A stretch of DNA of 64,000 nucleotides from Rhodopirellula bahusiensis (GTDB taxonomy: Bacteria > Planctomycetota > Planctomycetia > Pirellulales > Pirellulaceae). Position 1 is the first letter of the stretch. Every line of letters begins with the position of its first letter. The notes beneath the pieces were generated by a model that was not told the DNA's origin, made no database searches, and saw only the letters and a program-made list of their open reading frames with translations. Positions 1-64,000 of this stretch are shown piece after piece. The translations under genes were made by a program, and so were the position numbers. Location: assembly GCF_002727185.1 (NCBI RefSeq), contig NZ_NIZW01000021.1, forward strand, positions 1 to 64,000, given 5' to 3'.

Positions 1-90
1 ACCCACTGACTGGCGAGCCGTATGCGGGAGAACCGCACGTACGGTTCTGAGGGAGGGGAGTCCGGCTCAACCGGACTTCCCTACCCCTAT
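1..90 (+). mobile_element. 3' end of a group II intron (domains V and VI)
   Basis: Positions 15-48 read as a textbook domain V: a GAGCCGTATGCGG arm, a GAGA-type loop and a CCGCACGTACGGTTC return arm, 34 nt in all. Domain VI follows at about 51-88: a GTCCGG/CCGGAC stem with a CTCAA loop, then a lower GGGG/CCCC stem with an unpaired A near 83 that would be the branch-point adenosine. The intron ends at CCCCTAT (about position 90), matching the usual 3' AY end. The rest of the intron, and any intron-encoded reverse transcriptase, lies to the left of the window. What follows (CAGGTGCTGG) is identical to the second copy of the neighbouring repeat at 379, which fixes the 3' splice junction at 90/91. 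Confidence 0.88.
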
Positions 91-267
91 CAGGTGCTGG
101 TCGATGATTGCTGCGCGTTTGTTGATGGTTTCAGTAGGTTTGGCGGGCGTCGCAAGGCGTCGACTTGATCGGCGACGATCTTGAATAGCCATTCGGTGTC
201 GACTGTTGATTCAGGCGTTACTCCGCACCACCAGCAATCACGTAGCCGACAGAGGCCCTCTGTCGGC
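91..267. repeat. Palindrome-ended repeat, copy 1 (left end replaced by the intron)
   Basis: This stretch repeats at 379-555 with scattered substitutions; the offset is 288 bp. Its right end is a perfect palindrome at 245-267 (GCCGACAGAGG, one base, then the reverse complement). The left palindrome present in copy 2 is missing here because the group II intron joins directly at position 91. Short open frames inside it carry no recognisable protein and are not supported. The paired hairpins and inverted ends suggest a MITE-like or REP/BIME-type element; that identity is inferred. Confidence 0.75.
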
Positions 268-353
268 AAGGCAGATCAGCCACATGTGGCAGGCATCCGA
301 AAGCTCGTGCCCGCTGGGGTGAGCAATCGCTTGCTGCGATTGATTGCGCTCAT

Positions 354-555
354 GCCGACTGAGGGCCTCAGTCGGCTACAGGTGCTGGTCGGTGATTGCT
401 GTGCGCTTGTTGATGGTTTCAGTAGGTTTGGCGGATATCGCAAGGCGTCGACTTGATCGGCGACGATTCTGAATGGCCATTCGGTGTCGCCTGTCGATTC
501 AGGCGGGGCTCCGCTCAACCAGCAATCACGTAGCCGACAGAGGCCCTCTGTCGGC
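354..555. repeat. Palindrome-ended repeat, copy 2 (complete)
   Basis: A complete 202-bp unit. It opens with the palindrome at 354-376 (GCCGACTGAGG, one base, reverse complement) and closes with a related palindrome at 533-555 (GCCGACAGAGG, one base, reverse complement). The ends are inverted relative to each other: GTCGGCTAC leads inward on the left and GTAGCCGAC leads outward on the right, with CTGGT/ACCAG further in. The 86 bp between the two copies (268-353) and the 117 bp after this one (556-672) hold nothing recognisable. Confidence 0.75.
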
Positions 556-672
556 ATCAAAAGATCTCACGCGACAGACATGCGTGAGGTAACGATCGAT
601 TCAACCCGAGTCAGTAGGGTCGTATTCGGGAAAGCGGTGATACGCGGTAACTGAGTTGGGTGGCTCGGCCAA

Positions 673-2169
673 TCAGTCTTTTTCGGTTGGTGGGAACCGT
701 TTGCGTTGCTCGCTTGGGACTGGTTTTCCGCTCTTGAGGCTCCACCATTCGTGAGCACGCTTGGGATCGTAGCTCGGGTTGGGAATCGGTGTCCGAGCCA
801 ACACGTTGCTTCTCCACTGCGTCAGTTTGCGTTTGAGGTCGCCCGCTCGGCCCTGCTTCTCGGAGGCTAAGTTTTTCGTTTCGCCCAAGTCACTGGCTAG
901 GTTGTAAAGTTCCAGATCTCCGGTGCCGTCGAGGTATTCGATCAGCTTCCAATCTCGCTCGCGAATCGTGCTGGCGGGACGATCGTGGTGGTAGTGTGGG
1001 TAGTGCCAATGCAATGCCTTGCGATCGAGCATTGATGTTGGATTCGACAGCAAAGGCAGCAGGCTGTGGCCATCGATGGTTTGATTGGTCGGCAGTTCGC
1101 CACCGGCCATCTCAACGAAAGTCGGGTAGAAGTCATGGCTGATGGTTGGCTCAACACACACCGTGGATGCTTTTGTGGCATTTGGGTGGCGGATGATCAG
1201 CGGAACACGAATTCCACCTTCATGAAGCGAGCCCTTTTCGCCTTTGAGCGGAGCTTGGCTGCTGACCAGATCATCGGCCGACTCGCGGTAGTCGTAGCGT
1301 CGGTAGAGTCCGCCATTGTCGGACGTGAAGACAATCATCGTGTCGTCGGCGATCTGGAGTTCATCGAGCGAAGCGACCAAACGGCCGACCATGTCATCGC
1401 AATGCTCGATCATTGCGGCGTAGACCGGATGGGGGAGCGATTGCCCGGTTTGCTTGGTCTTGGCTTCGTACTTCTGAACCTTTTCTGACATCGCGCCCAG
1501 CGGAATGTGAACCGCGAAAGGTGAAAGCATCAGGAAGAAAGGTTCGTCTTTGTTCTGACGCATGAAGTCAATGCACAGATCGGCTTCGAAATCTGTTCGG
1601 TACTGGTCCGGCTTGGGCTTCAGATCCTTTCGGCCCTGCACCCGATAGCGACCGGGAAGGTGCGGTCCACCAATGACAGCGCTGAAGTCGTAGCCCTGTC
1701 GATCGGGTTGAAACTCAGGCGCATTGCCGAGATGCCATTTGCCGACATATCCGGTGGTGTATCCGGAAGCTTTCAATGATTCCGCAACCGTGACCGTGTC
1801 GAGTGGCAACGCCATCGTGGTTTGTGGCGTGATGACTCGTTCGAACGGTCGCCAGTGACCGGGGATGTGCGCGGTGATCCCGATCCTCGCTTGGTTCTGC
1901 CCGGATTGCAACGCGCATCGAGTCGGTGAGCACACGGCGCCGGAGGCATAGAAGTTGGTGAACCGCAAACCTTCCGCGGCGAGTTGATCGATGTGTGGTG
2001 TTTCGACAAAGTCGTTGCCGTAGCAACCGATGTCTTTCCATCCCAGGTCATCAATGAAGATCAACAGAATGTTGGGCTGGTCAGCGTGGGCTTGCGCTGG
2101 GAACCAGCAAGCGATCATCGCGAATGCGAAGGCGAACGGCGTCACTCGATGTGTCACGGCAATTTCCAT
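673..2169 (-). CDS. Exported arylsulfatase (formylglycine-dependent sulfatase)
   Basis: A 498-aa sulfatase of the alkaline-phosphatase superfamily, expected to hydrolyse sulfate esters, plausibly on sulfated polysaccharides. A signal peptide (residues 1 to about 29, ending AQAHA) precedes the metal-binding start NILLIFIDDLGW with Asp40 and Asp41. The activation motif C80-S-P-T-R84 is intact, so Cys80 should be converted to formylglycine. Further family motifs are GKWHLG near residue 144 and TSDNGG in the middle. Length is normal for the family. It starts at ATG and lies 147 bp after secDF, separated by a terminator, so it is probably transcribed on its own. The substrate cannot be read from sequence. 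Sulfatases are strongly expanded in Rhodopirellula, and this is one of that set. Confidence 0.93.
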   Translation of the reverse strand: MEIAVTHRVTPFAFAFAMIACWFPAQAHADQPNILLIFIDDLGWKDIGCYGNDFVETPHIDQLAAEGLRFTNFYASGAVCSPTRCALQSGQNQARIGITAHIPGHWRPFERVITPQTTMALPLDTVTVAESLKASGYTTGYVGKWHLGNAPEFQPDRQGYDFSAVIGGPHLPGRYRVQGRKDLKPKPDQYRTDFEADLCIDFMRQNKDEPFFLMLSPFAVHIPLGAMSEKVQKYEAKTKQTGQSLPHPVYAAMIEHCDDMVGRLVASLDELQIADDTMIVFTSDNGGLYRRYDYRESADDLVSSQAPLKGEKGSLHEGGIRVPLIIRHPNATKASTVCVEPTISHDFYPTFVEMAGGELPTNQTIDGHSLLPLLSNPTSMLDRKALHWHYPHYHHDRPASTIRERDWKLIEYLDGTGDLELYNLASDLGETKNLASEKQGRAGDLKRKLTQWRSNVLARTPIPNPSYDPKRAHEWWSLKSGKPVPSEQRKRFPPTEKD

Positions 2170-2237
2170 GAGGTGGGGATGGAAGGTGGGACGTCGAATG
2201 ATAGTCGATTGAGTGTGGCTGATTGGAGCTGCGCATG

Positions 2238-2275
2238 AAAAAAACTCCCTTCCGATGATTCGAAAGGGAGTTTCG
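2238..2275 (-). terminator. Rho-independent terminator after secDF
   Basis: On the minus strand AAACTCCC and GGGAGTTT form the stem around a loop of about 16 nt, and the right arm runs into seven T residues. It sits 40 bp downstream of the secDF stop and ends the yajC-secDF transcript before the sulfatase gene. Confidence 0.85.
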
Positions 2276-2316
2276 TTGTTTTCTCAGGATCGTCGCAGAT
2301 GAACTGCAGAGAGCGA

Positions 2317-5300
2317 TCAGGCGTTGGCTGCCTTCTTCTCTTCGCGTTCGACCAACCACAGAAGCACTGGGCTGGCAACAAACACGCTGCTGTAAGTACC
2401 GACGATAACGCCGATCACCAAAGCGAACGCGAAAGCGTGGATGCCTTCGCCGCCGAAAGCGTAGAGCAACGCGACCACGATCAAAGTGGTCAACGATGTC
2501 AGCAACGTTCGGCTGAGCGTTTGGTTGATGCTGGTATTGATCATCTCGCCGGTCAAACGAGGAGCTTTGCCCTTCGTCTCGCGAATTCGGTCAAAGACAA
2601 CAATCGTATCGTTGAGCGAGTAACCAATGATCGTCAGCAACGCGGCAACAACCGTCAGCGAGATCTTGAAAGGATCGATCAACAAGAAGCCGAGAGCGTC
2701 GGCGACCCAGTAGCTGATTGCAATTGCACCCAGGGTGATCGCGACGTCGTGAAGCAAGGCGACCACAGCGGCCAGGCCATAGATGACGCGTTGGAATCGG
2801 AACCAGATGTAGCCGATGATGCAAAGCAGCGAAGCGAACAGGGCTCCGAATGCTCGGCTAATCATGTCGCCAGCGACGCGAGCACCAACAGCACTGCTGC
2901 TGATCCAAACCGGATCGCTGTCGAGTTGTTTTTCCATTTCACCCATGACCTTGATGGCGTTGTCACCACCAAGTGGCAATTGAACACGCCATTTAGGGAA
3001 CGCCAAAGTCGAACCAGGCGACCAAGCTTCAATGTCTTCCCCGAGTGGTTTGACGATGATTCCTTCTCTTTGTATTGGAACGCCAACCGCTTCCGCGGCT
3101 GCCACGATCGAATCGACCAATCCTTCCTCGTTTTTCACGGCAACTTTGTCGCTGCCTTTGATTCCGAGCGAGATGTCCGTGGTGCTGAAAGCAAGGCCGG
3201 GGAATTCGCGAGCCTCCATTTTCGGTCCATCCGATTCCGCATCGGTTGTTTCTTCGGCCTCTGCTTCTTCAACAGGGGCTTCTTCTTCGTCGTCTTGAGC
3301 GATCACCAGCATCACGCCGTTGTCGGCCGATTGCCACTGGCTGGTCGCAGAATCCGAAGGTTCAGCGGGATCAGATGAGCTGGTTTCATCCGTGTCAGGA
3401 GCGGCAGTTTCTTGCGTTGCACCTTCCAAGTCAGCCGGAGTGATGTCGACGCTGTAGGTCACCAAGCCAACTGATTCGGAAGCCGCGAAGCCTTCTCGAA
3501 TAACCTGTTTCAGGTCTTCGACTCGCTCAACGGAGGAGTCGACTTTGAAGACCGTGCCTTCTTCGGCACCTTCCATCGAGACGCCGTTGACCGTGAATTG
3601 AACCGAATCGTTCTCGGATGATGCCACAGCGTTGTCCATGATCTTGCGAACTTCGTCGGCTTCGGTTGGTTGGTCAACTCGGAATTGAACAGAGGAACCA
3701 CCGGCAAAGTCGATGTCGAGGATGCTTTGTCCGCGAGCGAACAAGGCAGCCAAGCCACAAACGACCAAGATGGCCGAAAGAGTCAGCGTCATTTTGCCTT
3801 TGCTGATGAAGTTGAACTGTCCACCGCCGGCGAACGCCGAACGAATGCTGTTGACGCCATCGGACATGCCAAGTGACAGGAACCCGCGACGCTCAGCCAA
3901 GTCGAAGATCGTTCGCGAAACGTAGATCGCGGTGAACATCGAGTAGAGAATGCCCAAGATCAACGTGACGGCGAAGCCGCGAATTTGATCGGTACCGATC
4001 GCATAAAGAACGATGGCGGTGATCAGAGTTGTCAGGTTGGCATCGATAATCGTCGTGGTCGCTCGAGCGAAACCGTTGCGAATCGCCATGCGAGCCTTGG
4101 CTCCCTTGTTCAATTCTTCTCGGATGCGTTCGAAGATCAAAACGTTGGCGTCGACTGACATACCGACGGTCAGAACCAAACCGGCGAGTCCGGGCAGGGT
4201 CAGCGGTTGGTTGATGAAGACCATCGTGGCCAAAATCATGGCCATGTTCATGACCAACGCGATGCAGGCAACGACGCCAGCGAAGCGGTAGTAAACCAGG
4301 ATGAAGATGAGGACCAAGCCGAGCGAAACGGCGATCGAATACAGACCCTTTGTTCGCGTGTCAGCACCCAATGTCGCACCGACTTCGTTTTCGGCGATGG
4401 GTTGCTTGGTCACGGTCGCCGGCAATTGGCCAGCTTTCAGGATCTGCACCAGCGAGTCGACTTGATCGCGGGTGAAGTTACCCGTGATGCGACCGTTTTT
4501 GTTCATCGGTTCTTGGATCGAAGGAGCCGAAAGCAGCTCATCATCGAGCACGATGCCCAATTGTCGAGTTCGCGATCCATCGGGAGCGTTGTTCGTCGTC
4601 AGGGCTCGGAATCGACCCGAACCCATGTCAGTCAAAGTGAAGGCGACGGCGGGAGCACCGGTTTCGTCGAAGGTGCTGGCGGCGTACGCGAGGTCTTCGC
4701 CGAGGATGTCCAGTTTTGGATTGATCACCATCAGGACTTCGATGTTGTCGAAATCTTGCGTCTTCAACCATTTCGCGACTGAAACGGATTCGTCACCGAT
4801 GCGAGCTTCCGGTGGGACGTTCAGAATCGCACCGGTGCGCGGGTTGCGAGCCAAGGCTCCTGAGACGGGAACCAACATTGGACGGACGCCATCGGTCTCT
4901 TTTTCTTCGAAACCAATGCGAGCCCAGATTCCGTAGAGCGAATCGTCGGGCTTGCCGACCATGTCTCGGGTGGCGATGCCGGGTTGAGTCGATTCGGCTT
5001 GCTCAATCGCTTGGTTGATCAGCGTTTGGTGATCGAATTGGTTGGCCAGAATCGCGAAACGCAACTGTCCGGCTTCTTCCACCAATCCCTTGATGCGATC
5101 GACCGCGTCGGGGTCTTTCTCTGGGATGATGATTTCGATTTGTTGTTCGCCGTAGGGGCGAATGACGATTTCTTGCGTGCCGGCGGGGTTGATTCGGCGG
5201 GTCAGCGGACCGACCAAATCTTCACTGGTGATTCGCTGTCCTCCGCTTTCGATAACAGCCGCTTGCTTTTCCGGATCCAGTTCGTAGACCAAGATCGTAC

Positions 5301-5595
5301 CGCCCGACAAGTCGATGCCGAGGCTGGGGAACTTGTTGGCAAGGGTCACGCCGCTGGCGGTGATCGCGAGCAAGATGAAACCGAAGCGAGTGCCGTAGGT
5401 TGGCATCTTCAAGGATTTCGCCAAGAAGTTGCCAACGATGAACGGCAGAATCAGAACGGCCGCGGCGCTGAGCAGCGTCACGATTTGTCCGGTGCTGATG
5501 CCTTTGGAGACTTCGCTTGCGACGGCAGCGTCGGTCTGCGCGAGCCACTGGGCCGAAATCGAGTGGCAAAGATCGGGAAGAGTCGAAAGATCCAT
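2317..5595 (-). CDS. secDF: SecD-SecF fusion, preprotein translocase accessory subunit
   Basis: A single 1092-aa protein joins SecD and SecF, the membrane complex that uses proton-motive force to pull secreted proteins through SecYEG. The SecD half has the LGIDLSGG motif near residues 92-99 and GMSVDANVLIFERIREE near 480. The SecF half begins about residue 610 with LDIDFAGGSS and has GYSLNDTIVVFDRIRE near 990. Each half shows the expected six-segment membrane layout. Two additions are unusual: about 50 extra N-terminal residues with another hydrophobic segment, and a Glu/Asp-rich insert near residues 765-790 within the SecF periplasmic domain. The frame extends to a TTG at 5637, but the ATG at 5595 is preferred. 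It follows yajC, as in many bacteria, and the two are probably cotranscribed. Confidence 0.95.
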   Translation of the reverse strand: MDLSTLPDLCHSISAQWLAQTDAAVASEVSKGISTGQIVTLLSAAAVLILPFIVGNFLAKSLKMPTYGTRFGFILLAITASGVTLANKFPSLGIDLSGGTILVYELDPEKQAAVIESGGQRITSEDLVGPLTRRINPAGTQEIVIRPYGEQQIEIIIPEKDPDAVDRIKGLVEEAGQLRFAILANQFDHQTLINQAIEQAESTQPGIATRDMVGKPDDSLYGIWARIGFEEKETDGVRPMLVPVSGALARNPRTGAILNVPPEARIGDESVSVAKWLKTQDFDNIEVLMVINPKLDILGEDLAYAASTFDETGAPAVAFTLTDMGSGRFRALTTNNAPDGSRTRQLGIVLDDELLSAPSIQEPMNKNGRITGNFTRDQVDSLVQILKAGQLPATVTKQPIAENEVGATLGADTRTKGLYSIAVSLGLVLIFILVYYRFAGVVACIALVMNMAMILATMVFINQPLTLPGLAGLVLTVGMSVDANVLIFERIREELNKGAKARMAIRNGFARATTTIIDANLTTLITAIVLYAIGTDQIRGFAVTLILGILYSMFTAIYVSRTIFDLAERRGFLSLGMSDGVNSIRSAFAGGGQFNFISKGKMTLTLSAILVVCGLAALFARGQSILDIDFAGGSSVQFRVDQPTEADEVRKIMDNAVASSENDSVQFTVNGVSMEGAEEGTVFKVDSSVERVEDLKQVIREGFAASESVGLVTYSVDITPADLEGATQETAAPDTDETSSSDPAEPSDSATSQWQSADNGVMLVIAQDDEEEAPVEEAEAEETTDAESDGPKMEAREFPGLAFSTTDISLGIKGSDKVAVKNEEGLVDSIVAAAEAVGVPIQREGIIVKPLGEDIEAWSPGSTLAFPKWRVQLPLGGDNAIKVMGEMEKQLDSDPVWISSSAVGARVAGDMISRAFGALFASLLCIIGYIWFRFQRVIYGLAAVVALLHDVAITLGAIAISYWVADALGFLLIDPFKISLTVVAALLTIIGYSLNDTIVVFDRIRETKGKAPRLTGEMINTSINQTLSRTLLTSLTTLIVVALLYAFGGEGIHAFAFALVIGVIVGTYSSVFVASPVLLWLVEREEKKAANA

Positions 5596-5673
5596 CGTGG
5601 TTTCTAAGTACGGGTGCGATGTGTCCGCTGCGACCAAAACCAGTCGCTGTGGGAAGGATGGTTTGGGAAAAGG

Positions 5674-6093
5674 TCAGTCCGACGAATCGTTGTCGGGTTT
5701 GTTTTTCGGTTCGCCAACGATTTTGACGATGGCTGACCGATTGACTTTGATGCGTGTCGAACCGTTCTCGTCGATCTTCAGCGTCACCGTTTCACTGTCC
5801 GGTGCCGCCGAAACGATCGTGCCGTGGATGCCGCCGATCGTGACCACGCGATCATTTTTGGCCATCGAAGACATCATCTTGGCCTCTTCGGCGCGACGTC
5901 GTCGTTCCGGGCCGAAGTACGTGACGTAGAAGATCGCCACGACGCCAACTGGCAAAATCAAAGGGTTTTCGAGAATTCGCTGCAAAATCGAGGGTTCTGC
6001 AGCGGGCGGAGCGTCCTGTGCCAGCAACTGAAAGGCGAGCAAGTTTGCCTGCCGCGTTAGATCGGTTAAGAACAGATCGAAAGAAGGCAACAA
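5674..6093 (-). CDS. yajC: YajC, preprotein translocase subunit
   Basis: A 139-aa YajC-family protein, a small partner of SecDF. A hydrophobic stretch near residues 44-60 (PLILPVGVVAIFYVTYFG) is followed by the family's basic and charged segment (PERRRRAEEAKMM) and the soluble domain with NDRVVTIGGIHGTIV. The Asp/Ser-rich tail is common. No ATG exists before the membrane segment, so the start is a TTG; 6093 or the adjacent TTG are equally possible. It is 78 bp upstream of secDF in the same direction and diverges from the aminotransferase-like gene at 6180, so the 86 bp between them must hold both promoters. Confidence 0.92.
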   Translation of the reverse strand: MLPSFDLFLTDLTRQANLLAFQLLAQDAPPAAEPSILQRILENPLILPVGVVAIFYVTYFGPERRRRAEEAKMMSSMAKNDRVVTIGGIHGTIVSAAPDSETVTLKIDENGSTRIKVNRSAIVKIVGEPKNKPDNDSSD

Positions 6094-6179
6094 GACAGGG
6101 GTTCCGGGGATGATGACACTAGCTTGACGCGGCCCCAGCCGTCCTGGCTGGTGGTTGCCTGCGTCATTCGCAATGCGGC

Positions 6180-7514
6180 ATGATATGGAAGCAAAAAAAT
6201 CGCCACAAGCCCAGCCCTAACTTGCCTCGCCATCCTCCTTTGCGTAGCACCGAGAATCTCTTGGACCTCCCCGCCGATGAATCGTTCGATGTTTTCTCTG
6301 ATGGGTGGCCGGCATGGCCGCCCCGAAACGCCGAATTGACCCAGCAAATCGAACGATCCGTCAGAGAAATCCTGAACGACGGCCAATGGGGGACGTATCC
6401 GGAAACAACCGCCGCGAATTGCGATCAGCCGGGAGTCTATGATCGCTGTCGGGCGGCGGTGGGTCAGGCGGCGAACGAGTGGGCCGCGCCTGAGGGCTTG
6501 GATTCGTTTGGCAGTGCGTCTCATGTTCGTTTGTGCCCATCGGGATCGTCCGCGATTGAATTGGCCCTGCGAGCTTTGGGAGTCGGGCCTGCGGGGGGAA
6601 AGCGGAAAGCCGCGACGAAGGTGATTCTGTCAGCGTATGACTACCCGGGCAATTTTCGAACGGTGGAATTGCTGGGCGGACGTCCCGTGCTCTGCGATAC
6701 CGAGCCGACTCGTGGGATTCGCAGTGGCAGGTCTCCGGCTGGAATTTCGCTGAGTTCGAAAGCGATCCAAGCCATTCAGGCCCCGCCCGAGTCCGTGCTG
6801 CTGATTTCGCACTTGCACGGCCAAGTGGTCGACTCCGGTGGTTTGGCCGAGTTGTGTCGTCAACGTCGGTGGTTCCTGGTCGAGGACGCTTGCCAAGCCA
6901 TCGGGGCGGGACGAATCCGAGAATTGGCGAACGGGCAGACTGTGTTTGTCCCCGTCGGGACGTTGGCGGAATGGACGACTTACAGCTTTGGCGGGAGCAA
7001 GCCGCTGACGTGCGGGAACGGTGGTGCTCTGGCGACCGAGTACGACGGCAAATTTCAAAAGCTGCAAGCGATGGTGGATCGGCCGAGCGATACGTTTCCC
7101 ATGTCGACGCTGCAGTGTGCCGCGTTGCTTCCGCAATTGAGCTGGTTGAATCGTCTGAACCGAATTCGCTGTGAGAACGCCAGGCGGTTGAGCGAGCTGG
7201 ATTGGGCGGAGGTCGGCTGTGCCGCGATTTGGGACGATGATCCTGCGGTCGTTCGGGCTCCGTACAAGTTTCCTGTCTTGGCCCGAGACGCGGCGACTCG
7301 ATCAAAGGTCATCGCGGGATTGCGTTCGATTGGATTGCCATGTGGCGAAGGCTTTCGGGCGATGCATCGCACGAGCGATCGAAGGAGCGACAAACCTGTG
7401 CCGCTCATCAATGCAGCGAAGCTGAGTGACTCGTTGCTGGTCATCGATCATCGGGCACTGTTACCACCAGACGTCGCGGATCGCGTCCGCGAATGTTTGG
7501 CTGAGATGTCATGA
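6180..7514 (+). CDS. DegT/DnrJ/EryC1/StrS-family PLP-dependent enzyme
   Basis: A 444-aa protein of the fold-type I family that usually transaminates nucleotide-linked sugars or related compounds. Visible landmarks: CPSGSSAIELAL near residues 119-130 (cofactor phosphate site), VEDACQA with Asp236 (pairs with the PLP ring nitrogen), and SFGGSKPL with Lys274 as the probable Schiff-base lysine. The GNGGAL segment after the lysine is typical. The chain is somewhat longer than average, with a poorly conserved first 50 residues, so the true start may lie downstream of the ATG used here. No sugar-biosynthesis genes surround it, and the substrate cannot be told. It stands alone between yajC and ppnP. 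Confidence 0.85.
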   Translation: MIWKQKNRHKPSPNLPRHPPLRSTENLLDLPADESFDVFSDGWPAWPPRNAELTQQIERSVREILNDGQWGTYPETTAANCDQPGVYDRCRAAVGQAANEWAAPEGLDSFGSASHVRLCPSGSSAIELALRALGVGPAGGKRKAATKVILSAYDYPGNFRTVELLGGRPVLCDTEPTRGIRSGRSPAGISLSSKAIQAIQAPPESVLLISHLHGQVVDSGGLAELCRQRRWFLVEDACQAIGAGRIRELANGQTVFVPVGTLAEWTTYSFGGSKPLTCGNGGALATEYDGKFQKLQAMVDRPSDTFPMSTLQCAALLPQLSWLNRLNRIRCENARRLSELDWAEVGCAAIWDDDPAVVRAPYKFPVLARDAATRSKVIAGLRSIGLPCGEGFRAMHRTSDRRSDKPVPLINAAKLSDSLLVIDHRALLPPDVADRVRECLAEMS

Positions 7515-7639
7515 GGATCGGTGCCGCGTTTCGATGTTCTCGGATTCTCGCCGCTCGGAATCGAGGCTCGCGAATTTCTGCGGTGTGAATTATCTTCCTC
7601 GGCTTTCCTGTCTCGTTCCCTTTTCCCAGAGATCTCATC

Positions 7640-7918
7640 ATGCAAGTCAACGAATACTTCGACGGCAATGTCACTTCCATCGCATTCGAAAATGGCGAAG
7701 GCCGAGCGACATCGGGCGTGATGTCGGTGGGCGAATACGAATTCGGAACCAGCGAAAAGGAACTGATGAAAATCGTCTCGGGCAAGTTGGAAGCCAAGCT
7801 TCCCGGCGAACCAGGGTTCCGCGCCTACCCAGGTGGGACCGAGTTCAATGTCGATGCGAATCAAAAATTTCAGGTTCGTGTGATCGAGCCGACCGCGTAC
7901 CTCTGCTTCTACAGCTGA
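7640..7918 (+). CDS. ppnP: Pyrimidine/purine nucleoside phosphorylase PpnP
   Basis: A 92-aa cupin-fold protein of the PpnP (formerly DUF1255, YaiE) family, which cleaves nucleosides with phosphate to give the base and ribose 1-phosphate. The whole length matches the family: VNEYFDGNVTSI at the start, TSGVMSVGEYEFGT in the middle, FRAYPGGTEFNVDAN, and the ending AYLCFYS. No signal peptide is present, so it is cytoplasmic. It is 125 bp after the DegT-type gene and probably has its own promoter. Confidence 0.93.
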   Translation: MQVNEYFDGNVTSIAFENGEGRATSGVMSVGEYEFGTSEKELMKIVSGKLEAKLPGEPGFRAYPGGTEFNVDANQKFQVRVIEPTAYLCFYS

Positions 7919-8536
7919 GCGTTTCGCCATATGTCGGCCATCGACTCCGCTCGATGGAAGCTAAGCACGTGAGCGGGAGTCCTTGGGCTTGATCACGTAG
8001 CGGCGTCTCTCAGAGACGCTGTCATTTGCGAGTCTCAGAGAGACTCGCCTACGTGAGGTTCTACCCGATCATTCCTGCCGACCTGCTTAGTAGCTTAGAA
8101 CATTTGTCTCAAATGTTTGCGTGGTTGGGTTGAACCACCGAGACGTGAGACGCGGACGTTTTTGCAGGTTGGCTGGGAGGCGACGTTGCTTGGCGTTGGA
8201 ACGTTTTCTGCCGGAACAGTTGAGGACGACGGTTCTACTCTGGTGCCGGAGCTCCCGTTGGTCGATCCCGCCTACGATCGGCGACGATGGGAAGTCAGCT
8301 CGATGCGAATCGATCGCATTGGAGCTCCATGGACTTCGGGTTGGGTTACAATCACGTTCCCTGTCCGTGAGTGACAAGGTGTCTTCAGATGCGATCTTCC
8401 GCCGGGAAGGGTGACTTAGTCGCCTTCGTCTCGATTCCGGAGGCTGTCGCTCGCCGCACTTCAAGTGCTTGGACACCAACGTTTGCCTCACCCCCGCCGG
8501 AATCCTCCCTCCTGGAACCTTGGTTCTCCCGCTTCC
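7919..8536. other. Gene-free stretch carrying a hairpin repeat
   Basis: This 618-bp gap contains the 130-bp repeat at 7961-8090 (listed separately). The remaining 446 bp up to the next start have open frames in several phases, but none shows a domain, a signal peptide or a good ribosome binding site. I see no RNA gene. Confidence 0.6.
7961..8090. repeat. 130-bp hairpin-ended dispersed repeat, copy A
   Basis: The element is bounded by CTAAGCA on the left and TGCTTAG on the right, an inverted 7-mer. Inside are two hairpins: GCGTCTCTCAGAGACGC, and GCGAGTCTC/GAGACTCGC. They sit in outer inverted arms that read CACGTAG-CGG and CC-CTACGTG. A near-identical 130-bp copy lies at 58278-58407 (about six differences). 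The structure is that of a small non-autonomous mobile repeat. Confidence 0.85.
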
Positions 8537-11500
8537 ATGAATAAAGATGCTTTGCCGACCACGTCGTGGTCCTGGATCGCCGCGTTTGCGTGCACCGTTC
8601 TCGCTTGGAACTCACTCGCCCCAACGGCCCGATCCGCCGAGGGAGCCGAGAAAACGATCTTGCTGATCGCGGGAAAACCCAGTCACGGGTATGGGGCTCA
8701 CGAGCATTACGCCGGGTTGAAAGTCCTCGAGCAGTCTTTGCTGGAAGCCAATCCGAAACTCAAGACCGACGTGGTGCGTGGTTGGCCAAGCGATGCGTCC
8801 AAGGTCGAGGCAGCCGACAGCGTCGTTCTTTACAGCGACGGGCAAGGTCGACACGTTGCGTTCAATAACCGCGATGAAATGCGAGCGTTGTTGAAACGCG
8901 GCGGCGGTTTGGTTTGTTTGCACTACGCAACCGAAATGTCGCCCGGTGAATCCGGCGATGACATGGTGGAGTTGTTGGGCGGGCACTTTGAAATTCACTA
9001 CAGCGTCAACCCACACTGGATCGCGGAATTTGATTCGTTGCCCGAGCACCCAATCACGCACGGTGTGGAATCTTTCTCGACCAACGACGAGTGGTACTTC
9101 CACTTGCGTTTTGCTGAGGAAGGCAAGCTGACTCCGATCCTGCAGTCGGTTGCTCCTGAATCAACGATGCGACGTCCGGATAGTGCCCACACCGGCAACC
9201 CGCACGCTCGCAAGTCAGTCGCGGCGGGGGAACTGCAGACGGTCGCTTGGGCTTATGAACCTGAAATCGGTGGTCGCAGCTTTGGCTTCACCGGCGGGCA
9301 CCATCATTGGAATTGGTCGCACGTTCCCGTGCGTCGTTTGGTGACCAACGCGATTCGCTGGACAGCGGGAGACGACCCGACTTCAGAGGCTGGTTCTCCG
9401 CGGCCAATTTCCGCCGAACAGTTGATGGCGGATCAAGACTATGAACCGCCTGAAAAATTCAACTTGGAGTCGGTCGCGAAGGAATTTGAAATCCCGCTTC
9501 GCAGTGAATCAGGGAAAGCCGACGCAAAGAAGAAGTCCAAACCGGAGGGATCGGCATCGGCGGTGGAACCCAAGTTGTTGTACGCCAGCCCGTTGGTGAC
9601 CACCGCTACGGAAGGCCATCGGATCGCGATGGAAGTGGATTTGAATGACGTCGATGAAGTCTCGCGACGCAAGTTGTTTTTGGTGGTCAGCGAAGGCGGC
9701 AACGATTACTCGTGCGACCATGTGGCATGGTTGGACCCAACGTTGCATGGTGACAAGGGAACAGTGGACTTGGTCGATCAAGGTTGGGTGACCGCTCGAG
9801 CAGGTTGGGGCAATGTTCGTAAAAATGCAAACTGCAGCGGCGGCCCGGTGTTGGTCAACAATCAACCCGCTGGCAAAACCGCGATTGGAACGCATGCCCC
9901 CAGCGTGATCGAATTTGATGTGCCACCGGGATACGACCGACTGACGGTGACGGGTGCGTTGGAAAGTGGCGGGACGAATCAGCACGGCGGCAGCAACACC
10001 AGCGTTCGGTTTGCGGTCTACGCCGGAGCGGCACCCAAGGATCTCAATGAGGTGGATGGCAAATCGGCCGCGGACCAACGGTCGCCTGAGCAAGCCGTCG
10101 CGGGATTGGAGGTTGCCGAGGGTCTCGAGGTCACGCTGATGGGTAGCGAGCCTGATCTGTCCAGCCTGACAAACCTTGACATCGATCATCGCGGACGCGT
10201 GTGGGTCTGCGACGTGATGAACTATCGCCGCAACCAAGGATCACGTCCCGAAGGCGACCGGATCTTGATTCTTGAAGACACGACCGGCGACGGGAAACTG
10301 GATCACATCCACACGTATTACCAAGGCCGCGACATTGATTCGGCGATGGGAATTTGTGTGCTTGGCAACGAGGTCATTGTTTCTGCATCGCCGACGATTT
10401 GGAAATTCACGGACACCGACGGTGACGACATTCCAGATTCCAAAGTCGCTTTGTTCACCGAGACCGGTCAACCTCAACACGACCATTCCGCTCACTCGTT
10501 CTTGTTTGGTGATGACGGCAAACTGTATTGGAACTTTGGCAACACCGGGATGCAGGTCAAAGATGCAGATGGGGAAACGGTGGTCGACATTCATGGTCGC
10601 GCGGTCGTCGATGATGGAAAGCCGTTGTTCGGCGGAATGCCGTTCCGATGCGACCTCGACGGTTCCAACTTCGAAGTCTTGGCTCACAACTTTCGCAACA
10701 ACTGGGAAACAACCGTCGACTCATTTGGAGCGTTGTGGCAGAGCGACAATGACGATGACGGCAACCGCGGAACTCGCATCAACTTTGTGATGGAGCAAGG
10801 AAACTACGGGTACAAAGACGAGCAAACCGGTGCGTCATGGCGAGCCGACCGGATCACGTTGGAGGATGAAATCCCACTTCAGCATTGGCACCTGAACGAT
10901 CCCGGCGTGGTTCCCAACGTGTTGCAAACCGGTGCGGGTTCGCCGAGCGGAATCTGCATGTACGAAGGCCGCTTGCTGCCCGAACGTTTCTGGGACGAAG
11001 TCATCCACTGTGACCCGGGCCCCAACGTGGTTCGGGCTTATCCGATGACGGCTGATGGAGCCGGATACTCGGCAACGATTGAACCACTGATCACCGGTAC
11101 GACTGACAATTGGTTTCGGCCCGCGGATGTTTGTGTGGCTCCCGATGGATCGTTGTTCGTGACGGATTGGTACGACCCCGGTGTCGGTGGCCACCATCAA
11201 AAAGACAGCGATCGCGGACGCTTGTTTCGTGTTGCGCCGCCGGGTGTGAAGTACTCCGTGCCCGAGTTCGATTTGTCGACGGTGGAGGGTGCGATCGAAG
11301 CTCTCAAGAATCCAAACCGTTCGGTTCGCTATCTTGCTTGGCAAAAGCTGCACGCGATGGGTGCGGAAGCGGAGAATGAGCTTTTGTCGCTGTACAAAAA
11401 CGAAAACCCTCGTCTTCGGGCTCGAGCATTGTGGTTGCTCGGCAAGATCGAAGGCCGTGGCCGGGCGTATGTCGAAAAAGCTTTGAGCGATGTTGACGCC

Positions 11501-13027
11501 GATATCCGCTGCACCGCGATTCGGTTGTGCAAACAGCTCGGTCTATCCGCGGCGAAAGTTTGTGGCGACGCGGCGGACGATCCTTCTTCGGCAGTTCGGC
11601 GCGAACTCGCCGTTGCATTGCGATTCGATGAGTCCAAAGCGATGCCGGCCGTTTGGGCGGACCTCGCGATGCAGTACGACGGTGAAGATCGCTGGATGTT
11701 GGAAGCACTCGGCATTGCGAGTGATCTGCGTGCCGACGAATGTTACGCGGCGTGGATGAAAGCCAACGGCGGCAATTGGAATACCGCCGCGGGTCGTGAC
11801 TTGGTTTGGCGTCTGCGAACCGATGATGCGGCGGCGAAGATGGTTGAGTTGCTCGCTGGCGGAATGCCTAGCAATGAAGCCAAACGGTATTTTCGGTCGC
11901 TGGAGTATCACTCCGACGCCGTCCGCGAATTGGTTTTGCGTCAGCTGCTGCCTGATGAGAACAGCGGGCCCGCGGTTGACCCGCAAACCCTCGTTCGGAC
12001 GGTGACGCGAATGCCAGACTTTGATCCGGCGAAGTTCCCAAAGACGCAAGTTGCGATTGTGGACTACGTTCGCAGCCGAGCCGGCAAGTCTGACTTCGTT
12101 GACTTGGTCGAGCAATTTGAAATTCGCGAAATGGATGATCAGCTGATTGCTGCGATGCTTCGACAGGGTGACGACAACTTGTCGCTTTCCGCTTTGCGAT
12201 TGCTGCTGAAACGCAAAGACGGTTGGAACCAATTTGTTCGCATTCTGGCGAAGGAATCCAAGTACGATCTTGGCCAACTTGGTCGCGTCGTTTCACTGCT
12301 CGGTTCTCTCGGAAACGGTCGTGCGATTGGGTTGCTTGCCAAGACCGCCGGCGATCCTGAAGTCGACTACGTTTTGCGAAGTGCGTCCGTGCGAGCGATG
12401 GCCAAGTCCAACGGTGGTGCGGAAGAGTTGTTGAAGATGACCGAAGCGGACAAGCTACCCGCCGACACGCATTTGTTGGCCGGTGGATTGCTCGGACGCA
12501 ACGCCAACGCGGAAATTGCGAAACGGGCGAAGGAGTTGTTGCCGCAACCTGCCGCGGCCGACAGCAAGCCACTGCCACCTCTGGATGAGTTGGTGCAAAT
12601 CAATGGCGACGCGAAAAAGGGACTCGCAATCTTCCGAGGCGTCGCGACGTGTGCCAATTGCCACATCGTGGATGGTTTTGGAAAGCAAGTCGGTCCGGAT
12701 CTTTCGGAGATCGGATCGAAGCTTTCTCGGGAAGCGATGTTCACTTCGATTTTGGCACCAAGTGCTGGCATCAGCCACAACTACGAGAACATGATCGCGT
12801 TGACCGAAGATGGCCGCGTGGTCAATGGCGTGTTGGTATCCGAGACCGACGACAAACTCGTGTTGCGAACCGCGGAAGCGATCGATTTGGAGTTTGACCA
12901 AGACGAGATTGTCGACGTCAAAAAGAGCGAGAAGTCGATCATGCCCGAGAACCTGCACCACACCACCGACCAACAAGGCCTGGTGGATATGGTGGAGTAT
13001 CTGATGGGACTGAAGAAGAAGTCCTAG
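8537..13027 (+). CDS. ThuA / NPCBM-like / PVC dehydrogenase / HEAT / cytochrome c multidomain exported protein
   Basis: A 1496-aa secreted protein in the planctomycete 'membrane-bound dehydrogenase' group. Order: signal peptide (1 to about 34); ThuA-like domain (about 38-270, starting ILLIAGKPSHG); a low-complexity charged linker; an NPCBM/NEW2-like beta domain (about 350-510); a sorbosone-dehydrogenase-like beta-propeller (about 530-900, with HDHSAHSFLFG and FVTDWYDPG); HEAT-type repeats (about 920-1310); and a C-terminal cytochrome c module with C1372-A-N-C1375-H1376. Haem attachment and an oxidative role on a sugar-like substrate are family-based inference. The frame opens at 8465 with a GTG, but the ATG at 8537 directly before the signal peptide is the better start. 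A hairpin follows the stop. Confidence 0.9.
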   Translation: MNKDALPTTSWSWIAAFACTVLAWNSLAPTARSAEGAEKTILLIAGKPSHGYGAHEHYAGLKVLEQSLLEANPKLKTDVVRGWPSDASKVEAADSVVLYSDGQGRHVAFNNRDEMRALLKRGGGLVCLHYATEMSPGESGDDMVELLGGHFEIHYSVNPHWIAEFDSLPEHPITHGVESFSTNDEWYFHLRFAEEGKLTPILQSVAPESTMRRPDSAHTGNPHARKSVAAGELQTVAWAYEPEIGGRSFGFTGGHHHWNWSHVPVRRLVTNAIRWTAGDDPTSEAGSPRPISAEQLMADQDYEPPEKFNLESVAKEFEIPLRSESGKADAKKKSKPEGSASAVEPKLLYASPLVTTATEGHRIAMEVDLNDVDEVSRRKLFLVVSEGGNDYSCDHVAWLDPTLHGDKGTVDLVDQGWVTARAGWGNVRKNANCSGGPVLVNNQPAGKTAIGTHAPSVIEFDVPPGYDRLTVTGALESGGTNQHGGSNTSVRFAVYAGAAPKDLNEVDGKSAADQRSPEQAVAGLEVAEGLEVTLMGSEPDLSSLTNLDIDHRGRVWVCDVMNYRRNQGSRPEGDRILILEDTTGDGKLDHIHTYYQGRDIDSAMGICVLGNEVIVSASPTIWKFTDTDGDDIPDSKVALFTETGQPQHDHSAHSFLFGDDGKLYWNFGNTGMQVKDADGETVVDIHGRAVVDDGKPLFGGMPFRCDLDGSNFEVLAHNFRNNWETTVDSFGALWQSDNDDDGNRGTRINFVMEQGNYGYKDEQTGASWRADRITLEDEIPLQHWHLNDPGVVPNVLQTGAGSPSGICMYEGRLLPERFWDEVIHCDPGPNVVRAYPMTADGAGYSATIEPLITGTTDNWFRPADVCVAPDGSLFVTDWYDPGVGGHHQKDSDRGRLFRVAPPGVKYSVPEFDLSTVEGAIEALKNPNRSVRYLAWQKLHAMGAEAENELLSLYKNENPRLRARALWLLGKIEGRGRAYVEKALSDVDADIRCTAIRLCKQLGLSAAKVCGDAADDPSSAVRRELAVALRFDESKAMPAVWADLAMQYDGEDRWMLEALGIASDLRADECYAAWMKANGGNWNTAAGRDLVWRLRTDDAAAKMVELLAGGMPSNEAKRYFRSLEYHSDAVRELVLRQLLPDENSGPAVDPQTLVRTVTRMPDFDPAKFPKTQVAIVDYVRSRAGKSDFVDLVEQFEIREMDDQLIAAMLRQGDDNLSLSALRLLLKRKDGWNQFVRILAKESKYDLGQLGRVVSLLGSLGNGRAIGLLAKTAGDPEVDYVLRSASVRAMAKSNGGAEELLKMTEADKLPADTHLLAGGLLGRNANAEIAKRAKELLPQPAAADSKPLPPLDELVQINGDAKKGLAIFRGVATCANCHIVDGFGKQVGPDLSEIGSKLSREAMFTSILAPSAGISHNYENMIALTEDGRVVNGVLVSETDDKLVLRTAEAIDLEFDQDEIVDVKKSEKSIMPENLHHTTDQQGLVDMVEYLMGLKKKS

Positions 13028-13053
13028 TTGCGCGGCCGTGCCGACAACCTGTA

Positions 13054-13075
13054 GCTCGGTGGTCCCCCACCGAGC
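13054..13075. repeat. Stem-loop between convergent genes
   Basis: GCTCGGTGG, a TCCC loop and CCACCGAGC form a perfect 9-bp stem between the stops at 13027 (plus) and 13095 (minus). There is no T-run on either side, so it may be a factor-dependent terminator or a REP-like hairpin rather than a classical terminator. Confidence 0.6.
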
Positions 13076-13094
13076 AGTCAGCCTAATTTTCAAA

Positions 13095-14144
13095 TCAGTC
13101 GTTGTCCGACGACTTCTCAAACGCGGTTTGAACCGTCTCGATGGCGTGTTGCATCTGCTGGTATCCGCCCGCGGCCAAGTACCATCCGCGGCCACTGAGA
13201 TAGATGACCTTGTTCGACGCGTAAGCGTTTGAAGCGGAGACGGCAGGATCCGATTTCAGTAATTCGTTGCCGTTCTCACGCTCAGCAAATGCTGAATTGC
13301 GATCGAGTGAGATCAGCCAATTTGGATCGCGATCGACGAGTTTCTGCAGGCGTTTAGCTTCGTCTTGCAGTTGCTTGCGTTTGCGTGCTTCGGCTTGTGC
13401 GATTTGCTCCGGCGTTTGTTCTTCGGTGGCGTTGCCTTTGCCTCGTTGACGTGGTGGGCCCGCGTCGGCTTGGGTCATCACAGACGGAAGTCCGATCAGT
13501 TCGTGAATGATGCCGAACCGAGTCGCGGGTGGCTGTGGTTTGATGGACTCACCCACCGAGAAGAGCAGCAAACCAGTTCCTTGTTCCGCCGCGGTGGAGT
13601 GCAGTTCACGAACGCTCTGCAACAACTCGATCGCTCTTTGATTGGCCAAGTCTTCTTGATTGAAGATCGAACCAAGAGTCAGCAGGTTCTGAACGACGGT
13701 CGGCACAAAACCGGAGGTCGAGGTGGACAGATCGATCGTCGGTGCGATCTCGCTGAGATCTTTGAGTGAGCCACTCGAGCGACCGCCCACAACAATCAGA
13801 TCCGGCTTGAGTTCGCGAATGGTGTCCAGCTCAGGCTCAAACAGAGTTCCGACTTTTTTGTATTCGTCCGAGGAGTATTTCGACAGCCAATCGGGAAGCA
13901 TGTCGGCTTTGATTTCTGGAACACCGACGACCGGGGCGCCGAGCGTGTCCAAGTTGTCGAGGGCTCCGAGGTCCAGCACGACGACCCGTTGCGGAACACT
14001 GGGAATCGTTATTGTGCCTTGGGCGTGGTGAACCACTTGCGGAGAGTCGGGGTGGGAAGGCTCAGCCAAGGTCACGCCATGGACCACGCATGCGGACAAC
14101 AGTGCGGCAGCGACAGCGAATTTTCTACGTTGCATCGAAAGCAT
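13095..14144 (-). CDS. Periplasmic binding protein, helical-backbone metal-receptor (FatB/CeuE/BtuF-like) family
   Basis: A 349-aa exported protein with a signal peptide (about residues 1-27) and the typical opening of the siderophore/cobalamin receptor family: IPSVPQRVVVLDLGALDNLDTLG, then KVGTLFEPELDTIRELKPDLIVVGGR. Such proteins deliver iron chelates or cobalamin to an ABC importer. A highly charged Gln/Glu/Lys-rich segment of about 45 residues (about 232-275, with RKRKQLQDEAKRLQ) sits within the second lobe and looks like an inserted coil. No permease or ATPase gene is adjacent, so the transporter must be encoded elsewhere. No riboswitch or convincing Fur box is visible upstream. Iron siderophore is the likeliest ligand; cobalamin cannot be excluded. 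Confidence 0.85.
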   Translation of the reverse strand: MLSMQRRKFAVAAALLSACVVHGVTLAEPSHPDSPQVVHHAQGTITIPSVPQRVVVLDLGALDNLDTLGAPVVGVPEIKADMLPDWLSKYSSDEYKKVGTLFEPELDTIRELKPDLIVVGGRSSGSLKDLSEIAPTIDLSTSTSGFVPTVVQNLLTLGSIFNQEDLANQRAIELLQSVRELHSTAAEQGTGLLLFSVGESIKPQPPATRFGIIHELIGLPSVMTQADAGPPRQRGKGNATEEQTPEQIAQAEARKRKQLQDEAKRLQKLVDRDPNWLISLDRNSAFAERENGNELLKSDPAVSASNAYASNKVIYLSGRGWYLAAGGYQQMQHAIETVQTAFEKSSDND

Positions 14145-14499
14145 CGGTTTCTCTTCTAGCGGCGAGTGACGGACGGGCTGCCGGACAGACGGATAACCAC
14201 TGCGTTCAGAGAAGACGCATTGCCAGACAGCTACATAAATTGTTGGCTGGCTACCGCTGGTGCACGATGTGCGACTCAGGCTCGCTGGCTATAGAAGCAG
14301 ACGTACTCGAAGTGCGTCTGCGATGAAGTCGGTCGACTCATTGCGACCGACCGCAAAGCATCTGATCGGATCGGTTGTGCATTGTCAACCGACGGAAGCG
14401 TGCGGTGGCGGATTGATACAAACAGGCGACAAGGATCGTCCGCGAGTTGCGAACGATCCTTGTTTTGCCGTTGTTGATTGGCTCGTAGCCGAAGCGAAC
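14145..14499. other. Gene-free stretch with several stem-loops
   Basis: This 355-bp gap lies between two minus-strand genes. It holds three stem-loops: 14297-14321 (GCAGACG arms), 14328-14351 (GTCGGTCG/CGACCGAC) and 14429-14463. No open frame here looks coding. The first two lie about 150-200 bp upstream of the binding-protein start and could be regulatory or repeat remnants. Confidence 0.5.
14429..14463. terminator. Stem-loop after the Gfo/Idh/MocA gene
   Basis: ACAAGGATCGT pairs with ACGATCCTTGT, extended by an inner CGC/GCG, giving a strong 35-nt stem-loop 37 bp past the stop of the minus-strand oxidoreductase gene. The T-run (TTTT) lies on the plus-strand side, so as a classical terminator it would point the other way; on the minus strand it may act without a T tail. 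Confidence 0.5.
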
Positions 14500-15945
14500 T
14501 TAAGCTTCGAAGGAGTGGCCTTCGCGAGGTTCGAAACTCAGGAATGAACTGGCTTCATCGGAACCGGCGAACGATTGTTTAGCGTTGTCCCAAGTGAGAG
14601 TTTGCCCGGGGAAGCGAGTTGCGATGCAGCCGAGTAAAGCGGCTTGCGTCATGTTGCCGGCCGTCTTTCGATCGCTGTCGATCGAATCTGATTTGCCTTC
14701 GCGAGCGGCACGAATCCATTGTTCGTAATGCGACTTGGATGACTCGCTGCTCTCGGCGGAAAGCTGTTCGACTCGTTCGCGTCCCGCCCGACGTGCGTTG
14801 GCGAGCTCGTCATCGTCCTCACTCGCGACGGCAACGATCTGTGGCATTTGGTCGGGCTCGCTCGAGAGTGTTGATCCGACGAGCGTCATCTTTTCACCCA
14901 CGATCATGCAGCCGCTTCCTCCGGCTGAGTAGCCAGGTTCACCGGACGTTTCATCGGCGATGATCGTCGGAGTGTCAGGCTGTTTGCCTCCGTCGTACCA
15001 AGTCAATTTCAATCCGTTGGGACACGCGTCGGTGGAATCGAATTCCATCTCGACCTGGGACCAAACGGGATAAGAAATCGACGTCGCGGTTTCGCAATCG
15101 GCTGTGACGGTGCGTGGCAACTGCAGGCCCAACGTCGTGAACGCAGGATCGAGCAAATGGCAACCCATGTCGCCCATGGCTCCGGTCCCAAAGTCCCACC
15201 AACCACGCCAAGTCGTTGGGAGGTAGCCCTTGCTGTACGGTCGATCCGCGACTGGTCCCAACCAAAGATCCCAATCCAGCGAAACGGGTGGAGACGACGA
15301 CACGGGAGTCGCCGTCATGCCTTGCGGCCATTCGGGGCGATCGGTCCAGCAATGGACGGATTGGATCTCGCCCAGTTCTCCTCGATTGATGAAATCATCG
15401 AAGGCACGCATGTGAAGGCTGGAGTGCCCTTGGTTGCCGACTTGGATCGCCAAGCCAGACTCATCCGCGGCGGTTTGAAGACGCCGGACTTCATCGAACG
15501 TGCGAGCCATGGGGCATTGCAAGTAAACATGCTTGCCGTGCCGCATGGCTGCCAAAGCAATGGCGGCGTGGGTGTGGTCGGGCGTGCTGACTACGACCGC
15601 GTCGAATTCCTTGTCAAACTCTTCCAGCATGATTCGATAGTCGGTGAACCGCTCGACGTCTGGGTGTTGGCAGAACGTTTTTCCCGCTCGCTGCACATCG
15701 ACGTCACATAGTGCGACGGGGGTGCCGCCGGCACGCATCATTTGCCGGACGTCGCGGGCGCCTTGGCCGCCAACTCCGATTTGAGCGAAGCGAAATTGGT
15801 CGCTGGGAGGTGTTTTGCCGGGGCCGCCCAAAACATGGGGAGAGACAACCATCACGGACGCTGCGGCGAGCGTCGAACGTTTCAAAAAAGAACGACGGCC
15901 GGTCGGTGCGCAGCGGCCACCAAGTTTTGTGCGAGAATCGGTCAT
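14500..15945 (-). CDS. Tat-exported Gfo/Idh/MocA-family oxidoreductase
   Basis: A 481-aa NAD(P)-dependent oxidoreductase with a twin-arginine signal ([14 protein letters not shown], about residues 18-31), so it is folded before export. The Rossmann start is [17 protein letters not shown], and the family segment [31 protein letters not shown] carries the dinucleotide and substrate loop. The C-terminal half has the alpha/beta fold found in planctomycete members. The frame begins 21 nt earlier, but the ATG at 15945 has AGGTGA six bases upstream and is chosen. Exported members of this family are very numerous in planctomycetes and are thought to act on sugars. It stands alone and diverges from the Fe-S carrier gene. 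Confidence 0.9.
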
Positions 15946-16413
15946 GGAGATCACCTGACGGTGCATAGAAGAGAAAAGGACAAGCGAAAGGAATCGCTGC
16001 GATCGTTCTCAGCGAATCTCCGCCTGACGTGGAGCATTCTACCGGTCGTGCAGGTCGCGGACCAATTTTCAATTCTTGACGAGCAATTTTCACGCGGACA
16101 TCGGCGGAGTTGGTACCACCGAATCGGACCGGATGCGTTGAAAATGGCGGGAAACACCGAGTCGAATTCTAGCAATCACGGTCTCGGAGATGCGTTGCGG
16201 CAGCCTTTCCTGCGGCCGCAAAATGAACAGGACACTCCTTCGCTGCGAAAAGAGGTTGTTGGTTTGGTCGGCCTGCGGGTACAATTGGCAATTACGAACC
16301 AGTGGCCCGATTGGTGCCAGAACTGCCGAGTTGACCGGTTTTCGTATTGGCAGACCAATCTCGGACCTAAATTCAAAACAACTGTCCATCCATTCACGAG
16401 GATCATCCGAACG
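15946..16413. other. Divergent intergenic region
   Basis: This 468-bp region lies between the oxidoreductase (minus) and the A-type carrier (plus). An open frame runs through it into the carrier gene but has no domain before the carrier's ATG, so it is not treated as coding. It must contain both promoters; one candidate is listed separately. Confidence 0.5.
16256..16285 (+). promoter_or_regulatory. Possible sigma-70-type promoter for the A-type carrier gene
   Basis: TTGTTG and TACAAT are spaced 18 bp apart, about 130 bp upstream of the ATG at 16414. The match is modest and promoter consensus in planctomycetes is poorly defined. Confidence 0.25.
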
Positions 16414-16746
16414 ATGGCAATCAAATTGACTGAGCGCGCGGCCGAAGAAGTCATGCGTTTTCGCAAAGAACACAACTTCGACGATTCGATGCTTTTGCGG
16501 ATTGGTGTCGCTGGTGGTGGCTGCAGCGGATTCAACTACACGCTGAACTTTGACGACAGCTTCGACATGAAAGCCGATTCGAAATACGACTGCCACGGCG
16601 TCAGCGTCGTCGTCGACAAGAAGAGCTCGCTGTACCTCGATGGCACCGAAGTCGATTGGTACGACAGCCTCGAAAAACAGGGCTTCACGTTCAACAACCC
16701 CAACGCGGTGAAAAGCTGCGGTTGCGGAAGCTCCTTCCAAGCCTGA
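16414..16746 (+). CDS. A-type iron-sulfur carrier (IscA/ErpA/HesB family)
   Basis: A 110-aa protein that carries and delivers Fe-S clusters to target proteins in the cytoplasm. All three cluster ligands are present: Cys37 in GGGCSGF and Cys102 and Cys104 in SCGCGSSF. The start ATG opens [13 protein letters not shown], the normal N-terminus; a much longer open frame reaching back to 15742 is not conserved and was trimmed. No isc or suf genes are nearby. It is followed by a good terminator. Whether it is the IscA, ErpA or SufA type cannot be decided from sequence alone. Confidence 0.93.
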
Positions 16747-16778
16747 TCGAGTTCGCTCGATTCAAACGACATTCATCG

Positions 16779-16815
16779 AAAGTCGGCTCGCTTCATTGAA
16801 GTGGCCGGCTTTTTG
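16779..16815 (+). terminator. Rho-independent terminator after the A-type carrier gene
   Basis: AAAGTCGGCTCGCTTC and AAGTGGCCGGCTTTTT form a long stem with an ATTG loop and a five-T tail, 33 bp after the stop at 16746. Confidence 0.8.
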
Positions 16816-16851
16816 TCATGGCCTAGTTGACACTTCTGAGGTTCCTGCGGG

Positions 16852-17289
16852 ATGATCGCCCGCATGTCCACACGTCGACGCGCCCGCGAAATAGTCCTGC
16901 AGCTTCTCTACGAAGCCGATCTCAATGATTGGCGTGATGCAGCCACATCACGCAAATTCATCCGCTCCCGTTTGCAAGGCCGAAAGGTCCTCACGGATTT
17001 CGCGGCTGAGCTTTTGGATGGCACGATGGCGCGTCGAGACGACATCGACGCGAAGCTCACCAAGCTCTCCACCAACTGGGCGTTGCACCGCATGCCGGTG
17101 ACCGATCGCAACGTGTTGCGACTAGGGGCCTACGAGATTCTGTACAGCGGAACGCCCGGCCAAGTTGCGATCTCCGAAGCGTTGACGTTGGCGAAACGTT
17201 ACGGCGGCGAGAACAGCCCACGGTTCATCAACGGCGTGTTGGATCGATTGTTCAAGTATCACTCCAGCCCCGAATCCATCTCTTCATGA
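16852..17289 (+). CDS. nusB: Transcription antitermination factor NusB
   Basis: A 145-aa NusB protein, which with NusE (S10) binds boxA RNA and supports antitermination in rRNA operons. The family shape is clear: [18 protein letters not shown] at the start, a central [14 protein letters not shown] helix, the [23 protein letters not shown] core and the [25 protein letters not shown] signature. Two starts are possible, 16852 or the ATG at 16864 (MSTRRRA); the second fits homologues better. Its stop overlaps the ruvA start as ATGA, so the two are translationally coupled. Confidence 0.95.
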
Positions 17290-17909
17290 TCGTATCGATC
17301 GCCGGCAAACTGGTCCAAGTGGGCGAGATCAGTGTCATCATCCAGGCGGCCCCGTTTGACTACGAAGTCTACGTGGGTGACTTCACCCGCCGTCAGTTGC
17401 AAAACCAGATCGGCAATGAAGTTCGGCTGCACACGCTGGACTACATCGAAGGCAACGCGCAAGGTGGACGGCTGACGCCACGTTTGATCGGGTTCTCAAC
17501 CCTTCCCGAGCGTCAGTTCTTTGACCTGTTTTGCAGCGTCGACGGTGTCGGCGTGAAGAAGGCTCTTCGTGCGATGGTTCGGCCGGTCAAAGAGCTAGCC
17601 GTGTTGATCGAGGAACAAGACGCCAAGACGTTGTCGGCGTTGCCTGGCATCGGTCCCGCGACCAGCGAGAAAGTGATCGCGAAATTGCGTCGCAAGATGC
17701 CTCGCTTCGCTTTGATGGTGGCTGGTGGCGAAGTCGCGGACGCGATGCAGTCCGAGTCTCCAATCGTGTCAGACACCTATGACGCTTTGGTCACGCTGGG
17801 ACACACTGAGGCCGACGCTCGTAAACTGATTGACGAAACGTTGGCGACAGGCAAGAAGTTCAAAGACACCGAGTCGCTGCTGACCGCGATTTACCAGCGT
17901 TCAAAGTAG
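17286..17909 (+). CDS. ruvA: Holliday junction branch migration protein RuvA
   Basis: A 207-aa RuvA, the junction-binding partner of the RuvB helicase in recombinational repair. The N-terminal OB-fold domain starts [14 protein letters not shown]; the helix-hairpin-helix domain includes [18 protein letters not shown] (about residues 117-134); and a C-terminal RuvB-binding domain ends the protein with [18 protein letters not shown]. It starts inside the nusB stop. ruvB and ruvC are not in the window. Confidence 0.95.
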
Positions 17910-18218
17910 GCAATCCGCCGAGCTCTTGAGCTTCCATGGACCGGCGGATCTTCTGTGTTGCCGTCAGATTGAGTGGACGTTTGGCTACTGAATGCCAAGG
18001 CATTTTCCACGGCCGAGGGTCGCAGCTTTTCCGGTGGAGGGGCGACGATCGAGCGTTTTGAAAACTGTCGTCATAAAAACTGCGCAAACTTCCCAGACGC
18101 TAAAATTTGACTCTTGTGATGCCATTTTCTGACGCTTAGGTTTCGATGGCTCTATGTCGTCGCAGCTTCCGTCTTCTCGCTGCGAGGGCTTTGTCTTTGC
18201 CTTACGAGGGGGAAACTC
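17910..18218 (+). other. Intergenic stretch with a stem-loop after ruvA
   Basis: ATCCGCCG (17913-17920) and CGGCGGAT (17942-17949) form an outer stem that encloses a small AGCTC/GAGCT hairpin. There is no clear T-run, so termination is only a possibility. The rest of the 309 bp shows nothing coding; GAGGGGG just before 18219 is a plausible ribosome binding site for the next gene. Confidence 0.45.
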
Positions 18219-18824
18219 ATGGCTCAGTCAGTGGTTGCGGGACGCAGCCTCCAATGTGGAACCGGCGATGATCGCCAATCTGTTCCGCCACGCTTCGTGC
18301 ACCGCGTGTCTTTTCTCAACCCGCCCATTATTCGGTGGCGGATCCTGGCCTTCATCGCACTGGTGGGCTGCTTCACGTCGACCGCAGATGCTGAACTGCC
18401 GATCATTGGCAAAGTCGTGTCGGCTCTTTCGGTTTCAAATGCGAGCCGATCAAGTGCGACAGACCTCGTGTCGGCTGAGACGCCGATGTGGCACGACAAT
18501 TTTGAATCCGGGTGGGCTGCGGCGCGACGTTCGGGGCGGCCGATGCTGATCTTCATCACGTCCGAGCATTGCCGATTCTGTGACGCGATGAAACAGAACA
18601 CTCTTTGCGATGCGAGCATTCGGTCTCGATTGGCCAACGGATTTGTGCCGATCATCCTTCGGACCGATACCAACCCAGAGATTCTGGCTCGGATCCCCGT
18701 GCAGACTTATCCGACCACATTGTTAGCCGTTCCACGCGGCAAAGTGATTGCTCACCGAGTAGGCTATCAGCCACCCGACCGACTTCACGAACTGTTGGGT
18801 TTGGCTCCTTCCTCTCCGAACTGA
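18219..18824 (+). CDS. Thioredoxin-fold protein with C-R-F-C motif
   Basis: A 201-aa protein with a thioredoxin-like domain in its second half: WAAARRSGRPMLIFITSEHC begins the fold and the redox motif is C-R-F-C within SEHCRFCDAMKQ. The cis-proline region is VQTYPTTLLAVPRG. A hydrophobic segment (residues about 40-55, ILAFIALVGCFTSTADAE) looks like a signal peptide, but it is preceded by some 35 odd residues. Translation may therefore start at the in-frame GTG of VSFLNPP (residue 31) instead of the ATG with a GAGGGGG site. It is likely a periplasmic thiol oxidoreductase, with no identified partner. It ends 8 bp before the aldolase gene. Confidence 0.8.
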   Translation: MAQSVVAGRSLQCGTGDDRQSVPPRFVHRVSFLNPPIIRWRILAFIALVGCFTSTADAELPIIGKVVSALSVSNASRSSATDLVSAETPMWHDNFESGWAAARRSGRPMLIFITSEHCRFCDAMKQNTLCDASIRSRLANGFVPIILRTDTNPEILARIPVQTYPTTLLAVPRGKVIAHRVGYQPPDRLHELLGLAPSSPN

Positions 18825-18832
18825 CTCCCGCC

Positions 18833-19816
18833 ATGAATCGACGCATCTCCGGCATTTTGACTCCCAACATCACGCCGGTGGATGACCGGGGACGCGTTGA
18901 TGAAGACAAGTTGCGAGGGTACGTCGATTGGTTGATCGATCATGGCGTGGACGGTTTGTACCCCAACGGCAGCACGGGCGAATTCGTTCGCTTCACGGCG
19001 GAGGAACGTCGCCACATTGTTCGGATCGTGGTGGATCAGGCCGCCGGTCGAGTTCCCGTGCTCGCGGGTGCTGCGGAAGCGAACGTGGACGAAACGATCG
19101 AGGCTTGCAACGCCTACGGGGACATGGGCGTCCGAGCCGTCGCAATTGTCGCGCCGTTCTACTACCCGATCAGCAGCGAAGGTGTGCACGCTTACTACGC
19201 GCGAATCGCTCGCGACGTGAGAGTTGACGTGACGCTCTACAACATTCCGCTGTTCGCGTCACCGATCGAAGTCGATGTCGTGATTCGTTTGGCGGAAGAG
19301 TACCCGCGAATCATCGGTTTGAAGGACAGCTCGGGAGACTTGCCAAACTTGATGCGAATGATGGCCGCCATCCGGCCGATGCGAGAAGATTTTTCTTTCC
19401 TGACGGGCTGGGACGCTGCGCTGGCGCCGATGTTGATTGCCGGAGCCGACGGAGGCACGAATGCGAGCAGCGGCGTGTTGCCTGAATTGACGCACGCAAT
19501 CCACCGAGCTGTTTCGGATGGTGATCACAAATTGGCGATGGAACTGCAGTACATGCTGTTGCCATTGTTTGACGCAATGATCGGACTGGGCGAATTCCCC
19601 GAAGGATTCCGAGCCGGTGCGCGTGCCCGTGGTTGGGATCTGGGGCGTGGGCGCGTGCCGTTGTCAGAGAAGCAACAGGCGTTGATCGTGACAGCGGAAC
19701 GCGAGATCGATGCGATCGTCCGCTCAACTCAAGCGAAGATGTCCGGCTCATCGGAGTTGCCGCTGGAAGCGATCCAAGTGATTGCTCGCCGGGTGATGGA
19801 ACAGCTCGAGAAGTAG
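18833..19816 (+). CDS. Dihydrodipicolinate synthase/N-acetylneuraminate lyase family aldolase
   Basis: A 327-aa (beta/alpha)8 class I aldolase. The Schiff-base lysine is Lys164 in IIGLKDSSGD, the catalytic tyrosine is Tyr136 in LYNIP, and the carboxylate-binding loop is NGSTGE at 45-50. The reaction splits or joins pyruvate with an aldehyde. Whether it is dapA (lysine pathway) or a sugar-acid aldolase cannot be settled; the Ser in GSTGE and the lack of lysine genes nearby favour a sugar-acid substrate, weakly. The ATG at 18833 is chosen over an upstream in-frame start because the fold begins right after it. It lies 8 bp after the thioredoxin-like gene and may be cotranscribed. Confidence 0.9.
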   Translation: MNRRISGILTPNITPVDDRGRVDEDKLRGYVDWLIDHGVDGLYPNGSTGEFVRFTAEERRHIVRIVVDQAAGRVPVLAGAAEANVDETIEACNAYGDMGVRAVAIVAPFYYPISSEGVHAYYARIARDVRVDVTLYNIPLFASPIEVDVVIRLAEEYPRIIGLKDSSGDLPNLMRMMAAIRPMREDFSFLTGWDAALAPMLIAGADGGTNASSGVLPELTHAIHRAVSDGDHKLAMELQYMLLPLFDAMIGLGEFPEGFRAGARARGWDLGRGRVPLSEKQQALIVTAEREIDAIVRSTQAKMSGSSELPLEAIQVIARRVMEQLEK

Positions 19817-19925
19817 TGCTCGGAATTGAGCGAGTCCGCGTTCATGCATGGGACACGTGAAAGCGATTTCACGGTACCATGAACCGCCGACCTGTTTCGT
19901 GTTCATTGCATCGTGTTTTACCCTC

Positions 19926-20987
19926 ATGGCGAACATCCGTCCGTTTCGCAACTCTGATCTTCCCGGCCTGTTCGACGTTTGGATGCGTCACTGGGAAACC
20001 GCCGGTCAGATTCCGCCGGTCAGCGTTTCGATTTTGGAACGAGCCGTGCTTTCGCGAACGTTCTTTGATCCGGCCAGCCTGCTGGTTGCCGAGGTCGACG
20101 GGGAAGTGGTGGCCTGGTGTCATCAGTTTTCAGATGATTGGCGGTCACCTTCGCCCGAATTGTTGGAAGCGGATTCGCCGCAAGCCATCGCGGAAGTTCC
20201 CGAGGTCGATGCGGTCCCAACATCGTTGGTCGCGGCGATTTGTTTTGCTGGCGAGTCCGGGTTGGCCGTGTGCGATTCGCTGCTGATTGAAACGATGCAA
20301 CGAGCAGCGGACGCGGGTGTCAAACGGATGTGCGTCGGTCCGGTTCGGGATGCCAGAAACGGCTACGGCGGATTGCCTCCGATCGGACACGGGTTGGGAG
20401 TTCCAGTTTCGGACGCGCGAGTCGCATCGTTGCTGTCTCGACACGGATTCCATGTTGCTCGCAGCTTGCTACGTCTGGTCGTGAACACGTCGACTTATCG
20501 TCCGCCCGTCAATCGCGAGTTTTTGCAGCTGCGTCGGTCGACTCGGATTGATCAGCTTCCTTTGTTGCCGATGAATCATCGAAGCGCGGTCGCGATGAGC
20601 CATTTTGACATGGAACGCAACGTCTTGGTGGACCACCAAACGAACGAACAGTTGGCCGCAATTGATTTGTGGGTGGGTGATCCGGAAGGCCAAGTGATGG
20701 ATGGGGCGCGGTCCATTTTGTCGCTTCGTTTGATGCACCCGGTCGAGCTGAACGGCGTTCCCGCCTCGCGACCGAAGAAGGGATTTGTGGCTTCGATGGC
20801 GGAACGAGAATTATCGACGCACGAGCAATTTTTGGTTTCTTCGATCGTGCAATCGCTTTCCAATCGCCAGATCTTCACCGTTGAAACCACAATCGATTCC
20901 GACGCGGTGAAGTTGAAAGGGCAGTTCGCGACGTTGAAGTTCAGCGAAGACGAGCAAGGACGGCAGTGGGAAAAGGACCTGGTCTGA
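19926..20987 (+). CDS. GNAT-family N-acetyltransferase-like protein
   Basis: A 353-aa protein whose first part reads like a GNAT acyltransferase: NIRPFRNSDLPGLFDVWMRHW at the start, then SLLVAEVDGEVVAWCHQF. A further stretch (VCDSLLIETMQRAADAGVKRM and ARVASLLSRHGFHVARSLLRL) resembles the second half of the fold. The last 150 residues are not recognised and may be a second degenerate GNAT domain. The ATG at 19926 starts the conserved part; an upstream start at 19848 adds 26 unconserved residues. The substrate is unknown. Confidence 0.7.
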   Translation: MANIRPFRNSDLPGLFDVWMRHWETAGQIPPVSVSILERAVLSRTFFDPASLLVAEVDGEVVAWCHQFSDDWRSPSPELLEADSPQAIAEVPEVDAVPTSLVAAICFAGESGLAVCDSLLIETMQRAADAGVKRMCVGPVRDARNGYGGLPPIGHGLGVPVSDARVASLLSRHGFHVARSLLRLVVNTSTYRPPVNREFLQLRRSTRIDQLPLLPMNHRSAVAMSHFDMERNVLVDHQTNEQLAAIDLWVGDPEGQVMDGARSILSLRLMHPVELNGVPASRPKKGFVASMAERELSTHEQFLVSSIVQSLSNRQIFTVETTIDSDAVKLKGQFATLKFSEDEQGRQWEKDLV

Positions 20988-21040
20988 GGTCGCATGGTCG
21001 CGGGGACGTGCTCTTGCGAAAAAGGCCGGCTCGGCAGCAT

Positions 21041-21997
21041 TCAGTCCGAGTCCGTTTCGGTTGGCATCGTTTCTGATCGGTCGTTGCGTTTAATCATCGA
21101 TTGAAAGAGCGGTTGATCGATCGTTTCCGAAAGAAACGTCACCGCGCCGTCGCCCTTGACGACGCTGGCCCCGCCAAAATGCCGGCTTCCCAATCCGCCC
21201 ACGAAATTCAGGTCGCTGAGCTGTTCTTCTTGCGGGATCGAGTTGATCGGATGGCCCGCGTTGCGAAGTGTTGCTCGCGTGCCGCTGCACCAGCCAAGTT
21301 CACTTGCGAAGGAACGTTTCTCACCCAGAAGGATGGTGGCGGACATCCCGTCGGAAATTTCTTCCGAACGAACCCATGCATTGAGGAACAGCAGGCCGTC
21401 GTTGGACGCACCGATGGGGCTGGTGTTTGAATGATGCAGCCCCGCGTAGCTCGCGTTTGTCGGTATGGACTCGTCAGCTGGGCAACGGAAGACCGGCACC
21501 ATGGTTTCGCGAATCAGGCGATTCGACTCAGCGTAGATGCTTGCCGATGAGTCGATCGATTGGAACAAACCCGTTTGGTCGACGTGGGGCAGCAAGGACG
21601 TCGCCCAATTGTGATGGTAGCCTTCAGGCTGGCTTGTGATGGAAAGATCGATGGTGGACGATCCAACTTCTGACGCAACCGGTGGTGAAGCCTCTGGCCA
21701 GAACCGGAACGTTGCATCAAAGGATGCAGTTCCCGATGGCAAGTGAGCTTGGTCACTCGAATAAGCCTGCATGGCCAACGCCAGGCGGATCAGATTTTGA
21801 TCGCAATTGCTGCGTCGCGTTAGTTCTCGCATGTTGCGAACAAACGGGATTGAGAGCGCCAGCAAGATCAAGACGATCAGGACCACGACGATGACTTCCA
21901 CCAGCGAAACACCCGATCTTGGCTCACGCCATGTTCGGCATTCGTGGGTGATTGATGGGTGAGGACGAAAGTCTCGGCGAGGGGAAGCAGCAATCAT
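21041..21997 (-). CDS. DUF1559 (H-X9-DG) pseudopilin-like protein
   Basis: A 318-aa member of the large planctomycete DUF1559 family. A type IV pilin-like N-terminus (GVSLVEVIVVVLIVLILLALSI, with Glu five residues after the likely cleavage Gly) provides a membrane anchor and assembly helix. The C-terminal signature is present as H-F-G-G-A-S-V-V-K-G-D-G. The leader is unusually long (28 residues) and basic. Function is unknown; family members are presumed to be minor pseudopilins or surface proteins. It is a lone gene here, running towards the GNAT gene. Confidence 0.85.
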   Translation of the reverse strand: MIAASPRRDFRPHPSITHECRTWREPRSGVSLVEVIVVVLIVLILLALSIPFVRNMRELTRRSNCDQNLIRLALAMQAYSSDQAHLPSGTASFDATFRFWPEASPPVASEVGSSTIDLSITSQPEGYHHNWATSLLPHVDQTGLFQSIDSSASIYAESNRLIRETMVPVFRCPADESIPTNASYAGLHHSNTSPIGASNDGLLFLNAWVRSEEISDGMSATILLGEKRSFASELGWCSGTRATLRNAGHPINSIPQEEQLSDLNFVGGLGSRHFGGASVVKGDGAVTFLSETIDQPLFQSMIKRNDRSETMPTETDSD

Positions 21998-22067
21998 GCT
22001 CGGATTTTATCGAGCCGAGCCACCTTCGCGAAGAAGAGGCATATTCGCGAAGAATGCTGGATTCAGT

Positions 22068-22829
22068 TCAGGCCGCTTCCGAGTGACCGGCGTTTTCCTG
22101 GTTGAAATCATCCTCGTCGTCTTCATCGTCAGCCGAGAATGTTTTCAATGCCGTGTCGATCGGCAGCGTTGCTGGCTCGGCTTCGGTCTCGTCGTGCTCC
22201 GCCGAACTGACGTTTTCAGCTTCAGGCTCGGTTTCGGGTCCAGATTCTTCGGAAGCTTCGGGATCGGATCCTTCCTGCAGTTCCCCGCGAGCATCGAGGT
22301 CGCGTTCCAGTCGGGCTCGTTCGCTTTCCCATTCAAGGTTCCAAGCGGCGGCGGCTTCCAATTTTGGAATTTCGATGAGCAAGGCGTCTGCGGCGTTCAA
22401 TCGCCCGGTGTGTCTTAGCACGGCGGCCAGCAGCAACAGTGCGGGCGGATCACGCGGTTCGATTGACAGACCCGCTGTCAACGCCTCTTCTGCCAACGCG
22501 TAGTTGCCCGTTAAATAGGCGCCTTGAGCTTCGGCAAAGCGGTCCGGTTGGGTGCTGGCTTGGCGGGGCGACAGCAACAACGGCAATTCGCGAATCGCAC
22601 GAACCGTCAGCACAACCCATGCGGCGACGGCGATCCAGCAGGCCAGCATGACTAACGCCCCGGACAGCCATCCGGGATAGATGAATTTGGCGATCAGCAA
22701 CGCGTTGACGACCGCGGCGAACGCGACGGCAGCGGGCAGGGCTGACAATCGTCCACGCCACCACAATTCCGACATACCCGGCCACAGGCACGTCCAATAA
22801 TGTTTCGCTTGGATCGACACGGTTTCCAT
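22068..22829 (-). CDS. Membrane protein with TPR-like region and acidic tail
   Basis: A 253-aa protein of unknown function. Two adjacent membrane helices lie at about residues 31-52 and 55-78. A short TPR-like region follows (FAEAQGAYLTGNYALAEEALTAGL, then PALLLLAAVLRHTGRLNAADALL). The last 75 residues are very acidic (EASEESGPETEPEAE and DDEDDEDD), so they are probably disordered in the cytoplasm. It diverges from the AEC transporter gene with a 59-bp gap. A role in membrane protein assembly would be a guess. Confidence 0.7.
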   Translation of the reverse strand: METVSIQAKHYWTCLWPGMSELWWRGRLSALPAAVAFAAVVNALLIAKFIYPGWLSGALVMLACWIAVAAWVVLTVRAIRELPLLLSPRQASTQPDRFAEAQGAYLTGNYALAEEALTAGLSIEPRDPPALLLLAAVLRHTGRLNAADALLIEIPKLEAAAAWNLEWESERARLERDLDARGELQEGSDPEASEESGPETEPEAENVSSAEHDETEAEPATLPIDTALKTFSADDEDDEDDFNQENAGHSEAA

Positions 22830-22888
22830 CGCATCACAGATACGAAATCCGGTGCCTGCACGACAAGTCGAAACGAGGGGGCCCGCCC

Positions 22889-23902
22889 ATGTTGATGGAC
22901 CCGGAAGCCTTCGCTGTCATCATCAGCAGTGTGCTGGGAGTTTTCTTGGTGATGGGCGTGGGCGCGGTTTGTCGTGTTCAGCATTGGCTGACGCATCAGG
23001 CCGACGTTTCGCTGGCAAAACTGACCGCGAAAGTCCTGTTGCCTTGTTTGTTTCTGGATCGAATTCTGGGTGATTCGACGCTGGATTCGTTGGCTTCGGC
23101 TTGGTTGCCGCCGCTGCTTGGTTTCACGATCACCACGTTTGGTTTTTTGGCAGCTTGGTACGTCGCGAAAACGGTCGGGCCGTTTGTGGGGCTGAAAACC
23201 GATGCCCAGCAACGAGCGTTTGCGCTTTGTGCGGGGATTTGCAATTACGGATACATCCCGCTGCCGTTGGCCCAGATCACCTATCCCAATGCGGAAGTCG
23301 AGATGATTCTGCACAACGTCGGCGTCGACATCTCGCTGTGGAGTGTTGGCGTGGCGATTGTCACAGGCAGCAAGGGCGGAAAGAAGCCGAAGGAGCACCA
23401 GAGTGCTTGGCGACGGAACTGGGAGCGGATCAGCCCGGTTGCCACCAGTGCTCCCTTGATCGCGGTCATTGTTGCCTTGTCCATTCGGGCATCGGGAATG
23501 GAGACGTTCATTCCAACTTCGGTGATGCGTTCCGTCGGGTTGTTGGCGTCCAGTTCGATCCCGCTCGGGTTGCTGCTCAGCGGAGCCATCCTGGTCGACT
23601 TCCTGCGGGCGGCGGACTGGACCGGATCGGCGCCGGTGATCGGATTGGCGGTTGGCTTCCGGCAATTGTTCATGCCGGTCGTGATGCTCGGCATCGCTGC
23701 GGTGACAGTGACCGCGGCGGACTTGAAACAGGTGCTGCTATTGGAAGCCGCGATGCCATCGGCGGTGTTCCCAATCGTTTTGACAAGGCTCTACGAAGGC
23801 GACACGGCAACGGCATTGAGAGTCGTGTTGTCGACTTCGTTGCTTGGGATCGTGTTGATCCCGGTGTGGATGGCCATCGGAGCATGGTGGCTGGGCGTCT
23901 GA
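22889..23902 (+). CDS. AEC (auxin efflux carrier) family transporter
   Basis: A 337-aa integral membrane protein with about ten hydrophobic segments in two repeats. Typical family features are the DVSLAKLTAKVLLPCLFLDRI segment, the broken helix AGICNYGYIPLPL and the late pair LLEAAMPSAVFPIVL. Bacterial members move malate, malonate or other organic acids, or auxin-like compounds. The substrate is not predictable here and no metabolic operon is attached. The start ATG at 22889 is followed closely by a second possible one (MDPEAF). Confidence 0.88.
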   Translation: MLMDPEAFAVIISSVLGVFLVMGVGAVCRVQHWLTHQADVSLAKLTAKVLLPCLFLDRILGDSTLDSLASAWLPPLLGFTITTFGFLAAWYVAKTVGPFVGLKTDAQQRAFALCAGICNYGYIPLPLAQITYPNAEVEMILHNVGVDISLWSVGVAIVTGSKGGKKPKEHQSAWRRNWERISPVATSAPLIAVIVALSIRASGMETFIPTSVMRSVGLLASSSIPLGLLLSGAILVDFLRAADWTGSAPVIGLAVGFRQLFMPVVMLGIAAVTVTAADLKQVLLLEAAMPSAVFPIVLTRLYEGDTATALRVVLSTSLLGIVLIPVWMAIGAWWLGV

Positions 23903-23927
23903 TCGCTGGTGTGCACCAGCTGCGAAC

Positions 23928-24479
23928 CTACCAGCGAGCTTCCATTTGGCTGACGATGCGGTTTGCCAAATCTTCGATCGCTTTTTGAGTTGCCGTGTCG
24001 ATCGATTGGCCGGCCTCGGGTACGAAGCGTTCGTCTTGGCTGAACAGGATCGTCAGGTCGTCCGTGGGAACGATCGAGTTCTTCATCAGCAAGCGACCTT
24101 GTCGGTCCGACCATGATGCACGAACCTGAACGGCCGCGTCGAGAGCACGGACGTAGTCGGCATCGTTCTCGGTCAGCACGCGTTTGGTTTCGTCGATGAC
24201 TTCGCATCGCAACACCGTGTCGGCGAGCGGATCGGCGGTGACTTTGTAGGGCGTTCGCAGTTCAATTTCTTTGTTGAGTGCTTCTGTCAGCCGAATGCCC
24301 AGGTCTTCGCGAAAGGTTGAGTTGCGAATGATCGGAACATGCACCGTGCGAATGTTCTGCGGGAACAACGCGGCATTGCCGAACTGGTAAGGCGCACAAC
24401 CAAGCATACACGTCACGAACAAGGCCGCGAGGATACCGATTGAGGCAGTCGTGTTCTGGCGTTGTGGGTGACGGCTCAT
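23928..24479 (-). CDS. lptE: LptE-like LPS-assembly lipoprotein
   Basis: A 183-aa outer-membrane lipoprotein. The lipobox is at about residues 25-28 (MLGC) after a hydrophobic signal; then YQFGNAALFPQNIRTVHVPIIRNSTFREDLGIRLTEAL, the typical LptE opening, which in Gram-negatives plugs the LptD barrel that inserts lipopolysaccharide. LptD is not in the window. The start overlaps the stop of the bamD-like gene as ATGA, so the two are translationally coupled, joining two outer-membrane biogenesis factors. This supports a true outer membrane in the organism. Confidence 0.85.
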   Translation of the reverse strand: MSRHPQRQNTTASIGILAALFVTCMLGCAPYQFGNAALFPQNIRTVHVPIIRNSTFREDLGIRLTEALNKEIELRTPYKVTADPLADTVLRCEVIDETKRVLTENDADYVRALDAAVQVRASWSDRQGRLLMKNSIVPTDDLTILFSQDERFVPEAGQSIDTATQKAIEDLANRIVSQMEARW

Positions 24480-25684
24480 CGGTAGATCGACTCGTTGCTT
24501 TCGCCGGTCGATGAATTGAACTTGGTTTCCAATGGCGACGAGCGGCGGCTATCGGGGAAGATTCGCTTGAGCAAAGTCGCGGTGGCACGCTCGGCCGGCA
24601 CATCGGGGTAGCTCGTGATGGCTTCTAATCGTTCGCGAGCCCGATCGGCGAAAGGTGTGCTGGGGTAGTCACGCAAGATCATCTGGTAGTGCAAGCGTGC
24701 TGCGCCGTACTCGGATCGTTTCTCGCGATAGATCGCTCGGTCGTTCAGTTTCTCAGCACGGCGGAAAGCAACTTCGGCAGCGGCACGGGCCAACATTTCG
24801 GATGTCTCGGGATCTTGCAGTCGATCCGGGAAACGTTCGCGAGTTTGCCGGACCAGTTTGTCGGCTTCTTCCAGCATCAGTCCGCTGTATTTGGGGCCCG
24901 CGAAAACTTCGAGTTTGCAGCGGATGCCCATCAGGTGAGCGTTGAAGAAGTGATCGCTTTCCGGGAACGTTTCGCGAAGGTCGGTCAGGAACTCGTCCGC
25001 GGTTTCGAAATCGCTTTGACGCATGTACTCGACGGCCGCGGCCATGGTTGCGTCATCGGCCAATCGGCCGGTTGGATTGTCGTATCGGATTTGGTCCAGC
25101 ACGCGAACGGCGTGCCCTTCGGTGTCCAGTCGTGGTCGACTGGCGTCGAACAGATTGAATTTGAACCAGTCGTCCTCGGTCGCCTTTTCGGTGTCGATCC
25201 AGTACTGGGAAATCGCGAAGGCTCGCGCGGCGGCTTGGTCGACGTGGCGGTTGTTCGGGAAGTCTTTGTTCAGGCGTTCGTAGACGTCGGCGGCATCGGG
25301 CAATTGGTCGGAGAAGAACAGGCTTTCCGCTTGCATGAACATCGCGTCTTGTGCGAGCGCGGTGCCGGGTTGTGCGTCGGCGGCGCGAGCGAACAACTTC
25401 GCGGCGCGAGCAAAGTCTTTTTTCTCGGTGCCTTCCGCTTCGCCGTCGCGTTCGGTTTGGTTGGTGCGAGCGGCAGCGGCTCGGAACAGTTGGTCGGCTT
25501 CTTGATACAGCTGGCGAGCGCGTTCGGCGTCGGGTTGCTCACGCATGGTGAGGAAACGCATGGCACGGTCGGTTGAGTCCTTGGTGGATTCCCAAAAGCC
25601 CGTTTGAGCGTGCACAGATTCGTTGCCGAATAGTGGGCAGACGCAAATAGCAACAGCGAGTAACAGCAAACGGCGAGACGTCAC
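24476..25684 (-). CDS. BamD-like TPR protein (outer-membrane assembly)
   Basis: A 402-aa exported protein with a signal peptide (about residues 1-26) and several TPR-like repeats. Two patterns recall BamD: DAMFMQAESLFFSDQLPDAADVYERLNKDFPNNRHVDQAA early, and a final SEYGAARLHYQMILRDYPSTPFADRARERLEAI. BamD helps the BamA machine fold outer-membrane beta-barrels. There is no lipobox Cys in the signal, unlike standard BamD, and the protein is longer than usual (about 250 aa), so it is a BamD-like homologue. The start is a GTG. It heads the coupled pair with lptE. Confidence 0.8.
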   Translation of the reverse strand: MTSRRLLLLAVAICVCPLFGNESVHAQTGFWESTKDSTDRAMRFLTMREQPDAERARQLYQEADQLFRAAAARTNQTERDGEAEGTEKKDFARAAKLFARAADAQPGTALAQDAMFMQAESLFFSDQLPDAADVYERLNKDFPNNRHVDQAAARAFAISQYWIDTEKATEDDWFKFNLFDASRPRLDTEGHAVRVLDQIRYDNPTGRLADDATMAAAVEYMRQSDFETADEFLTDLRETFPESDHFFNAHLMGIRCKLEVFAGPKYSGLMLEEADKLVRQTRERFPDRLQDPETSEMLARAAAEVAFRRAEKLNDRAIYREKRSEYGAARLHYQMILRDYPSTPFADRARERLEAITSYPDVPAERATATLLKRIFPDSRRSSPLETKFNSSTGESNESIYR

Positions 25685-25749
25685 GAGCAGCTTCCTTCGG
25701 TCAAGTTCGAAATGACTCGTTGGAGATACTCAACCTCTTCGTCATGACG

Positions 25750-26583
25750 CTAGAGCGAATCGAGCTTGTCAGGAAGGAATGCTTGCATTCGCGGCTTTTG
25801 TCCAATCAACGATTCCAACGTTCGATTGAGCAGCCCGCGAAGGTCGCGGTAGATCGCCGGTGTCATCTCGGGAAACAGGCGTCCGATCGGGAATGAGCTG
25901 GACGGTGGCTGATTTGGGTTGTCAGTCTCTGTATCGAAGGAAGAAACAATATTCTGCTCGGGATCGCTGGCAAATTCACGCAGTGCGTCCAATGCATCCC
26001 AACTGGCCGTCATCAGGTGGCTTTGCGACGGACGACAAGTTTCGCAAACGACGCCGCCACCAACCAGCGAAAACGCCGCACGCCGGCGATTGCGTTCCGC
26101 GTCGCGCCCACACACGGTGCATCGCTGCGTCGCCGGAGCGTGTCCCAGCAATCGCAAGCACTGAGCGTCAAACGCCAACAACGTTTTCGCGACCGGGCCT
26201 TCGCCGTCGATCATTCCCATTGCCGACAGTGTCATGTCAAACAATTCGCGGTGCGGGTCGTCATCGTCGATCAGCAGTCGCAGCATTTCCGCGATGTAGT
26301 AACCGGCGTGAAGGCGATCCAGCGATCGCTGGGCTCCTCGAAAACGTCGCCGAAGCTTGGATTCGGTGAGCAGATCCAGTGTATCGCCTGGTTTATCGAT
26401 CAGCGTGATCGCGCAAACGGATAGCAGATCGAGAGATCCTTCGAACGGACCCTTCAACCGCCGAGCACCCTTGGCGAGCGCTGAGATCCGGCCGAGATCC
26501 TTTGTCAGCAACGTGACAATGAGGCTGGTTTCGCTGAAGTCCACCGTGCGCAGAACGATCGCGGTGGTGGATTGGTTGGACAT
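25750..26583 (-). CDS. recO: DNA repair protein RecO
   Basis: A 277-aa RecO, which loads RecA on SSB-coated DNA with RecR. The N-terminal OB fold starts TTAIVLRTVDFSETSLIVTLLTKDLG, followed by the GARRLKGPFEGSLDLLS region. A zinc site is formed by C-T-V-C and C-E-T-C (residues about 165-168 and 189-192). The helical C-terminus ends ALRDLRGLLNRTLESLIGQKP-like. The start ATG at 26583 is clear. Upstream lies a 622-bp gap before the divergent tpx gene. Confidence 0.93.
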   Translation of the reverse strand: MSNQSTTAIVLRTVDFSETSLIVTLLTKDLGRISALAKGARRLKGPFEGSLDLLSVCAITLIDKPGDTLDLLTESKLRRRFRGAQRSLDRLHAGYYIAEMLRLLIDDDDPHRELFDMTLSAMGMIDGEGPVAKTLLAFDAQCLRLLGHAPATQRCTVCGRDAERNRRRAAFSLVGGGVVCETCRPSQSHLMTASWDALDALREFASDPEQNIVSSFDTETDNPNQPPSSSFPIGRLFPEMTPAIYRDLRGLLNRTLESLIGQKPRMQAFLPDKLDSL

Positions 26584-27205
26584 GGAGCGAGTGAAAAGGG
26601 ATCCGACCCAATGTGGTCACTGATTCAGCGGCACCGCGCAGTCACCGAAGTGAATGGAGTGAGCTGAGTGCTGCCTGAAAGCGGAGGCGGCACCAGAATT
26701 CGTATGGGCATTGTAGGAGCGAGTTGCGCCCGAAGGGAGTGCGAGGAACTTTGAAATACGCAGCCGTTACATGCAAATCCCATTACTCCTGCGCACCCCG
26801 TTCGGACGCAATTCACTGCCACAAATTCTGCCGCTGAATGGCGCGTTGTCGGAACGAATACACCGTCATTTCGACGAGATAGGCGAATCCAACCACAACT
26901 TCGCGTAGTTTAGCTGCTCGTCCGATTAGGGAAACCTGCGCCCACCCGAATCGCCCTATTTGCTCACCTTTGTGCGCAGTATGCAACCGGAAATTTCGTA
27001 CACCGTTGCTTGTAAGTTCGGCGTTACTCGCGAAATGTCGTGTCTTGAGGCGATGGTTGTTAGACACTGCGGTGAAAAACAATCAAATTGACGGCAGTTT
27101 GCGTCATTGTTTGGCAGGGCAATGCCCGGGGTTCACGACCGGAACGACGATGCTCATACTGCCGGCTTCCCGTCCGACCTGTTCTCTCAATCAAAGTGAA
27201 TATCG
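26584..27205. other. 622-bp gap between recO and tpx
   Basis: Divergent intergenic region. Short open frames exist on both strands (for example 26813-27082 minus) but lack domains, signals or composition that would support coding. I find no tRNA, riboswitch core or strong hairpin. It must contain the recO and tpx promoters. Confidence 0.5.
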
Positions 27206-27724
27206 ATGAGTCAAAGTGGTGTGATCACGTTCAAAGGCAATCCGATGACTCTCGCTGGCAGCGAATTGGCCATTGGTCAAGCTGCTCCAGACTTCAGCCT
27301 GCACTACGCCCACGAAGGTTTGAAAGAATTGAAGTTGGCTGATCTGAAGGGCAAACCTTCGATGATCAGCATCGTGCCAAGCTTGGATACTCCAACTTGC
27401 GCGACTCAAACCAAGAAATTCAACGAGCAAATCGGCGAACTCGGCGACAAGATCAACGCCGTGACGGTCAGCCGCGATTTGCCATTCGCTCAGGCTCGTT
27501 TCTGCGGTGCGGAAAATGTCGAAATGCGAACCGCGAGCGATTACCAAACGCACGCATTCGGTGAAGACTACGGAGTCGAAATCGAAGAGTTGAAATTGCT
27601 GAGCCGAGCCGTCATCGTTTTGGATGCCGAAGGCAAAGTGGTCTACAAGCAAGTCGTGGCAGAAGTCACCGAAGAACCTAACTACGACGGAGCCCTGCAG
27701 GCTCTCAAAGATTTGGTTGGTTGA
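27206..27724 (+). CDS. tpx: Thiol peroxidase Tpx (peroxiredoxin)
   Basis: A 172-aa atypical two-Cys peroxiredoxin that reduces lipid and hydrogen peroxides using thioredoxin. The family's VTFKGNP-like start is present, followed by AGSELAIGQAAPDFSL. The peroxidatic Cys65 is in PSLDTPTCATQT and the resolving Cys100 in FAQARFCGAEN, the positions expected for Tpx. The ending is Tpx-like (YKQVVAEVTEEPNYDGAL). The start codon directly follows an A-rich AAAGTGAATATCG stretch. It is a single gene ahead of cdsA. Confidence 0.95.
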   Translation: MSQSGVITFKGNPMTLAGSELAIGQAAPDFSLHYAHEGLKELKLADLKGKPSMISIVPSLDTPTCATQTKKFNEQIGELGDKINAVTVSRDLPFAQARFCGAENVEMRTASDYQTHAFGEDYGVEIEELKLLSRAVIVLDAEGKVVYKQVVAEVTEEPNYDGALQALKDLVG

Positions 27725-27767
27725 TCGAACCAAGGCCACAACAGACGACGTATGAGTCGCACGGTGA

Positions 27768-28847
27768 TTGTCATCACGATGGCTTTCGCCGTTTCCGGCT
27801 CACACGGACAATTATGAATCTGACTTTACGCAAGGATCCCCTTCATTGTTGATCGACCGGCTTCGCAGCGCAGCGGTGTTGATTGCGATTGCGGTGGGAT
27901 GCTTGTTCGTTGATGCGAAGTTCAGCACGCCCGGCACGGAAGGTTTGCTTGTCATTCCGTTGCTGCTTTTCTTTGCCTTGGGAACGACGTGGGATGTCAC
28001 TTCTTTGCTGAAGTCATCCGGTCGCGATGTTTGGCGGGCTGGGTGCATGATTGGCGTTGGTGCGATCAGTTTAGGTCCCGCGATTCCAGCTTTGGTGAAT
28101 GCCGCATCGCAACTTAGCGGCGGAGCGATTGGTGCTTACCCAGAGAATTGTCCGATCGGGCAATTGGGTTGGGCGTTGACGATGGCGATCGCATCATTGT
28201 TTGCGTTGCTGATTCGCGAAATGCGAACGTACGTCGCGGTCGTCCCCAAGGAGTTGGATGCTTCGTCGGAGTCGGCCAACTCGATTGCTCTGCCGGCATC
28301 CAGCAGCATTGACCGAACCATGCGGGCGGCGTTCGTCTCCTTGTACGTCGGGTTGCCAATGAGTTTGCTTTTCGCGACGCGGGGTTTGGGCAGCGACATC
28401 AGCACGTCATGGGGACTGGCTGCGTTGCTGACCATGATCGCGACGACGAAATCGGCTGATGCCGGGGCATACTTCGCCGGCAAAGCTCTCGGGCGTCACA
28501 AGTTGATTCCGCGGCTCAGTCCGGGCAAGACTTGGGAAGGAGCGATCGGCGGTGTGGTGATGTCGACTTTCGTGGCGATGGCCTGTTTGCGTTGGTTGTT
28601 TCCGGCGTTGGTTGCCGACGCGAATACTGTCACATCGCTGCCCGCGACCAGTTGGGCGTTCATTTTGGGCCCGGCCCTCGCGATCGCCGGAATGGTCGGC
28701 GATTTGGCCGAATCGATGTTCAAACGCGATTGCGGCGCAAAAGATTCCGGAAATTGGCTTCCCGGTTTGGGGGGAGTCTGGGATGTGACGGATTCGTTGA
28801 TTGCTGCGATTTTGCCGGCTTTTCTGTGTTTGGCGGCCGCGGCATGA
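27768..28847 (+). CDS. cdsA: Phosphatidate cytidylyltransferase CdsA
   Basis: A multi-spanning membrane enzyme that makes CDP-diacylglycerol, the branch point for phosphatidylglycerol and cardiolipin. The C-terminal signature is intact: GDLAESMFKRDCGAKDSGNWLPGLGGVWDVTDS, with the preceding LSPGKTWEGAIGG motif. About eight hydrophobic helices are visible. The start is uncertain: the frame opens with a TTG at 27768, and a TTG at 27846 or 27849 directly before the first helix (LIDRLRSAAVLIAI) is at least as likely; no ATG is available. It sits 43 bp after tpx. Confidence 0.92.
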   Translation: MSSRWLSPFPAHTDNYESDFTQGSPSLLIDRLRSAAVLIAIAVGCLFVDAKFSTPGTEGLLVIPLLLFFALGTTWDVTSLLKSSGRDVWRAGCMIGVGAISLGPAIPALVNAASQLSGGAIGAYPENCPIGQLGWALTMAIASLFALLIREMRTYVAVVPKELDASSESANSIALPASSSIDRTMRAAFVSLYVGLPMSLLFATRGLGSDISTSWGLAALLTMIATTKSADAGAYFAGKALGRHKLIPRLSPGKTWEGAIGGVVMSTFVAMACLRWLFPALVADANTVTSLPATSWAFILGPALAIAGMVGDLAESMFKRDCGAKDSGNWLPGLGGVWDVTDSLIAAILPAFLCLAAAA

Positions 28848-28953
28848 CGGCCGGTTGGCCTCCCGTGAATTCTGCTCAAACCTATGTCGCACGATGGTCG
28901 GACCACGTGTGGGACGGTTAGAATTAGTCACTCTTAACGAAACGCTCTGACGC

Positions 28954-30021
28954 ATGTCGGTCCAATCTGCAATGAACGAAGCCACGCTGTCCACAGCGGG
29001 TCCCAATGAAGTCCTGACGTTGTTCGGTCCTCGCGATCAACACGTGCGCAAGTTGCGGCGGCTATTCGGAGTCGACATCACGCATCGAGCGGGGAAAATC
29101 CGCGTCGCCGGCGAAGAGACTGGCGTTGGTGGTGCGATGCGCACGCTGGAAAAGCTGCGATTGCTGTGTCGCAAAAAAGGCTCGCTCAGCATCGGCGACA
29201 TTGAAACTGCGGCGGCAGAAGAAGGCGCGAAGATTGAAAACGGTCGTCCGCCGACGCCCAGTGGCGAAGCAATCAACTTGCAGAACGCGGGTCGCAAGAT
29301 CGCACCGCGAACGCCCGGGCAAGCTCGCTATGTCGAAGCCATCCGGCAACACGATTTGACGATCGCGACGGGACCGGCCGGGTGCGGCAAGACTTATTTG
29401 GCTGTGGCCACCGCCGTCGAAGCTCTTCGCAACGAATCGATCAAGAAAATCGTGCTGGTTCGTCCTGCGGTCGAAGCTGGCGAGAGTCTCGGTTTTTTGC
29501 CGGGTGATTTGCGAGCCAAGCTGAACCCGTATTTGCGACCGCTGCTCGACGCACTCGGCGAAATGGTTGACTTTGACCAAGCTCGCGCATTGATGGAACA
29601 AGATGTCATCGAAATTGTTCCTTTGGCGTACATGCGAGGCCGCACGCTGAACGATGCGTTCATTATCTTGGACGAAGCACAAAACACGACCGTCGCCCAA
29701 ATGAAGATGTTCCTGACCCGAATGGGCGAGCGGAGCAAAATGGTGGTCAGCGGCGATGCGACGCAACTCGATTTGCCTCGCGGTGTTCGCAGCGGACTTC
29801 ATGACGCGGTCTACCGACTCAGTAACATCAAAGGGATCGCTCAGATTCGTTTGAGTGCCGCTGACATTGTGCGTCACCGATTGGTGCAACAAATTGTGGC
29901 TGCTTACGAAGCTGATTCAGAAAGTTCGGACGTGGAAGAAACATCCAGCGATTCGGTGGTGTCCAATTCGGCGTCCGATTCTGTCACCGACTCTGATTCG
30001 GAGAATCAACCGAAAGAATGA
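28954..30021 (+). CDS. phoH: PhoH-family ATPase (YbeZ-like)
   Basis: A 355-aa protein with an N-terminal KH-like region and a P-loop ATPase domain. Walker A is GPAGCGKT (140-147), and Walker B is FIILDEAQN with Asp240 and Glu241. PhoH-like proteins partner YbeY in RNA processing and ribosome maturation. The last 40 residues are rich in Ser, Asp and Glu and probably disordered. Its TGA overlaps the ATG of the next gene (ATGA), starting a coupled block phoH-pgpH-ybeY-corC that is conserved across many bacteria. Confidence 0.94.
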   Translation: MSVQSAMNEATLSTAGPNEVLTLFGPRDQHVRKLRRLFGVDITHRAGKIRVAGEETGVGGAMRTLEKLRLLCRKKGSLSIGDIETAAAEEGAKIENGRPPTPSGEAINLQNAGRKIAPRTPGQARYVEAIRQHDLTIATGPAGCGKTYLAVATAVEALRNESIKKIVLVRPAVEAGESLGFLPGDLRAKLNPYLRPLLDALGEMVDFDQARALMEQDVIEIVPLAYMRGRTLNDAFIILDEAQNTTVAQMKMFLTRMGERSKMVVSGDATQLDLPRGVRSGLHDAVYRLSNIKGIAQIRLSAADIVRHRLVQQIVAAYEADSESSDVEETSSDSVVSNSASDSVTDSDSENQPKE

Positions 30022-32402
30022 GCGGCACGAGCAAAAGCGGGACGACCAAAGGCAAACAACGTGCGGGCAAAGAACGCATTGAGTCGCTGGGGATCCCGAA
30101 GTCCAAATGGGCGACTTGGTGGGATCGCAAAGACAAAGCCGAATGGTCGCTTCGTGTCGGAATGACGCTGATCGCCGCGGTGACGATTCTGGTTTTATGT
30201 TTCACTTGGAAACCGGCTTTCAGTTATCGCAGCGGTGCGATCCCGGCTCGCGATTTGATCTCGCGGGTGGACTTTCAAGTTGCCGACGCGATCGCCACGG
30301 GTGATTTGAAAGAACGGCGTCGTCGCGAAGTGATGACGCTGTATCGCAATTCACCTCAGCGACTCGAGCAACTGCGAGCCGCACTGAAAAACCGATTGTT
30401 TCTCGTGCTCGGTGCAGCCAATTACGAGCAACTCGGCAAAGAAGAGCGGTCTGCACTGACCGAATTCTACGAGGGCAGCGAGACGGCTCCCGATGGCGAG
30501 TCGCCGGCCGAACGATTCGCTTTGTTGAAGCGGGTCTTCAGCAAAGACAAGGACCTCGCGACGCTGGAAGCCGCGGTCGATTCCGCGATGCTGAAACTCT
30601 ACAAGAACGGCATCTTGCAAGCTCCGCAGCACCCTCCCGAAAAGGGATCGCAGCGGATGATTCGCGTCTTCACCGGTGACCAAACCGATGAGGCGGTGCC
30701 GGTTGAGTTGTCCAAGGTCATCATCGCTGAAGCTGGCAACCAATTGGTCAAAGAACTGCGTGACCAATTTCGCTCGCGCTTCCCCGGCGACGAAGGCTTG
30801 ATCGCCGCAGACATGATCGGCGAATGGTTGCGAACCCGGTTGCCCGAGTTCGAGACACTGAAATATGACGACGAGGCCAGCCAAATGGTTCGCGACCAAG
30901 CGGCGGCTGCGGTCGAGGACGTGATGATGACGTTCTACGCTGGGCAAACCAAACTGGCCGACTCAGGAAAGCCACTGACTGGTCGCGAATTAGGGCTGCT
31001 TCGAAGCGAGTGGTCCAAATTGGTTGAGTCGATGCGTTGGGGCGATCGGGTCGCTCGAGTCGCTGCTTATGCCGGAATGATCGCTGCTTTGTATCTGCTT
31101 TGCGGTTCCTACATTTGGTTCGTTGATGACCGTTCTTTGTTGCTGGAACGCAACAAACTACTGAAGCTACTTTTGTTGATGGTCGTCACCATCGTGTTGG
31201 CTTACCACGCGTCGCGGGATGCATGGCGAGCGGAATTGGTTCCGCTGGTGTTGGCGTCGATCACCGCCGCGGTGGTCTACGGTCGCGAACTCGCGATTCT
31301 GTTGCTTTCGTCGGTTTGTCTATCAATCATTTTGCTGCTTGGGGCTGACATTCCGAACTTGGTTGTCGTGACCGCTGCTTGCACAACGTGCACCTTGTTG
31401 ACGGGCCGCATCCGGTCTCGGACTCACTTGGTCACCGTCGGTTTGATATCGGCGACCATTACCATGTTCACGGTGGTGGGCGTTGGAATTGTCACGGGAC
31501 AGACGCTATCCTCCGGTGCACCTGGCGGAAATCTGGAAGGCATGCTCAGTGGTGGATCACTGAATCATGTCGTCAACGGTTTGGTGGCCGAAGCCGGTTG
31601 GGCGGGCGTTTGCATTCTGTTTTCGTCGCTGGCGATGACGGGTTTGCTGCCTTTGGTTGAAAAAGCGTTCGGGGTCCAAACGGACCTCAGCCTTTTGGAG
31701 CTTGGCGATGCATCGCACCCGTTGTTGCGGCGTTTGGCACAGCGTGCACCGGGGACTTACAACCACTCGATCAATGTGGCTTCGATTGCCGAAGCCGCCG
31801 CGGATGCGATTGGTGCCAATGGGTTGCTCGTTCGTGTGGGAGCCTACTTCCACGACATCGGCAAGATGTTCAAACCGGAATACTTCATCGAGAATCAATC
31901 GTCGGGAATCAACCAGCACGATGCATTGCAGCCTGCGATGAGCACGCTGGTCATCATCGCACACGTCAAAGACGGTGCAGATTTGGCTCGCAATCACCAC
32001 CTGCCCGAACCGATCATCGATTTCATTTTGCAACACCACGGCACGACGCTGGTCGAGTACTTCTACCGCGAAGCCGCGAAACGCAGCGAAGAGGATCCCA
32101 ATCGTGAAGCGGTCAGTGACAAAGACTTCCGCTACCCTGGACCCAAGCCGCAAACTCTCGAAGCTGCCGTGCTGATGCTGGCGGATACGGTCGAGAGTGC
32201 ATCGCGGACCTTGGTTGATCCAACGCCGGCACGCATCCAAGGTTTGGTCGATGCGATCGCTCAGAAGAAAGTGGCGGACGGTCAGTTCGATGATTGCGGC
32301 ATCACGTTCGCTCAATTGCACCGTGTTCGACAAAGCTTGGTGAAGTCGCTGACCGCGATTTATCACGCACGCGTGAAGTATCCAGGGCAACAGTCGGCGT
32401 GA
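30018..32402 (+). CDS. 7TM-HD phosphohydrolase (PgpH-like)
   Basis: A 794-aa membrane protein of the 7TMR-HD family, whose best-known member PgpH degrades cyclic di-AMP. After a basic N-terminus comes one membrane helix (about 53-70), a large extracytoplasmic domain (about 75-355), a run of seven helices (about 357-555) and an HD domain. The HD motif is His612-Asp613 in YFHDIGK, with the partner His in TYNHSINVASIAEAAA. Further metal ligands appear in HVKDGADLARNHHLP and ILQHHG. It overlaps phoH and ybeY by a few bases. Cyclic-di-AMP as substrate is inferred from the family; no di-AMP cyclase lies in the window. Confidence 0.92.
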   Translation: MSGTSKSGTTKGKQRAGKERIESLGIPKSKWATWWDRKDKAEWSLRVGMTLIAAVTILVLCFTWKPAFSYRSGAIPARDLISRVDFQVADAIATGDLKERRRREVMTLYRNSPQRLEQLRAALKNRLFLVLGAANYEQLGKEERSALTEFYEGSETAPDGESPAERFALLKRVFSKDKDLATLEAAVDSAMLKLYKNGILQAPQHPPEKGSQRMIRVFTGDQTDEAVPVELSKVIIAEAGNQLVKELRDQFRSRFPGDEGLIAADMIGEWLRTRLPEFETLKYDDEASQMVRDQAAAAVEDVMMTFYAGQTKLADSGKPLTGRELGLLRSEWSKLVESMRWGDRVARVAAYAGMIAALYLLCGSYIWFVDDRSLLLERNKLLKLLLLMVVTIVLAYHASRDAWRAELVPLVLASITAAVVYGRELAILLLSSVCLSIILLLGADIPNLVVVTAACTTCTLLTGRIRSRTHLVTVGLISATITMFTVVGVGIVTGQTLSSGAPGGNLEGMLSGGSLNHVVNGLVAEAGWAGVCILFSSLAMTGLLPLVEKAFGVQTDLSLLELGDASHPLLRRLAQRAPGTYNHSINVASIAEAAADAIGANGLLVRVGAYFHDIGKMFKPEYFIENQSSGINQHDALQPAMSTLVIIAHVKDGADLARNHHLPEPIIDFILQHHGTTLVEYFYREAAKRSEEDPNREAVSDKDFRYPGPKPQTLEAAVLMLADTVESASRTLVDPTPARIQGLVDAIAQKKVADGQFDDCGITFAQLHRVRQSLVKSLTAIYHARVKYPGQQSA

Positions 32403-32965
32403 TGGAACAGTTTCCCACTCAATTGACGACGGACGTCCTCATCGACGAGGAAGCGGAGCCCGACTTATCGGTCTGGTTTGGTTGCCTGGAGACCGCTCGC
32501 ACGCAGCTTGCCGAAGCAGCGATCGCGGCCGCATCCGTGGAAGGATGCAATCGGGGTTCGATCGGAGTTCGGATTTGCGATGACGCGACGATTCATCCAA
32601 TCAATCGCGAATTTCTGCAGCACGATTATCCGACGGACGTGATCAGCTTTCCTTACGAGTTGAACCCTCCGACGGTCGAAGGTGAATTGGTCGCCAGTTT
32701 CGAAACCGCGATTGAAAACACGAGTGAACCCAACAACTCGCTATCACCCCGCGAAGAGTTGTTGCTGTACGTCGTCCACGGAACCTTGCACATCGTCGGC
32801 CACGACGATCAATCTCCGCAGCCACGTACGGCGATGCGTCGTGCTGAAGTGATGGCGATGAAGGCAATCGGTATCGAACTGCCCTTGAGTTCTTCGGCCA
32901 TGCCCGAGACATCCTCGGATGATGACTCCTTCGGCGAAAGCTTGTTCAGCGGGGACGTCCTATGA
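32402..32965 (+). CDS. ybeY: Endoribonuclease YbeY
   Basis: A 187-aa rRNA maturation factor. The metal motif is HGTLHIVGHDD: His126 and His130 match the first two ligands, but the third canonical position (136) is Asp, not His, with His134 nearby. The upstream family motif (NREFLQHDYPTDVISFPY) is intact. The C-terminal 35 residues are a Ser/Asp-rich extension. The ATG at 32402 shares one base with the pgpH stop (TGATG). A longer open frame starting at 32294 lies inside pgpH and is not used. The stop overlaps the next gene (ATGA). Confidence 0.93.
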   Translation: MEQFPTQLTTDVLIDEEAEPDLSVWFGCLETARTQLAEAAIAAASVEGCNRGSIGVRICDDATIHPINREFLQHDYPTDVISFPYELNPPTVEGELVASFETAIENTSEPNNSLSPREELLLYVVHGTLHIVGHDDQSPQPRTAMRRAEVMAMKAIGIELPLSSSAMPETSSDDDSFGESLFSGDVL

Positions 32966-34254
32966 GCGACTTAGCTGATCTCAATGCAATGCCGCTTGCG
33001 GCCGTTGGTTTTATCCTCGGAAGCATCGGCGGTCTGGGCAGCGAATTGCTGGATCGGTTTGCCGGTCGATCGCTGGAAATCTATTGCCGCGTCAAGAAGA
33101 ACCGCGACCGGTTTGGATCGGTGCTGGATCATCAAGACACCGTGATCCGCGCCGGTGCCTATTTGCACGTCATCGGTTCGGTGATGTTCGTCCTGTTTGG
33201 GACGATCGTTGTCGTCAATCGCGTTGACGTGGACCTGAACACTTTGCTGGCGTGGGGAATCGCGGCGGCTGGTCTGACCATGTTGACTCATACATGGTTG
33301 CCCAACGCGGTGACTCGGTTTGCGTCGGCGCCGTTGCTTTATCACACCTGGCCGTTTTGGCGAACGATGTCGTTTGTGATGCGTCCGTTGCATGCTCCGG
33401 GTGAACTTCTTGAAATCATCTCCCGCCGATTGGCGGGAGTGGAAGAAACGGAAGATGAGGACGAGGAGCAACTCGAAGACGAAATTCGAACGATCGTGGC
33501 GGCGGGAACCCGGGAAGGTTTCTTTGCACCGGGTGTTCGTGAAATGATCCAAGGTGTGATGGAGCTGCATGAAGACACGGTCGGGCACATCATGACACCC
33601 CGAGTCGACGTCAATGCGATCGAAGTCACTGCGACTTGGGAAGAAGCCATCGGGTCGATCATCGAGACGGGGCGGACACGCTACCCGGTCTACGAAGATA
33701 CAATCGACAACGTCGTCGGCGTGTTGTTCGTCAAAGATTTGTTGCCCTATCTGGCCGGCAATGGTTTGCCGAACAAGCCGTTGTTGGATCTCTGTCGTCG
33801 GCCTTGGTCAGTCCCAAAGGATCGCAGCGTGGATCTATTGCTGCGTGAGTTCTTGCACAGTCGTTCGCATATGGCGATCGTTCTTGACGAGTTTCAACAA
33901 ACCGCTGGCGTGGTCACGATCGAAGACGCGTTGGAGGAAATCGTCGGTGAAATTGTTGACGAGTCGGACGAAGAAGAAGAGTTCGAAATTCGCGTGATCG
34001 ATGACGACACCATTGATGTCGACGGGCGTGTGATGATTGACGATGTCAATGACTTGGTTCACTGGGACCTGCCCGAGAGTGACGACTACGAAACCGTTGC
34101 GGGTTGGGTTTTGCATCATGCCGGGATGATTCCCATCGAGGGGCACTTGCTCAACGTCGGCCAATGGGAAGTCGAAGTGTTGCACGCGACCAACCGAAAA
34201 ATCGAAAGCATGCGGATTCGCCGAGCGAATGGTGAAAGCCAACGTGTCGGCTGA
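32962..34254 (+). CDS. CorC/HlyC (CNNM-type) membrane protein with CBS pair
   Basis: A 430-aa protein with an N-terminal DUF21-type membrane domain (about four helices, residues 1-150), two CBS domains (about 200-330, starting VGHIMTPRVDVNAIEV and containing IVLDEFQQTAGVVTIEDALEEIVG), and a C-terminal CorC/HlyC domain (about 345-425). The family is linked to magnesium or cobalt extrusion, although that role is debated. An acidic segment (ETEDEDEEQLEDE) joins the membrane and CBS parts. The start overlaps ybeY, continuing the coupled block; homologues commonly follow ybeY. Confidence 0.92.
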   Translation: MSDLADLNAMPLAAVGFILGSIGGLGSELLDRFAGRSLEIYCRVKKNRDRFGSVLDHQDTVIRAGAYLHVIGSVMFVLFGTIVVVNRVDVDLNTLLAWGIAAAGLTMLTHTWLPNAVTRFASAPLLYHTWPFWRTMSFVMRPLHAPGELLEIISRRLAGVEETEDEDEEQLEDEIRTIVAAGTREGFFAPGVREMIQGVMELHEDTVGHIMTPRVDVNAIEVTATWEEAIGSIIETGRTRYPVYEDTIDNVVGVLFVKDLLPYLAGNGLPNKPLLDLCRRPWSVPKDRSVDLLLREFLHSRSHMAIVLDEFQQTAGVVTIEDALEEIVGEIVDESDEEEEFEIRVIDDDTIDVDGRVMIDDVNDLVHWDLPESDDYETVAGWVLHHAGMIPIEGHLLNVGQWEVEVLHATNRKIESMRIRRANGESQRVG

Positions 34255-34325
34255 GTCGCGATCAGGCGGACTGAAGTAGCTCCCGTCATTTGAAACCCTT
34301 TTCTGACTTTAGCCCTCCTGTTTTT

Positions 34326-36230
34326 ATGTGTGGTTTCACCGGCGGACTTTGGCAACGCGACGACCAAGCGATCAGTGCCGATTTGCTGTCCAGGATGACC
34401 AATGAAATCGCTCATCGTGGTCCTGACGATTCGCAACTTTGGATGGACGCGGAACATCGCGATGCGACCGGACGACCGATGGGCGTTGGTTTGGGATTCC
34501 GTCGTCTGTCGATCATCGATGTGGATGGGGCTCGCCAGCCTTTGTCCAACGAAGATGGCCGGGTTCGGATGGTGTTCAACGGTGAGATCTACAATTACGA
34601 ATTGCTTCGCAAACGCTTGCAAGGTGCCGGCCACCAATTCGCGACGGACGGCGACGGGGAATCGATCGTTCATTTGTACGAGGATGTTGGAACCGATTGC
34701 TTTTCCTCACTCAATGGCATGTTCGCGATCGCGATTTGGGATGCCAGACGCAATCGAATCGTCTTGGCACGTGATCGAATCGGACAAAAGCCGCTTTACT
34801 ATTCTTACAAGAATGGTCGATTGGTTTTCGCCAGCGAACTGAAGGCGTTGCGGTTGGTCCCTGGTGTCTGTGAGGAAGTGGATCCCAACGCGATCGATGA
34901 GTTTCTGACTTACCAATACATCCCCCATCCAGGCACGATCTTCAAAGGCGTGCACAAGCTGCCGCCGGGACACTTTGCTGTCTTGGACGAGCGTGGGCTT
35001 CGCGTCCAGCGGTATTGGAACTTTGATCCATCGGTGGAACGTCCAATCGGGCGAGAAGAGGCCATTGAAAAAGTTCGTGACTTGCTTTCTGACTCTGTTC
35101 GTTTGCGGATGCGCAGTGACGTTCCTTTGGGATCGTTTCTGTCCGGCGGCATTGATTCATCCTTGATCACCGCTTTGGCGGGCGATCACACTGACACCGC
35201 ACTGCGAACGTTCAGCATTGGTTTTCCCGTCGCGGATTTTGATGAAACACGATATGCCGCGCAGGTCGCGGAGCATTTGCAGACCGACCACACCCGGTTC
35301 GAAGTCCAACCGAGTGGGATTGAGATCCTTGAGAAATTGGTTTGGCACTACGACGAACCTTATGGCGATTCGTCGGCCGTTCCAACTTGGTATTTATCGA
35401 AACTGACTCGTGAGAGCGTCAAGGTCGCGTTGTCGGGTGACGGTGGCGACGAATTATTCGCGGGATACGAACGCTACCGTGCACTTTGGATGAGCCAGAA
35501 GATCGCACGCTTGTTTCCATTGAACAAGTTCCCCGGCATTGGACTGGTTCAGCGTTTGCCTGATTCCAATCGCAGACGGTCTGTCATTCGACGAGCGAAA
35601 CGATTTTTGGAAGCGATCGACCAACCGGTCGTGCGGCGGTACATGAATTGGCTGCAGATCTTTCCGGAATCCATGCGAGCGTCAATGTACAACGACGACT
35701 TTGTGCAAACGTTGCCGGGCCACGACCCCGTCGATTTCCTGGAATCCGTTTGGGCTCGTAGCGAGGGACGCGATGTTGTCACGCGAGCTTCCACATCAGA
35801 CATTCTTTCGTACTTGCCGTGTGACTTGTGCACCAAAGTCGACATCGCGTCGATGGCTCACGGGTTGGAGGTTCGGCAGCCGATGCTGGATCACCGATTT
35901 GTCGAGCTGGCGGCTTCGATGCCCGTCGAACACAAGTTTCGCGGACGCCGTGGCAAATTGATTCTGCAAGATGCGTTTGGCGATCGGATCCCATCTTCGA
36001 TCTTCACTCGTCCCAAAATGGGATTTGGAATCCCGATTGGTCAGTGGTTTCGCGAGGACTTCAAGCCTTTGGTCCATGACACGATGTTGGCGCCCGACGC
36101 ACGTATCAATGCCTATTTCCGTCCGGACGCAATCGCCGACCTGGTCCGTTCACACGAAACCGGCGAGCAAAACCACGGCTATCGGTTGTGGAATCTTCTC
36201 GTTCTCGAAACCTGGCTGCGGCAACTGTAA
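34326..36230 (+). CDS. asnB: Asparagine synthase (glutamine-hydrolysing)
   Basis: A 634-aa AsnB-type enzyme that makes asparagine from aspartate with ATP and glutamine. The N-terminal glutaminase domain begins M-C-G-F with Cys2 as the nucleophile once Met is removed, which fixes the start at 34326 rather than the upstream in-frame codon. The synthetase domain has the ATP loop SGGIDSS (273-279) and LSGDGGDELFAGYERY. The length and domain order are normal for the AsnB/exosortase-cluster type. Some members of this branch modify peptides or surface polymers, but no such genes adjoin it. It follows corC after 71 bp. Confidence 0.95.
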   Translation: MCGFTGGLWQRDDQAISADLLSRMTNEIAHRGPDDSQLWMDAEHRDATGRPMGVGLGFRRLSIIDVDGARQPLSNEDGRVRMVFNGEIYNYELLRKRLQGAGHQFATDGDGESIVHLYEDVGTDCFSSLNGMFAIAIWDARRNRIVLARDRIGQKPLYYSYKNGRLVFASELKALRLVPGVCEEVDPNAIDEFLTYQYIPHPGTIFKGVHKLPPGHFAVLDERGLRVQRYWNFDPSVERPIGREEAIEKVRDLLSDSVRLRMRSDVPLGSFLSGGIDSSLITALAGDHTDTALRTFSIGFPVADFDETRYAAQVAEHLQTDHTRFEVQPSGIEILEKLVWHYDEPYGDSSAVPTWYLSKLTRESVKVALSGDGGDELFAGYERYRALWMSQKIARLFPLNKFPGIGLVQRLPDSNRRRSVIRRAKRFLEAIDQPVVRRYMNWLQIFPESMRASMYNDDFVQTLPGHDPVDFLESVWARSEGRDVVTRASTSDILSYLPCDLCTKVDIASMAHGLEVRQPMLDHRFVELAASMPVEHKFRGRRGKLILQDAFGDRIPSSIFTRPKMGFGIPIGQWFREDFKPLVHDTMLAPDARINAYFRPDAIADLVRSHETGEQNHGYRLWNLLVLETWLRQL

Positions 36231-36300
36231 AGAAGATACAAACCACCGATGGGTGACCTGATAAACTGCGGGTTCTGTTGACTGAAGCACAGTCTGCATC

Positions 36301-37788
36301 ATGCTCCCGCGATCTTGGTTGTTTCATCAGATGAGTCGAACTCCTTGCTGGTTGTTTGTCGGTTTGCTTTGTGGGTGCGGTCCCGTGGCTGTGGCCGACG
36401 ATTTCTTCCTGACGATTGGTGGCGGCTATTCGCCCTCCGGCAACCAGGCATCACTCGAGAACAATGTGATGTTTGCTCAGCGGGCTCTCGGCGAACAAGG
36501 TGTTTTGGGCGAACACAACGACATCTACTTTTCGGATGGCGATGCTGTCGGAAAAGACCTGCAGGTGATGGATCCGAATTCGGTTCCCAAAGCCAACCGG
36601 CTGATGGCGGAGTTCTTTGGCAGCGGCGATTCACTGGGACTGTCCTATCGGAACCATGCTATTCCCAAGGTGAACGGAAGCACCGAACCTGAAAACATTC
36701 GGGAATGGTTTCGCGGTGAGGGGCAGACGATGAAGTCGGGCGATCGGCTTTATGTTTACGTGACCGCCCACGGAAGTCGCAGCAGCGATCGCCAATCACC
36801 CTATGACACGACCATTGCGACTTGGAATAACAGTGCGATTCGCATGACCGAGTTTGTGAAGATGCTGGACGGTCTGCCTAAGGGAGTCGAAGTGGTTGCG
36901 ATCATGGTCCAGTGTCACGCGGGTGGATTTGCTCGATACATTTTCAATGAGGGGGATCCCGAGAAAGGGCTGTCAGAGCAGAATCGAATCGGTTTTTTCG
37001 CGACGGTGCACGATCGTCCCGCGTCCGGTTGCACGCCGGAAGTCGATGAGGCCAGCTACGTGGAATACAGCACTTACTTCTGGGCGGCGCTTTCCGGGCG
37101 AAATCGATCCGGCCGACTGATCGAACGCCCGGACTACGATGGCGATGGCGTGGTTTCGTTTGACGAAGCTCACGCGTACACGGTGATCACAGCGGACACG
37201 ATTGACTTGCCAGTCATGAGTTCGGGTGAATTTCTAAGCATTCACAGTTTCTTCGACGAAGACGATCCGAAGCTTTTGCGAAACGACGAGTCTTACGCGT
37301 TGATCCTGAGTTTGGCGACTCATTCTCAACGCGCGATCCTGGAAGGTTTGTCGGAGCAATTGAGTTTGACCGGAGATGGCCGGATCAACGATGCGTGGAA
37401 GAAATCTCAAGGCGATCAAGGTCGCGGTTCGAGCCGACGCCGACGACGCTCTTCGCCAGAAGACGGTTTGCGTCGTCGCATCACGAGAGACTTGGAACGC
37501 AAATGGCCGGAACTCGCCAACGTTCTCAACCCAGTGGCGATCGATCTTCTGACCAGTCGCAGTGATGAATTCGTCGAGGCGGTCGAGGATCACCCCGACT
37601 ATGCGCGTTACCGAGAATTGATGGACGCGGACGAAACGGACGATTCGAAGACCAAGGTCAAGTTCGAGCGTTTCATTCGCATCGCTGACAACGTTGCACT
37701 AGCGGAGAACTTGCGTCGACTTGGCGATGAGAAACTCATCGCTCAATTCAATGCCATCGTGGCCGCCGAAAGCGGTTCATTGAAGTAG
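36301..37788 (+). CDS. Exported caspase-fold (clan CD, C13-like) putative cysteine protease with EF-hand
   Basis: A 495-aa exported protein. The leader has a hydrophobic core (WLFVGLLCGCGPVAVA); an alternative start is the ATG at 36331. The mature start (DDFFLTIGGGYSPSGNQASLENN), the strand-ending motif YVYVTAHGS with His157, and VVAIMVQCHAGGF with Cys205 match the His/Cys dyad layout of clan CD (legumain, gingipain, caspase) peptidases. A perfect 12-residue EF-hand loop lies at 278-289 (D-Y-D-G-D-G-V-V-S-F-D-E). The C-terminal third is helical and has an arginine-rich patch (SSRRRRRSS). The protease call rests on motif spacing only; no target is apparent, and it is flanked by unrelated genes. 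Confidence 0.7.
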   Translation: MLPRSWLFHQMSRTPCWLFVGLLCGCGPVAVADDFFLTIGGGYSPSGNQASLENNVMFAQRALGEQGVLGEHNDIYFSDGDAVGKDLQVMDPNSVPKANRLMAEFFGSGDSLGLSYRNHAIPKVNGSTEPENIREWFRGEGQTMKSGDRLYVYVTAHGSRSSDRQSPYDTTIATWNNSAIRMTEFVKMLDGLPKGVEVVAIMVQCHAGGFARYIFNEGDPEKGLSEQNRIGFFATVHDRPASGCTPEVDEASYVEYSTYFWAALSGRNRSGRLIERPDYDGDGVVSFDEAHAYTVITADTIDLPVMSSGEFLSIHSFFDEDDPKLLRNDESYALILSLATHSQRAILEGLSEQLSLTGDGRINDAWKKSQGDQGRGSSRRRRRSSPEDGLRRRITRDLERKWPELANVLNPVAIDLLTSRSDEFVEAVEDHPDYARYRELMDADETDDSKTKVKFERFIRIADNVALAENLRRLGDEKLIAQFNAIVAAESGSLK

Positions 37789-37808
37789 TTCTCCGCTGAC
37801 GTCGTTGT

Positions 37809-38795
37809 TCAACTGATCGCGGATGTCCTATCCGTCGCGGACTCTTGTCTGACTCGGCGACGTCGGTTGATGGCAACGCCGATTCCGATACTCATCAGCA
37901 CCGCAAGCGAGCCCGGTTCGGGGACGGCCGTTGCGGTCGCGAAATTGTCCAACGCGAAGTATCCCGGGGTGTTCAAACCATACGGACCGACATCGCTGGA
38001 CGAAAGATTGAAGTGCAGACTTCTGGCATCGGACATCGAGGTGAGATCAATCGTCAACCAATCGTCCAAGATGAAATCTTGAAGTGAATCGGTGAAGCGG
38101 AAGTCAGCCAGGAACACTTCGATTGTTGTGTCGAGGATCTGATCGTTCGCATCGATCCCGAACACGGACAACTTGAAGAAGTCCGGGTCCGTCCCAGCGG
38201 GGCCGCCGAACTGCTTGGCGAACGAATCACCGTTGCTCATCGACAAACTCGCGTAGGTGGTGTTGCTCACATCAGCGCTGATCGCTTGCTCTCCGTCAGG
38301 CAGATAGATACTCGGCAGAGCGGTCAGGGTGTTGATGCTTGTTGGAGTTGAATTGGCGTATCCAAACGCCACTGCATAAGCATCGGAACCTCCTGATCCC
38401 GATCCCGGTGTCGCACTGTATTGGTTCGAGTAGCCGGGTGTGGTTGTGTCCGTGTGATTGGAAACCGCGAATCCACTCCAACTGCCGTAGAGGTCGTTGT
38501 AGCGGTTCGAAAAGTCGACACCATCGGCGGTGAAGACTCCAATATGATCGTTCCCTCCATAGGCACCGGGAACGATGGTCGCGTTCGCAACAGGGCCGTT
38601 GGAAACACCGGACCCGCCAAGATCTTGGCTTTCGAAATCGACCACCACATCGGCTTTGAGAACAGATAGAAAGGTCGGAAACGCTGAAATGAAAACGAGG
38701 ATGACTGTTAGAGCCAGCCACAGTGATTGATTGGATTGCGGAGCGTTTGCGGAAGTAGATGAACGGTGAAGGAGACTCGAGTGAAGCGTGCGCAT
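37809..38795 (-). CDS. PEP-CTERM surface protein with DUF4465 domain, under cobalamin control
   Basis: A 328-aa exported protein. A long signal region (hydrophobic core WLALTVILVFISAFPTFLSV, residues about 27-46) is followed by a DUF4465-type domain with YGSWSGFAVSNHTDTTTPGYSNQYSA. The C-terminus is a PEP-CTERM anchor: VPEPGSLAVLMSIGIGVAI then RRRRVR, which an exosortase would process. A clear cobalamin riboswitch lies 260 nt upstream in the same orientation, so the gene should be shut off when B12 is plentiful. That suggests a role in capture or handling of corrinoids at the surface. This role is inferred from the switch and the domain; the domain itself has no settled function. Confidence 0.85.
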   Translation of the reverse strand: MRTLHSSLLHRSSTSANAPQSNQSLWLALTVILVFISAFPTFLSVLKADVVVDFESQDLGGSGVSNGPVANATIVPGAYGGNDHIGVFTADGVDFSNRYNDLYGSWSGFAVSNHTDTTTPGYSNQYSATPGSGSGGSDAYAVAFGYANSTPTSINTLTALPSIYLPDGEQAISADVSNTTYASLSMSNGDSFAKQFGGPAGTDPDFFKLSVFGIDANDQILDTTIEVFLADFRFTDSLQDFILDDWLTIDLTSMSDARSLHFNLSSSDVGPYGLNTPGYFALDNFATATAVPEPGSLAVLMSIGIGVAINRRRRVRQESATDRTSAIS

Positions 38796-39523
38796 GAGTA
38801 GAAATCGAAATGTGAATCGCTTGGAATCACTCTTCGTCGGCGCATATCATCCCCAGCGTCTCCACCTCCGCTCATGAATTTTCAAAGCGAATGCGAGACG
38901 ATTGGCGTGGTGAACGCGTGCGACGAAAGCGGATTCAAAAGCTGATGACGGAAATCCAACGCGTCGAATGGGCATGCTCAATGAAAGGCATGGCACCAAT
39001 GCGGTAAGCGTTGCAACGTTCGCCCCAATCCAAGAAGGCAACAAAACGTCTTGTGCGAGGTAGGTCTTCTGACTCATCACCATTTTGTTCACTCATGGCC
39101 TTCTCACTCACGATCGCGTCACAACGCGAAAGCACGAGCAATGGCCGAATAGAAAAGCGAACAATGAGATCGACTTTCGAAGATCTCTGGCGGCACACAG
39201 CGGCCGGACCGTCCCGGAATTTCACCGGAGTTCCCTGTTCACTGATCTGGAAGAAACCAAACCAGTCACCTCGGACGTCGGCGATTCTAGCCACGAGACC
39301 ATGGCTGTCAACGCGTTTGTGAACCACCATTTTTCCTGGCCAACTGCTGATATCAAATTCGGATTCACGCGGCCCAGACTCGACCGCATCGCTTCGTCCG
39401 CGTTGCTCGCTCGGATCATTCTCGGCGGAGAAAGGAACGCGAAATGCATCACTGGCTTAGCAAGGATTGCTTCGTAGGTCGTTTCGTGTCGTCTCGTCAG
39501 TCCATTCTCTGCTGGTCCTTCTC
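38796..39523. other. 728-bp divergent region carrying the riboswitch
   Basis: This region lies between the PEP-CTERM gene (minus) and the dehalogenase (plus). 39056-39274 is the cobalamin riboswitch. 38796-39055 is its long leader and expression platform, with no convincing ribosome binding site or terminator that I could fold by eye. 39275-39523 must contain the promoters for both directions. Confidence 0.6.
39056..39274 (-). ncRNA. Cobalamin (adenosylcobalamin-type) riboswitch
   Basis: Read on the minus strand, the core matches the class closely: GGTGACTGG at the 5' end, then AACAGGGAACTCCGGTGAAA with TTCCGGGACGG, then CCGCTGTGTGCCGCCAGAG, and the 3' block GATGAGTCAGAAGACCTACC. The outer P1 stem can form from CGAGG near the 5' end and CCTCG at the 3' end. 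The switch binds a cobalamin and normally represses the downstream gene. It precedes only the PEP-CTERM/DUF4465 gene. Class I or II cannot be separated without folding. Confidence 0.93.
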
Positions 39524-40351
39524 ATGTCTTTTCGTGTAGCTATTTTCGTCGTTCCCGTGTTGGTCTCGCTTTCGGTGGTGACTACATCGTCCGCGCAAGA
39601 ATCAAAATCCGTCTCTGCGAATGAAAATGCGAAGACTCTCGCAGGTCAGCCATCCAGGAAACCTATCATGTCCAGTCCGAAAGTGATCGTCTTCGATGTG
39701 AACGAAACGTTGCTTGATCTCGCCGGGCTGAAACAGTCGGTTGGCGAGGCTTTGAATGGTCGAGAAGACCTTCTGCCGCTTTGGTTTTCGAATATGTTGC
39801 ACTACTCGCTCGTGGAGACCTTGGCGGGTGAGTACCACGATTTTGGCGACATAGGGACTGCCGCGTTGATGATGGTCGCGGAGCAAGAAGGGATTGAACT
39901 GACCCAAGATGACGCGAAAGCTGCGATCGTTACGCCATTGCGATCATTGCCCGCGCACGCGGACGTTCGCGAAGGACTACAGCGTCTTTCGGAGCAGGGA
40001 TTTCGCTTGGTGAGTTTGACAAACTCGTCAAAGATTGGCGTCGAAACTCAGATGAAGAACGCCGGTCTCACCGATCTATTCGAAAAACGATACAGCATCG
40101 ATCAAATCAAAAAGTACAAGCCCCATCCTGACACCTATCAAATGGTCCTGGATGACCTTGGGCTGCAACCAGGCGAAGTCTTGATGGTCGCGGCCCACGC
40201 ATGGGATCTGGCCGGTGCGAAGAGCGTCGGGATGCAGACTGCTTTTGTCAGCCGTCCTGGTAAAACGTTGTATCCCAACGTCCAACGACCCGATGTGATC
40301 GTGACTGACTTGAACCAGCTGGCGGATGTGATGGCGGAAGCGAAACATTGA
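39524..40351 (+). CDS. Haloacid dehalogenase, type II, exported form
   Basis: A 275-aa HAD-superfamily hydrolase. The nucleophile is Asp58 in VFDVNETLLDL, as in L-2-haloacid dehalogenases; SLTNSS supplies the second motif and KYKPHPDTYQ the lysine motif. It ends with the VAAHAWDLAGAKSVGMQTAFV segment typical of type II enzymes. A signal peptide (residues 1 to about 24, VSLSVVTTSSA) suggests export, which is uncommon for this family; an internal ATG at 39668 would give a cytoplasmic form. A TTG at 39467 extends the frame without gain. Substrates could be haloacids or other small organic acids. Confidence 0.88.
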   Translation: MSFRVAIFVVPVLVSLSVVTTSSAQESKSVSANENAKTLAGQPSRKPIMSSPKVIVFDVNETLLDLAGLKQSVGEALNGREDLLPLWFSNMLHYSLVETLAGEYHDFGDIGTAALMMVAEQEGIELTQDDAKAAIVTPLRSLPAHADVREGLQRLSEQGFRLVSLTNSSKIGVETQMKNAGLTDLFEKRYSIDQIKKYKPHPDTYQMVLDDLGLQPGEVLMVAAHAWDLAGAKSVGMQTAFVSRPGKTLYPNVQRPDVIVTDLNQLADVMAEAKH

Positions 40352-40385
40352 GGGACTCGTTGCTATCAGCTAAGCAAGATGGAGG

Positions 40386-42197
40386 TCATTCCGTTCCTTG
40401 CGGTTTCGCAGGACTGCCATCGATTCGCAGCGACGGCCAGCTCTTCCAAAGTGCAATCGCGGATGCCCCGCACACACTCAGGCTGATCGCCAAGCAGCCC
40501 CATGACTGATAGAGCAAGTACCCAGTGCTGAACAGCGCGGAGTAAACCAGGAATGTCGCTGCCATCATGGCTTTCAAACCTGCGGTGATTGAATCGCCGG
40601 TTTCGACGTGGACGCCGCTTTCCGCCAATTCGTCGCGGACCGTTTTCCAGCCAACGCCGCCGGGACGGATTTTGCGATAGAACTTCTTCAACGGCTCGCG
40701 ATCGGTGGGAGGGGTGACGACCGTGACCAACATCCACGAGAGTGTTGTGATCACGACTCCGGTCAAGAGCTGTTGCCAAGAGTTGAGTTCGGGCAGACCC
40801 GTCGATGAGTACCCGAATTTGAAGAACATCGCGATGGCCAAAGAAACCGCCATGCCGGTGATTTCCGTAAACGCGTTGATTCGCCACCAGAACCATCGCA
40901 AGATGTAGATCAGCCCGGTGCCCGCACCGATTTGCAGGATGATACTGAAGCTTTCCATCGCACTTTCAAGTGCCAGAGCAACCGCGCCTGCGACGATCAT
41001 CAAACCCACTGTGGACCAGCGTCCCGTCGCGACGAGCCTTTGTTCGGTTGCCTCTGGATTCACGAAACGACGGTAGAAGTCATGCGCGATGTAGGAGGCA
41101 CCCCAGTTCAAGTGTGTTGAGATCGTGGACATGAACGCCGCAATCAAACTTGCAATCACAATGCCGAGCAAACCGCTGGGCAGGTACGTCAACATCGCGG
41201 GATAGGCCAAGTCGTCTTGGACGAATTGAGGATCGATGTCTGGAAAAGCGGTTTGAATGCTTTCTAGATTTGGGAAGACGACGATTGATGCGAGGGCCAC
41301 GATGATCCAAGGCCAAGGTCGCAGTGAATAGTGAGCGACTTGAAAGAGCAACGTGGCCAGCGTCGCGTCTTTTTCACTGCGGGCGCCCAACATTCGCTGC
41401 GCGACGTAACCGCCACCACCGGGTTCTGCCCCGGGGTACCAACCGCTCCACCATTGCACCGCAAAAGGAATGACGATCAATGGGATCAACGCATCCATGT
41501 CGCTGAAGTCAGGAAGCAAAGCTGTTTTGGAGCGAACTTCTTCGTGCTGCAGCAAGTTCGAAAGGCCGCCCACCTCCGGCAGATTGCAAACGACATAGGC
41601 AGCCGCGATGGATCCAAACATTGCAACGACAAATTGAAAGCAATCGGTCAGGATCACACCTCTTAGTCCGCCCAGCAACGTGTAGACAACGGTGATCGTT
41701 CCGGTCACCAGGACAACTTGAATGGGTGTTGCACCCACCAGAACGCCACCCAGCTTGATCCCGGCCAAGATTACGCTCGCCATGACCAAGCAATTGAATA
41801 CGACCCCCAGGTAGATCGCACGAAATCCTCGCAAGAACCCGGCCGTCTTTCCGCTGTACCTGAGTTCATAGAACTCCAGGTCGGTTGAGACGCCACTTCG
41901 CTTCCAAAGCCTCGCATAGACAAACACCGTCAGCAGACCCGTGAGCAGGAATGCCCACCAGACCCAGTTGCCGCTGACACCGTCGCGACGGACGATTCCC
42001 GTGACCAAGTTTGGTGTGTCCGCCGCGAAGGTCGTCGCGACCATCGAGATCCCGAGCATCCACCAACTCATCTGCCCGCCGGCCAAGAAGTACTCCGAAA
42101 AGCTCTTGCCTGCCCGCCGACTCGCGAAAAGCCCGATGGATGTCGTGATGACAAAGAACGCGATGATGATCGCGTAGTCGATGAATGAAAGTGCCAT
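40386..42197 (-). CDS. Sodium:solute symporter family protein
   Basis: A 603-aa membrane protein of the SSS family with about 13 helices. Visible landmarks are FSEYFLAGGQMSWWMLGISMVATTFAADTPNLVTG at the start, VYTLLGGLRGVILTDCFQF in the middle, and the long WWSGWYPGAEPGGGGYVAQRML loop. It should couple sodium entry to uptake of a sugar, amino acid or organic acid. It lies 182 bp downstream of the GH20 hexosaminidase in the same orientation, so uptake of N-acetylated amino sugars is a reasonable guess, based only on neighbourhood. The start ATG is clear. Confidence 0.9.
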   Translation of the reverse strand: MALSFIDYAIIIAFFVITTSIGLFASRRAGKSFSEYFLAGGQMSWWMLGISMVATTFAADTPNLVTGIVRRDGVSGNWVWWAFLLTGLLTVFVYARLWKRSGVSTDLEFYELRYSGKTAGFLRGFRAIYLGVVFNCLVMASVILAGIKLGGVLVGATPIQVVLVTGTITVVYTLLGGLRGVILTDCFQFVVAMFGSIAAAYVVCNLPEVGGLSNLLQHEEVRSKTALLPDFSDMDALIPLIVIPFAVQWWSGWYPGAEPGGGGYVAQRMLGARSEKDATLATLLFQVAHYSLRPWPWIIVALASIVVFPNLESIQTAFPDIDPQFVQDDLAYPAMLTYLPSGLLGIVIASLIAAFMSTISTHLNWGASYIAHDFYRRFVNPEATEQRLVATGRWSTVGLMIVAGAVALALESAMESFSIILQIGAGTGLIYILRWFWWRINAFTEITGMAVSLAIAMFFKFGYSSTGLPELNSWQQLLTGVVITTLSWMLVTVVTPPTDREPLKKFYRKIRPGGVGWKTVRDELAESGVHVETGDSITAGLKAMMAATFLVYSALFSTGYLLYQSWGCLAISLSVCGASAIALWKSWPSLRIDGSPAKPQGTE

Positions 42198-42379
42198 ATC
42201 CCTGCACAGTTGAATGGTGATTTGCCTCGTTGCGATTCCGTTAAAACGGTCTAATTTCGCGACGGGGCTTGAGCGGTTTGTTGGATCCTGGCGAGCGGCT
42301 GGGACGTTCGCCCAAATTTATCGCGTGAACCGCGGCTAACGCCGTTCGTCAGGTATACCCGAAGTCACCCGCGTTCTAC

Positions 42380-44488
42380 TTAGAAGACTTGTACTTCGAC
42401 AATCTTTGAGAATGAGTTGAACACATAGCCTTTGTTGCCGTGTGTCTTGATCCGAACATAGCGAACTTCGCGAGGTGCGAAGCGGTGTTCGGCGGGATCG
42501 GTCGGCACTTCGGGCTTGTCCAACCGCGTTGCCACCTCTTCAAAATCGACTCCGTCGGTGGATGTCTCCACGGCGTACTTCTCAAACGATCCCGCGATGC
42601 TGTAGGCGAACACTTTGACATGTTCCACCATTTGTGGGCTGCCCAGGTCAATTGTCAGCAGAATTGGCTCGGGATCCGCCGGATAGCCAAGATAGAAGCC
42701 GAGGTTTTCGGTTCCACCATCGTTGATTCGTTGAACTGAAAATGGTGGTCCAGAGGTTGCGTTTGAGGTGACTGGTTTGTGCAGAGCAAGGTTTGGTTGT
42801 CCATTCACTTTCACCAAGTTGTATCGAGATCCATGCGCGATCGGATCGTCACCGGCGTAGGCAATGGCTCGGACGGTTGCTGACTCCGTCAACTTAAATG
42901 GCGACTCATAAACAGACGAATCCTTTGATGGCTTCGATCCGTCGGTCGTGTATCGGATCTCGAGGTTCCCAGTCGAAGGAGCACTCGGTTTGTTTGTGGT
43001 TTCCAAAGTCACCGTTGTTGTTTCTTCGAAAACGCCATCATCCGGTACAACGAAGTTTGTGGCTTCAATCGTGACCGGATAGAACGCCGCCAAACGAGCT
43101 TGCTCGATGAAAGAAACGCGGCTTTCGAAGTCTTCGTAATCTCGCTTGATGCTTGGATTCCAAGCCACTTCGGCGAACGGGATCACTCTCGGTAAGGTTT
43201 GGGGCAAGAAGTTCTCTTCACGTCCTTCCCACCATGGCATGCAAAACCCGATGAGCTTGTTTGTGGGCTCGACTTCGACCGGATCCGCGTAGGTCCGGAT
43301 GTCTGGGTTCACGTGTTTGAAACGAGTCAGCGACATCGTTTCATAGATGTGTTGCGGCGAAGTCATCGTGAAGTTTGTTCGCGGATAGTGATCGACCAAG
43401 TACAAAGGATCCCATGCCGCATTGATCACCCGGTGCCCGTTTGCGATCATCTCGTCGGCTGGGTAGTTGATCGTTCGCCAGTTGAGGTGAATGACTTCCG
43501 GGTTGACTCGGTTGTCTCCGGTTCCCGCTCGCGGGCCTTCCCAAACCAAAGTCTCTTTGCCTTTGGACTTGAGGTACGCGTGCAGTTCGTTGATCAGGTC
43601 TCGTTGCAAATCTTCGGGCACGCCAAATGCTTCATCGCCGCCGATGTGGATGTAGGGTGATGACGAAAAGACCGCCATCATTTCATCCAGCAATGTCTTG
43701 ATTCCATCGAGAGCCTTTTTTGACTTAGTCAATTCGGTTCCGGAGTTTCCGAACACCTCGGGATAGATCCGACGAAGCAATTCGGAGTGGCCGGGAACTT
43801 CGAGTTCGGGAATGATGGTCACACCGCGAGCCACCGCGTAACGTTCAAGTTCTTCGAACTGAGACAAAGTGATCACCCAGTCCCATAGCTTCGGAAACGC
43901 GGTTGATGGAAATGCGATGCGTTGATCGTCCGTGAGGTGCAACTGCACCGAGTCAACTTTGTAGAACCAAAGCAGGTCGATCGTTTCTTTCAGCAAAGCG
44001 ATGCTGTGTGGATTGCGACCCATGTCAATCATCAGATTGCGGTAGGCCAACTTGGGTGCATCCTCAATTTGCAGTTGCGGAATCGTCTTCGATTCACCGT
44101 CGCCGATCAACTGCAGCAATGTTGCCGTCGCACGCGTCAAACCCTTCAGTGTCGAAGCCTCGACCCGAATTTGGTCGGATGACACTGCGACGGTGTAGCC
44201 TTCCGGTGGAAATTCGTTGGAGTGGCTGAACTGCAGCAACCCGCTTTGCTCGCTTTCCAACTGCAATTGATGACGGCCGTCAGTCATCCGTTTCAGGTGC
44301 TCACCAAAAATCGTGAGATGGTTCGCCCAGTCCGCGTCGGTTGGTGTGTTGGTGGAGACAGTCTCGGGCAAAACCAAGTCCGGACCACCCAGCGTTTTGA
44401 TGTCAGTTGGCAGCGGGACCAAGTGGACTTCGGCGGCGGCAACGGATGATGCCAATAGCAGAACAACAAGCAAGCAACGGGGAATCAT
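42380..44488 (-). CDS. Exported GH20 beta-N-acetylhexosaminidase
   Basis: A 702-aa secreted enzyme. After a signal peptide (residues 1 to about 19) there is a GH20b-type beta domain (about 20-145), then the GH20 barrel beginning YRNLMIDMGRNPH. The catalytic pair is Asp285-Glu286 in HIGGDEAFG. After the barrel come a chitobiase-type C-terminal domain (about 480-570, RYTTDGSKPSKDSSVY) and an F5/8 type C-like carbohydrate-binding domain (about 575-700). It removes terminal N-acetylhexosamines from chitin fragments or glycoproteins. The frame opens with a TTG six bases earlier; the ATG at 44488 is preferred. A sodium symporter gene follows. Confidence 0.93.
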   Translation of the reverse strand: MIPRCLLVVLLLASSVAAAEVHLVPLPTDIKTLGGPDLVLPETVSTNTPTDADWANHLTIFGEHLKRMTDGRHQLQLESEQSGLLQFSHSNEFPPEGYTVAVSSDQIRVEASTLKGLTRATATLLQLIGDGESKTIPQLQIEDAPKLAYRNLMIDMGRNPHSIALLKETIDLLWFYKVDSVQLHLTDDQRIAFPSTAFPKLWDWVITLSQFEELERYAVARGVTIIPELEVPGHSELLRRIYPEVFGNSGTELTKSKKALDGIKTLLDEMMAVFSSSPYIHIGGDEAFGVPEDLQRDLINELHAYLKSKGKETLVWEGPRAGTGDNRVNPEVIHLNWRTINYPADEMIANGHRVINAAWDPLYLVDHYPRTNFTMTSPQHIYETMSLTRFKHVNPDIRTYADPVEVEPTNKLIGFCMPWWEGREENFLPQTLPRVIPFAEVAWNPSIKRDYEDFESRVSFIEQARLAAFYPVTIEATNFVVPDDGVFEETTTVTLETTNKPSAPSTGNLEIRYTTDGSKPSKDSSVYESPFKLTESATVRAIAYAGDDPIAHGSRYNLVKVNGQPNLALHKPVTSNATSGPPFSVQRINDGGTENLGFYLGYPADPEPILLTIDLGSPQMVEHVKVFAYSIAGSFEKYAVETSTDGVDFEEVATRLDKPEVPTDPAEHRFAPREVRYVRIKTHGNKGYVFNSFSKIVEVQVF

Positions 44489-44682
44489 TAGCAATCAGTT
44501 GGAATCAGAAGATGTCGATCAAAGGGGTGCATCAATTGGCGTGTCATTCAAAGGCCATTCTAAGCAGATACGCAGGTGTTTTTGCGCATCGGAGCCTTTT
44601 TGCGTTGGCCCAGGTTGCTATTCACAACCGGGGCGAACGTCCAAACGGCTGATGGGATTCGTGAGCAGTCTTGCCTACCTGC

Positions 44683-45153
44683 CTAGCGACGTTTTTTCGG
44701 CTCAGGTTCTCTTTTGAACTCGAGCTGAATGCCATCTTCTGAACCGGTTACTTCCAAGTCAGACGTGAAGCTCTCTTCCGATGGTGGCGCGTCTTTCAAT
44801 GCCTGGCTGATCGCGGTACCGACGGCGGCCTTGTTGCCACCCTGCAAGAACGTCAGTTGGGCTTTGGGAGTCCGATCTGCGGTGATGCTGACGCGAAGGT
44901 CAAAGCTTCCTTCTCGCAATTGCGATGCTGCCGGAATTGTGAATTCCCCATCGATGATGGGAGCCATGGCGGTCGGCGAATTAACGTTCGCCTTGGGAAC
45001 TAGGCTGATCTTTCCCTTTTGAATGGGGGTTCCGTCGACGGTTGCCGTTCCCGAGAGGCTGATGCCAGATGGACCACATGCAACAAACGTGCTGAGCAAT
45101 CCAAGAAGAGGCAATGATCGAAGTGAGAACGAGATGAATTTCTTGCGTGACAT
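44683..45153 (-). CDS. Small lipoprotein of planctomycete type
   Basis: A 156-aa lipoprotein with the lipobox at VAC-GPSG (Cys26) and an open beta-type domain starting SLSGTATVDGTPIQKGKISLVP. This matches the transthyretin/carboxypeptidase-regulatory-like lipoproteins common in planctomycetes. It lies 171 bp downstream of a DUF1559 gene in the same direction; this pairing recurs in the phylum, so the two may work together at the cell surface. The tail is basic (EPEPKKRR). Function is unknown. Confidence 0.75.
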   Translation of the reverse strand: MSRKKFISFSLRSLPLLGLLSTFVACGPSGISLSGTATVDGTPIQKGKISLVPKANVNSPTAMAPIIDGEFTIPAASQLREGSFDLRVSITADRTPKAQLTFLQGGNKAAVGTAISQALKDAPPSEESFTSDLEVTGSEDGIQLEFKREPEPKKRR

Positions 45154-45324
45154 GAAGCTGTTGATTGGAACGCTGTGGAGTTGAAATATGGCTGCGAGTG
45201 GTGGCTCGCAATCGCTACGTATGGATGAGCGTCGGCCCCGGTCGGTGAAACCAAATCCGGGGCGAACGCATGAATGTTCGATAAGCTGAAACGGGTCTGC
45301 TCATCGATTGAACTCGAGCTGACC

Positions 45325-46356
45325 CTATTCTTCGAAGGTGTTGACTTCGTGTCCTGCTTTCGTCAGGAAAGCGGTCAGAACATCTTGGGCGACGGAATAG
45401 GTGACGAACTTGGTCGACCCGTCGGTCATGACAAAGTGCGAGCCGCCTGGGTGATAGCTGAAGAAAAAGTGCTCGTCGTTGTCAGGCAGATTGCCGAGTC
45501 CACCGGTCAAGTCTTCGTCGTTCAAGATGCCTCCGTTGCCGTCGGAATCAACTGGGAAACCGTAGTAGGGGATGAATCCTCCACCCGCTTCATCCGGCGA
45601 GTCATAGCACAGCACCGAGTGCCCGACGCCAAATGGTGCTCCCGTGAACGTCGTCAACCAACCGCCCGATTGAACCGTACCTGGTTTGGCGGGGAACAAT
45701 CCACGCTCGCCGATCAGCAATGTGTTGCTAGTGCCATCAATGACAGATGCAAATCGCACTGGACCGAAAGCGGAACCTTGGCTGTGGAACATCCCGTCCG
45801 CCGTGTACTGGAACGCAGCGGGGAACCCGTTGAAGCCGGATGCATCGGTTCCGTGGTATTGGTTGGAGGAGCGTCCGTAGTGGCCCGCGTTTCCGAAGTA
45901 GTTTGTGCCGGCACTGGTCGCGATCACTGAGCTACCAAAGCCAACGTTGACTGGCGTCGAAGACAGCGGGTCGCTGGGGCAGTTGAGCATGGGGACTTCG
46001 GTCAGAATGGCATCTGCGTCGAAAGTCGGGCCATAGATCTCGAGGTCGTTCGAATCCAAAGCCGATTGCTCGAGGTAAGGAAGAACGCCACGGATCCAAG
46101 TCCGTCCCACACCGACAAAGTCGTGATTGTCAGCGGAAGCTGGGAACTGTTTGTAGGTGCTCTCGTAGTTGTGACAAGCCAGAGCCAGTTGCCGCATGTT
46201 GTTGCTGCACTGCATCCGACGGGCTGCTTCTCGAGCCGATTGAACTGCAGGTAGAAGGAGGCCGACGAGGACGCCGATGATGGCGATGACGACAAGGAGT
46301 TCGACGAGGGTGAAACCGCTGCGTGTTGGCAATCCGGTTTTCTGCTTAATGACCAC
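45325..46356 (-). CDS. DUF1559 (H-X9-DG) pseudopilin-like protein
   Basis: A 343-aa DUF1559 protein with a standard prepilin-like start: basic leader, [35 protein letters not shown], and [17 protein letters not shown]. The C-terminal signature is [12 protein letters not shown]. The open frame reaches back to 46500, but the leader proper begins at a GTG at 46356, with CAGGTAAC just upstream as a possible ribosome binding site; I chose that start. It leads the small lipoprotein gene. Function in the family is unknown. Confidence 0.88.
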
Positions 46357-46852
46357 TGATGTTACCTGCAAATAGACAATGTTGAAACTCGCGGTGGAAT
46401 CGAAACCATCTCGATCTCCCCGCGGAATGTGTGCTTGGCACGGTGCGGGAAGCAAGACGCGGACCGCCCGATGCAGAAAATCTGAGCGAGCGAAATCCAT
46501 AGAGTCCGGCTGGTTTTCAGCGTGAGTTTGTACCCCGTAGCGCGACGTTAGAGATTGCTACTTTCCCGACCAAGCGAAGAATCAAAAAGTCTATATTTGA
46601 TGATGTTTCGTCGAGGCGTATTCACGTTGTGACCCGCATTTCAGTCTGTAGATTGATATGATGGGCATTGCTCAGAATTGTTGCAGCGATGCACGAAATG
46701 AGTGCTTGGTTGCTTTCGATCGCGAGACGCGGGGGGGAGTTGATTGGTCCCTTGCGCTCCACACCCGCGTTCTAAGAATTCGAATTGATGGATCGAAGGA
46801 AGCTGAGCAGGAAGGCTTTGTTCAACTGGTGCGAAACAAGAAGGCACGTCGT

Positions 46853-47185
46853 TTGTCAGAGAACCCGTACGAGACGCCGAGCTTGGCCCGTCAAGTGGCT
46901 GGGAAGCGATCGTACTTGCCTTATGCACTGGTCACGATGGCGGTCGTTGCTGTCTTGTCCAGTGTTGTTGCAATCATCGGCTGGTACGGGAGCGTGTCGA
47001 TCGAGAACGGGGTAGTCAGTCTGCTCTATGACGACGTCACTGATTCTGTTTCACCGTACGGCGACATCACCATCTCGACGTACTCGATCACTTCCGACGT
47101 TGCAGTCGTCGGTGGGATGATCGGGATTGTCTACCTCGCGTCGATTGCAATCGCGAATGGCGTCGTCTTCTTTTGCAGGCGATAG
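46853..47185 (+). CDS. Small two-helix membrane protein with NPY motif
   Basis: A 110-aa protein with two hydrophobic segments (about residues 22-43 and 82-106). The N-terminus SENPYETPSLA is a recurrent opening in planctomycete membrane proteins, so the TTG at 46853 is the likely start. The frame stays open to an ATG at 46658, but the extra 65 residues do not look conserved. Between the helices is a short domain facing the other side of the membrane. The function is unknown and no neighbour hints at it. Confidence 0.55.
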   Translation: MSENPYETPSLARQVAGKRSYLPYALVTMAVVAVLSSVVAIIGWYGSVSIENGVVSLLYDDVTDSVSPYGDITISTYSITSDVAVVGGMIGIVYLASIAIANGVVFFCRR

Positions 47186-47426
47186 CTGGCTTCGTTGGAT
47201 GCCCAATCGCGACTGGATACGGCGAGCAACAACGCTCGCCGATAGTCGTCCCCATTAGGTGTGTCTGGACGGGCACCGATCGGGGATGGCATTGCGACAA
47301 AGCAATTTTGCTGAGTTTTGAGAAAAACCAAGTTTTGGTGAGGTGCGGGCGGACGGGATTTCGCAGGGGAAATTGAGGCGAAGAATGCTTCGCCCAATGC
47401 CTCCCTTTTCTGCTGGATTCAAGATC

Positions 47427-48641
47427 ATGTCTTTCATGAAGCAACTGTCCGAATTTGTCATCCCGTTCCTGCTGCCCACCATGTTGGCGGTATCTGGTTT
47501 GCCTGCCACCACGCCAAAAGTCGAACGTTCGACTGTGGGTGTTGTGCCAGCCGCAGTGAAAGAAGAGGCGACGGAGCGGCAACACAACCTGCACAAACGG
47601 CTCCTCGAGGTGAATCCCAATTGGGCCGGCAAGGTTCATGAAGAGTTCGATCGGAATGGGGTAGAAGCACTCAACAACGAAGTCACTTTGCTTCAGAAGC
47701 ATTTTGAACTGGTGATCGCGAGACTCAATGCGGCGGACATCAGTGATCTCAGTCGTTCGCAGTTGGATCAGCGTTCAGCGAATATTCAGCGACTTCGCGA
47801 CTACATGGTCGAAGGAGACTTTCCGCAGAACATTTTCGTACCCGGTCGTCGCCCAGTTTTCATCGATCCTTGGGGCACGCACTGCGCGGTTGGTCACTTG
47901 ATCGCCACTTCTGGTCATGCCGATTTGGCTCAGCGAATCAATCGGGAACATCGGCTGGATGTGTTGAAAAACATTCAGACGGAAGGTCTCGGCGAGTGGC
48001 AATTGGCATCTGGGCTACGCCTCGATGAGTTGGTGTTGATTCAACCTCACTACCAATTTCGGATGCGCAGCCAAACGATCGAATATCCGGCTGAGATCGA
48101 GGCTTTGGTTCTGGGCGATTCGTCTGCAGTCTTGGAAGCTTTGAAGGCGGGCGAACTCAAAGTGGGGGCTCGCTGTGGCGGCAAGACGCTTTTGCACTTC
48201 GCGGCAGCTTCTGGCGATCTGGCACTGGTAAAACGTCTGGTGGACATGGGGGCTGATTTGAATGGGGTGTCAACGTTGGGATGCGACGAAGATGAGATCG
48301 CCAAAGGTGGAAAGCATTCGCGATTTGAAGTTCGGTGGGATGGCTCCACACGAGTGACAAGTGCAAACCATTATTTGTCGAAAGGACGTGTTTACAAAAG
48401 CGTCCGCGGCTCATTCGTTGCGGATGTGCTGCAGGATTTCTACGGAGGCATGGATGGCAAGAACGCATTGGAGTATGCGACTTCCGACCCACGACCGTCG
48501 AAGCATGGTGTCTCAATGCATGCGTACTACGGCAAGCGACTTCCGTTTGGGAACCCCGACAAAGAAATTAGCCCGCTGGACGAGGTGAAGAACGGCCGAG
48601 CCGAAGTTGCAAAGTGGCTTCGTGAACAAGGCTTGAAATAG
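47427..48641 (+). CDS. Exported protein with ankyrin-like repeats
   Basis: A 404-aa protein with a signal peptide (residues 1 to about 27, FVIPFLLPTMLAVSGLPA). The first half is an uncharacterised helical region with FVPGRRPVFIDPWGTHCAVGHLI. The second half has an ankyrin-type repeat, KTLLHFAAASGDLALVKRLVDMGADLNGVS, and a possible second one near the end (SPLDEVKNGRAEVAKWLREQGLK). The ATG at 47427 directly before the signal is preferred to the upstream frame start at 47343. Ankyrin repeats suggest protein binding; no function can be named. Confidence 0.7.
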   Translation: MSFMKQLSEFVIPFLLPTMLAVSGLPATTPKVERSTVGVVPAAVKEEATERQHNLHKRLLEVNPNWAGKVHEEFDRNGVEALNNEVTLLQKHFELVIARLNAADISDLSRSQLDQRSANIQRLRDYMVEGDFPQNIFVPGRRPVFIDPWGTHCAVGHLIATSGHADLAQRINREHRLDVLKNIQTEGLGEWQLASGLRLDELVLIQPHYQFRMRSQTIEYPAEIEALVLGDSSAVLEALKAGELKVGARCGGKTLLHFAAASGDLALVKRLVDMGADLNGVSTLGCDEDEIAKGGKHSRFEVRWDGSTRVTSANHYLSKGRVYKSVRGSFVADVLQDFYGGMDGKNALEYATSDPRPSKHGVSMHAYYGKRLPFGNPDKEISPLDEVKNGRAEVAKWLREQGLK

Positions 48642-48779
48642 TCCTTCGTCAATGTTCGAGCGGCGCGGCCGTCCGTGTCGCTCGCGATGATCCAGTCGCC
48701 GATGCGTGGATGCGGTGAATGATACCGGCGAAGACAAACCCCGAAGCTTTTCACGACTACTCAGACGAGATGAATTCTC

Positions 48780-49271
48780 ATGACCAACTTCATTGCTCGC
48801 CCAATTCTTGCCGTTCTCGTTTGTTTCGCCAGCGGTTGTGCTCCATCAAAGATCGACGAGCTTCCGATCGTCGATGGGGAGCACATCCCGGTTCGGCAAA
48901 CAATCAACGTCGGCCGAGTGATGTCGCCTGGCATTCACTTGATCCAGTCAGTCGATGACTTTGTTCAATTAACGGGGCAGTCGTCTGAGTCAGTATCACA
49001 AGCTTTTCAGTCAGTTGATTTTTCGAGGGAGACCGTCGTGATCGCCGCCCTTGGTGAGCGCAACACGACGGGCTATTCGATCCGTATTGTCGGCATCGCT
49101 TTACGGAAAGATGTTCTGAACGTGTATCTGCGAGAAAGTTCTCCGAGTGGGACCGGGCCGGTCGGCATGGCGTTCACCTATCCAACACACGCGGTCGTCC
49201 TCGAGAAGCTGCCGGGGTCATTGAAGGTCAACGTGGTCGACGGCGGCATGCATGCAAGCTTGATGAGATAG
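48780..49271 (+). CDS. PrcB-domain lipoprotein
   Basis: A 163-aa lipoprotein: signal with lipobox SGC (Cys20) and a C-terminal PrcB-type domain, seen as VVIAALGERNTTGYSIRIVGI and LNVYLRESSPSGTGPVGMAFTYPTHAVVLEK. PrcB was described as a partner of a secreted protease in spirochaetes; the domain occurs widely in small lipoproteins. No protease gene adjoins it. Confidence 0.75.
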   Translation: MTNFIARPILAVLVCFASGCAPSKIDELPIVDGEHIPVRQTINVGRVMSPGIHLIQSVDDFVQLTGQSSESVSQAFQSVDFSRETVVIAALGERNTTGYSIRIVGIALRKDVLNVYLRESSPSGTGPVGMAFTYPTHAVVLEKLPGSLKVNVVDGGMHASLMR

Positions 49272-49312
49272 ACTGTTTGATGGGTTTTCAATGCTGATGA
49301 TTGAGGTCTTTG

Positions 49313-49831
49313 ATGAAGTGTCCCGTGTGTGCCAGTTCCCTCGTCCGAAGTCAGTACGAAGGGGTGAACGTTTTCAAATGTCACCAGTGTGTCGGCTACT
49401 TGGTGCAGTCTCGACGCGTGGAAGACATTTGTCGCCGGGATACCAATTCGCCGGAGGAGTTGCAGCAGGAGATCTCGCAATCCGGTGACAACAATCTTCA
49501 ACTTCGATGCCCGCGGTGCCGTCGGTTGATGGACAAGGAAGATCAGCCGGGGACGGATTCGTTCGCTCTCGATCGATGCCGCAGTTGCGAGTGGGTTTGG
49601 TTTGACTCTGGGGAATTGGCTCGTTTTCAAATTCGGTATGAAGCAACCGCGCAAGGACGAGATGCTGCTCGATTTCGCAAACGTTCTCGGCAGATGACTT
49701 CTGGGGAGCAACGTGTGTTTGAGCACAACCTTGCGAATCTACCGGACGGAGATTCCAGTCTCGCTTCAGCGATCGGAGATGGATTGGTTGAAAGCCTCCG
49801 CGGGTTTCTGAGCGAGCTTCTCAGACGATGA
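49313..49831 (+). CDS. Zinc-ribbon (zf-TFIIB-type) protein
   Basis: A 172-aa soluble protein with two Cys4-type zinc ribbons: Cys3, Cys6, Cys23 and Cys26 in the first, and CPRC then CRSC in the second, followed by EWVWFDSGELARF. This is the zf-TFIIB pattern, with no DNA-binding role proven. The ATG at 49313 has GAGGT five bases before it, which decides the start over an in-frame codon at 49301. It lies 136 bp ahead of the efflux operon and could be its first gene, though nothing ties it to metals directly. Confidence 0.8.
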   Translation: MKCPVCASSLVRSQYEGVNVFKCHQCVGYLVQSRRVEDICRRDTNSPEELQQEISQSGDNNLQLRCPRCRRLMDKEDQPGTDSFALDRCRSCEWVWFDSGELARFQIRYEATAQGRDAARFRKRSRQMTSGEQRVFEHNLANLPDGDSSLASAIGDGLVESLRGFLSELLRR

Positions 49832-49966
49832 CATCGCGGTTTCGACGACCGGCACAATCGCTACAGTCGGAAGCTCGGATCGGGGGAATCGTTCGGGTTG
49901 TCGCAATCATGCCTGATACAGCCATCGTGTTGGACCGATGGAATGATCGGGCTAGTTGCGATTTTC

Positions 49967-51592
49967 ATGGAAGGTGTCGTTGTGCAAAAGCATTCGGAAG
50001 TCGATGGGCGGAAGCGAATTGCGAAACGCTTGCTGTTGCTGGCTGCATTGGGGATGAGCGGTGGTTGTCAGACCATTGGGGAAACTCGCTCGGATGGATT
50101 GATCGCGGCTTCGGAGCCCGTTTCGAAAATGGTCGCGGAGTCAAAGGTTCCGGCGGGCTCGAATCCGCAGGTAGGAGTTCAGCAAGTCGGCTTTGACGAG
50201 TGGTCGTTAGCCCGTGAAACAGAACCGGAGCCGATCGCGGTAACAGCGCCACCGGAAATGAATGCGGCTGACGACCAGGACTTCACGTTGGTCATCGAAC
50301 CCCAAACTTTGCGCGATGCGATGGCGTTGGAAGCTACGATGAACGAGGTCGAGCCATCGCAGGACCAAATCTCTTCGTCTTTGGCTGCGGGCTCACTGTC
50401 TGAGGACTCACCGTCTGCTAGTCCTGTTCAGCAAAGTGGATTGACGTTGTCGTCGGTGGAGGCGATGGCGTTGGGGACGCACCCGGCGATCGCGGAAGCA
50501 CGAGCTCGGGTTGCATTTTCAACTGGACAAGCCGTTCAGGCTGGTTTGCCATTCAATCCTGTGCTGCAGTATCAGTCGGATGAGATTGGCAACGAATCCT
50601 CGTCGGGATTGCACACCGTCCAGTTGTCGCAGCAGTTTGTGACCGCGAACAAACTGGAGATCGCTCAGCAGGTTCAGGCTCACGAAGCGCAACGCCGGCG
50701 TTCTGAGTTGCGAATGGCGGAGTTGCGTGTGCTGACGAACGTTCGGTCCGCATTCGCCGCGGCGATTGTCGCTCAACGTCGGGCTCAGATCGCTAACCAG
50801 ATCGTTGATTTGGCGGAAAAGTCATTGAGCAGTGTCCAGGACTTGTTGAATGCTCAAGAAGTTTCACGCGTGGTTTGGTTGCAAGCGCGCGTCGAAGCTG
50901 AGCAAGCTCGAATTACCGCAGAGAATGCGGCAACGCAATTGCGGGCCAACCGCGGTGTGCTCGCCGCAGCAACGGGACTGCAGACTTTGCCGGCGGATGC
51001 GTTGGTGGGTGAGGTCGGTGAAGGCTTGATCGAAACACCCTGGGAGTCGTTGCTTGCCGAAATCACCGCGACCAGTCCTGAGATCACAGCGGCTGGATCA
51101 GCGCTGGAACGTGCACGCTGGTCATTGCGTTTGGCTTGCGCCCAAGTCACGCCCAATATCACCGGTCAAATTGGTGTCGGAGTTGACGCGTCGACGGACG
51201 ACACGTTCGCTAGCGTCGGCGTGAGCGTGCCACTTCCGTTGTGGAATCGCAACCAAGGCAACATTCGAAGTGCTCGTGCCAGCATCGCTGAGGCGTCGGC
51301 AGCGATTGATCGAACGAGACTCAGTTTGGAAGGACGATTGGCCAGTGCAGCTGGTCGCTATCAAGTCGCGCTCGAGCGTTATCGCCGTTTGAATGACAGC
51401 GTTTTGCCGACCTCAGAAGAGACGTATCAGCTTTCTCAGCGAGCGTTTGAGGCCGGTGAAACGGACTACATTCAGCTGCTTACCATTCAACGAACATTGT
51501 TCAACACGCGTTTGAGCGTCTTGGAAGCTGCCGCGGAAGCTCGACAAGCCGCTGCGGAAATCGAAGGATTGTTGGTGACCTTGGACGGTTGA
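49967..51592 (+). CDS. TolC-family outer-membrane efflux protein (CzcC-like)
   Basis: A 541-aa outer-membrane channel component of the RND efflux system. A lipobox is visible after the signal (MSGGC), followed by a long low-complexity linker of about 130 residues and the OEP domain: LSSVEAMALGTHPAIAEARARV, two long coiled regions rich in Gln and Ala, and LERYRRLNDSVLPTSEETYQLSQRAFEAGETDYIQLLTIQ. Start choice is open: ATG at 49967 or GTG at 49982, the latter having GGAAGG seven bases upstream. The linker is an oddity for the family. The adaptor and pump follow downstream. Confidence 0.88.
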   Translation: MEGVVVQKHSEVDGRKRIAKRLLLLAALGMSGGCQTIGETRSDGLIAASEPVSKMVAESKVPAGSNPQVGVQQVGFDEWSLARETEPEPIAVTAPPEMNAADDQDFTLVIEPQTLRDAMALEATMNEVEPSQDQISSSLAAGSLSEDSPSASPVQQSGLTLSSVEAMALGTHPAIAEARARVAFSTGQAVQAGLPFNPVLQYQSDEIGNESSSGLHTVQLSQQFVTANKLEIAQQVQAHEAQRRRSELRMAELRVLTNVRSAFAAAIVAQRRAQIANQIVDLAEKSLSSVQDLLNAQEVSRVVWLQARVEAEQARITAENAATQLRANRGVLAAATGLQTLPADALVGEVGEGLIETPWESLLAEITATSPEITAAGSALERARWSLRLACAQVTPNITGQIGVGVDASTDDTFASVGVSVPLPLWNRNQGNIRSARASIAEASAAIDRTRLSLEGRLASAAGRYQVALERYRRLNDSVLPTSEETYQLSQRAFEAGETDYIQLLTIQRTLFNTRLSVLEAAAEARQAAAEIEGLLVTLDG

Positions 51593-51736
51593 TATGAGTG
51601 ACCGGCACGTCTGAACACCTCATTGCCGCTGCGTTTCAAGTTTTTAGTGGAAAACCAATCGCGAAGATTTCTTCGATCTGGCCTTCGCCGTCAGAACTAC
51701 CGATAATACTTGCAACCTTTCACATTCAGAGAAACC

Positions 51737-52258
51737 GTGTCCGCATTTTGTCGTCTTACCACCGCCGTAGCATTGTTGCTGCACCTGTTTTTCGGGTGTT
51801 CGATGCATCATGCAATTGCGTGTGAGGGGCATGTGCACGACGGTTGTCATCATGTGAATGCGGCCGACGAATCGCCAAGTGTCCACGCCGGGCATGATCA
51901 CGATTCGGCACTGCATGGGACGTGTGATCATCACAACAAAGGTTGTGACACCGAGCGGTTGAAAGAGGATTCACCCATCGCTGACGGTTCGGTCTGTGGT
52001 GTTGGGTGCGATTGTCAATCGGATCCCTGTGACGGTGACCATCCCGGGTGTCACGGCGGGGCGGGGTGCAGTTTTGTGAATTCGAATGACGTGCAGTTCG
52101 TCATCGAAATGCCAATGCTCGCCTATCTCGATACGCATTTGAATGGCGACGAACCTCAGAGTTCGGCGATCAAAACGGGGGCGGTCGCTGACGATGTCGG
52201 CTGGACCGCGATGGGATCCCGGTATCACTGTGCATTGCTGTGCACTTGGGTGATTTGA
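51737..52258 (+). CDS. His/Cys-rich exported protein in the metal-efflux locus
   Basis: A 173-aa protein with a signal-like hydrophobic stretch (LTTAVALLLHLFFGC, about residues 7-21). It contains 14 Cys and 17 His, dense between residues 21 and 111: clusters GHVHDGCHH, HAGHDHDSALH, CDHHNKGC, and CGVGCDCQSDPCDGDHPGCHG. This composition points to multiple metal binding in the periplasm. The start is a GTG at 51737. It lies between the outer-membrane channel and the adaptor genes, all on the plus strand. I recognise no named family; a metal chaperone or sink role is inference. Confidence 0.65.
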   Translation: MSAFCRLTTAVALLLHLFFGCSMHHAIACEGHVHDGCHHVNAADESPSVHAGHDHDSALHGTCDHHNKGCDTERLKEDSPIADGSVCGVGCDCQSDPCDGDHPGCHGGAGCSFVNSNDVQFVIEMPMLAYLDTHLNGDEPQSSAIKTGAVADDVGWTAMGSRYHCALLCTWVI

Positions 52259-52529
52259 GTTTGGGAAGCTTCGCGATGGTTTGTTCGTAAGTGTGGTCAT
52301 GCCACATCAACGATTCAAACATCGTTCTGCTTTCATCCCCAAACCAGTTTCTAGATCGGAACCAGCATTCGTTCGCGATAGGCACTGAATGACGTTTTGC
52401 GTTGGCTCGTTGTACCAGCCTCGCAAGTCCATTCTTTTCCGACGCGAACTGAGATGCTTGGCATGACGTTCGGCTTTGCCGCTGGACGTGATAGTCATCC
52501 GATCGTTCACTCAGATTTTGTGCACTGTC

Positions 52530-54032
52530 ATGACTTCATCCAATCAGTGGCTCGCGTCGCTTCGCACTTCGATTCTTTCGTTGTTAGCCGTCGTGATCGC
52601 GGTAGCGGCCGGTCTCTACTTCTTCACCGATTTCGGAAGTCGTTCGACCGCCGAATCGAAGGCAATGGTCGAGTCGGATGACCATGCCGGCCATGATCAT
52701 TCAAGTGGCGGTCATGAAGGTCACGATCACGAGGGCCATGACGAAGCGAATTCGCTTGAGCTGAGTCAGCAGGCGCGAGCCAATTTGCGGCTTCGCACCG
52801 AGGCCGTCACCGTCGGTCCGTACACCAAGTATGTCGAGGTTCCTGGCATGGTGACAGCTTGGCCGGGAAAGACGCACATCTCCATCACGTCGCCGTTGAC
52901 CGGGGTGATCAACGCGATTCACGTCTCGCGTGGCGAGCTGATTCAAAGCGGTGCCCCGATGTTTCGGCTGCGGCTCACGCACCAGGATTTGGTCGAGACG
53001 CAAGAGAACTTCTTGCTGCAGTTGGGGCAATTGGATGTGGAGGACCGGGAAATTCAGCGGTTGTCAGCGATCACGAATTCGGGCGCTGTGTCCGGCAAAA
53101 CGCGGTTGGCTCGCGAGTATGAGCGAGAGAAATTGCTGGCGGGGATCCGTGCGGCGAAGCAGTCCATGTTGTTGCATGGTTTGACCGAACAGCAAATCGA
53201 GTCGATCGAGCGTGATCGAACATTGATTCGCGAATTGGTCGTTCGGGCACCTTGGGTGGAGGAAGACAACTCGTTGCACCACGAGTCGCTCAGCCGGGCA
53301 ACTGACCGGATGGCGGGCAATCCAGACGCGCGAATCGCGTCGATGCAGCCACCTCCACTGGACGACCACGGCCACACTCACATTGATGCTGAATTCGTGG
53401 TTTCGGAGCTGGACGTACGACGTGGCGAATCAGTTACGGCAGGCCAGCAGATTTCGCAGATATCTGATTTCTCGCAGTTGTTGATTGAAGGACAAGCGTA
53501 CCAGCGAGACGCCAAGTTGCTTCGTCAGGCGGCCGACACACACGCGGAAGTGCAGGCGACCATGAGCGGTGCGGACGGCGAAGTCGAGATCTTGGATGGA
53601 TTGAACGTGGTTTACATCGGCAACAAGGTGGAGGCCGAATCTCGTTCGCTCGCGTTCTATGTGGGACTCGAGAATGAAATCGAAAGGGATGAAACGCGGA
53701 ACGAAAAGCGGTACGTCAGTTGGCGTTTCAAACCGGGCCAACGTTTGACGCTTCGCTTGCCAGTCTCGCGAATGGAAAACGCGATTGTCGTTCCGAAGGA
53801 TGCGGTGGCCGAGGAAGGATTGAATCGTTTCGTCTTCATCGAAAACGGTGATCACTTCGATCGCGTTCCGGTGGAAGTGATGGCTCGCGACAGTGTTCAC
53901 GTCGCACTGAAGAACGATGGGCAAGTTTGGCCTGGTCAGAGAATCGCGGTTCGTGGCGCTCATCAGTTGCAAATGGAAATGAAGAACCGTGGTGGTGGAG
54001 CGATCGATCCGCACGCCGGACACAACCACTGA
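52530..54032 (+). CDS. RND efflux periplasmic adaptor (CusB/CzcB-like)
   Basis: A 500-aa membrane-fusion protein. An N-terminal anchor (about residues 11-32, ILSLLAVVIAVAAGLYFF) is followed by a His-rich strip (DHAGHDHSSGGHEGHDHEGHDE, about 50-72), then the barrel-sandwich domain (VPGMVTAWPGKTHISITSPLTGVINAIHVSRGELIQSG), a helical hairpin, a second half-barrel, and a C-terminal domain with VVPKDAVAEEGLNRFVFIENGDHF. The N-terminal His strip and the final HAGHNH suggest direct metal contact. The ATG at 52530 is chosen over an upstream codon. It links the channel to the pump downstream. Confidence 0.9.
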   Translation: MTSSNQWLASLRTSILSLLAVVIAVAAGLYFFTDFGSRSTAESKAMVESDDHAGHDHSSGGHEGHDHEGHDEANSLELSQQARANLRLRTEAVTVGPYTKYVEVPGMVTAWPGKTHISITSPLTGVINAIHVSRGELIQSGAPMFRLRLTHQDLVETQENFLLQLGQLDVEDREIQRLSAITNSGAVSGKTRLAREYEREKLLAGIRAAKQSMLLHGLTEQQIESIERDRTLIRELVVRAPWVEEDNSLHHESLSRATDRMAGNPDARIASMQPPPLDDHGHTHIDAEFVVSELDVRRGESVTAGQQISQISDFSQLLIEGQAYQRDAKLLRQAADTHAEVQATMSGADGEVEILDGLNVVYIGNKVEAESRSLAFYVGLENEIERDETRNEKRYVSWRFKPGQRLTLRLPVSRMENAIVVPKDAVAEEGLNRFVFIENGDHFDRVPVEVMARDSVHVALKNDGQVWPGQRIAVRGAHQLQMEMKNRGGGAIDPHAGHNH

Positions 54033-54142
54033 CCTCGTTCCATACCGACTCGCTTTGAGATTCTCTCCGTGCCGGATCCATGCGGCAGACCTTGCACGCC
54101 GCGTCACGTCACTGCGCCAAACCATTCCACTGAAGATTCACG

Positions 54143-57100
54143 ATGTTAGACAAGATCATTCAATTCTCGCTGAGGAACCGCCTGCTGATCCTGGTGGCCG
54201 CCGCGATCATGCTCGGCGTGGGGACTTGGCAAACCAGTCGGCTTCCCATCGATGTGTTCCCGAATTTAAACCGGCCACGAGTGGTTGTGATCACCGAAGC
54301 CCACGGGATGGCGCCCGAAGAGGTCGAGACTCTGATCACGTTTCCGTTGGAGACGGCTTTCAACGGGGCCAGTGGTGTGGAGGCGGTTCGCAGCAGCAGT
54401 GGGATCGGTTTGTCAGTCATCTATGTCGAGTTCGGGTGGAACACCGACATCTACAACGACCGGCAAATCGTCAACGAAAGACTGCAACTCGCGTCAGAGC
54501 AATTGCCCGACGGTGTGAAGCCAACCCTGGCACCGATTTCGTCGATCATGGGCCAAATCCTGATGTACGGGATGTGGAGTGAAGGAGGCGAAACGGAGCC
54601 GATGGAGGTGCGGACGCTGGCCGATTGGGTCGTACGTCAGCGATTGCTGACGGTGCCCGGTGTGTCGCAAGTCTTCACGATGGGCGGCGGTCGAAAGCAG
54701 TATCAGGTTCTGATCGATCCGGACAAGCTGGTTCAGTTTGGACTGACCATCGAAGACGTTCATACGGCGGTGGACGAATCCAACATGAACGCGACGGGCG
54801 GCTACTTGGACGACCAAGGTGCCAATGAGTTGCTGGTGCGAGGGCTCGGACGCATCACCAGTCTGGACGAACTCAAGCAGATCGCGATCACGATGCGAGC
54901 GGGACGTCCGGTGACGTTGGCCGATGTTGCACGAGTGGTTGAGGGAGCTCAAGTCAAACGTGGTGACTCGTCGGCATTTTTGCGAGACGAAGCGGGCAAT
55001 GTCGAAGGCGGTCCCGCCGTGGTGCTGACGATCAACAAGCAACCCGGCAGCGACACGCGAAAAGTAGATCAGGCGATTGTGGAGGCACTCGAAGAGCTTC
55101 GAGTATCGCTTCCGGACGACATTCGGATTGCCAACGTCTATTCGCAACGCTCGTTCATCGATCGTGCAATTGAGAACGTGGTCGAGGCATTGGCCGACGG
55201 CGGCGTGTTGGTGTTGGTGATTCTGTTTTTGTTCCTTCTGAATTTTCGAACCACGTTCATAACCCTCACCGCGATTCCGCTGTCGATCATTTCGACGGCC
55301 TGCGTCTTTGCGATCTTTGGTTTGTCGATCAACACCATGACGCTGGGTGGATTGGCGGTAGCGATTGGCGAGTTGGTCGACGATGCGATCGTCGACGTGG
55401 AAAACATCTTTCGTCGATTGAAAGAGAACCGGCACTCGGACAGCCCTCGTCCGGTGTTGCGAGTGGTTTACGACGCCAGTGTCGAAGTGCGAAGCAGTGT
55501 GGTTTATGGCACAGCGATCGTGGTGTTGGTGTTCATTCCACTGTTTGCGTTGGAGGGAATGGAAGGCAAGCTCTTCGTTCCTTTGGCGATGGGGTATGTC
55601 GTGTCACTGATCGCGTCCTTGGCCGTGTCGCTGACCGTGACACCAGTCCTAGCGTCATTGCTGATGGTCGGGAAGCGAAATTGGCAAATTGTCGTTCCCG
55701 TGTTGGCATTTGGGGTCTCAGGATTGACCGTCACTTGGGTCTTGCCTCGGTTGTCGCATTGGTTCATCGAAGGTTGGCATCTACCGGGAAGCCAACTCGC
55801 TTGGACGCTTTTGTTGACGCCCGTGTTTTGGATTTTGATCCAAGTCTCGGAATGGATGTTGGGTGGTGAAGACGCTGAAGAAGGGCGTTTGCTTGAAGGA
55901 TTGAAGGGAATCGCTGGATTGGCGATTCGGTTCAGCACGAGATTGGCTGTTCCTGTTCTCGCGGCCACCGCGGTTTTGGTTGTCTTCGCCGCAATCGCAC
56001 TTTCGCGGTTGGAGCGTGACTTCTTGCCGCCATTCAATGAAGGTGCGGTCCAGGTCAACGCGTTGTTGGCTCCGGGGACGTCGCTGGCGACGAGCAATCA
56101 AATTGGTGTGGCGATTCAAGAGGAGTTGATGAAGATCGACTCAGTGAAGTCGGTCGCTCGCCGGACCGGTCGAGCGGAGTTGGATGAACACGCCGAAGGA
56201 GTCAACGTCACCGAGATGTTTCTGGAAATTGATGATGGTGCCAATCGCGAAAAGACCATCGAGACGGTTCGCGAAACGATGGAAGACTTTCCCGGTGTGG
56301 TGTCGAGTACCGAGCAACCACTCGCTCACCTGATCAGCCACATGATTTCGGGAGTGAAGGCTCAGATCGGGATCAAGCTTTACGGCGATGACTTGGACGT
56401 GTTGCGAAACAAGGCCGAGGAAATGAAGCGACGGATTGCCGATGTACCCGGTTTGGCCGACGTGATGATCGAGCAACAAACAAACATCCCGCAACTACGA
56501 ATCGATGTGGATCAGCTTGCACTGACTCAAAACGGATTGCGTCCCGCGAATGTGATGGAGTTGGTCGAGACCGCGATGAATGGGCAAGTCGTCAGCCAAG
56601 TGGTGATGGGGCAACGAACGTTTGATTTGATGCTTCGGATGGATGAACCGTATCGCGAAAACATCGACAAGCTGATGCGATTGCCAGTTCCATTGCCAAA
56701 TGGCGGAACGCTACCGCTGGACGAATTGGCCGATGTTTACCGAAGCGACGGGCCAAACATGATCAAGCGGGAGAAAGTGCGTCGCCGGATCGTGTTGCAG
56801 GCCAATGTGTCCGATCGTGGTGTGGTGGACGTGGTCAACGACATCCAATCGAGGTTGGAGGATTTGGAACTGCCGCCGGGATACTACTTGGAATATGGTG
56901 GTCAGTTTGAGAGCCAACAGTCAGCGACTCGTCGATTGATGATCTTGTCGGGTGTCGCTTTGGTGGGAATGTTCCTGGTCCTCTACACGCTCTTTGGAAA
57001 TGTCAACTTTTCCATGCAGGTCTTGGTCGCGTTGCCAACCGCGTTTGTCGGTGCCGTCGGGGCTTTGGTGCTCACTGATCAGAACCTAACCGTAGCCGCG

Positions 57101-57481
57101 ATGGTCGGATTCATATCGTTGTGCGGGATCGCCAGTCGAAACGGAATCCTGTTGCTCAATCACTATCTGCACCTTGTTCGCCACGAAGGCGAATCATGGA
57201 CGCACCAGATGGTGGTCCGAGCGGGGCAAGAACGCATGGCCCCGGTGCTGATGACGGCGCTGACTTCTGGCATTGGATTGCTGCCGTTGGCGTTGGCCGC
57301 GGGCGAGCCCGGCAAAGAGATCCTGTATCCGATCGCGACCGTGATCGTCGGAGGGTTGCTCAGCAGCACGCTGGCGGAGTTCTTCGTTCGGCCCGCTTTG
57401 TTTTGGGCGATCGGTCGAACGGCCGGACAGCAAATGGTGGCCGAGACAACCGGAGAACTCAGCGAGCCCTTCGAGAATTGA
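54143..57481 (+). CDS. Heavy-metal RND efflux pump (CzcA/CusA family)
   Basis: A 1112-aa inner-membrane proton/metal antiporter with 12 helices and two large periplasmic loops. The start LDKIIQFSLRNRLLILVAAAIMLG, LPIDVFPNLNRPRVVV and the final MTALTSGIGLLPLALAAGEPGKEILYPIATVIVGG are typical of the HME group. The fourth helix carries AIGELVDDAIVDVEN at 407-421, with Asp413, Asp414, Asp418 and Glu420, which supply the proton path; this variant differs from the standard zinc/cobalt and copper/silver signatures, so the metal cannot be assigned. It follows the adaptor by 110 bp. Confidence 0.93.
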   Translation: MLDKIIQFSLRNRLLILVAAAIMLGVGTWQTSRLPIDVFPNLNRPRVVVITEAHGMAPEEVETLITFPLETAFNGASGVEAVRSSSGIGLSVIYVEFGWNTDIYNDRQIVNERLQLASEQLPDGVKPTLAPISSIMGQILMYGMWSEGGETEPMEVRTLADWVVRQRLLTVPGVSQVFTMGGGRKQYQVLIDPDKLVQFGLTIEDVHTAVDESNMNATGGYLDDQGANELLVRGLGRITSLDELKQIAITMRAGRPVTLADVARVVEGAQVKRGDSSAFLRDEAGNVEGGPAVVLTINKQPGSDTRKVDQAIVEALEELRVSLPDDIRIANVYSQRSFIDRAIENVVEALADGGVLVLVILFLFLLNFRTTFITLTAIPLSIISTACVFAIFGLSINTMTLGGLAVAIGELVDDAIVDVENIFRRLKENRHSDSPRPVLRVVYDASVEVRSSVVYGTAIVVLVFIPLFALEGMEGKLFVPLAMGYVVSLIASLAVSLTVTPVLASLLMVGKRNWQIVVPVLAFGVSGLTVTWVLPRLSHWFIEGWHLPGSQLAWTLLLTPVFWILIQVSEWMLGGEDAEEGRLLEGLKGIAGLAIRFSTRLAVPVLAATAVLVVFAAIALSRLERDFLPPFNEGAVQVNALLAPGTSLATSNQIGVAIQEELMKIDSVKSVARRTGRAELDEHAEGVNVTEMFLEIDDGANREKTIETVRETMEDFPGVVSSTEQPLAHLISHMISGVKAQIGIKLYGDDLDVLRNKAEEMKRRIADVPGLADVMIEQQTNIPQLRIDVDQLALTQNGLRPANVMELVETAMNGQVVSQVVMGQRTFDLMLRMDEPYRENIDKLMRLPVPLPNGGTLPLDELADVYRSDGPNMIKREKVRRRIVLQANVSDRGVVDVVNDIQSRLEDLELPPGYYLEYGGQFESQQSATRRLMILSGVALVGMFLVLYTLFGNVNFSMQVLVALPTAFVGAVGALVLTDQNLTVAAMVGFISLCGIASRNGILLLNHYLHLVRHEGESWTHQMVVRAGQERMAPVLMTALTSGIGLLPLALAAGEPGKEILYPIATVIVGGLLSSTLAEFFVRPALFWAIGRTAGQQMVAETTGELSEPFEN

Positions 57482-57586
57482 AACAGACGCGAGTGACTTT
57501 GGTTTGCGGCGATTTAGGTGTCACCGAGTCGATCCAAGCCAAATGTTGAGATGTTGATGTCCTTTCCTTTTGTCCCTGGAGTTGAG

Positions 57587-58087
57587 ATGAAGTTTGCATG
57601 GAGTTTGACGGCCCTGGCTTGTTTGTTTTCAGTTGGTTGCGGTGCGAAGCCTGCTGAAGATTCTGGAGCCGATCCCGACACGGTGGTGATGGAAGGAGCG
57701 CCACCGGACTCGCACGCCCATCCGGAACATGGGCCCAACGGCGGTGAACTGATTGAATTGGGCAAAGAAGCTTTCCATTTAGAAATGCTTCATGACGATC
57801 AGTCGGTGACGCTGAACGTCTTGGACGGAGCCGCATCAGAGACGGTAGCGATCGATGCAGCCGAGTTGTCGGTGAGCTTGAAACACGACGACGAAGTGAG
57901 GACGTTTGCTCTGCCCGCATCGAACCCAACGGACGGCAAAGCTTCGTCATTCACGATCTCCGATGCCGAGATGGCTCGATGGATGAAAGAAGGTGCCGAG
58001 GGAGCCGTGACATTGCAGATCGATGGCAAGTCCTACACCGGAAAGATTTCGCACGATCATGACCATGAGGGGCACGATCACGATTGA
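57587..58087 (+). CDS. Histidine-tailed lipoprotein of the metal-efflux locus
   Basis: A 166-aa lipoprotein. The lipobox is FSVGC (Cys18). An early His-bearing motif (PDSHAHPEHGPNGGELIELG) and the tail ISHDHDHEGHDHD could bind metal. The middle is a beta-rich domain of unknown type. It starts at the ATG 57587 with TGGAGT upstream, 105 bp after the pump, and is the last gene before the terminator at 58193. The family is known in planctomycete efflux loci only by position, and its role is inferred. Confidence 0.75.
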   Translation: MKFAWSLTALACLFSVGCGAKPAEDSGADPDTVVMEGAPPDSHAHPEHGPNGGELIELGKEAFHLEMLHDDQSVTLNVLDGAASETVAIDAAELSVSLKHDDEVRTFALPASNPTDGKASSFTISDAEMARWMKEGAEGAVTLQIDGKSYTGKISHDHDHEGHDHD

Positions 58088-58403
58088 TCGCGAAACGCGT
58101 TTGCAAAGAGAGTTTCTCGAAAACGGGCGCAATGCGTTTGCATTCGGTTCGAGAGATAGAAGCTTGAGTCGGTGGAGGGTGTTCCGAAACCGGCGAGGCT
58201 CCCGGTCCGCGATTCGACTAGCCCTCGAGCGACCGGGAGCCGCTTTTTTTAGTCGTCCAGTGCGGGCGACAACGTGCCTAAGCACGTGAGCGGGAGTCTT
58301 TGGGCTTTATCACGTAGCGGCGTCTCTCCGAGATGCTGTCATTTGCGAGTCTCAGAGAGACTCGCCTACGTGAGGTTCTACCCGATCATTCCTGCCGAAC
58401 TGC
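58088..58403. other. 316-bp gap: terminator plus hairpin repeat
   Basis: This stretch holds the strong terminator at 58193-58250 and most of the second 130-bp repeat (58278-58407). No open reading frame of note. Confidence 0.8.
58193..58250 (+). terminator. Rho-independent terminator of the efflux locus
   Basis: GGCTCCCGGTC (58197-58207) pairs with GACCGGGAGCC (58231-58241), followed by GC and seven T residues. It ends plus-strand transcription about 110 bp after the last gene of the metal-efflux block. Confidence 0.88.
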
Positions 58404-58407
58404 TTAG
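58278..58407. repeat. 130-bp hairpin-ended dispersed repeat, copy B
   Basis: Near-identical to 7961-8090, with the same CTAAGCA and TGCTTAG ends, the same two internal hairpins and about six substitutions (one weakens the first hairpin). Its right end overlaps the neighbouring minus-strand gene: the TAA stop of that gene is formed by the element's own TTAG end. Confidence 0.87.
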
Positions 58408-59738
58408 CGAGGTTTGGTGATCCAAACGGCCGTGGTTTGACCCTGCGGCGTGATGTTGAGATTGATGAAGTTGTGACCAGCGGATTGGTCGCCCGACGTC
58501 ACGGCCGCGATGGGGCAATTTTCGTCCAGTTGTTCCAGGTTGCGGATCGGGAACAGTTCATTGCCCAGGCTTTGTAGGCTGGCGATCATTTCCACCATGC
58601 CGCTGCCGGCACCGATGTTGCCGAGGTGACCTTTGGCGGTGGTGACTGGTGGCTGAGTATCGGTGAACCCGAACACGTCCGCGATCGCGCCGGCTTCGCA
58701 AGCATCGGTTTCGACGTCGGACAAACCATGAGCGTGAATGTGGCCGACTTCGATTTTGCCTTCGGCGGGAGCGAAGCCGCTTTGACGTCCCGCGTTGATC
58801 ACTCCGCGGAGAACGTTTGCAAATCCTTTTCGCATTGGTTGATTGCCAGCGGCAGGACCGACGGCGCTGGAGCTGCACGCGACGATTTCACCGTAGATGG
58901 TCGCTCCACGCTTTTCAGCATGTTCCAACGATTCGCAAAGGAATGCACCGGCACCTTCGCCAACAACGCTGCCGTCACGGCTGGAGTCAAACGGCCGCGA
59001 CATACGGCTGGGGTCTTCGGTGTCTGACGCCAGGGTTTCTTGCATGGATGCGTGCAGCGTTCGCAGCGTGTGAACGCGTGATCCAGTCGCTCCCACAACC
59101 AAGGCGTCGGCGTGACCGCGAGAGATGGTGGAGACGGCTTCGGACAATGCCGCACCGGCGGATGCTTCGCGAAGCGTGATCGAGTTGTTGGGGCCGCGAA
59201 GATCGTTGTAGATCGCGATGTGTGACGCGGGCATGTTGGGCAAGTACTTCAGCAACCACAGCGGGTTGACTTTCGGAAGTCCCAAGTCGCCCCATTTGGT
59301 GAAGTCAAATTCACCGTCGGTCGTGCAGGCCGCAATTCCTTCTGCGTATTCTTCGGGGAGCGACATGATGTAGTCGCATCCATAGACAACTCCGGTGCGA
59401 TCGCGATCGAAGTCGTCCGGGTTGTGGCCACCGTTGTGCAGAGCCAATTGGGCTGCCGCGACGCCCATCTCAATTTCGCGGCACATGACTTTGCTGCCTT
59501 TGCGAATCGTCCGCTGAAGTGCCTTTTCAAGCGGTCCGTAGTCGCTGATGTGACCCGTGAACGCTGTGGCTTCTGCGCCGTTGCTGATGGGCAGAGCGTC
59601 GGTTGGGATTTGCGTGAACGGAGCGATACCGCTTTTGCCTTCCCGCAATCCGCTGAGGAGTTCTTCGGGGGTGTTACCGAGCGGACTGATCACGCCGATG
59701 CCGGTGATCACGACGCGTTGGGCGGAGGTAGCAGGCAT
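58404..59738 (-). CDS. Beta-ketoacyl synthase homologue without the catalytic cysteine
   Basis: A 444-aa thiolase-fold protein of the FabF/KAS II type by length and layout: VVITGIGVISPLGNT at the start, SRPFDSSRDGSVVGEGAGAFLCESLEHAEKRGA in the middle. The nucleophile site normally reads TxACxSG; here it is ITLREASAGAA, placing Glu191 where the Cys belongs. The first active-site His is kept (His337 in HAHG) and the second too (His371 in AKGHLG), while the usual Lys five residues before the latter is Thr366. It should not elongate chains by itself; chain-length-factor-like or decarboxylating roles are possible. Its stop codon lies within a mobile repeat. Confidence 0.85.
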   Translation of the reverse strand: MPATSAQRVVITGIGVISPLGNTPEELLSGLREGKSGIAPFTQIPTDALPISNGAEATAFTGHISDYGPLEKALQRTIRKGSKVMCREIEMGVAAAQLALHNGGHNPDDFDRDRTGVVYGCDYIMSLPEEYAEGIAACTTDGEFDFTKWGDLGLPKVNPLWLLKYLPNMPASHIAIYNDLRGPNNSITLREASAGAALSEAVSTISRGHADALVVGATGSRVHTLRTLHASMQETLASDTEDPSRMSRPFDSSRDGSVVGEGAGAFLCESLEHAEKRGATIYGEIVACSSSAVGPAAGNQPMRKGFANVLRGVINAGRQSGFAPAEGKIEVGHIHAHGLSDVETDACEAGAIADVFGFTDTQPPVTTAKGHLGNIGAGSGMVEMIASLQSLGNELFPIRNLEQLDENCPIAAVTSGDQSAGHNFINLNITPQGQTTAVWITKPR

Positions 59739-59960
59739 GGACGATGGCTAAGTGAATTGGTTCGTATCCAGTCACGTCAGACTGGATGTAAACGAAGCAG
59801 GAATGGAGGACTTTGCGGGCCGGCAAGATAGCAAATCCGTCCGCGAAGCGGGACGGGACACTAACCGTGAACGCCGGAGCCCACTGCGGACCCACGAAAA
59901 CGTGGGTGAGAGTGGGCTGGCGACATGTGAAGACCCGTCAAATGAACGGGAGAACGCGAA

Positions 59961-61310
59961 TCAATAGCGTCCGCGATTGGGAGCCGACACGCGGGAACCA
60001 ACTTGTGGCACCAACGGGGTGGTGGTCAGGTTGTCCGAGGCTCGGCCACGGAATTCGACGAACATCAACGCATCGGCTCGGCCAGCGGTTGTTCCGGTGA
60101 TGGAGCTGAGGTTGAAAAGTGGCACGCTGGATTGAGGTCGCTCGGGGCTGGCGACAACACCGCAGGAGAGTAGCAGCACCATGTCCGACGGCCAACGGAA
60201 TCGTTCGTTCAAACGCCAGCTCACAAGCTGGGGCACTTCGATCTTGGTGCGGTGAACTTGGTTGTTCGGAAGCGGCAGGTCGAGCTCGACCGGCACGAAT
60301 TTGTCGACTTGGTCGATGTTGGCGTTGATCACGCAATCGAGCGTGCGACCGTCGACGCTGAGCAGCGGGCTGACTTCGATTTGGAAGCCTTCTTGGATCT
60401 CACCGGTTTCAGGCTCGTACGGAGGCCAGTTCGCCGGCGAGGGTTTGACGTTCAGGACGTAGTTGCGACCGCGGGTGCTGGCAAGTTTTTCGGTTTGACC
60501 GTTGTTGGTGATCAAGTCGACGGCTTGGACTTCGCGAACATCGGTTCGTGAGCGAAGCATGTTCATGACCAAAGCCGCGTTCTCTTTCGTAAGCAACCAA
60601 GCTTGCAGGCCAGGTGATTGAACGTTGACGTGCTGCATCAACATGTGAGCGTTGCTGCGCCAGTTGGGATTCCCAACCGTCATCAGTCGCAAGTTCATGA
60701 CTTGCGGTTCTTTGTCACCCGCGACGAAGCGTTCGACGATTCCGCCGATGACTTGGTGCATTTCGTTGGTGTGATAAACCTTCAGTTCATCTCGGTCAGC
60801 ACTCATGAAACCAAAGGGTTCGGTGTGCCAAACGTCAGTTCCGGTTTCTCGAACGATCCAGTCGACGATGGCTTGGTGAGGGCGATCGTGCTTGGTCAAG
60901 TAACCGGTGTAAGGGCTGATGTTGTAGACCCGGTGCTCTTGGCCGGCTTCGCGTGGCAATTGGCCACCACCGGACAACTGTCCGGCAGGTGCACCACCAC
61001 CGGCTGGCAACGCGTTGCGATTGGCAGTGGTTTGAGGTGGTGTTTGTAGGCTGGGCGGTGTGTTCGATGCGGTTGGGCCAGCGGCTCGCGGCGTGAAGCC
61101 TTGCGGAGCAGCCTGCGTTTCGGCAGTGGATGGGCCTCTCGCAACCGAATTGGATGGGAGAGCGAACCCGCCCTGTGCGTGAACCTGTTCGCTGAGCACG
61201 GCAGAACCGGTCGCGAAAAGGCAGGCGGCGGCGAGTCCGCGAATAATTCGCGAGCGAACGTAGAAAGGGAGACTTCCCGGGAGGTTTGCTTGGGCCATGA
61301 CGGGTCGCAA
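59961..61310 (-). CDS. Exported protein with weak secretin-like C-terminal half
   Basis: A 449-aa protein with a signal peptide (about residues 24-45, ending EQVHA) and a Pro/Gln/Ala-rich low-complexity stretch (about 46-125). The second half recalls secretin cores: RTDVREVQAVDLITNNGQTEKL and EGFQIEVSPLLSVDGRTLDCVINANIDQV. The final secretin signature is not recognisable, so the call is weak. No type II secretion or pilus genes are nearby. The 222-bp gap between it and the ketosynthase homologue holds only a small CCCACG/CGTGGG hairpin. Confidence 0.6.
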   Translation of the reverse strand: MRPVMAQANLPGSLPFYVRSRIIRGLAAACLFATGSAVLSEQVHAQGGFALPSNSVARGPSTAETQAAPQGFTPRAAGPTASNTPPSLQTPPQTTANRNALPAGGGAPAGQLSGGGQLPREAGQEHRVYNISPYTGYLTKHDRPHQAIVDWIVRETGTDVWHTEPFGFMSADRDELKVYHTNEMHQVIGGIVERFVAGDKEPQVMNLRLMTVGNPNWRSNAHMLMQHVNVQSPGLQAWLLTKENAALVMNMLRSRTDVREVQAVDLITNNGQTEKLASTRGRNYVLNVKPSPANWPPYEPETGEIQEGFQIEVSPLLSVDGRTLDCVINANIDQVDKFVPVELDLPLPNNQVHRTKIEVPQLVSWRLNERFRWPSDMVLLLSCGVVASPERPQSSVPLFNLSSITGTTAGRADALMFVEFRGRASDNLTTTPLVPQVGSRVSAPNRGRY

Positions 61311-61442
61311 TTGAAAAGACGGGCATTGGTCGTGAGCAGTCCATTGGACCGCCTGCGAACACGCCTATACTGCATCGGAGAAGTTGACGACAAGTCCGAA
61401 AGAATTACACCACTTTGATTCAAGTCAGTGGTCCGAGGCGAT

Positions 61443-61781
61443 TTAGCCCTCGAAAACCGCGTCCTTGATGTTTCGCACGAGCGATTGGCGAGTCAGCGAA
61501 ATGGACTGGATTGATTCCACGTTCACGCCCAATTGCTTGCCGAGTTTGACCGCGAGATCGACGTCTCGCACGCCATGGTATTGGTTGACCACACGGCGCC
61601 CCGCCGGATCAGGGACGGAAATCGTTTGATCGCGAAAGCGGTAGCTGGTTTCGAAAGCGTCGGCCAACTCGTCGATCCATTCCTGCGGCACTCGGCGTAG
61701 TTGGCAATGCTCGATGCTCCAGAGGTCGTCGCCATTGCATTCGTCCAGCAACGCCAGGGCTCGGTCGTAAGGAACGCTCAC
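61443..61781 (-). CDS. Small conserved-looking protein coupled to phhB
   Basis: A 112-aa soluble protein that I do not recognise. It starts with a GTG that overlaps the phhB stop (GTGA), so translation is coupled to that gene. The sequence is balanced in charge and lacks a signal, metal motif or membrane segment. A central PAGRRVVNQYHGVRDVDLAVKLGKQLG stretch looks structured. The overlap suggests cotranscription with phhB, but a shared function is not shown. Confidence 0.65.
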   Translation of the reverse strand: MSVPYDRALALLDECNGDDLWSIEHCQLRRVPQEWIDELADAFETSYRFRDQTISVPDPAGRRVVNQYHGVRDVDLAVKLGKQLGVNVESIQSISLTRQSLVRNIKDAVFEG

Positions 61782-62131
61782 GAGACAACCTGATTGATGC
61801 GAGCGGCCATCACGAAGTCATTTTCGCTGAGTCCGCCGATCGCGTGCGTGGTCAGGACAATGCGGAGATGCCGGTAGCCGGTCAAATGGAGATCGGGATG
61901 GTGTTGTTCTGCTTCTGCTAATTTCGCAATCGCATTGAGATGCCGAATCGCGGTTTGGAAGTCGCCCGTGTTCAACTTTCTCGTGATTTGGTTTCCATCG
62001 TTCTCGAGCGACCAATCCGGCAGTTCAGTCAGGTACTGAGACGCGTCGTCGGCAGAGATTCGGTCGATGCCGCCCTCGCAGGGGACGCAGTGGCGACTGG
62101 ACCAGTCCGGTGATGATTTGGATTCATTCAT
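61778..62131 (-). CDS. phhB: Pterin-4a-carbinolamine dehydratase
   Basis: A 117-aa enzyme that dehydrates 4a-hydroxytetrahydropterin during cofactor recycling; bacterial members also act as general pterin repair factors. The family motif is present: His77-His78-Pro79, a Tyr at 86, His96 and Asp105 in GLSENDF. The N-terminal CVPCEGG is common in bacterial members. No aromatic amino-acid hydroxylase gene is in the window. It diverges from the sigma-factor gene across 89 bp. Confidence 0.93.
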   Translation of the reverse strand: MNESKSSPDWSSRHCVPCEGGIDRISADDASQYLTELPDWSLENDGNQITRKLNTGDFQTAIRHLNAIAKLAEAEQHHPDLHLTGYRHLRIVLTTHAIGGLSENDFVMAARINQVVS

Positions 62132-62220
62132 GCTTTGATTTTACCGTTGGCGGATTTCCAATCGTAGGTGGAAAGTCGGGTTGATCGACGCATTTGCAAA
62201 TTGCAGTTAATCTGGTGCTC

Positions 62221-62910
62221 ATGAATGCACCCGCTCCCTCGCCGTCTTCCCCCAACGATCCTGATCGTGAAGACGAGATTCGTTTGATCGGTCAAATTCG
62301 CGCAGGGGATTCTCAGGCGTGGCAAGAATTGATCGACCAATTCGAAGGCCGCCTGCTGGCGTACGCTCGGCGTCGAGTCGGTGATTTGGCAGCCAGCGAA
62401 GACATCGTGCAGGAAACCTTTGTCGGCTTTTTGGTTTCGCTCCCCAACTACGATTCGCGGCGAAAACTGGAGAGCTATCTGTTCTCGATTTGCAGCTACA
62501 AGCTGACTGATCATTTGCGTCAGTCCGGGCGTCGTCCGGAACTGCCGCTGCTGGGACGAGGCAGTTCATCCGGCTCCGGGAGTGGCGACAATGTCGAAGC
62601 TGACGGCGTTCGGTTGCCGAGTTCCATCTGCCGCAGTGCTGAACGCCGCGAGTTGGAACAAGACCTGGTTGTGGAAGTCGTCCAAGAACAAATCGCGAAT
62701 TGGCAGTCACGTGGCAACTTTGGAAAGCTGAAAGCGATCGAATTGTTGTTTGTGATGGGACGCGGCAACCGGGAAGTCGCTGAGCAATTGAATCTGTCGC
62801 AGCAGCAAGTCGCGAATTTGAAGAGTGATTTTCTGACTCGGATTTCGGCGGTCATCAAACGTCGCGACCTCGATCTGGATGTCTTCCCAGAACTTCGCGA
62901 AAACGCCTGA
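62221..62910 (+). CDS. ECF-like RNA polymerase sigma factor
   Basis: A 229-aa sigma-70-family protein with region 2 (WQELIDQFEGRLLAYARRRVGDLAASEDIVQETFVGFL, then KLESYLFSICSYKLTDHLRQ) and region 4 (FVMGRGNREVAEQLNLSQQQVANLKSDFLTRI), and without regions 1.1 or 3. A Gly/Ser-rich linker joins them. Such factors redirect polymerase to a small regulon. The ATG at 62221 is the natural start. No anti-sigma gene is adjacent; the next gene is a membrane protein whose open frame overlaps this one, but it does not look like an anti-sigma factor. Confidence 0.88.
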   Translation: MNAPAPSPSSPNDPDREDEIRLIGQIRAGDSQAWQELIDQFEGRLLAYARRRVGDLAASEDIVQETFVGFLVSLPNYDSRRKLESYLFSICSYKLTDHLRQSGRRPELPLLGRGSSSGSGSGDNVEADGVRLPSSICRSAERRELEQDLVVEVVQEQIANWQSRGNFGKLKAIELLFVMGRGNREVAEQLNLSQQQVANLKSDFLTRISAVIKRRDLDLDVFPELRENA

Positions 62911-63013
62911 ATCGTTGGTCGAATCGCATCGAGGCCACATTGAGTCTGATCGGCACGTCGATTGCTGTAAAGGTAAAGCGTATTCGTTTTCCTTTCAATC
63001 GAGCGGTGGAGTT

Positions 63014-63940
63014 GTGGGTTTTCTCAAGCAGACGTTTTCGGAGTTTTCCAAGGATCGTTGCAGCACGTTGGCTGCGGCGCTCGCGTACTACACCGCGTTT
63101 GCACTGCCTCCCTTGCTTTACTTGATGCTGACGGTACTGACCTTCAGTTTGTCCGTGATGTACGACAGCGAGCAGGCCACCGAGAAGGCTCAAGGCATAT
63201 TGCAGACGCAAGCTTCGCAAATGATTGGCAATCCCGCGGCGGTCGATCAGATCGAAACGATCATGAACAATCACGAGGAAGCTTCCGGGAAGTGGTGGAA
63301 GACGTTGTTGAGTTTCGCGGGGATTCTGGTCGGTGCGACTGGAGTTGTTTCGGCATTGCAAGGTGCTTTGAATCAGGTTTGGGAAGTCAAGCCGGACCCG
63401 GACAACAGCGGTATCAAAGACATCTTGGCGAAGCGATTCTTGTCGTTTGGGATGATCTTGGGTCTTGGTTTCTTGATGCTGGTTTCGCTGGTCGTCTCCT
63501 CGGTGCTGACCGCTCTGGGTGATCAAGTTGGCAGCTGGGTTGGCATGTCAGAAACGCTCGCTCATTTTGCGAACTTTGCTGTGCAAGCACTGGTCGTGTT
63601 CGTGATCTTTGCTTCCATCTTTAAGTTCATGCCCGACGCCGTCACCAAATGGCGTGACGTGGCGGTCGGTGCGGCCGTGACCACGGTTTTGTTTTTGGTT
63701 GGCCGCTATCTGATGCAGCTTTATTTCTCCATGAGCGAACCCGGTGCTCAACTGGGAGCGGCCGCCGCATCGCTTGCCGTTTTGCTGGTCTGGGTCTACT
63801 ACACGGCGATGATCGTGTTGTTGGGGGCAGAGGCGACTCAGGTGTACGCGGTTCGCTACGGAGACGGAATTCAACCTGAACCCAAGGCCGTCCGCGTGGT
63901 CGAGCAGATCAAACGCGGTACGGACGCCTCGACTGCTTAG
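63014..63940 (+). CDS. YihY/BrkB-family inner-membrane protein
   Basis: A membrane protein of about 308 aa with six hydrophobic segments. The family opening is seen as FLKQTFSEFSKDRCSTLAAALAYYTAFALPPLLYL, and later LVWVYYTAMIVLLGAEATQVYA. Long called ribonuclease BN by mistake; the actual role is unknown. The start is unsettled: the frame runs from an ATG at 62879 overlapping the sigma gene by 32 bp, but the first 45 residues look unlike the family, so the GTG at 63014 is chosen. Confidence 0.85.
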   Translation: MGFLKQTFSEFSKDRCSTLAAALAYYTAFALPPLLYLMLTVLTFSLSVMYDSEQATEKAQGILQTQASQMIGNPAAVDQIETIMNNHEEASGKWWKTLLSFAGILVGATGVVSALQGALNQVWEVKPDPDNSGIKDILAKRFLSFGMILGLGFLMLVSLVVSSVLTALGDQVGSWVGMSETLAHFANFAVQALVVFVIFASIFKFMPDAVTKWRDVAVGAAVTTVLFLVGRYLMQLYFSMSEPGAQLGAAAASLAVLLVWVYYTAMIVLLGAEATQVYAVRYGDGIQPEPKAVRVVEQIKRGTDASTA

Positions 63941-64000
63941 GGCTCCGGATTGAACGATTGGAGTCATCGCTCAATCCTGGGCGAGTGCCAGCCACGCAAG

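What the first reader, a model, noticed from the sequence alone, without database searches (positions are those of the whole stretch)
39056..39274. Cobalamin riboswitch controlling a PEP-CTERM/DUF4465 surface protein
The riboswitch core is complete and oriented toward a single gene coding for an exported, exosortase-anchored DUF4465 protein, not a known B12 transporter or enzyme. Repression by B12 implies that this protein helps acquire or handle corrinoids at the planctomycete surface. If so, DUF4465 may be a corrinoid-binding family.
Basis: partly seen in the sequence, partly recalled or inferred. Interest (0 to 1): 0.78.

Follow-up and report, generated by a model that had tools for sequence, protein, structure and literature searches.

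The report
Vitamin B12-switched surface B12-catcher gene
A planctomycete bacterium uses an RNA switch that senses vitamin B12 to control a surface protein of a family already shown to bind B12, and its genome appears to lack the usual B12 import machinery, which points to an unusual uptake route.

Summary
Rfam RF00174 matches the minus strand at 39288-39042 (64.2 bits, gathering score 31.5) and points at gene 38795-37809: 328 aa, DUF4465 (E 2.5e-54) with a PEP-CTERM tail. The idea that DUF4465 binds corrinoids is right but already published (PMC12751083; PMC13398666). Both binding-pocket tyrosines are conserved (Y181, Y279). The switch-gene link is general: 10 of 11 DUF4465 genes in 343 planctomycete genomes and 70 of 79 loci in named genomes. 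What looks new is the context. In the window's genome two switches were detected, both before DUF4465 genes; it has MetH but no CbiC, TonB plug domain or CbiQ match, and no FecCD permease over cut-off. The second operon encodes a pilin-like DUF1559 protein, a 2029-aa protein with three DUF4465 domains, and a DUF6580 membrane protein; a relative's predicted fold best matches the B12 transporter BtuM, though weakly (E 0.042). I read this as a TonB-free variant of surface B12 scavenging; binding, switching and transport are untested.

The parts
39284..39311 (-). sigma-70-like promoter TTGACA-16-TAGAAT, overlapping the first bases of the aptamer match
   Evidence: consensus scan, 11 of 12 matches; 3 promoter-like sites in the 2-kb region against 0.9 expected
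39042..39288 (-). cobalamin riboswitch aptamer (RF00174)
   Evidence: cmscan 64.2 bits, E 1.5e-13, model 1-189 of 189; same place found in the whole-genome search
38796..39041 (-). leader between aptamer and start codon (expression platform, type unknown)
   Evidence: no terminator-like site on this strand in the leader; folding z-score -0.03 for 38780-39060; sequence read
37809..38795 (-). DUF4465 gene, 328 aa, predicted exported and PEP-CTERM sorted
   Evidence: ORF; Pfam PF14717 E 2.5e-54; PDB relatives 9hmu E 7.9e-19, 9qpm, 9fct
38652..38795 (-). likely signal peptide, residues 1-48 (ends ...FLSVLKA)
   Evidence: read by eye from the translation; cleavage site inferred, no predictor run
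37941..38489 (-). DUF4465 (BtuJ-type) domain, residues 103-285; Y181 and Y279 correspond to BtuJ1 Y146 and Y245
   Evidence: both tyrosines invariant in 12 of 12 aligned planctomycete domains; roles of the BtuJ1 residues from PMC13398666
37854..37925 (-). PEP-CTERM sorting signal (VPEPGS, hydrophobic stretch, RRRR), residues 291-314
   Evidence: TIGR02595 20.0 bits, cut-off 16

Best explanation
When cobalamin in the cell is scarce the riboswitch lets the gene be expressed; the DUF4465 protein is exported, sorted by its PEP-CTERM tail to the cell surface, and captures environmental cobamides with its loop pocket. It belongs to a small B12 regulon whose other detected unit encodes a pilin-like DUF1559 protein, a giant protein (one BtuH-like and three DUF4465 domains plus dockerin) and DUF6580, which I take to be the inner-membrane cobamide carrier. 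Shown here: switch, gene, domain, tail, conserved pocket tyrosines, genomic linkage, and no match in this genome to the TonB plug and CbiQ models, nor to FecCD over its cut-off. Known from the literature: DUF4465 relatives bind B12. Inferred: repression by B12, surface anchoring, transfer to DUF6580, and how B12 crosses the outer membrane.
For: Aptamer E 1.5e-13; promoter in register. DUF4465 E 2.5e-54; solved relatives found by sequence include the B12 complexes 9HMU, 9FCT and 9I2L named in PMC13398666. Y181/Y279 invariant in 12 of 12 rows. Switch upstream on the same strand of 10 of 11 planctomycete DUF4465 genes, the eleventh beginning 128 bases from a contig start, and in 70 of 79 loci of named genomes, with no switch hit downstream of the domain in the DNA held. 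Genome: two RF00174 places, both over cut-off and both before DUF4465 genes; MetH present, no CbiC match (controls ring in 7 of 14): a B12 user without de novo synthesis by this marker.
Against: No binding or expression data for this protein. The leader shows no terminator and, by eye, no clear ribosome-binding site, so the switching step is not explained. The aptamer score is modest and P1 imperfect. In one search only 150 of 375 first-look candidates were scored, so a third switch could be missed. 3 of 79 loci have a full 10 kb upstream and no switch hit (L120, L130, L160). Family member G333 has both a switch-led DUF4465 gene and a switch-led TonB-receptor-like gene (L083, L090), so DUF4465 is not tied to the loss of such receptors. 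The exosortase gene was not searched for.
Confidence: 0.85

Rival explanations
1. The aptamer is a decayed or non-switching remnant: the sequence resembles RF00174 but transcript levels do not answer to B12, and the protein is constitutive.
For: Lower score than many planctomycete switches and non-standard pairs in outer P1; no recognisable expression platform.
Against: Full-length match well over the gathering score; promoter-like site at its start; the same arrangement in 10 of 11 planctomycete DUF4465 genes, including another genome of the family with a similarly modest score (G333, locus L014, 60.6 bits).
Confidence: 0.08
2. The protein stores, shields or keeps cobamides from competitors outside the cell (decoy or matrix reservoir) and does not feed import into its own cytoplasm.
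For: No TonB plug domain and no FecCD permease over cut-off found in the genome; PEP-CTERM proteins are often matrix or surface proteins (recalled).
Against: The genome has MetH and no CbiC match, so it probably needs import; the sister operon carries a membrane protein whose relative's model resembles BtuM.
Confidence: 0.1
3. The domain binds something other than cobamides in this lineage (for example a porphyrin or a glycan) and is merely co-regulated.
For: A jelly-roll fold is common to many ligand binders (recalled); similarity to solved members is moderate (best phmmer E 7.9e-19).
Against: Pocket tyrosines invariant; eight divergent members bound B12, including Pan of Mucisphaera calidilacus (PMC13398666, text read).
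Confidence: 0.04

Closest known systems
BtuJ1/BtuJ2 (DUF4465 lipoproteins) of Bacteroides thetaiotaomicron
   Same: Same Pfam family, conserved pocket tyrosines, riboswitch-regulated loci (PMC12751083 passages, PMC13398666 text).
   Different: Those are lipoproteins in loci with other Btu genes such as BtuB; the window protein has a PEP-CTERM tail and stands alone, and the genome shows no TonB plug domain and no FecCD permease over cut-off.
D5EK51 (Coraliomargarita akajimensis) and Pan (Mucisphaera calidilacus), DUF4465
   Same: Non-Bacteroides DUF4465 proteins shown to bind B12 (PMC13398666); D5EK51 (9hmu) is the best PDB match.
   Different: A word search of the paper finds no PEP-CTERM, exosortase, 'planctomyc' or DUF1559; it reports over 70% predicted lipoproteins.
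BtuM (solitary S-component-like B12 transporter, Thiobacillus denitrificans)
   Same: DUF6580 model: six helices; top Foldseek match is BtuM with cyanocobalamin, 8c7p, probability 1.00, TM 0.55/0.58; ranks 1-14 are BtuM or chains from ECF transporters and S-components (4huq by recall); no CbiQ/EcfT match in the genome.
   Different: Best E only 0.042, none below 0.001; no sequence match to any PDB chain; DUF6580 is a Pfam family of its own.
BtuH and the H domain of BtuG1 (B. thetaiotaomicron)
   Same: The unnamed 'AGPY' family next to or fused with DUF4465 matches the H-domain part of 8blw_B, E 8.2e-4, 21.9 bits; PMC10404256 passages describe that part as a BtuH domain.
   Different: Only 87 chain residues match; no Pfam family for the domain in the members scanned; the fold model is poor (pLDDT 62.1) and no BtuH entry is named among its best 50 matches.

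Membership tests
Cobalamin riboswitch (RF00174) | Covariance-model score at or over the curated gathering score | tested here: met
   64.2 against 31.5 bits, full length
Cobalamin riboswitch (RF00174) | Placed in the 5' leader of a B12-related gene, same strand | tested here: met
   DUF4465 gene starts 247 nt downstream
Cobalamin riboswitch (RF00174) | Ligand-dependent control through an expression platform | tested here: inconclusive
   no terminator and no unusual leader structure found; ligand response not testable here
DUF4465 / BtuJ cobamide-binding family | Profile match over cut-off | tested here: met
   PF14717 184.8 bits, cut-off 25
DUF4465 / BtuJ cobamide-binding family | Pocket tyrosines in the DE helix and HI loop (BtuJ1 Y146, Y245) | tested here: met
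   Y181 and Y279 by the alignments; invariant in 12 of 12 rows
DUF4465 / BtuJ cobamide-binding family | Export signal | tested here: inconclusive
   hydrophobic N-terminus ending LKA read by eye; no predictor available
DUF4465 / BtuJ cobamide-binding family | B12 binding by the purified protein | not testable with these tools
   known for eight relatives (PMC13398666)
PEP-CTERM / exosortase substrates | PEP-CTERM domain over cut-off | tested here: met
   TIGR02595 20.0 bits, cut-off 16
PEP-CTERM / exosortase substrates | Exosortase encoded in the same genome | not tested
BtuM-type solitary S-component (for DUF6580) | S-component fold | tested here: met
   on a predicted model (pLDDT 74.8): BtuM first, TM 0.55/0.58, ranks 1-14 BtuM or ECF/S-component chains; best E only 0.042
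BtuM-type solitary S-component (for DUF6580) | Sequence kinship to BtuM | tested here: not met
   profile A3 found no PDB chain up to E 10; so it is not filed as a BtuM family member
BtuM-type solitary S-component (for DUF6580) | No ECF module in the host | tested here: met
   no PF02361 (CbiQ/EcfT) match in the window's genome; controls ring in 10 of 14; EcfA ATPases not examined

The most novel reading that the evidence does not exclude
Pirellulaceae such as this one run a TonB-independent cobamide uptake system: PEP-CTERM- and dockerin-bearing DUF4465/BtuH-like proteins capture B12, a dedicated DUF1559 pseudopilin helps hand it through the outer envelope, and the solitary BtuM-fold protein DUF6580 carries it across the inner membrane, all under cobalamin riboswitches. 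DUF6580 would be a new B12 transporter family and DUF1559 would gain an assigned role. (Odds set at 0.3 rather than 0.35 on rechecking, because in two family members DUF6580 sits by genes that look like potassium-uptake genes, L088 and L091.)
Probability: 0.3. Interest if true: 0.85.

Novelty: new variant of a known kind. Interest (0 to 1): 0.6.

Why it matters
The core of the finding agrees with a family function published in 2025-2026, so it is no longer a discovery that DUF4465 binds B12. It matters for what it exposes: a genome with MetH but no match for CbiC, the TonB plug or CbiQ, and no FecCD permease over cut-off, in which both detected cobalamin switches lead DUF4465 genes, one of them with a small membrane protein in the same operon. 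A 2009 survey already noted B12-using bacteria without BtuFCD (PMC2667541, passages read). DUF6580 (in no paper of the library) and one DUF1559 pseudopilin are concrete candidates, which makes the question directly testable.

Tried and rejected
Considered and set aside: (1) that the switch serves the plus-strand HAD hydrolase: wrong strand. (2) That short ORFs overlapping the aptamer (39092-38847, 39330-38935) are genes: they come from a mechanical list and I sought no further support. (3) That the two FecCD matches in the genome are BtuC: both are under the cut-off (25.1 and 22.8 against 26.5), and the ORFs (L190) read to me, by eye, like metal permeases fused to a regulator. (4) A fold argument for the AGPY family: model pLDDT 62.1; Foldseek's best hits are laminin, F5/8-type and CBM32-like domains and others, none with E below 0.001; I rest only on the weak profile match. 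(5) A BtuB-type receptor in this genome: the search with the relative's receptor L080 was empty (the tool notes that, lacking a positive control, an empty answer shows nothing), and so was the plug-domain search (with controls; the plug model does match the relatives' receptors L080 and L085). (6) That the DUF6580-switch link is universal: it is not, 13 of 25. In the six other family genomes of the draw DUF6580 is not beside a switch, and in two of them (L088, L091) its neighbours look by eye like potassium-uptake genes, which speaks against a B12 role for all DUF6580. (7) PDB search with the L163 AGPY protein matched only its C-terminal sorting tail, residues 255-330. (8) Literature: DUF6580 in 0 papers; S-component, vitamin B12 and Planctomycet together in 0; PEP-CTERM with cobalamin riboswitch in 1, a reactor ecology paper seen as listing only; Planctomycet, cobalamin, riboswitch and transport in 10, of which I read passages of one; DUF1559 in 4, listing only.

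Full report
What is in the window. cmscan finds a full-length cobalamin riboswitch aptamer on the minus strand at 39288-39042, 64.2 bits against a gathering score of 31.5, E 1.5e-13. A promoter-like pair, TTGACA-16-TAGAAT, spans 39311-39284, so a transcript would begin near the start of stem P1 (inference). The next gene on that strand starts 247 nt after the aptamer (ATG at 38795) and ends at 37809. It encodes 328 residues: a hydrophobic N-terminus that reads like a signal peptide, DUF4465 at 103-285 (E 2.5e-54), and a PEP-CTERM tail at 291-314 (20.0 bits, cut-off 16). The flanking genes are on the other strand.

What DUF4465 does. PMC12751083 (passages read) reports that BtuJ1 and BtuJ2 of B. 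thetaiotaomicron bind cobalamin tightly. PMC13398666 (parts 1-4 of 5 read) concludes that B12 binding is shared by eight divergent DUF4465 proteins, one of them from the planctomycete Mucisphaera calidilacus (phylum), and names Y146 and Y245 of BtuJ1 as conserved pocket residues. In the alignments these correspond to Y181 and Y279 of the window protein, and both are invariant in 12 of 12 aligned planctomycete domains. Binding by the window protein itself is inferred.

How general the switch is. In a draw of 343 planctomycete genomes, the window's own included, DUF4465 occurs in 9, in 11 genes (13 domain matches). Ten of the 11 have an RF00174 match upstream on the same strand, 320 to 2091 bases before the domain (distances); the eleventh, in G318, begins 128 bases from a contig start. 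RF00174 itself is common in the phylum (298 of 343 genomes, 292 over cut-off), so most planctomycete switches control other genes. A covariance model built from 20 planctomycete switches, the window's included, finds a switch upstream on the same strand in 70 of 79 (tally). Of the nine misses, six have at most 1127 bases of upstream DNA (L116, L118, L131, L137, L165, L183) and three have a full 10 kb (L120, L130, L160). No hit lies downstream of the domain in the DNA held; two minus-strand hits lie in L156, also upstream. By record title, as I labelled them, 44 of 47 planctomycete loci and 26 of 32 others have the switch. These loci were not rechecked with RF00174 itself.

PEP-CTERM in place of lipid anchors. 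Of the nine single-domain genes in alignment A1, eight end with a VPEP-type tail and one (L094) has IPTP. In the wider set a crude pattern finds such tails in 19 of 26 planctomycete frames under 700 residues and in 0 of 11 Bacteroidota; some frames were cut, and for L114 the wrong frame was taken, so these are rough numbers. A word search of PMC13398666 finds neither PEP-CTERM nor exosortase.

The regulon of this genome. The window lies in a 7.78-Mb assembly of 63 contigs (completeness 99.96, contamination 3.7). Two places match RF00174, both over the cut-off: the window's and one on contig C10 (68.4 bits; 150 of 375 first-look candidates were scored). DUF4465 matches lie in two open frames only, and each follows one of the two switches. 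The C10 unit (L007) reads: switch, a DUF1559 protein with an N-terminal methylation motif, a 2029-aa protein with three DUF4465 domains, a dockerin and a planctomycete extracellular motif, then a 189-aa DUF6580 membrane protein. The N-terminal part of the giant protein aligns with an unnamed family, called AGPY here, whose profile matches the H domain of BtuG1 in 8blw_B (E 8.2e-4); PMC10404256 (passages read) describes that part as a BtuH domain with its own B12 site. The same order, switch, DUF1559, giant DUF4465 frame, DUF6580, appears in Rhodopirellula europaea 6C, R. sallentina and R. solitaria (L162, L167, L177).

What is missing. The genome encodes methionine synthase MetH (979 residues of it scanned, 1609 bits, cut-off 1497) but has no CbiC match. 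It has no TonB plug match (controls ring in 3 of 14 genomes, including E. coli), no match to the TonB receptor that follows the switch in a family member (no positive control), no FecCD permease over cut-off (two weaker matches; controls 13 of 14), and no CbiQ/EcfT match (controls 10 of 14). Relatives in the same family do have TonB receptors after their switches: two were confirmed by Pfam (L080, L085) and three more look alike by eye (L082, L083, L087). One of these genomes, G333, has a switch-led DUF4465 gene as well, so the two are not exclusive. With the two planctomycete receptors as queries, none of the 44 planctomycete DUF4465 loci with a switch shows a receptor, while 11 of the 32 non-planctomycete loci do (counted from its list). 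Whether the absence in the window's genome is real, a gap in a draft assembly or a matter of sensitivity cannot be settled here.

DUF6580. In the same 343 genomes DUF6580 occurs in 25, and in 13 of these a switch lies upstream on the same strand at 69 to 7394 bases. A rough binomial estimate gives 2e-31, but it treats related genomes as independent. Ten of 25 lack the link and two have no detected switch. The six other genomes of the window's family are among the ten; in two of them (L088, L091) the neighbours look by eye like potassium-uptake genes, so DUF6580 may not have one role everywhere. In L072, with Pfam support, and by eye in L073 and L076, the unit is switch, DUF1559, small lipoprotein-like protein, DUF71, DUF6580, BtuF-like protein; L079 is alike without a clear small protein. 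DUF71 was predicted to serve B12 salvage (PMC3541065, passages read). AlphaFold on six rows gives six helices, mean pLDDT 74.8. The best PDB match is BtuM with cyanocobalamin (8c7p, probability 1.00, E 0.042, TM 0.55/0.58); ranks 1-14 are BtuM or chains from ECF transporters and S-components; no match has E below 0.001. There is no sequence match. BtuM supported B12 uptake in E. coli, which has no ECF module (PMC6072759, passages read). I conclude that the switch-linked DUF6580 is probably an S-component-like cobamide carrier; this is inference from fold and context.

DUF1559. Of the 44 planctomycete loci with a switch, a DUF1559 frame lies between switch and DUF4465 in 34, only after it in 6, and neither in 4. 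DUF1559 genes are very numerous in planctomycetes (recalled), but this position looks too regular for chance (not computed). A pilin-like part in a B12 regulon is the oddest element. A role in carrying B12 through the outer envelope is speculation.

Verdict. The window feature is a sound, riboswitch-led, PEP-CTERM-bearing member of the BtuJ/DUF4465 family. The family function is known. The variant, apparently without TonB receptors and BtuCD, is what deserves follow-up.

Noticed in passing
L007:11186-3006 (genome contig C10), minus: Second cobalamin-switch operon of the same genome: DUF1559 pilin-like protein, 2029-aa protein with three DUF4465 domains and dockerin, DUF6580 membrane protein.
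   Followed up: yes
L162:15589-16164 plus; 25 of 343 planctomycete genomes: DUF6580, an uncharacterised family, has a cobalamin switch upstream in 13 of 25 planctomycete genomes, and a model of it best matches BtuM.
   Followed up: yes
L088:4397-7202 plus, L091:1860-4670 minus: In two family members DUF6580 sits next to genes that look by eye like potassium-uptake genes, without a switch.
   Followed up: no
L095:6203-7327 minus, L092:4112-4969 plus, L140:8887-9864 plus: Unnamed family with a GxGxDFAVFEN motif beside DUF4465 in several phyla, some members with a PEP-CTERM tail, a distant match to the BtuH domain of BtuG1.
   Followed up: partly
L156:4533-7644 minus: In Zavarzinella formosa two minus-strand switch hits flank a MetE-like frame next to the plus-strand switch of the DUF4465 operon.
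   Followed up: no
L095:2571-8175 minus: In genome G057 one switch leads DUF4465, AGPY, DUF1559 (by eye), a BtuF-like protein (Pfam), an ATPase (by eye) and a FecCD permease (Pfam): the surface parts joined to a classical ABC importer.
   Followed up: no
window 13-90 plus: Match to the group II intron family RF00029, 55.1 bits over a gathering score of 40, at the very start of the window.
   Followed up: no
window 36301-37788 plus: Gene of 495 aa next to the DUF4465 gene without a Pfam match at E 0.001.
   Followed up: no
A3, residue C138 of the L007 DUF6580 protein: A cysteine that is nearly invariant in the DUF6580 alignment; BtuM uses a cysteine as cobalt ligand (PMC6072759, passages), but equivalence of position was not tested.
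   Followed up: no
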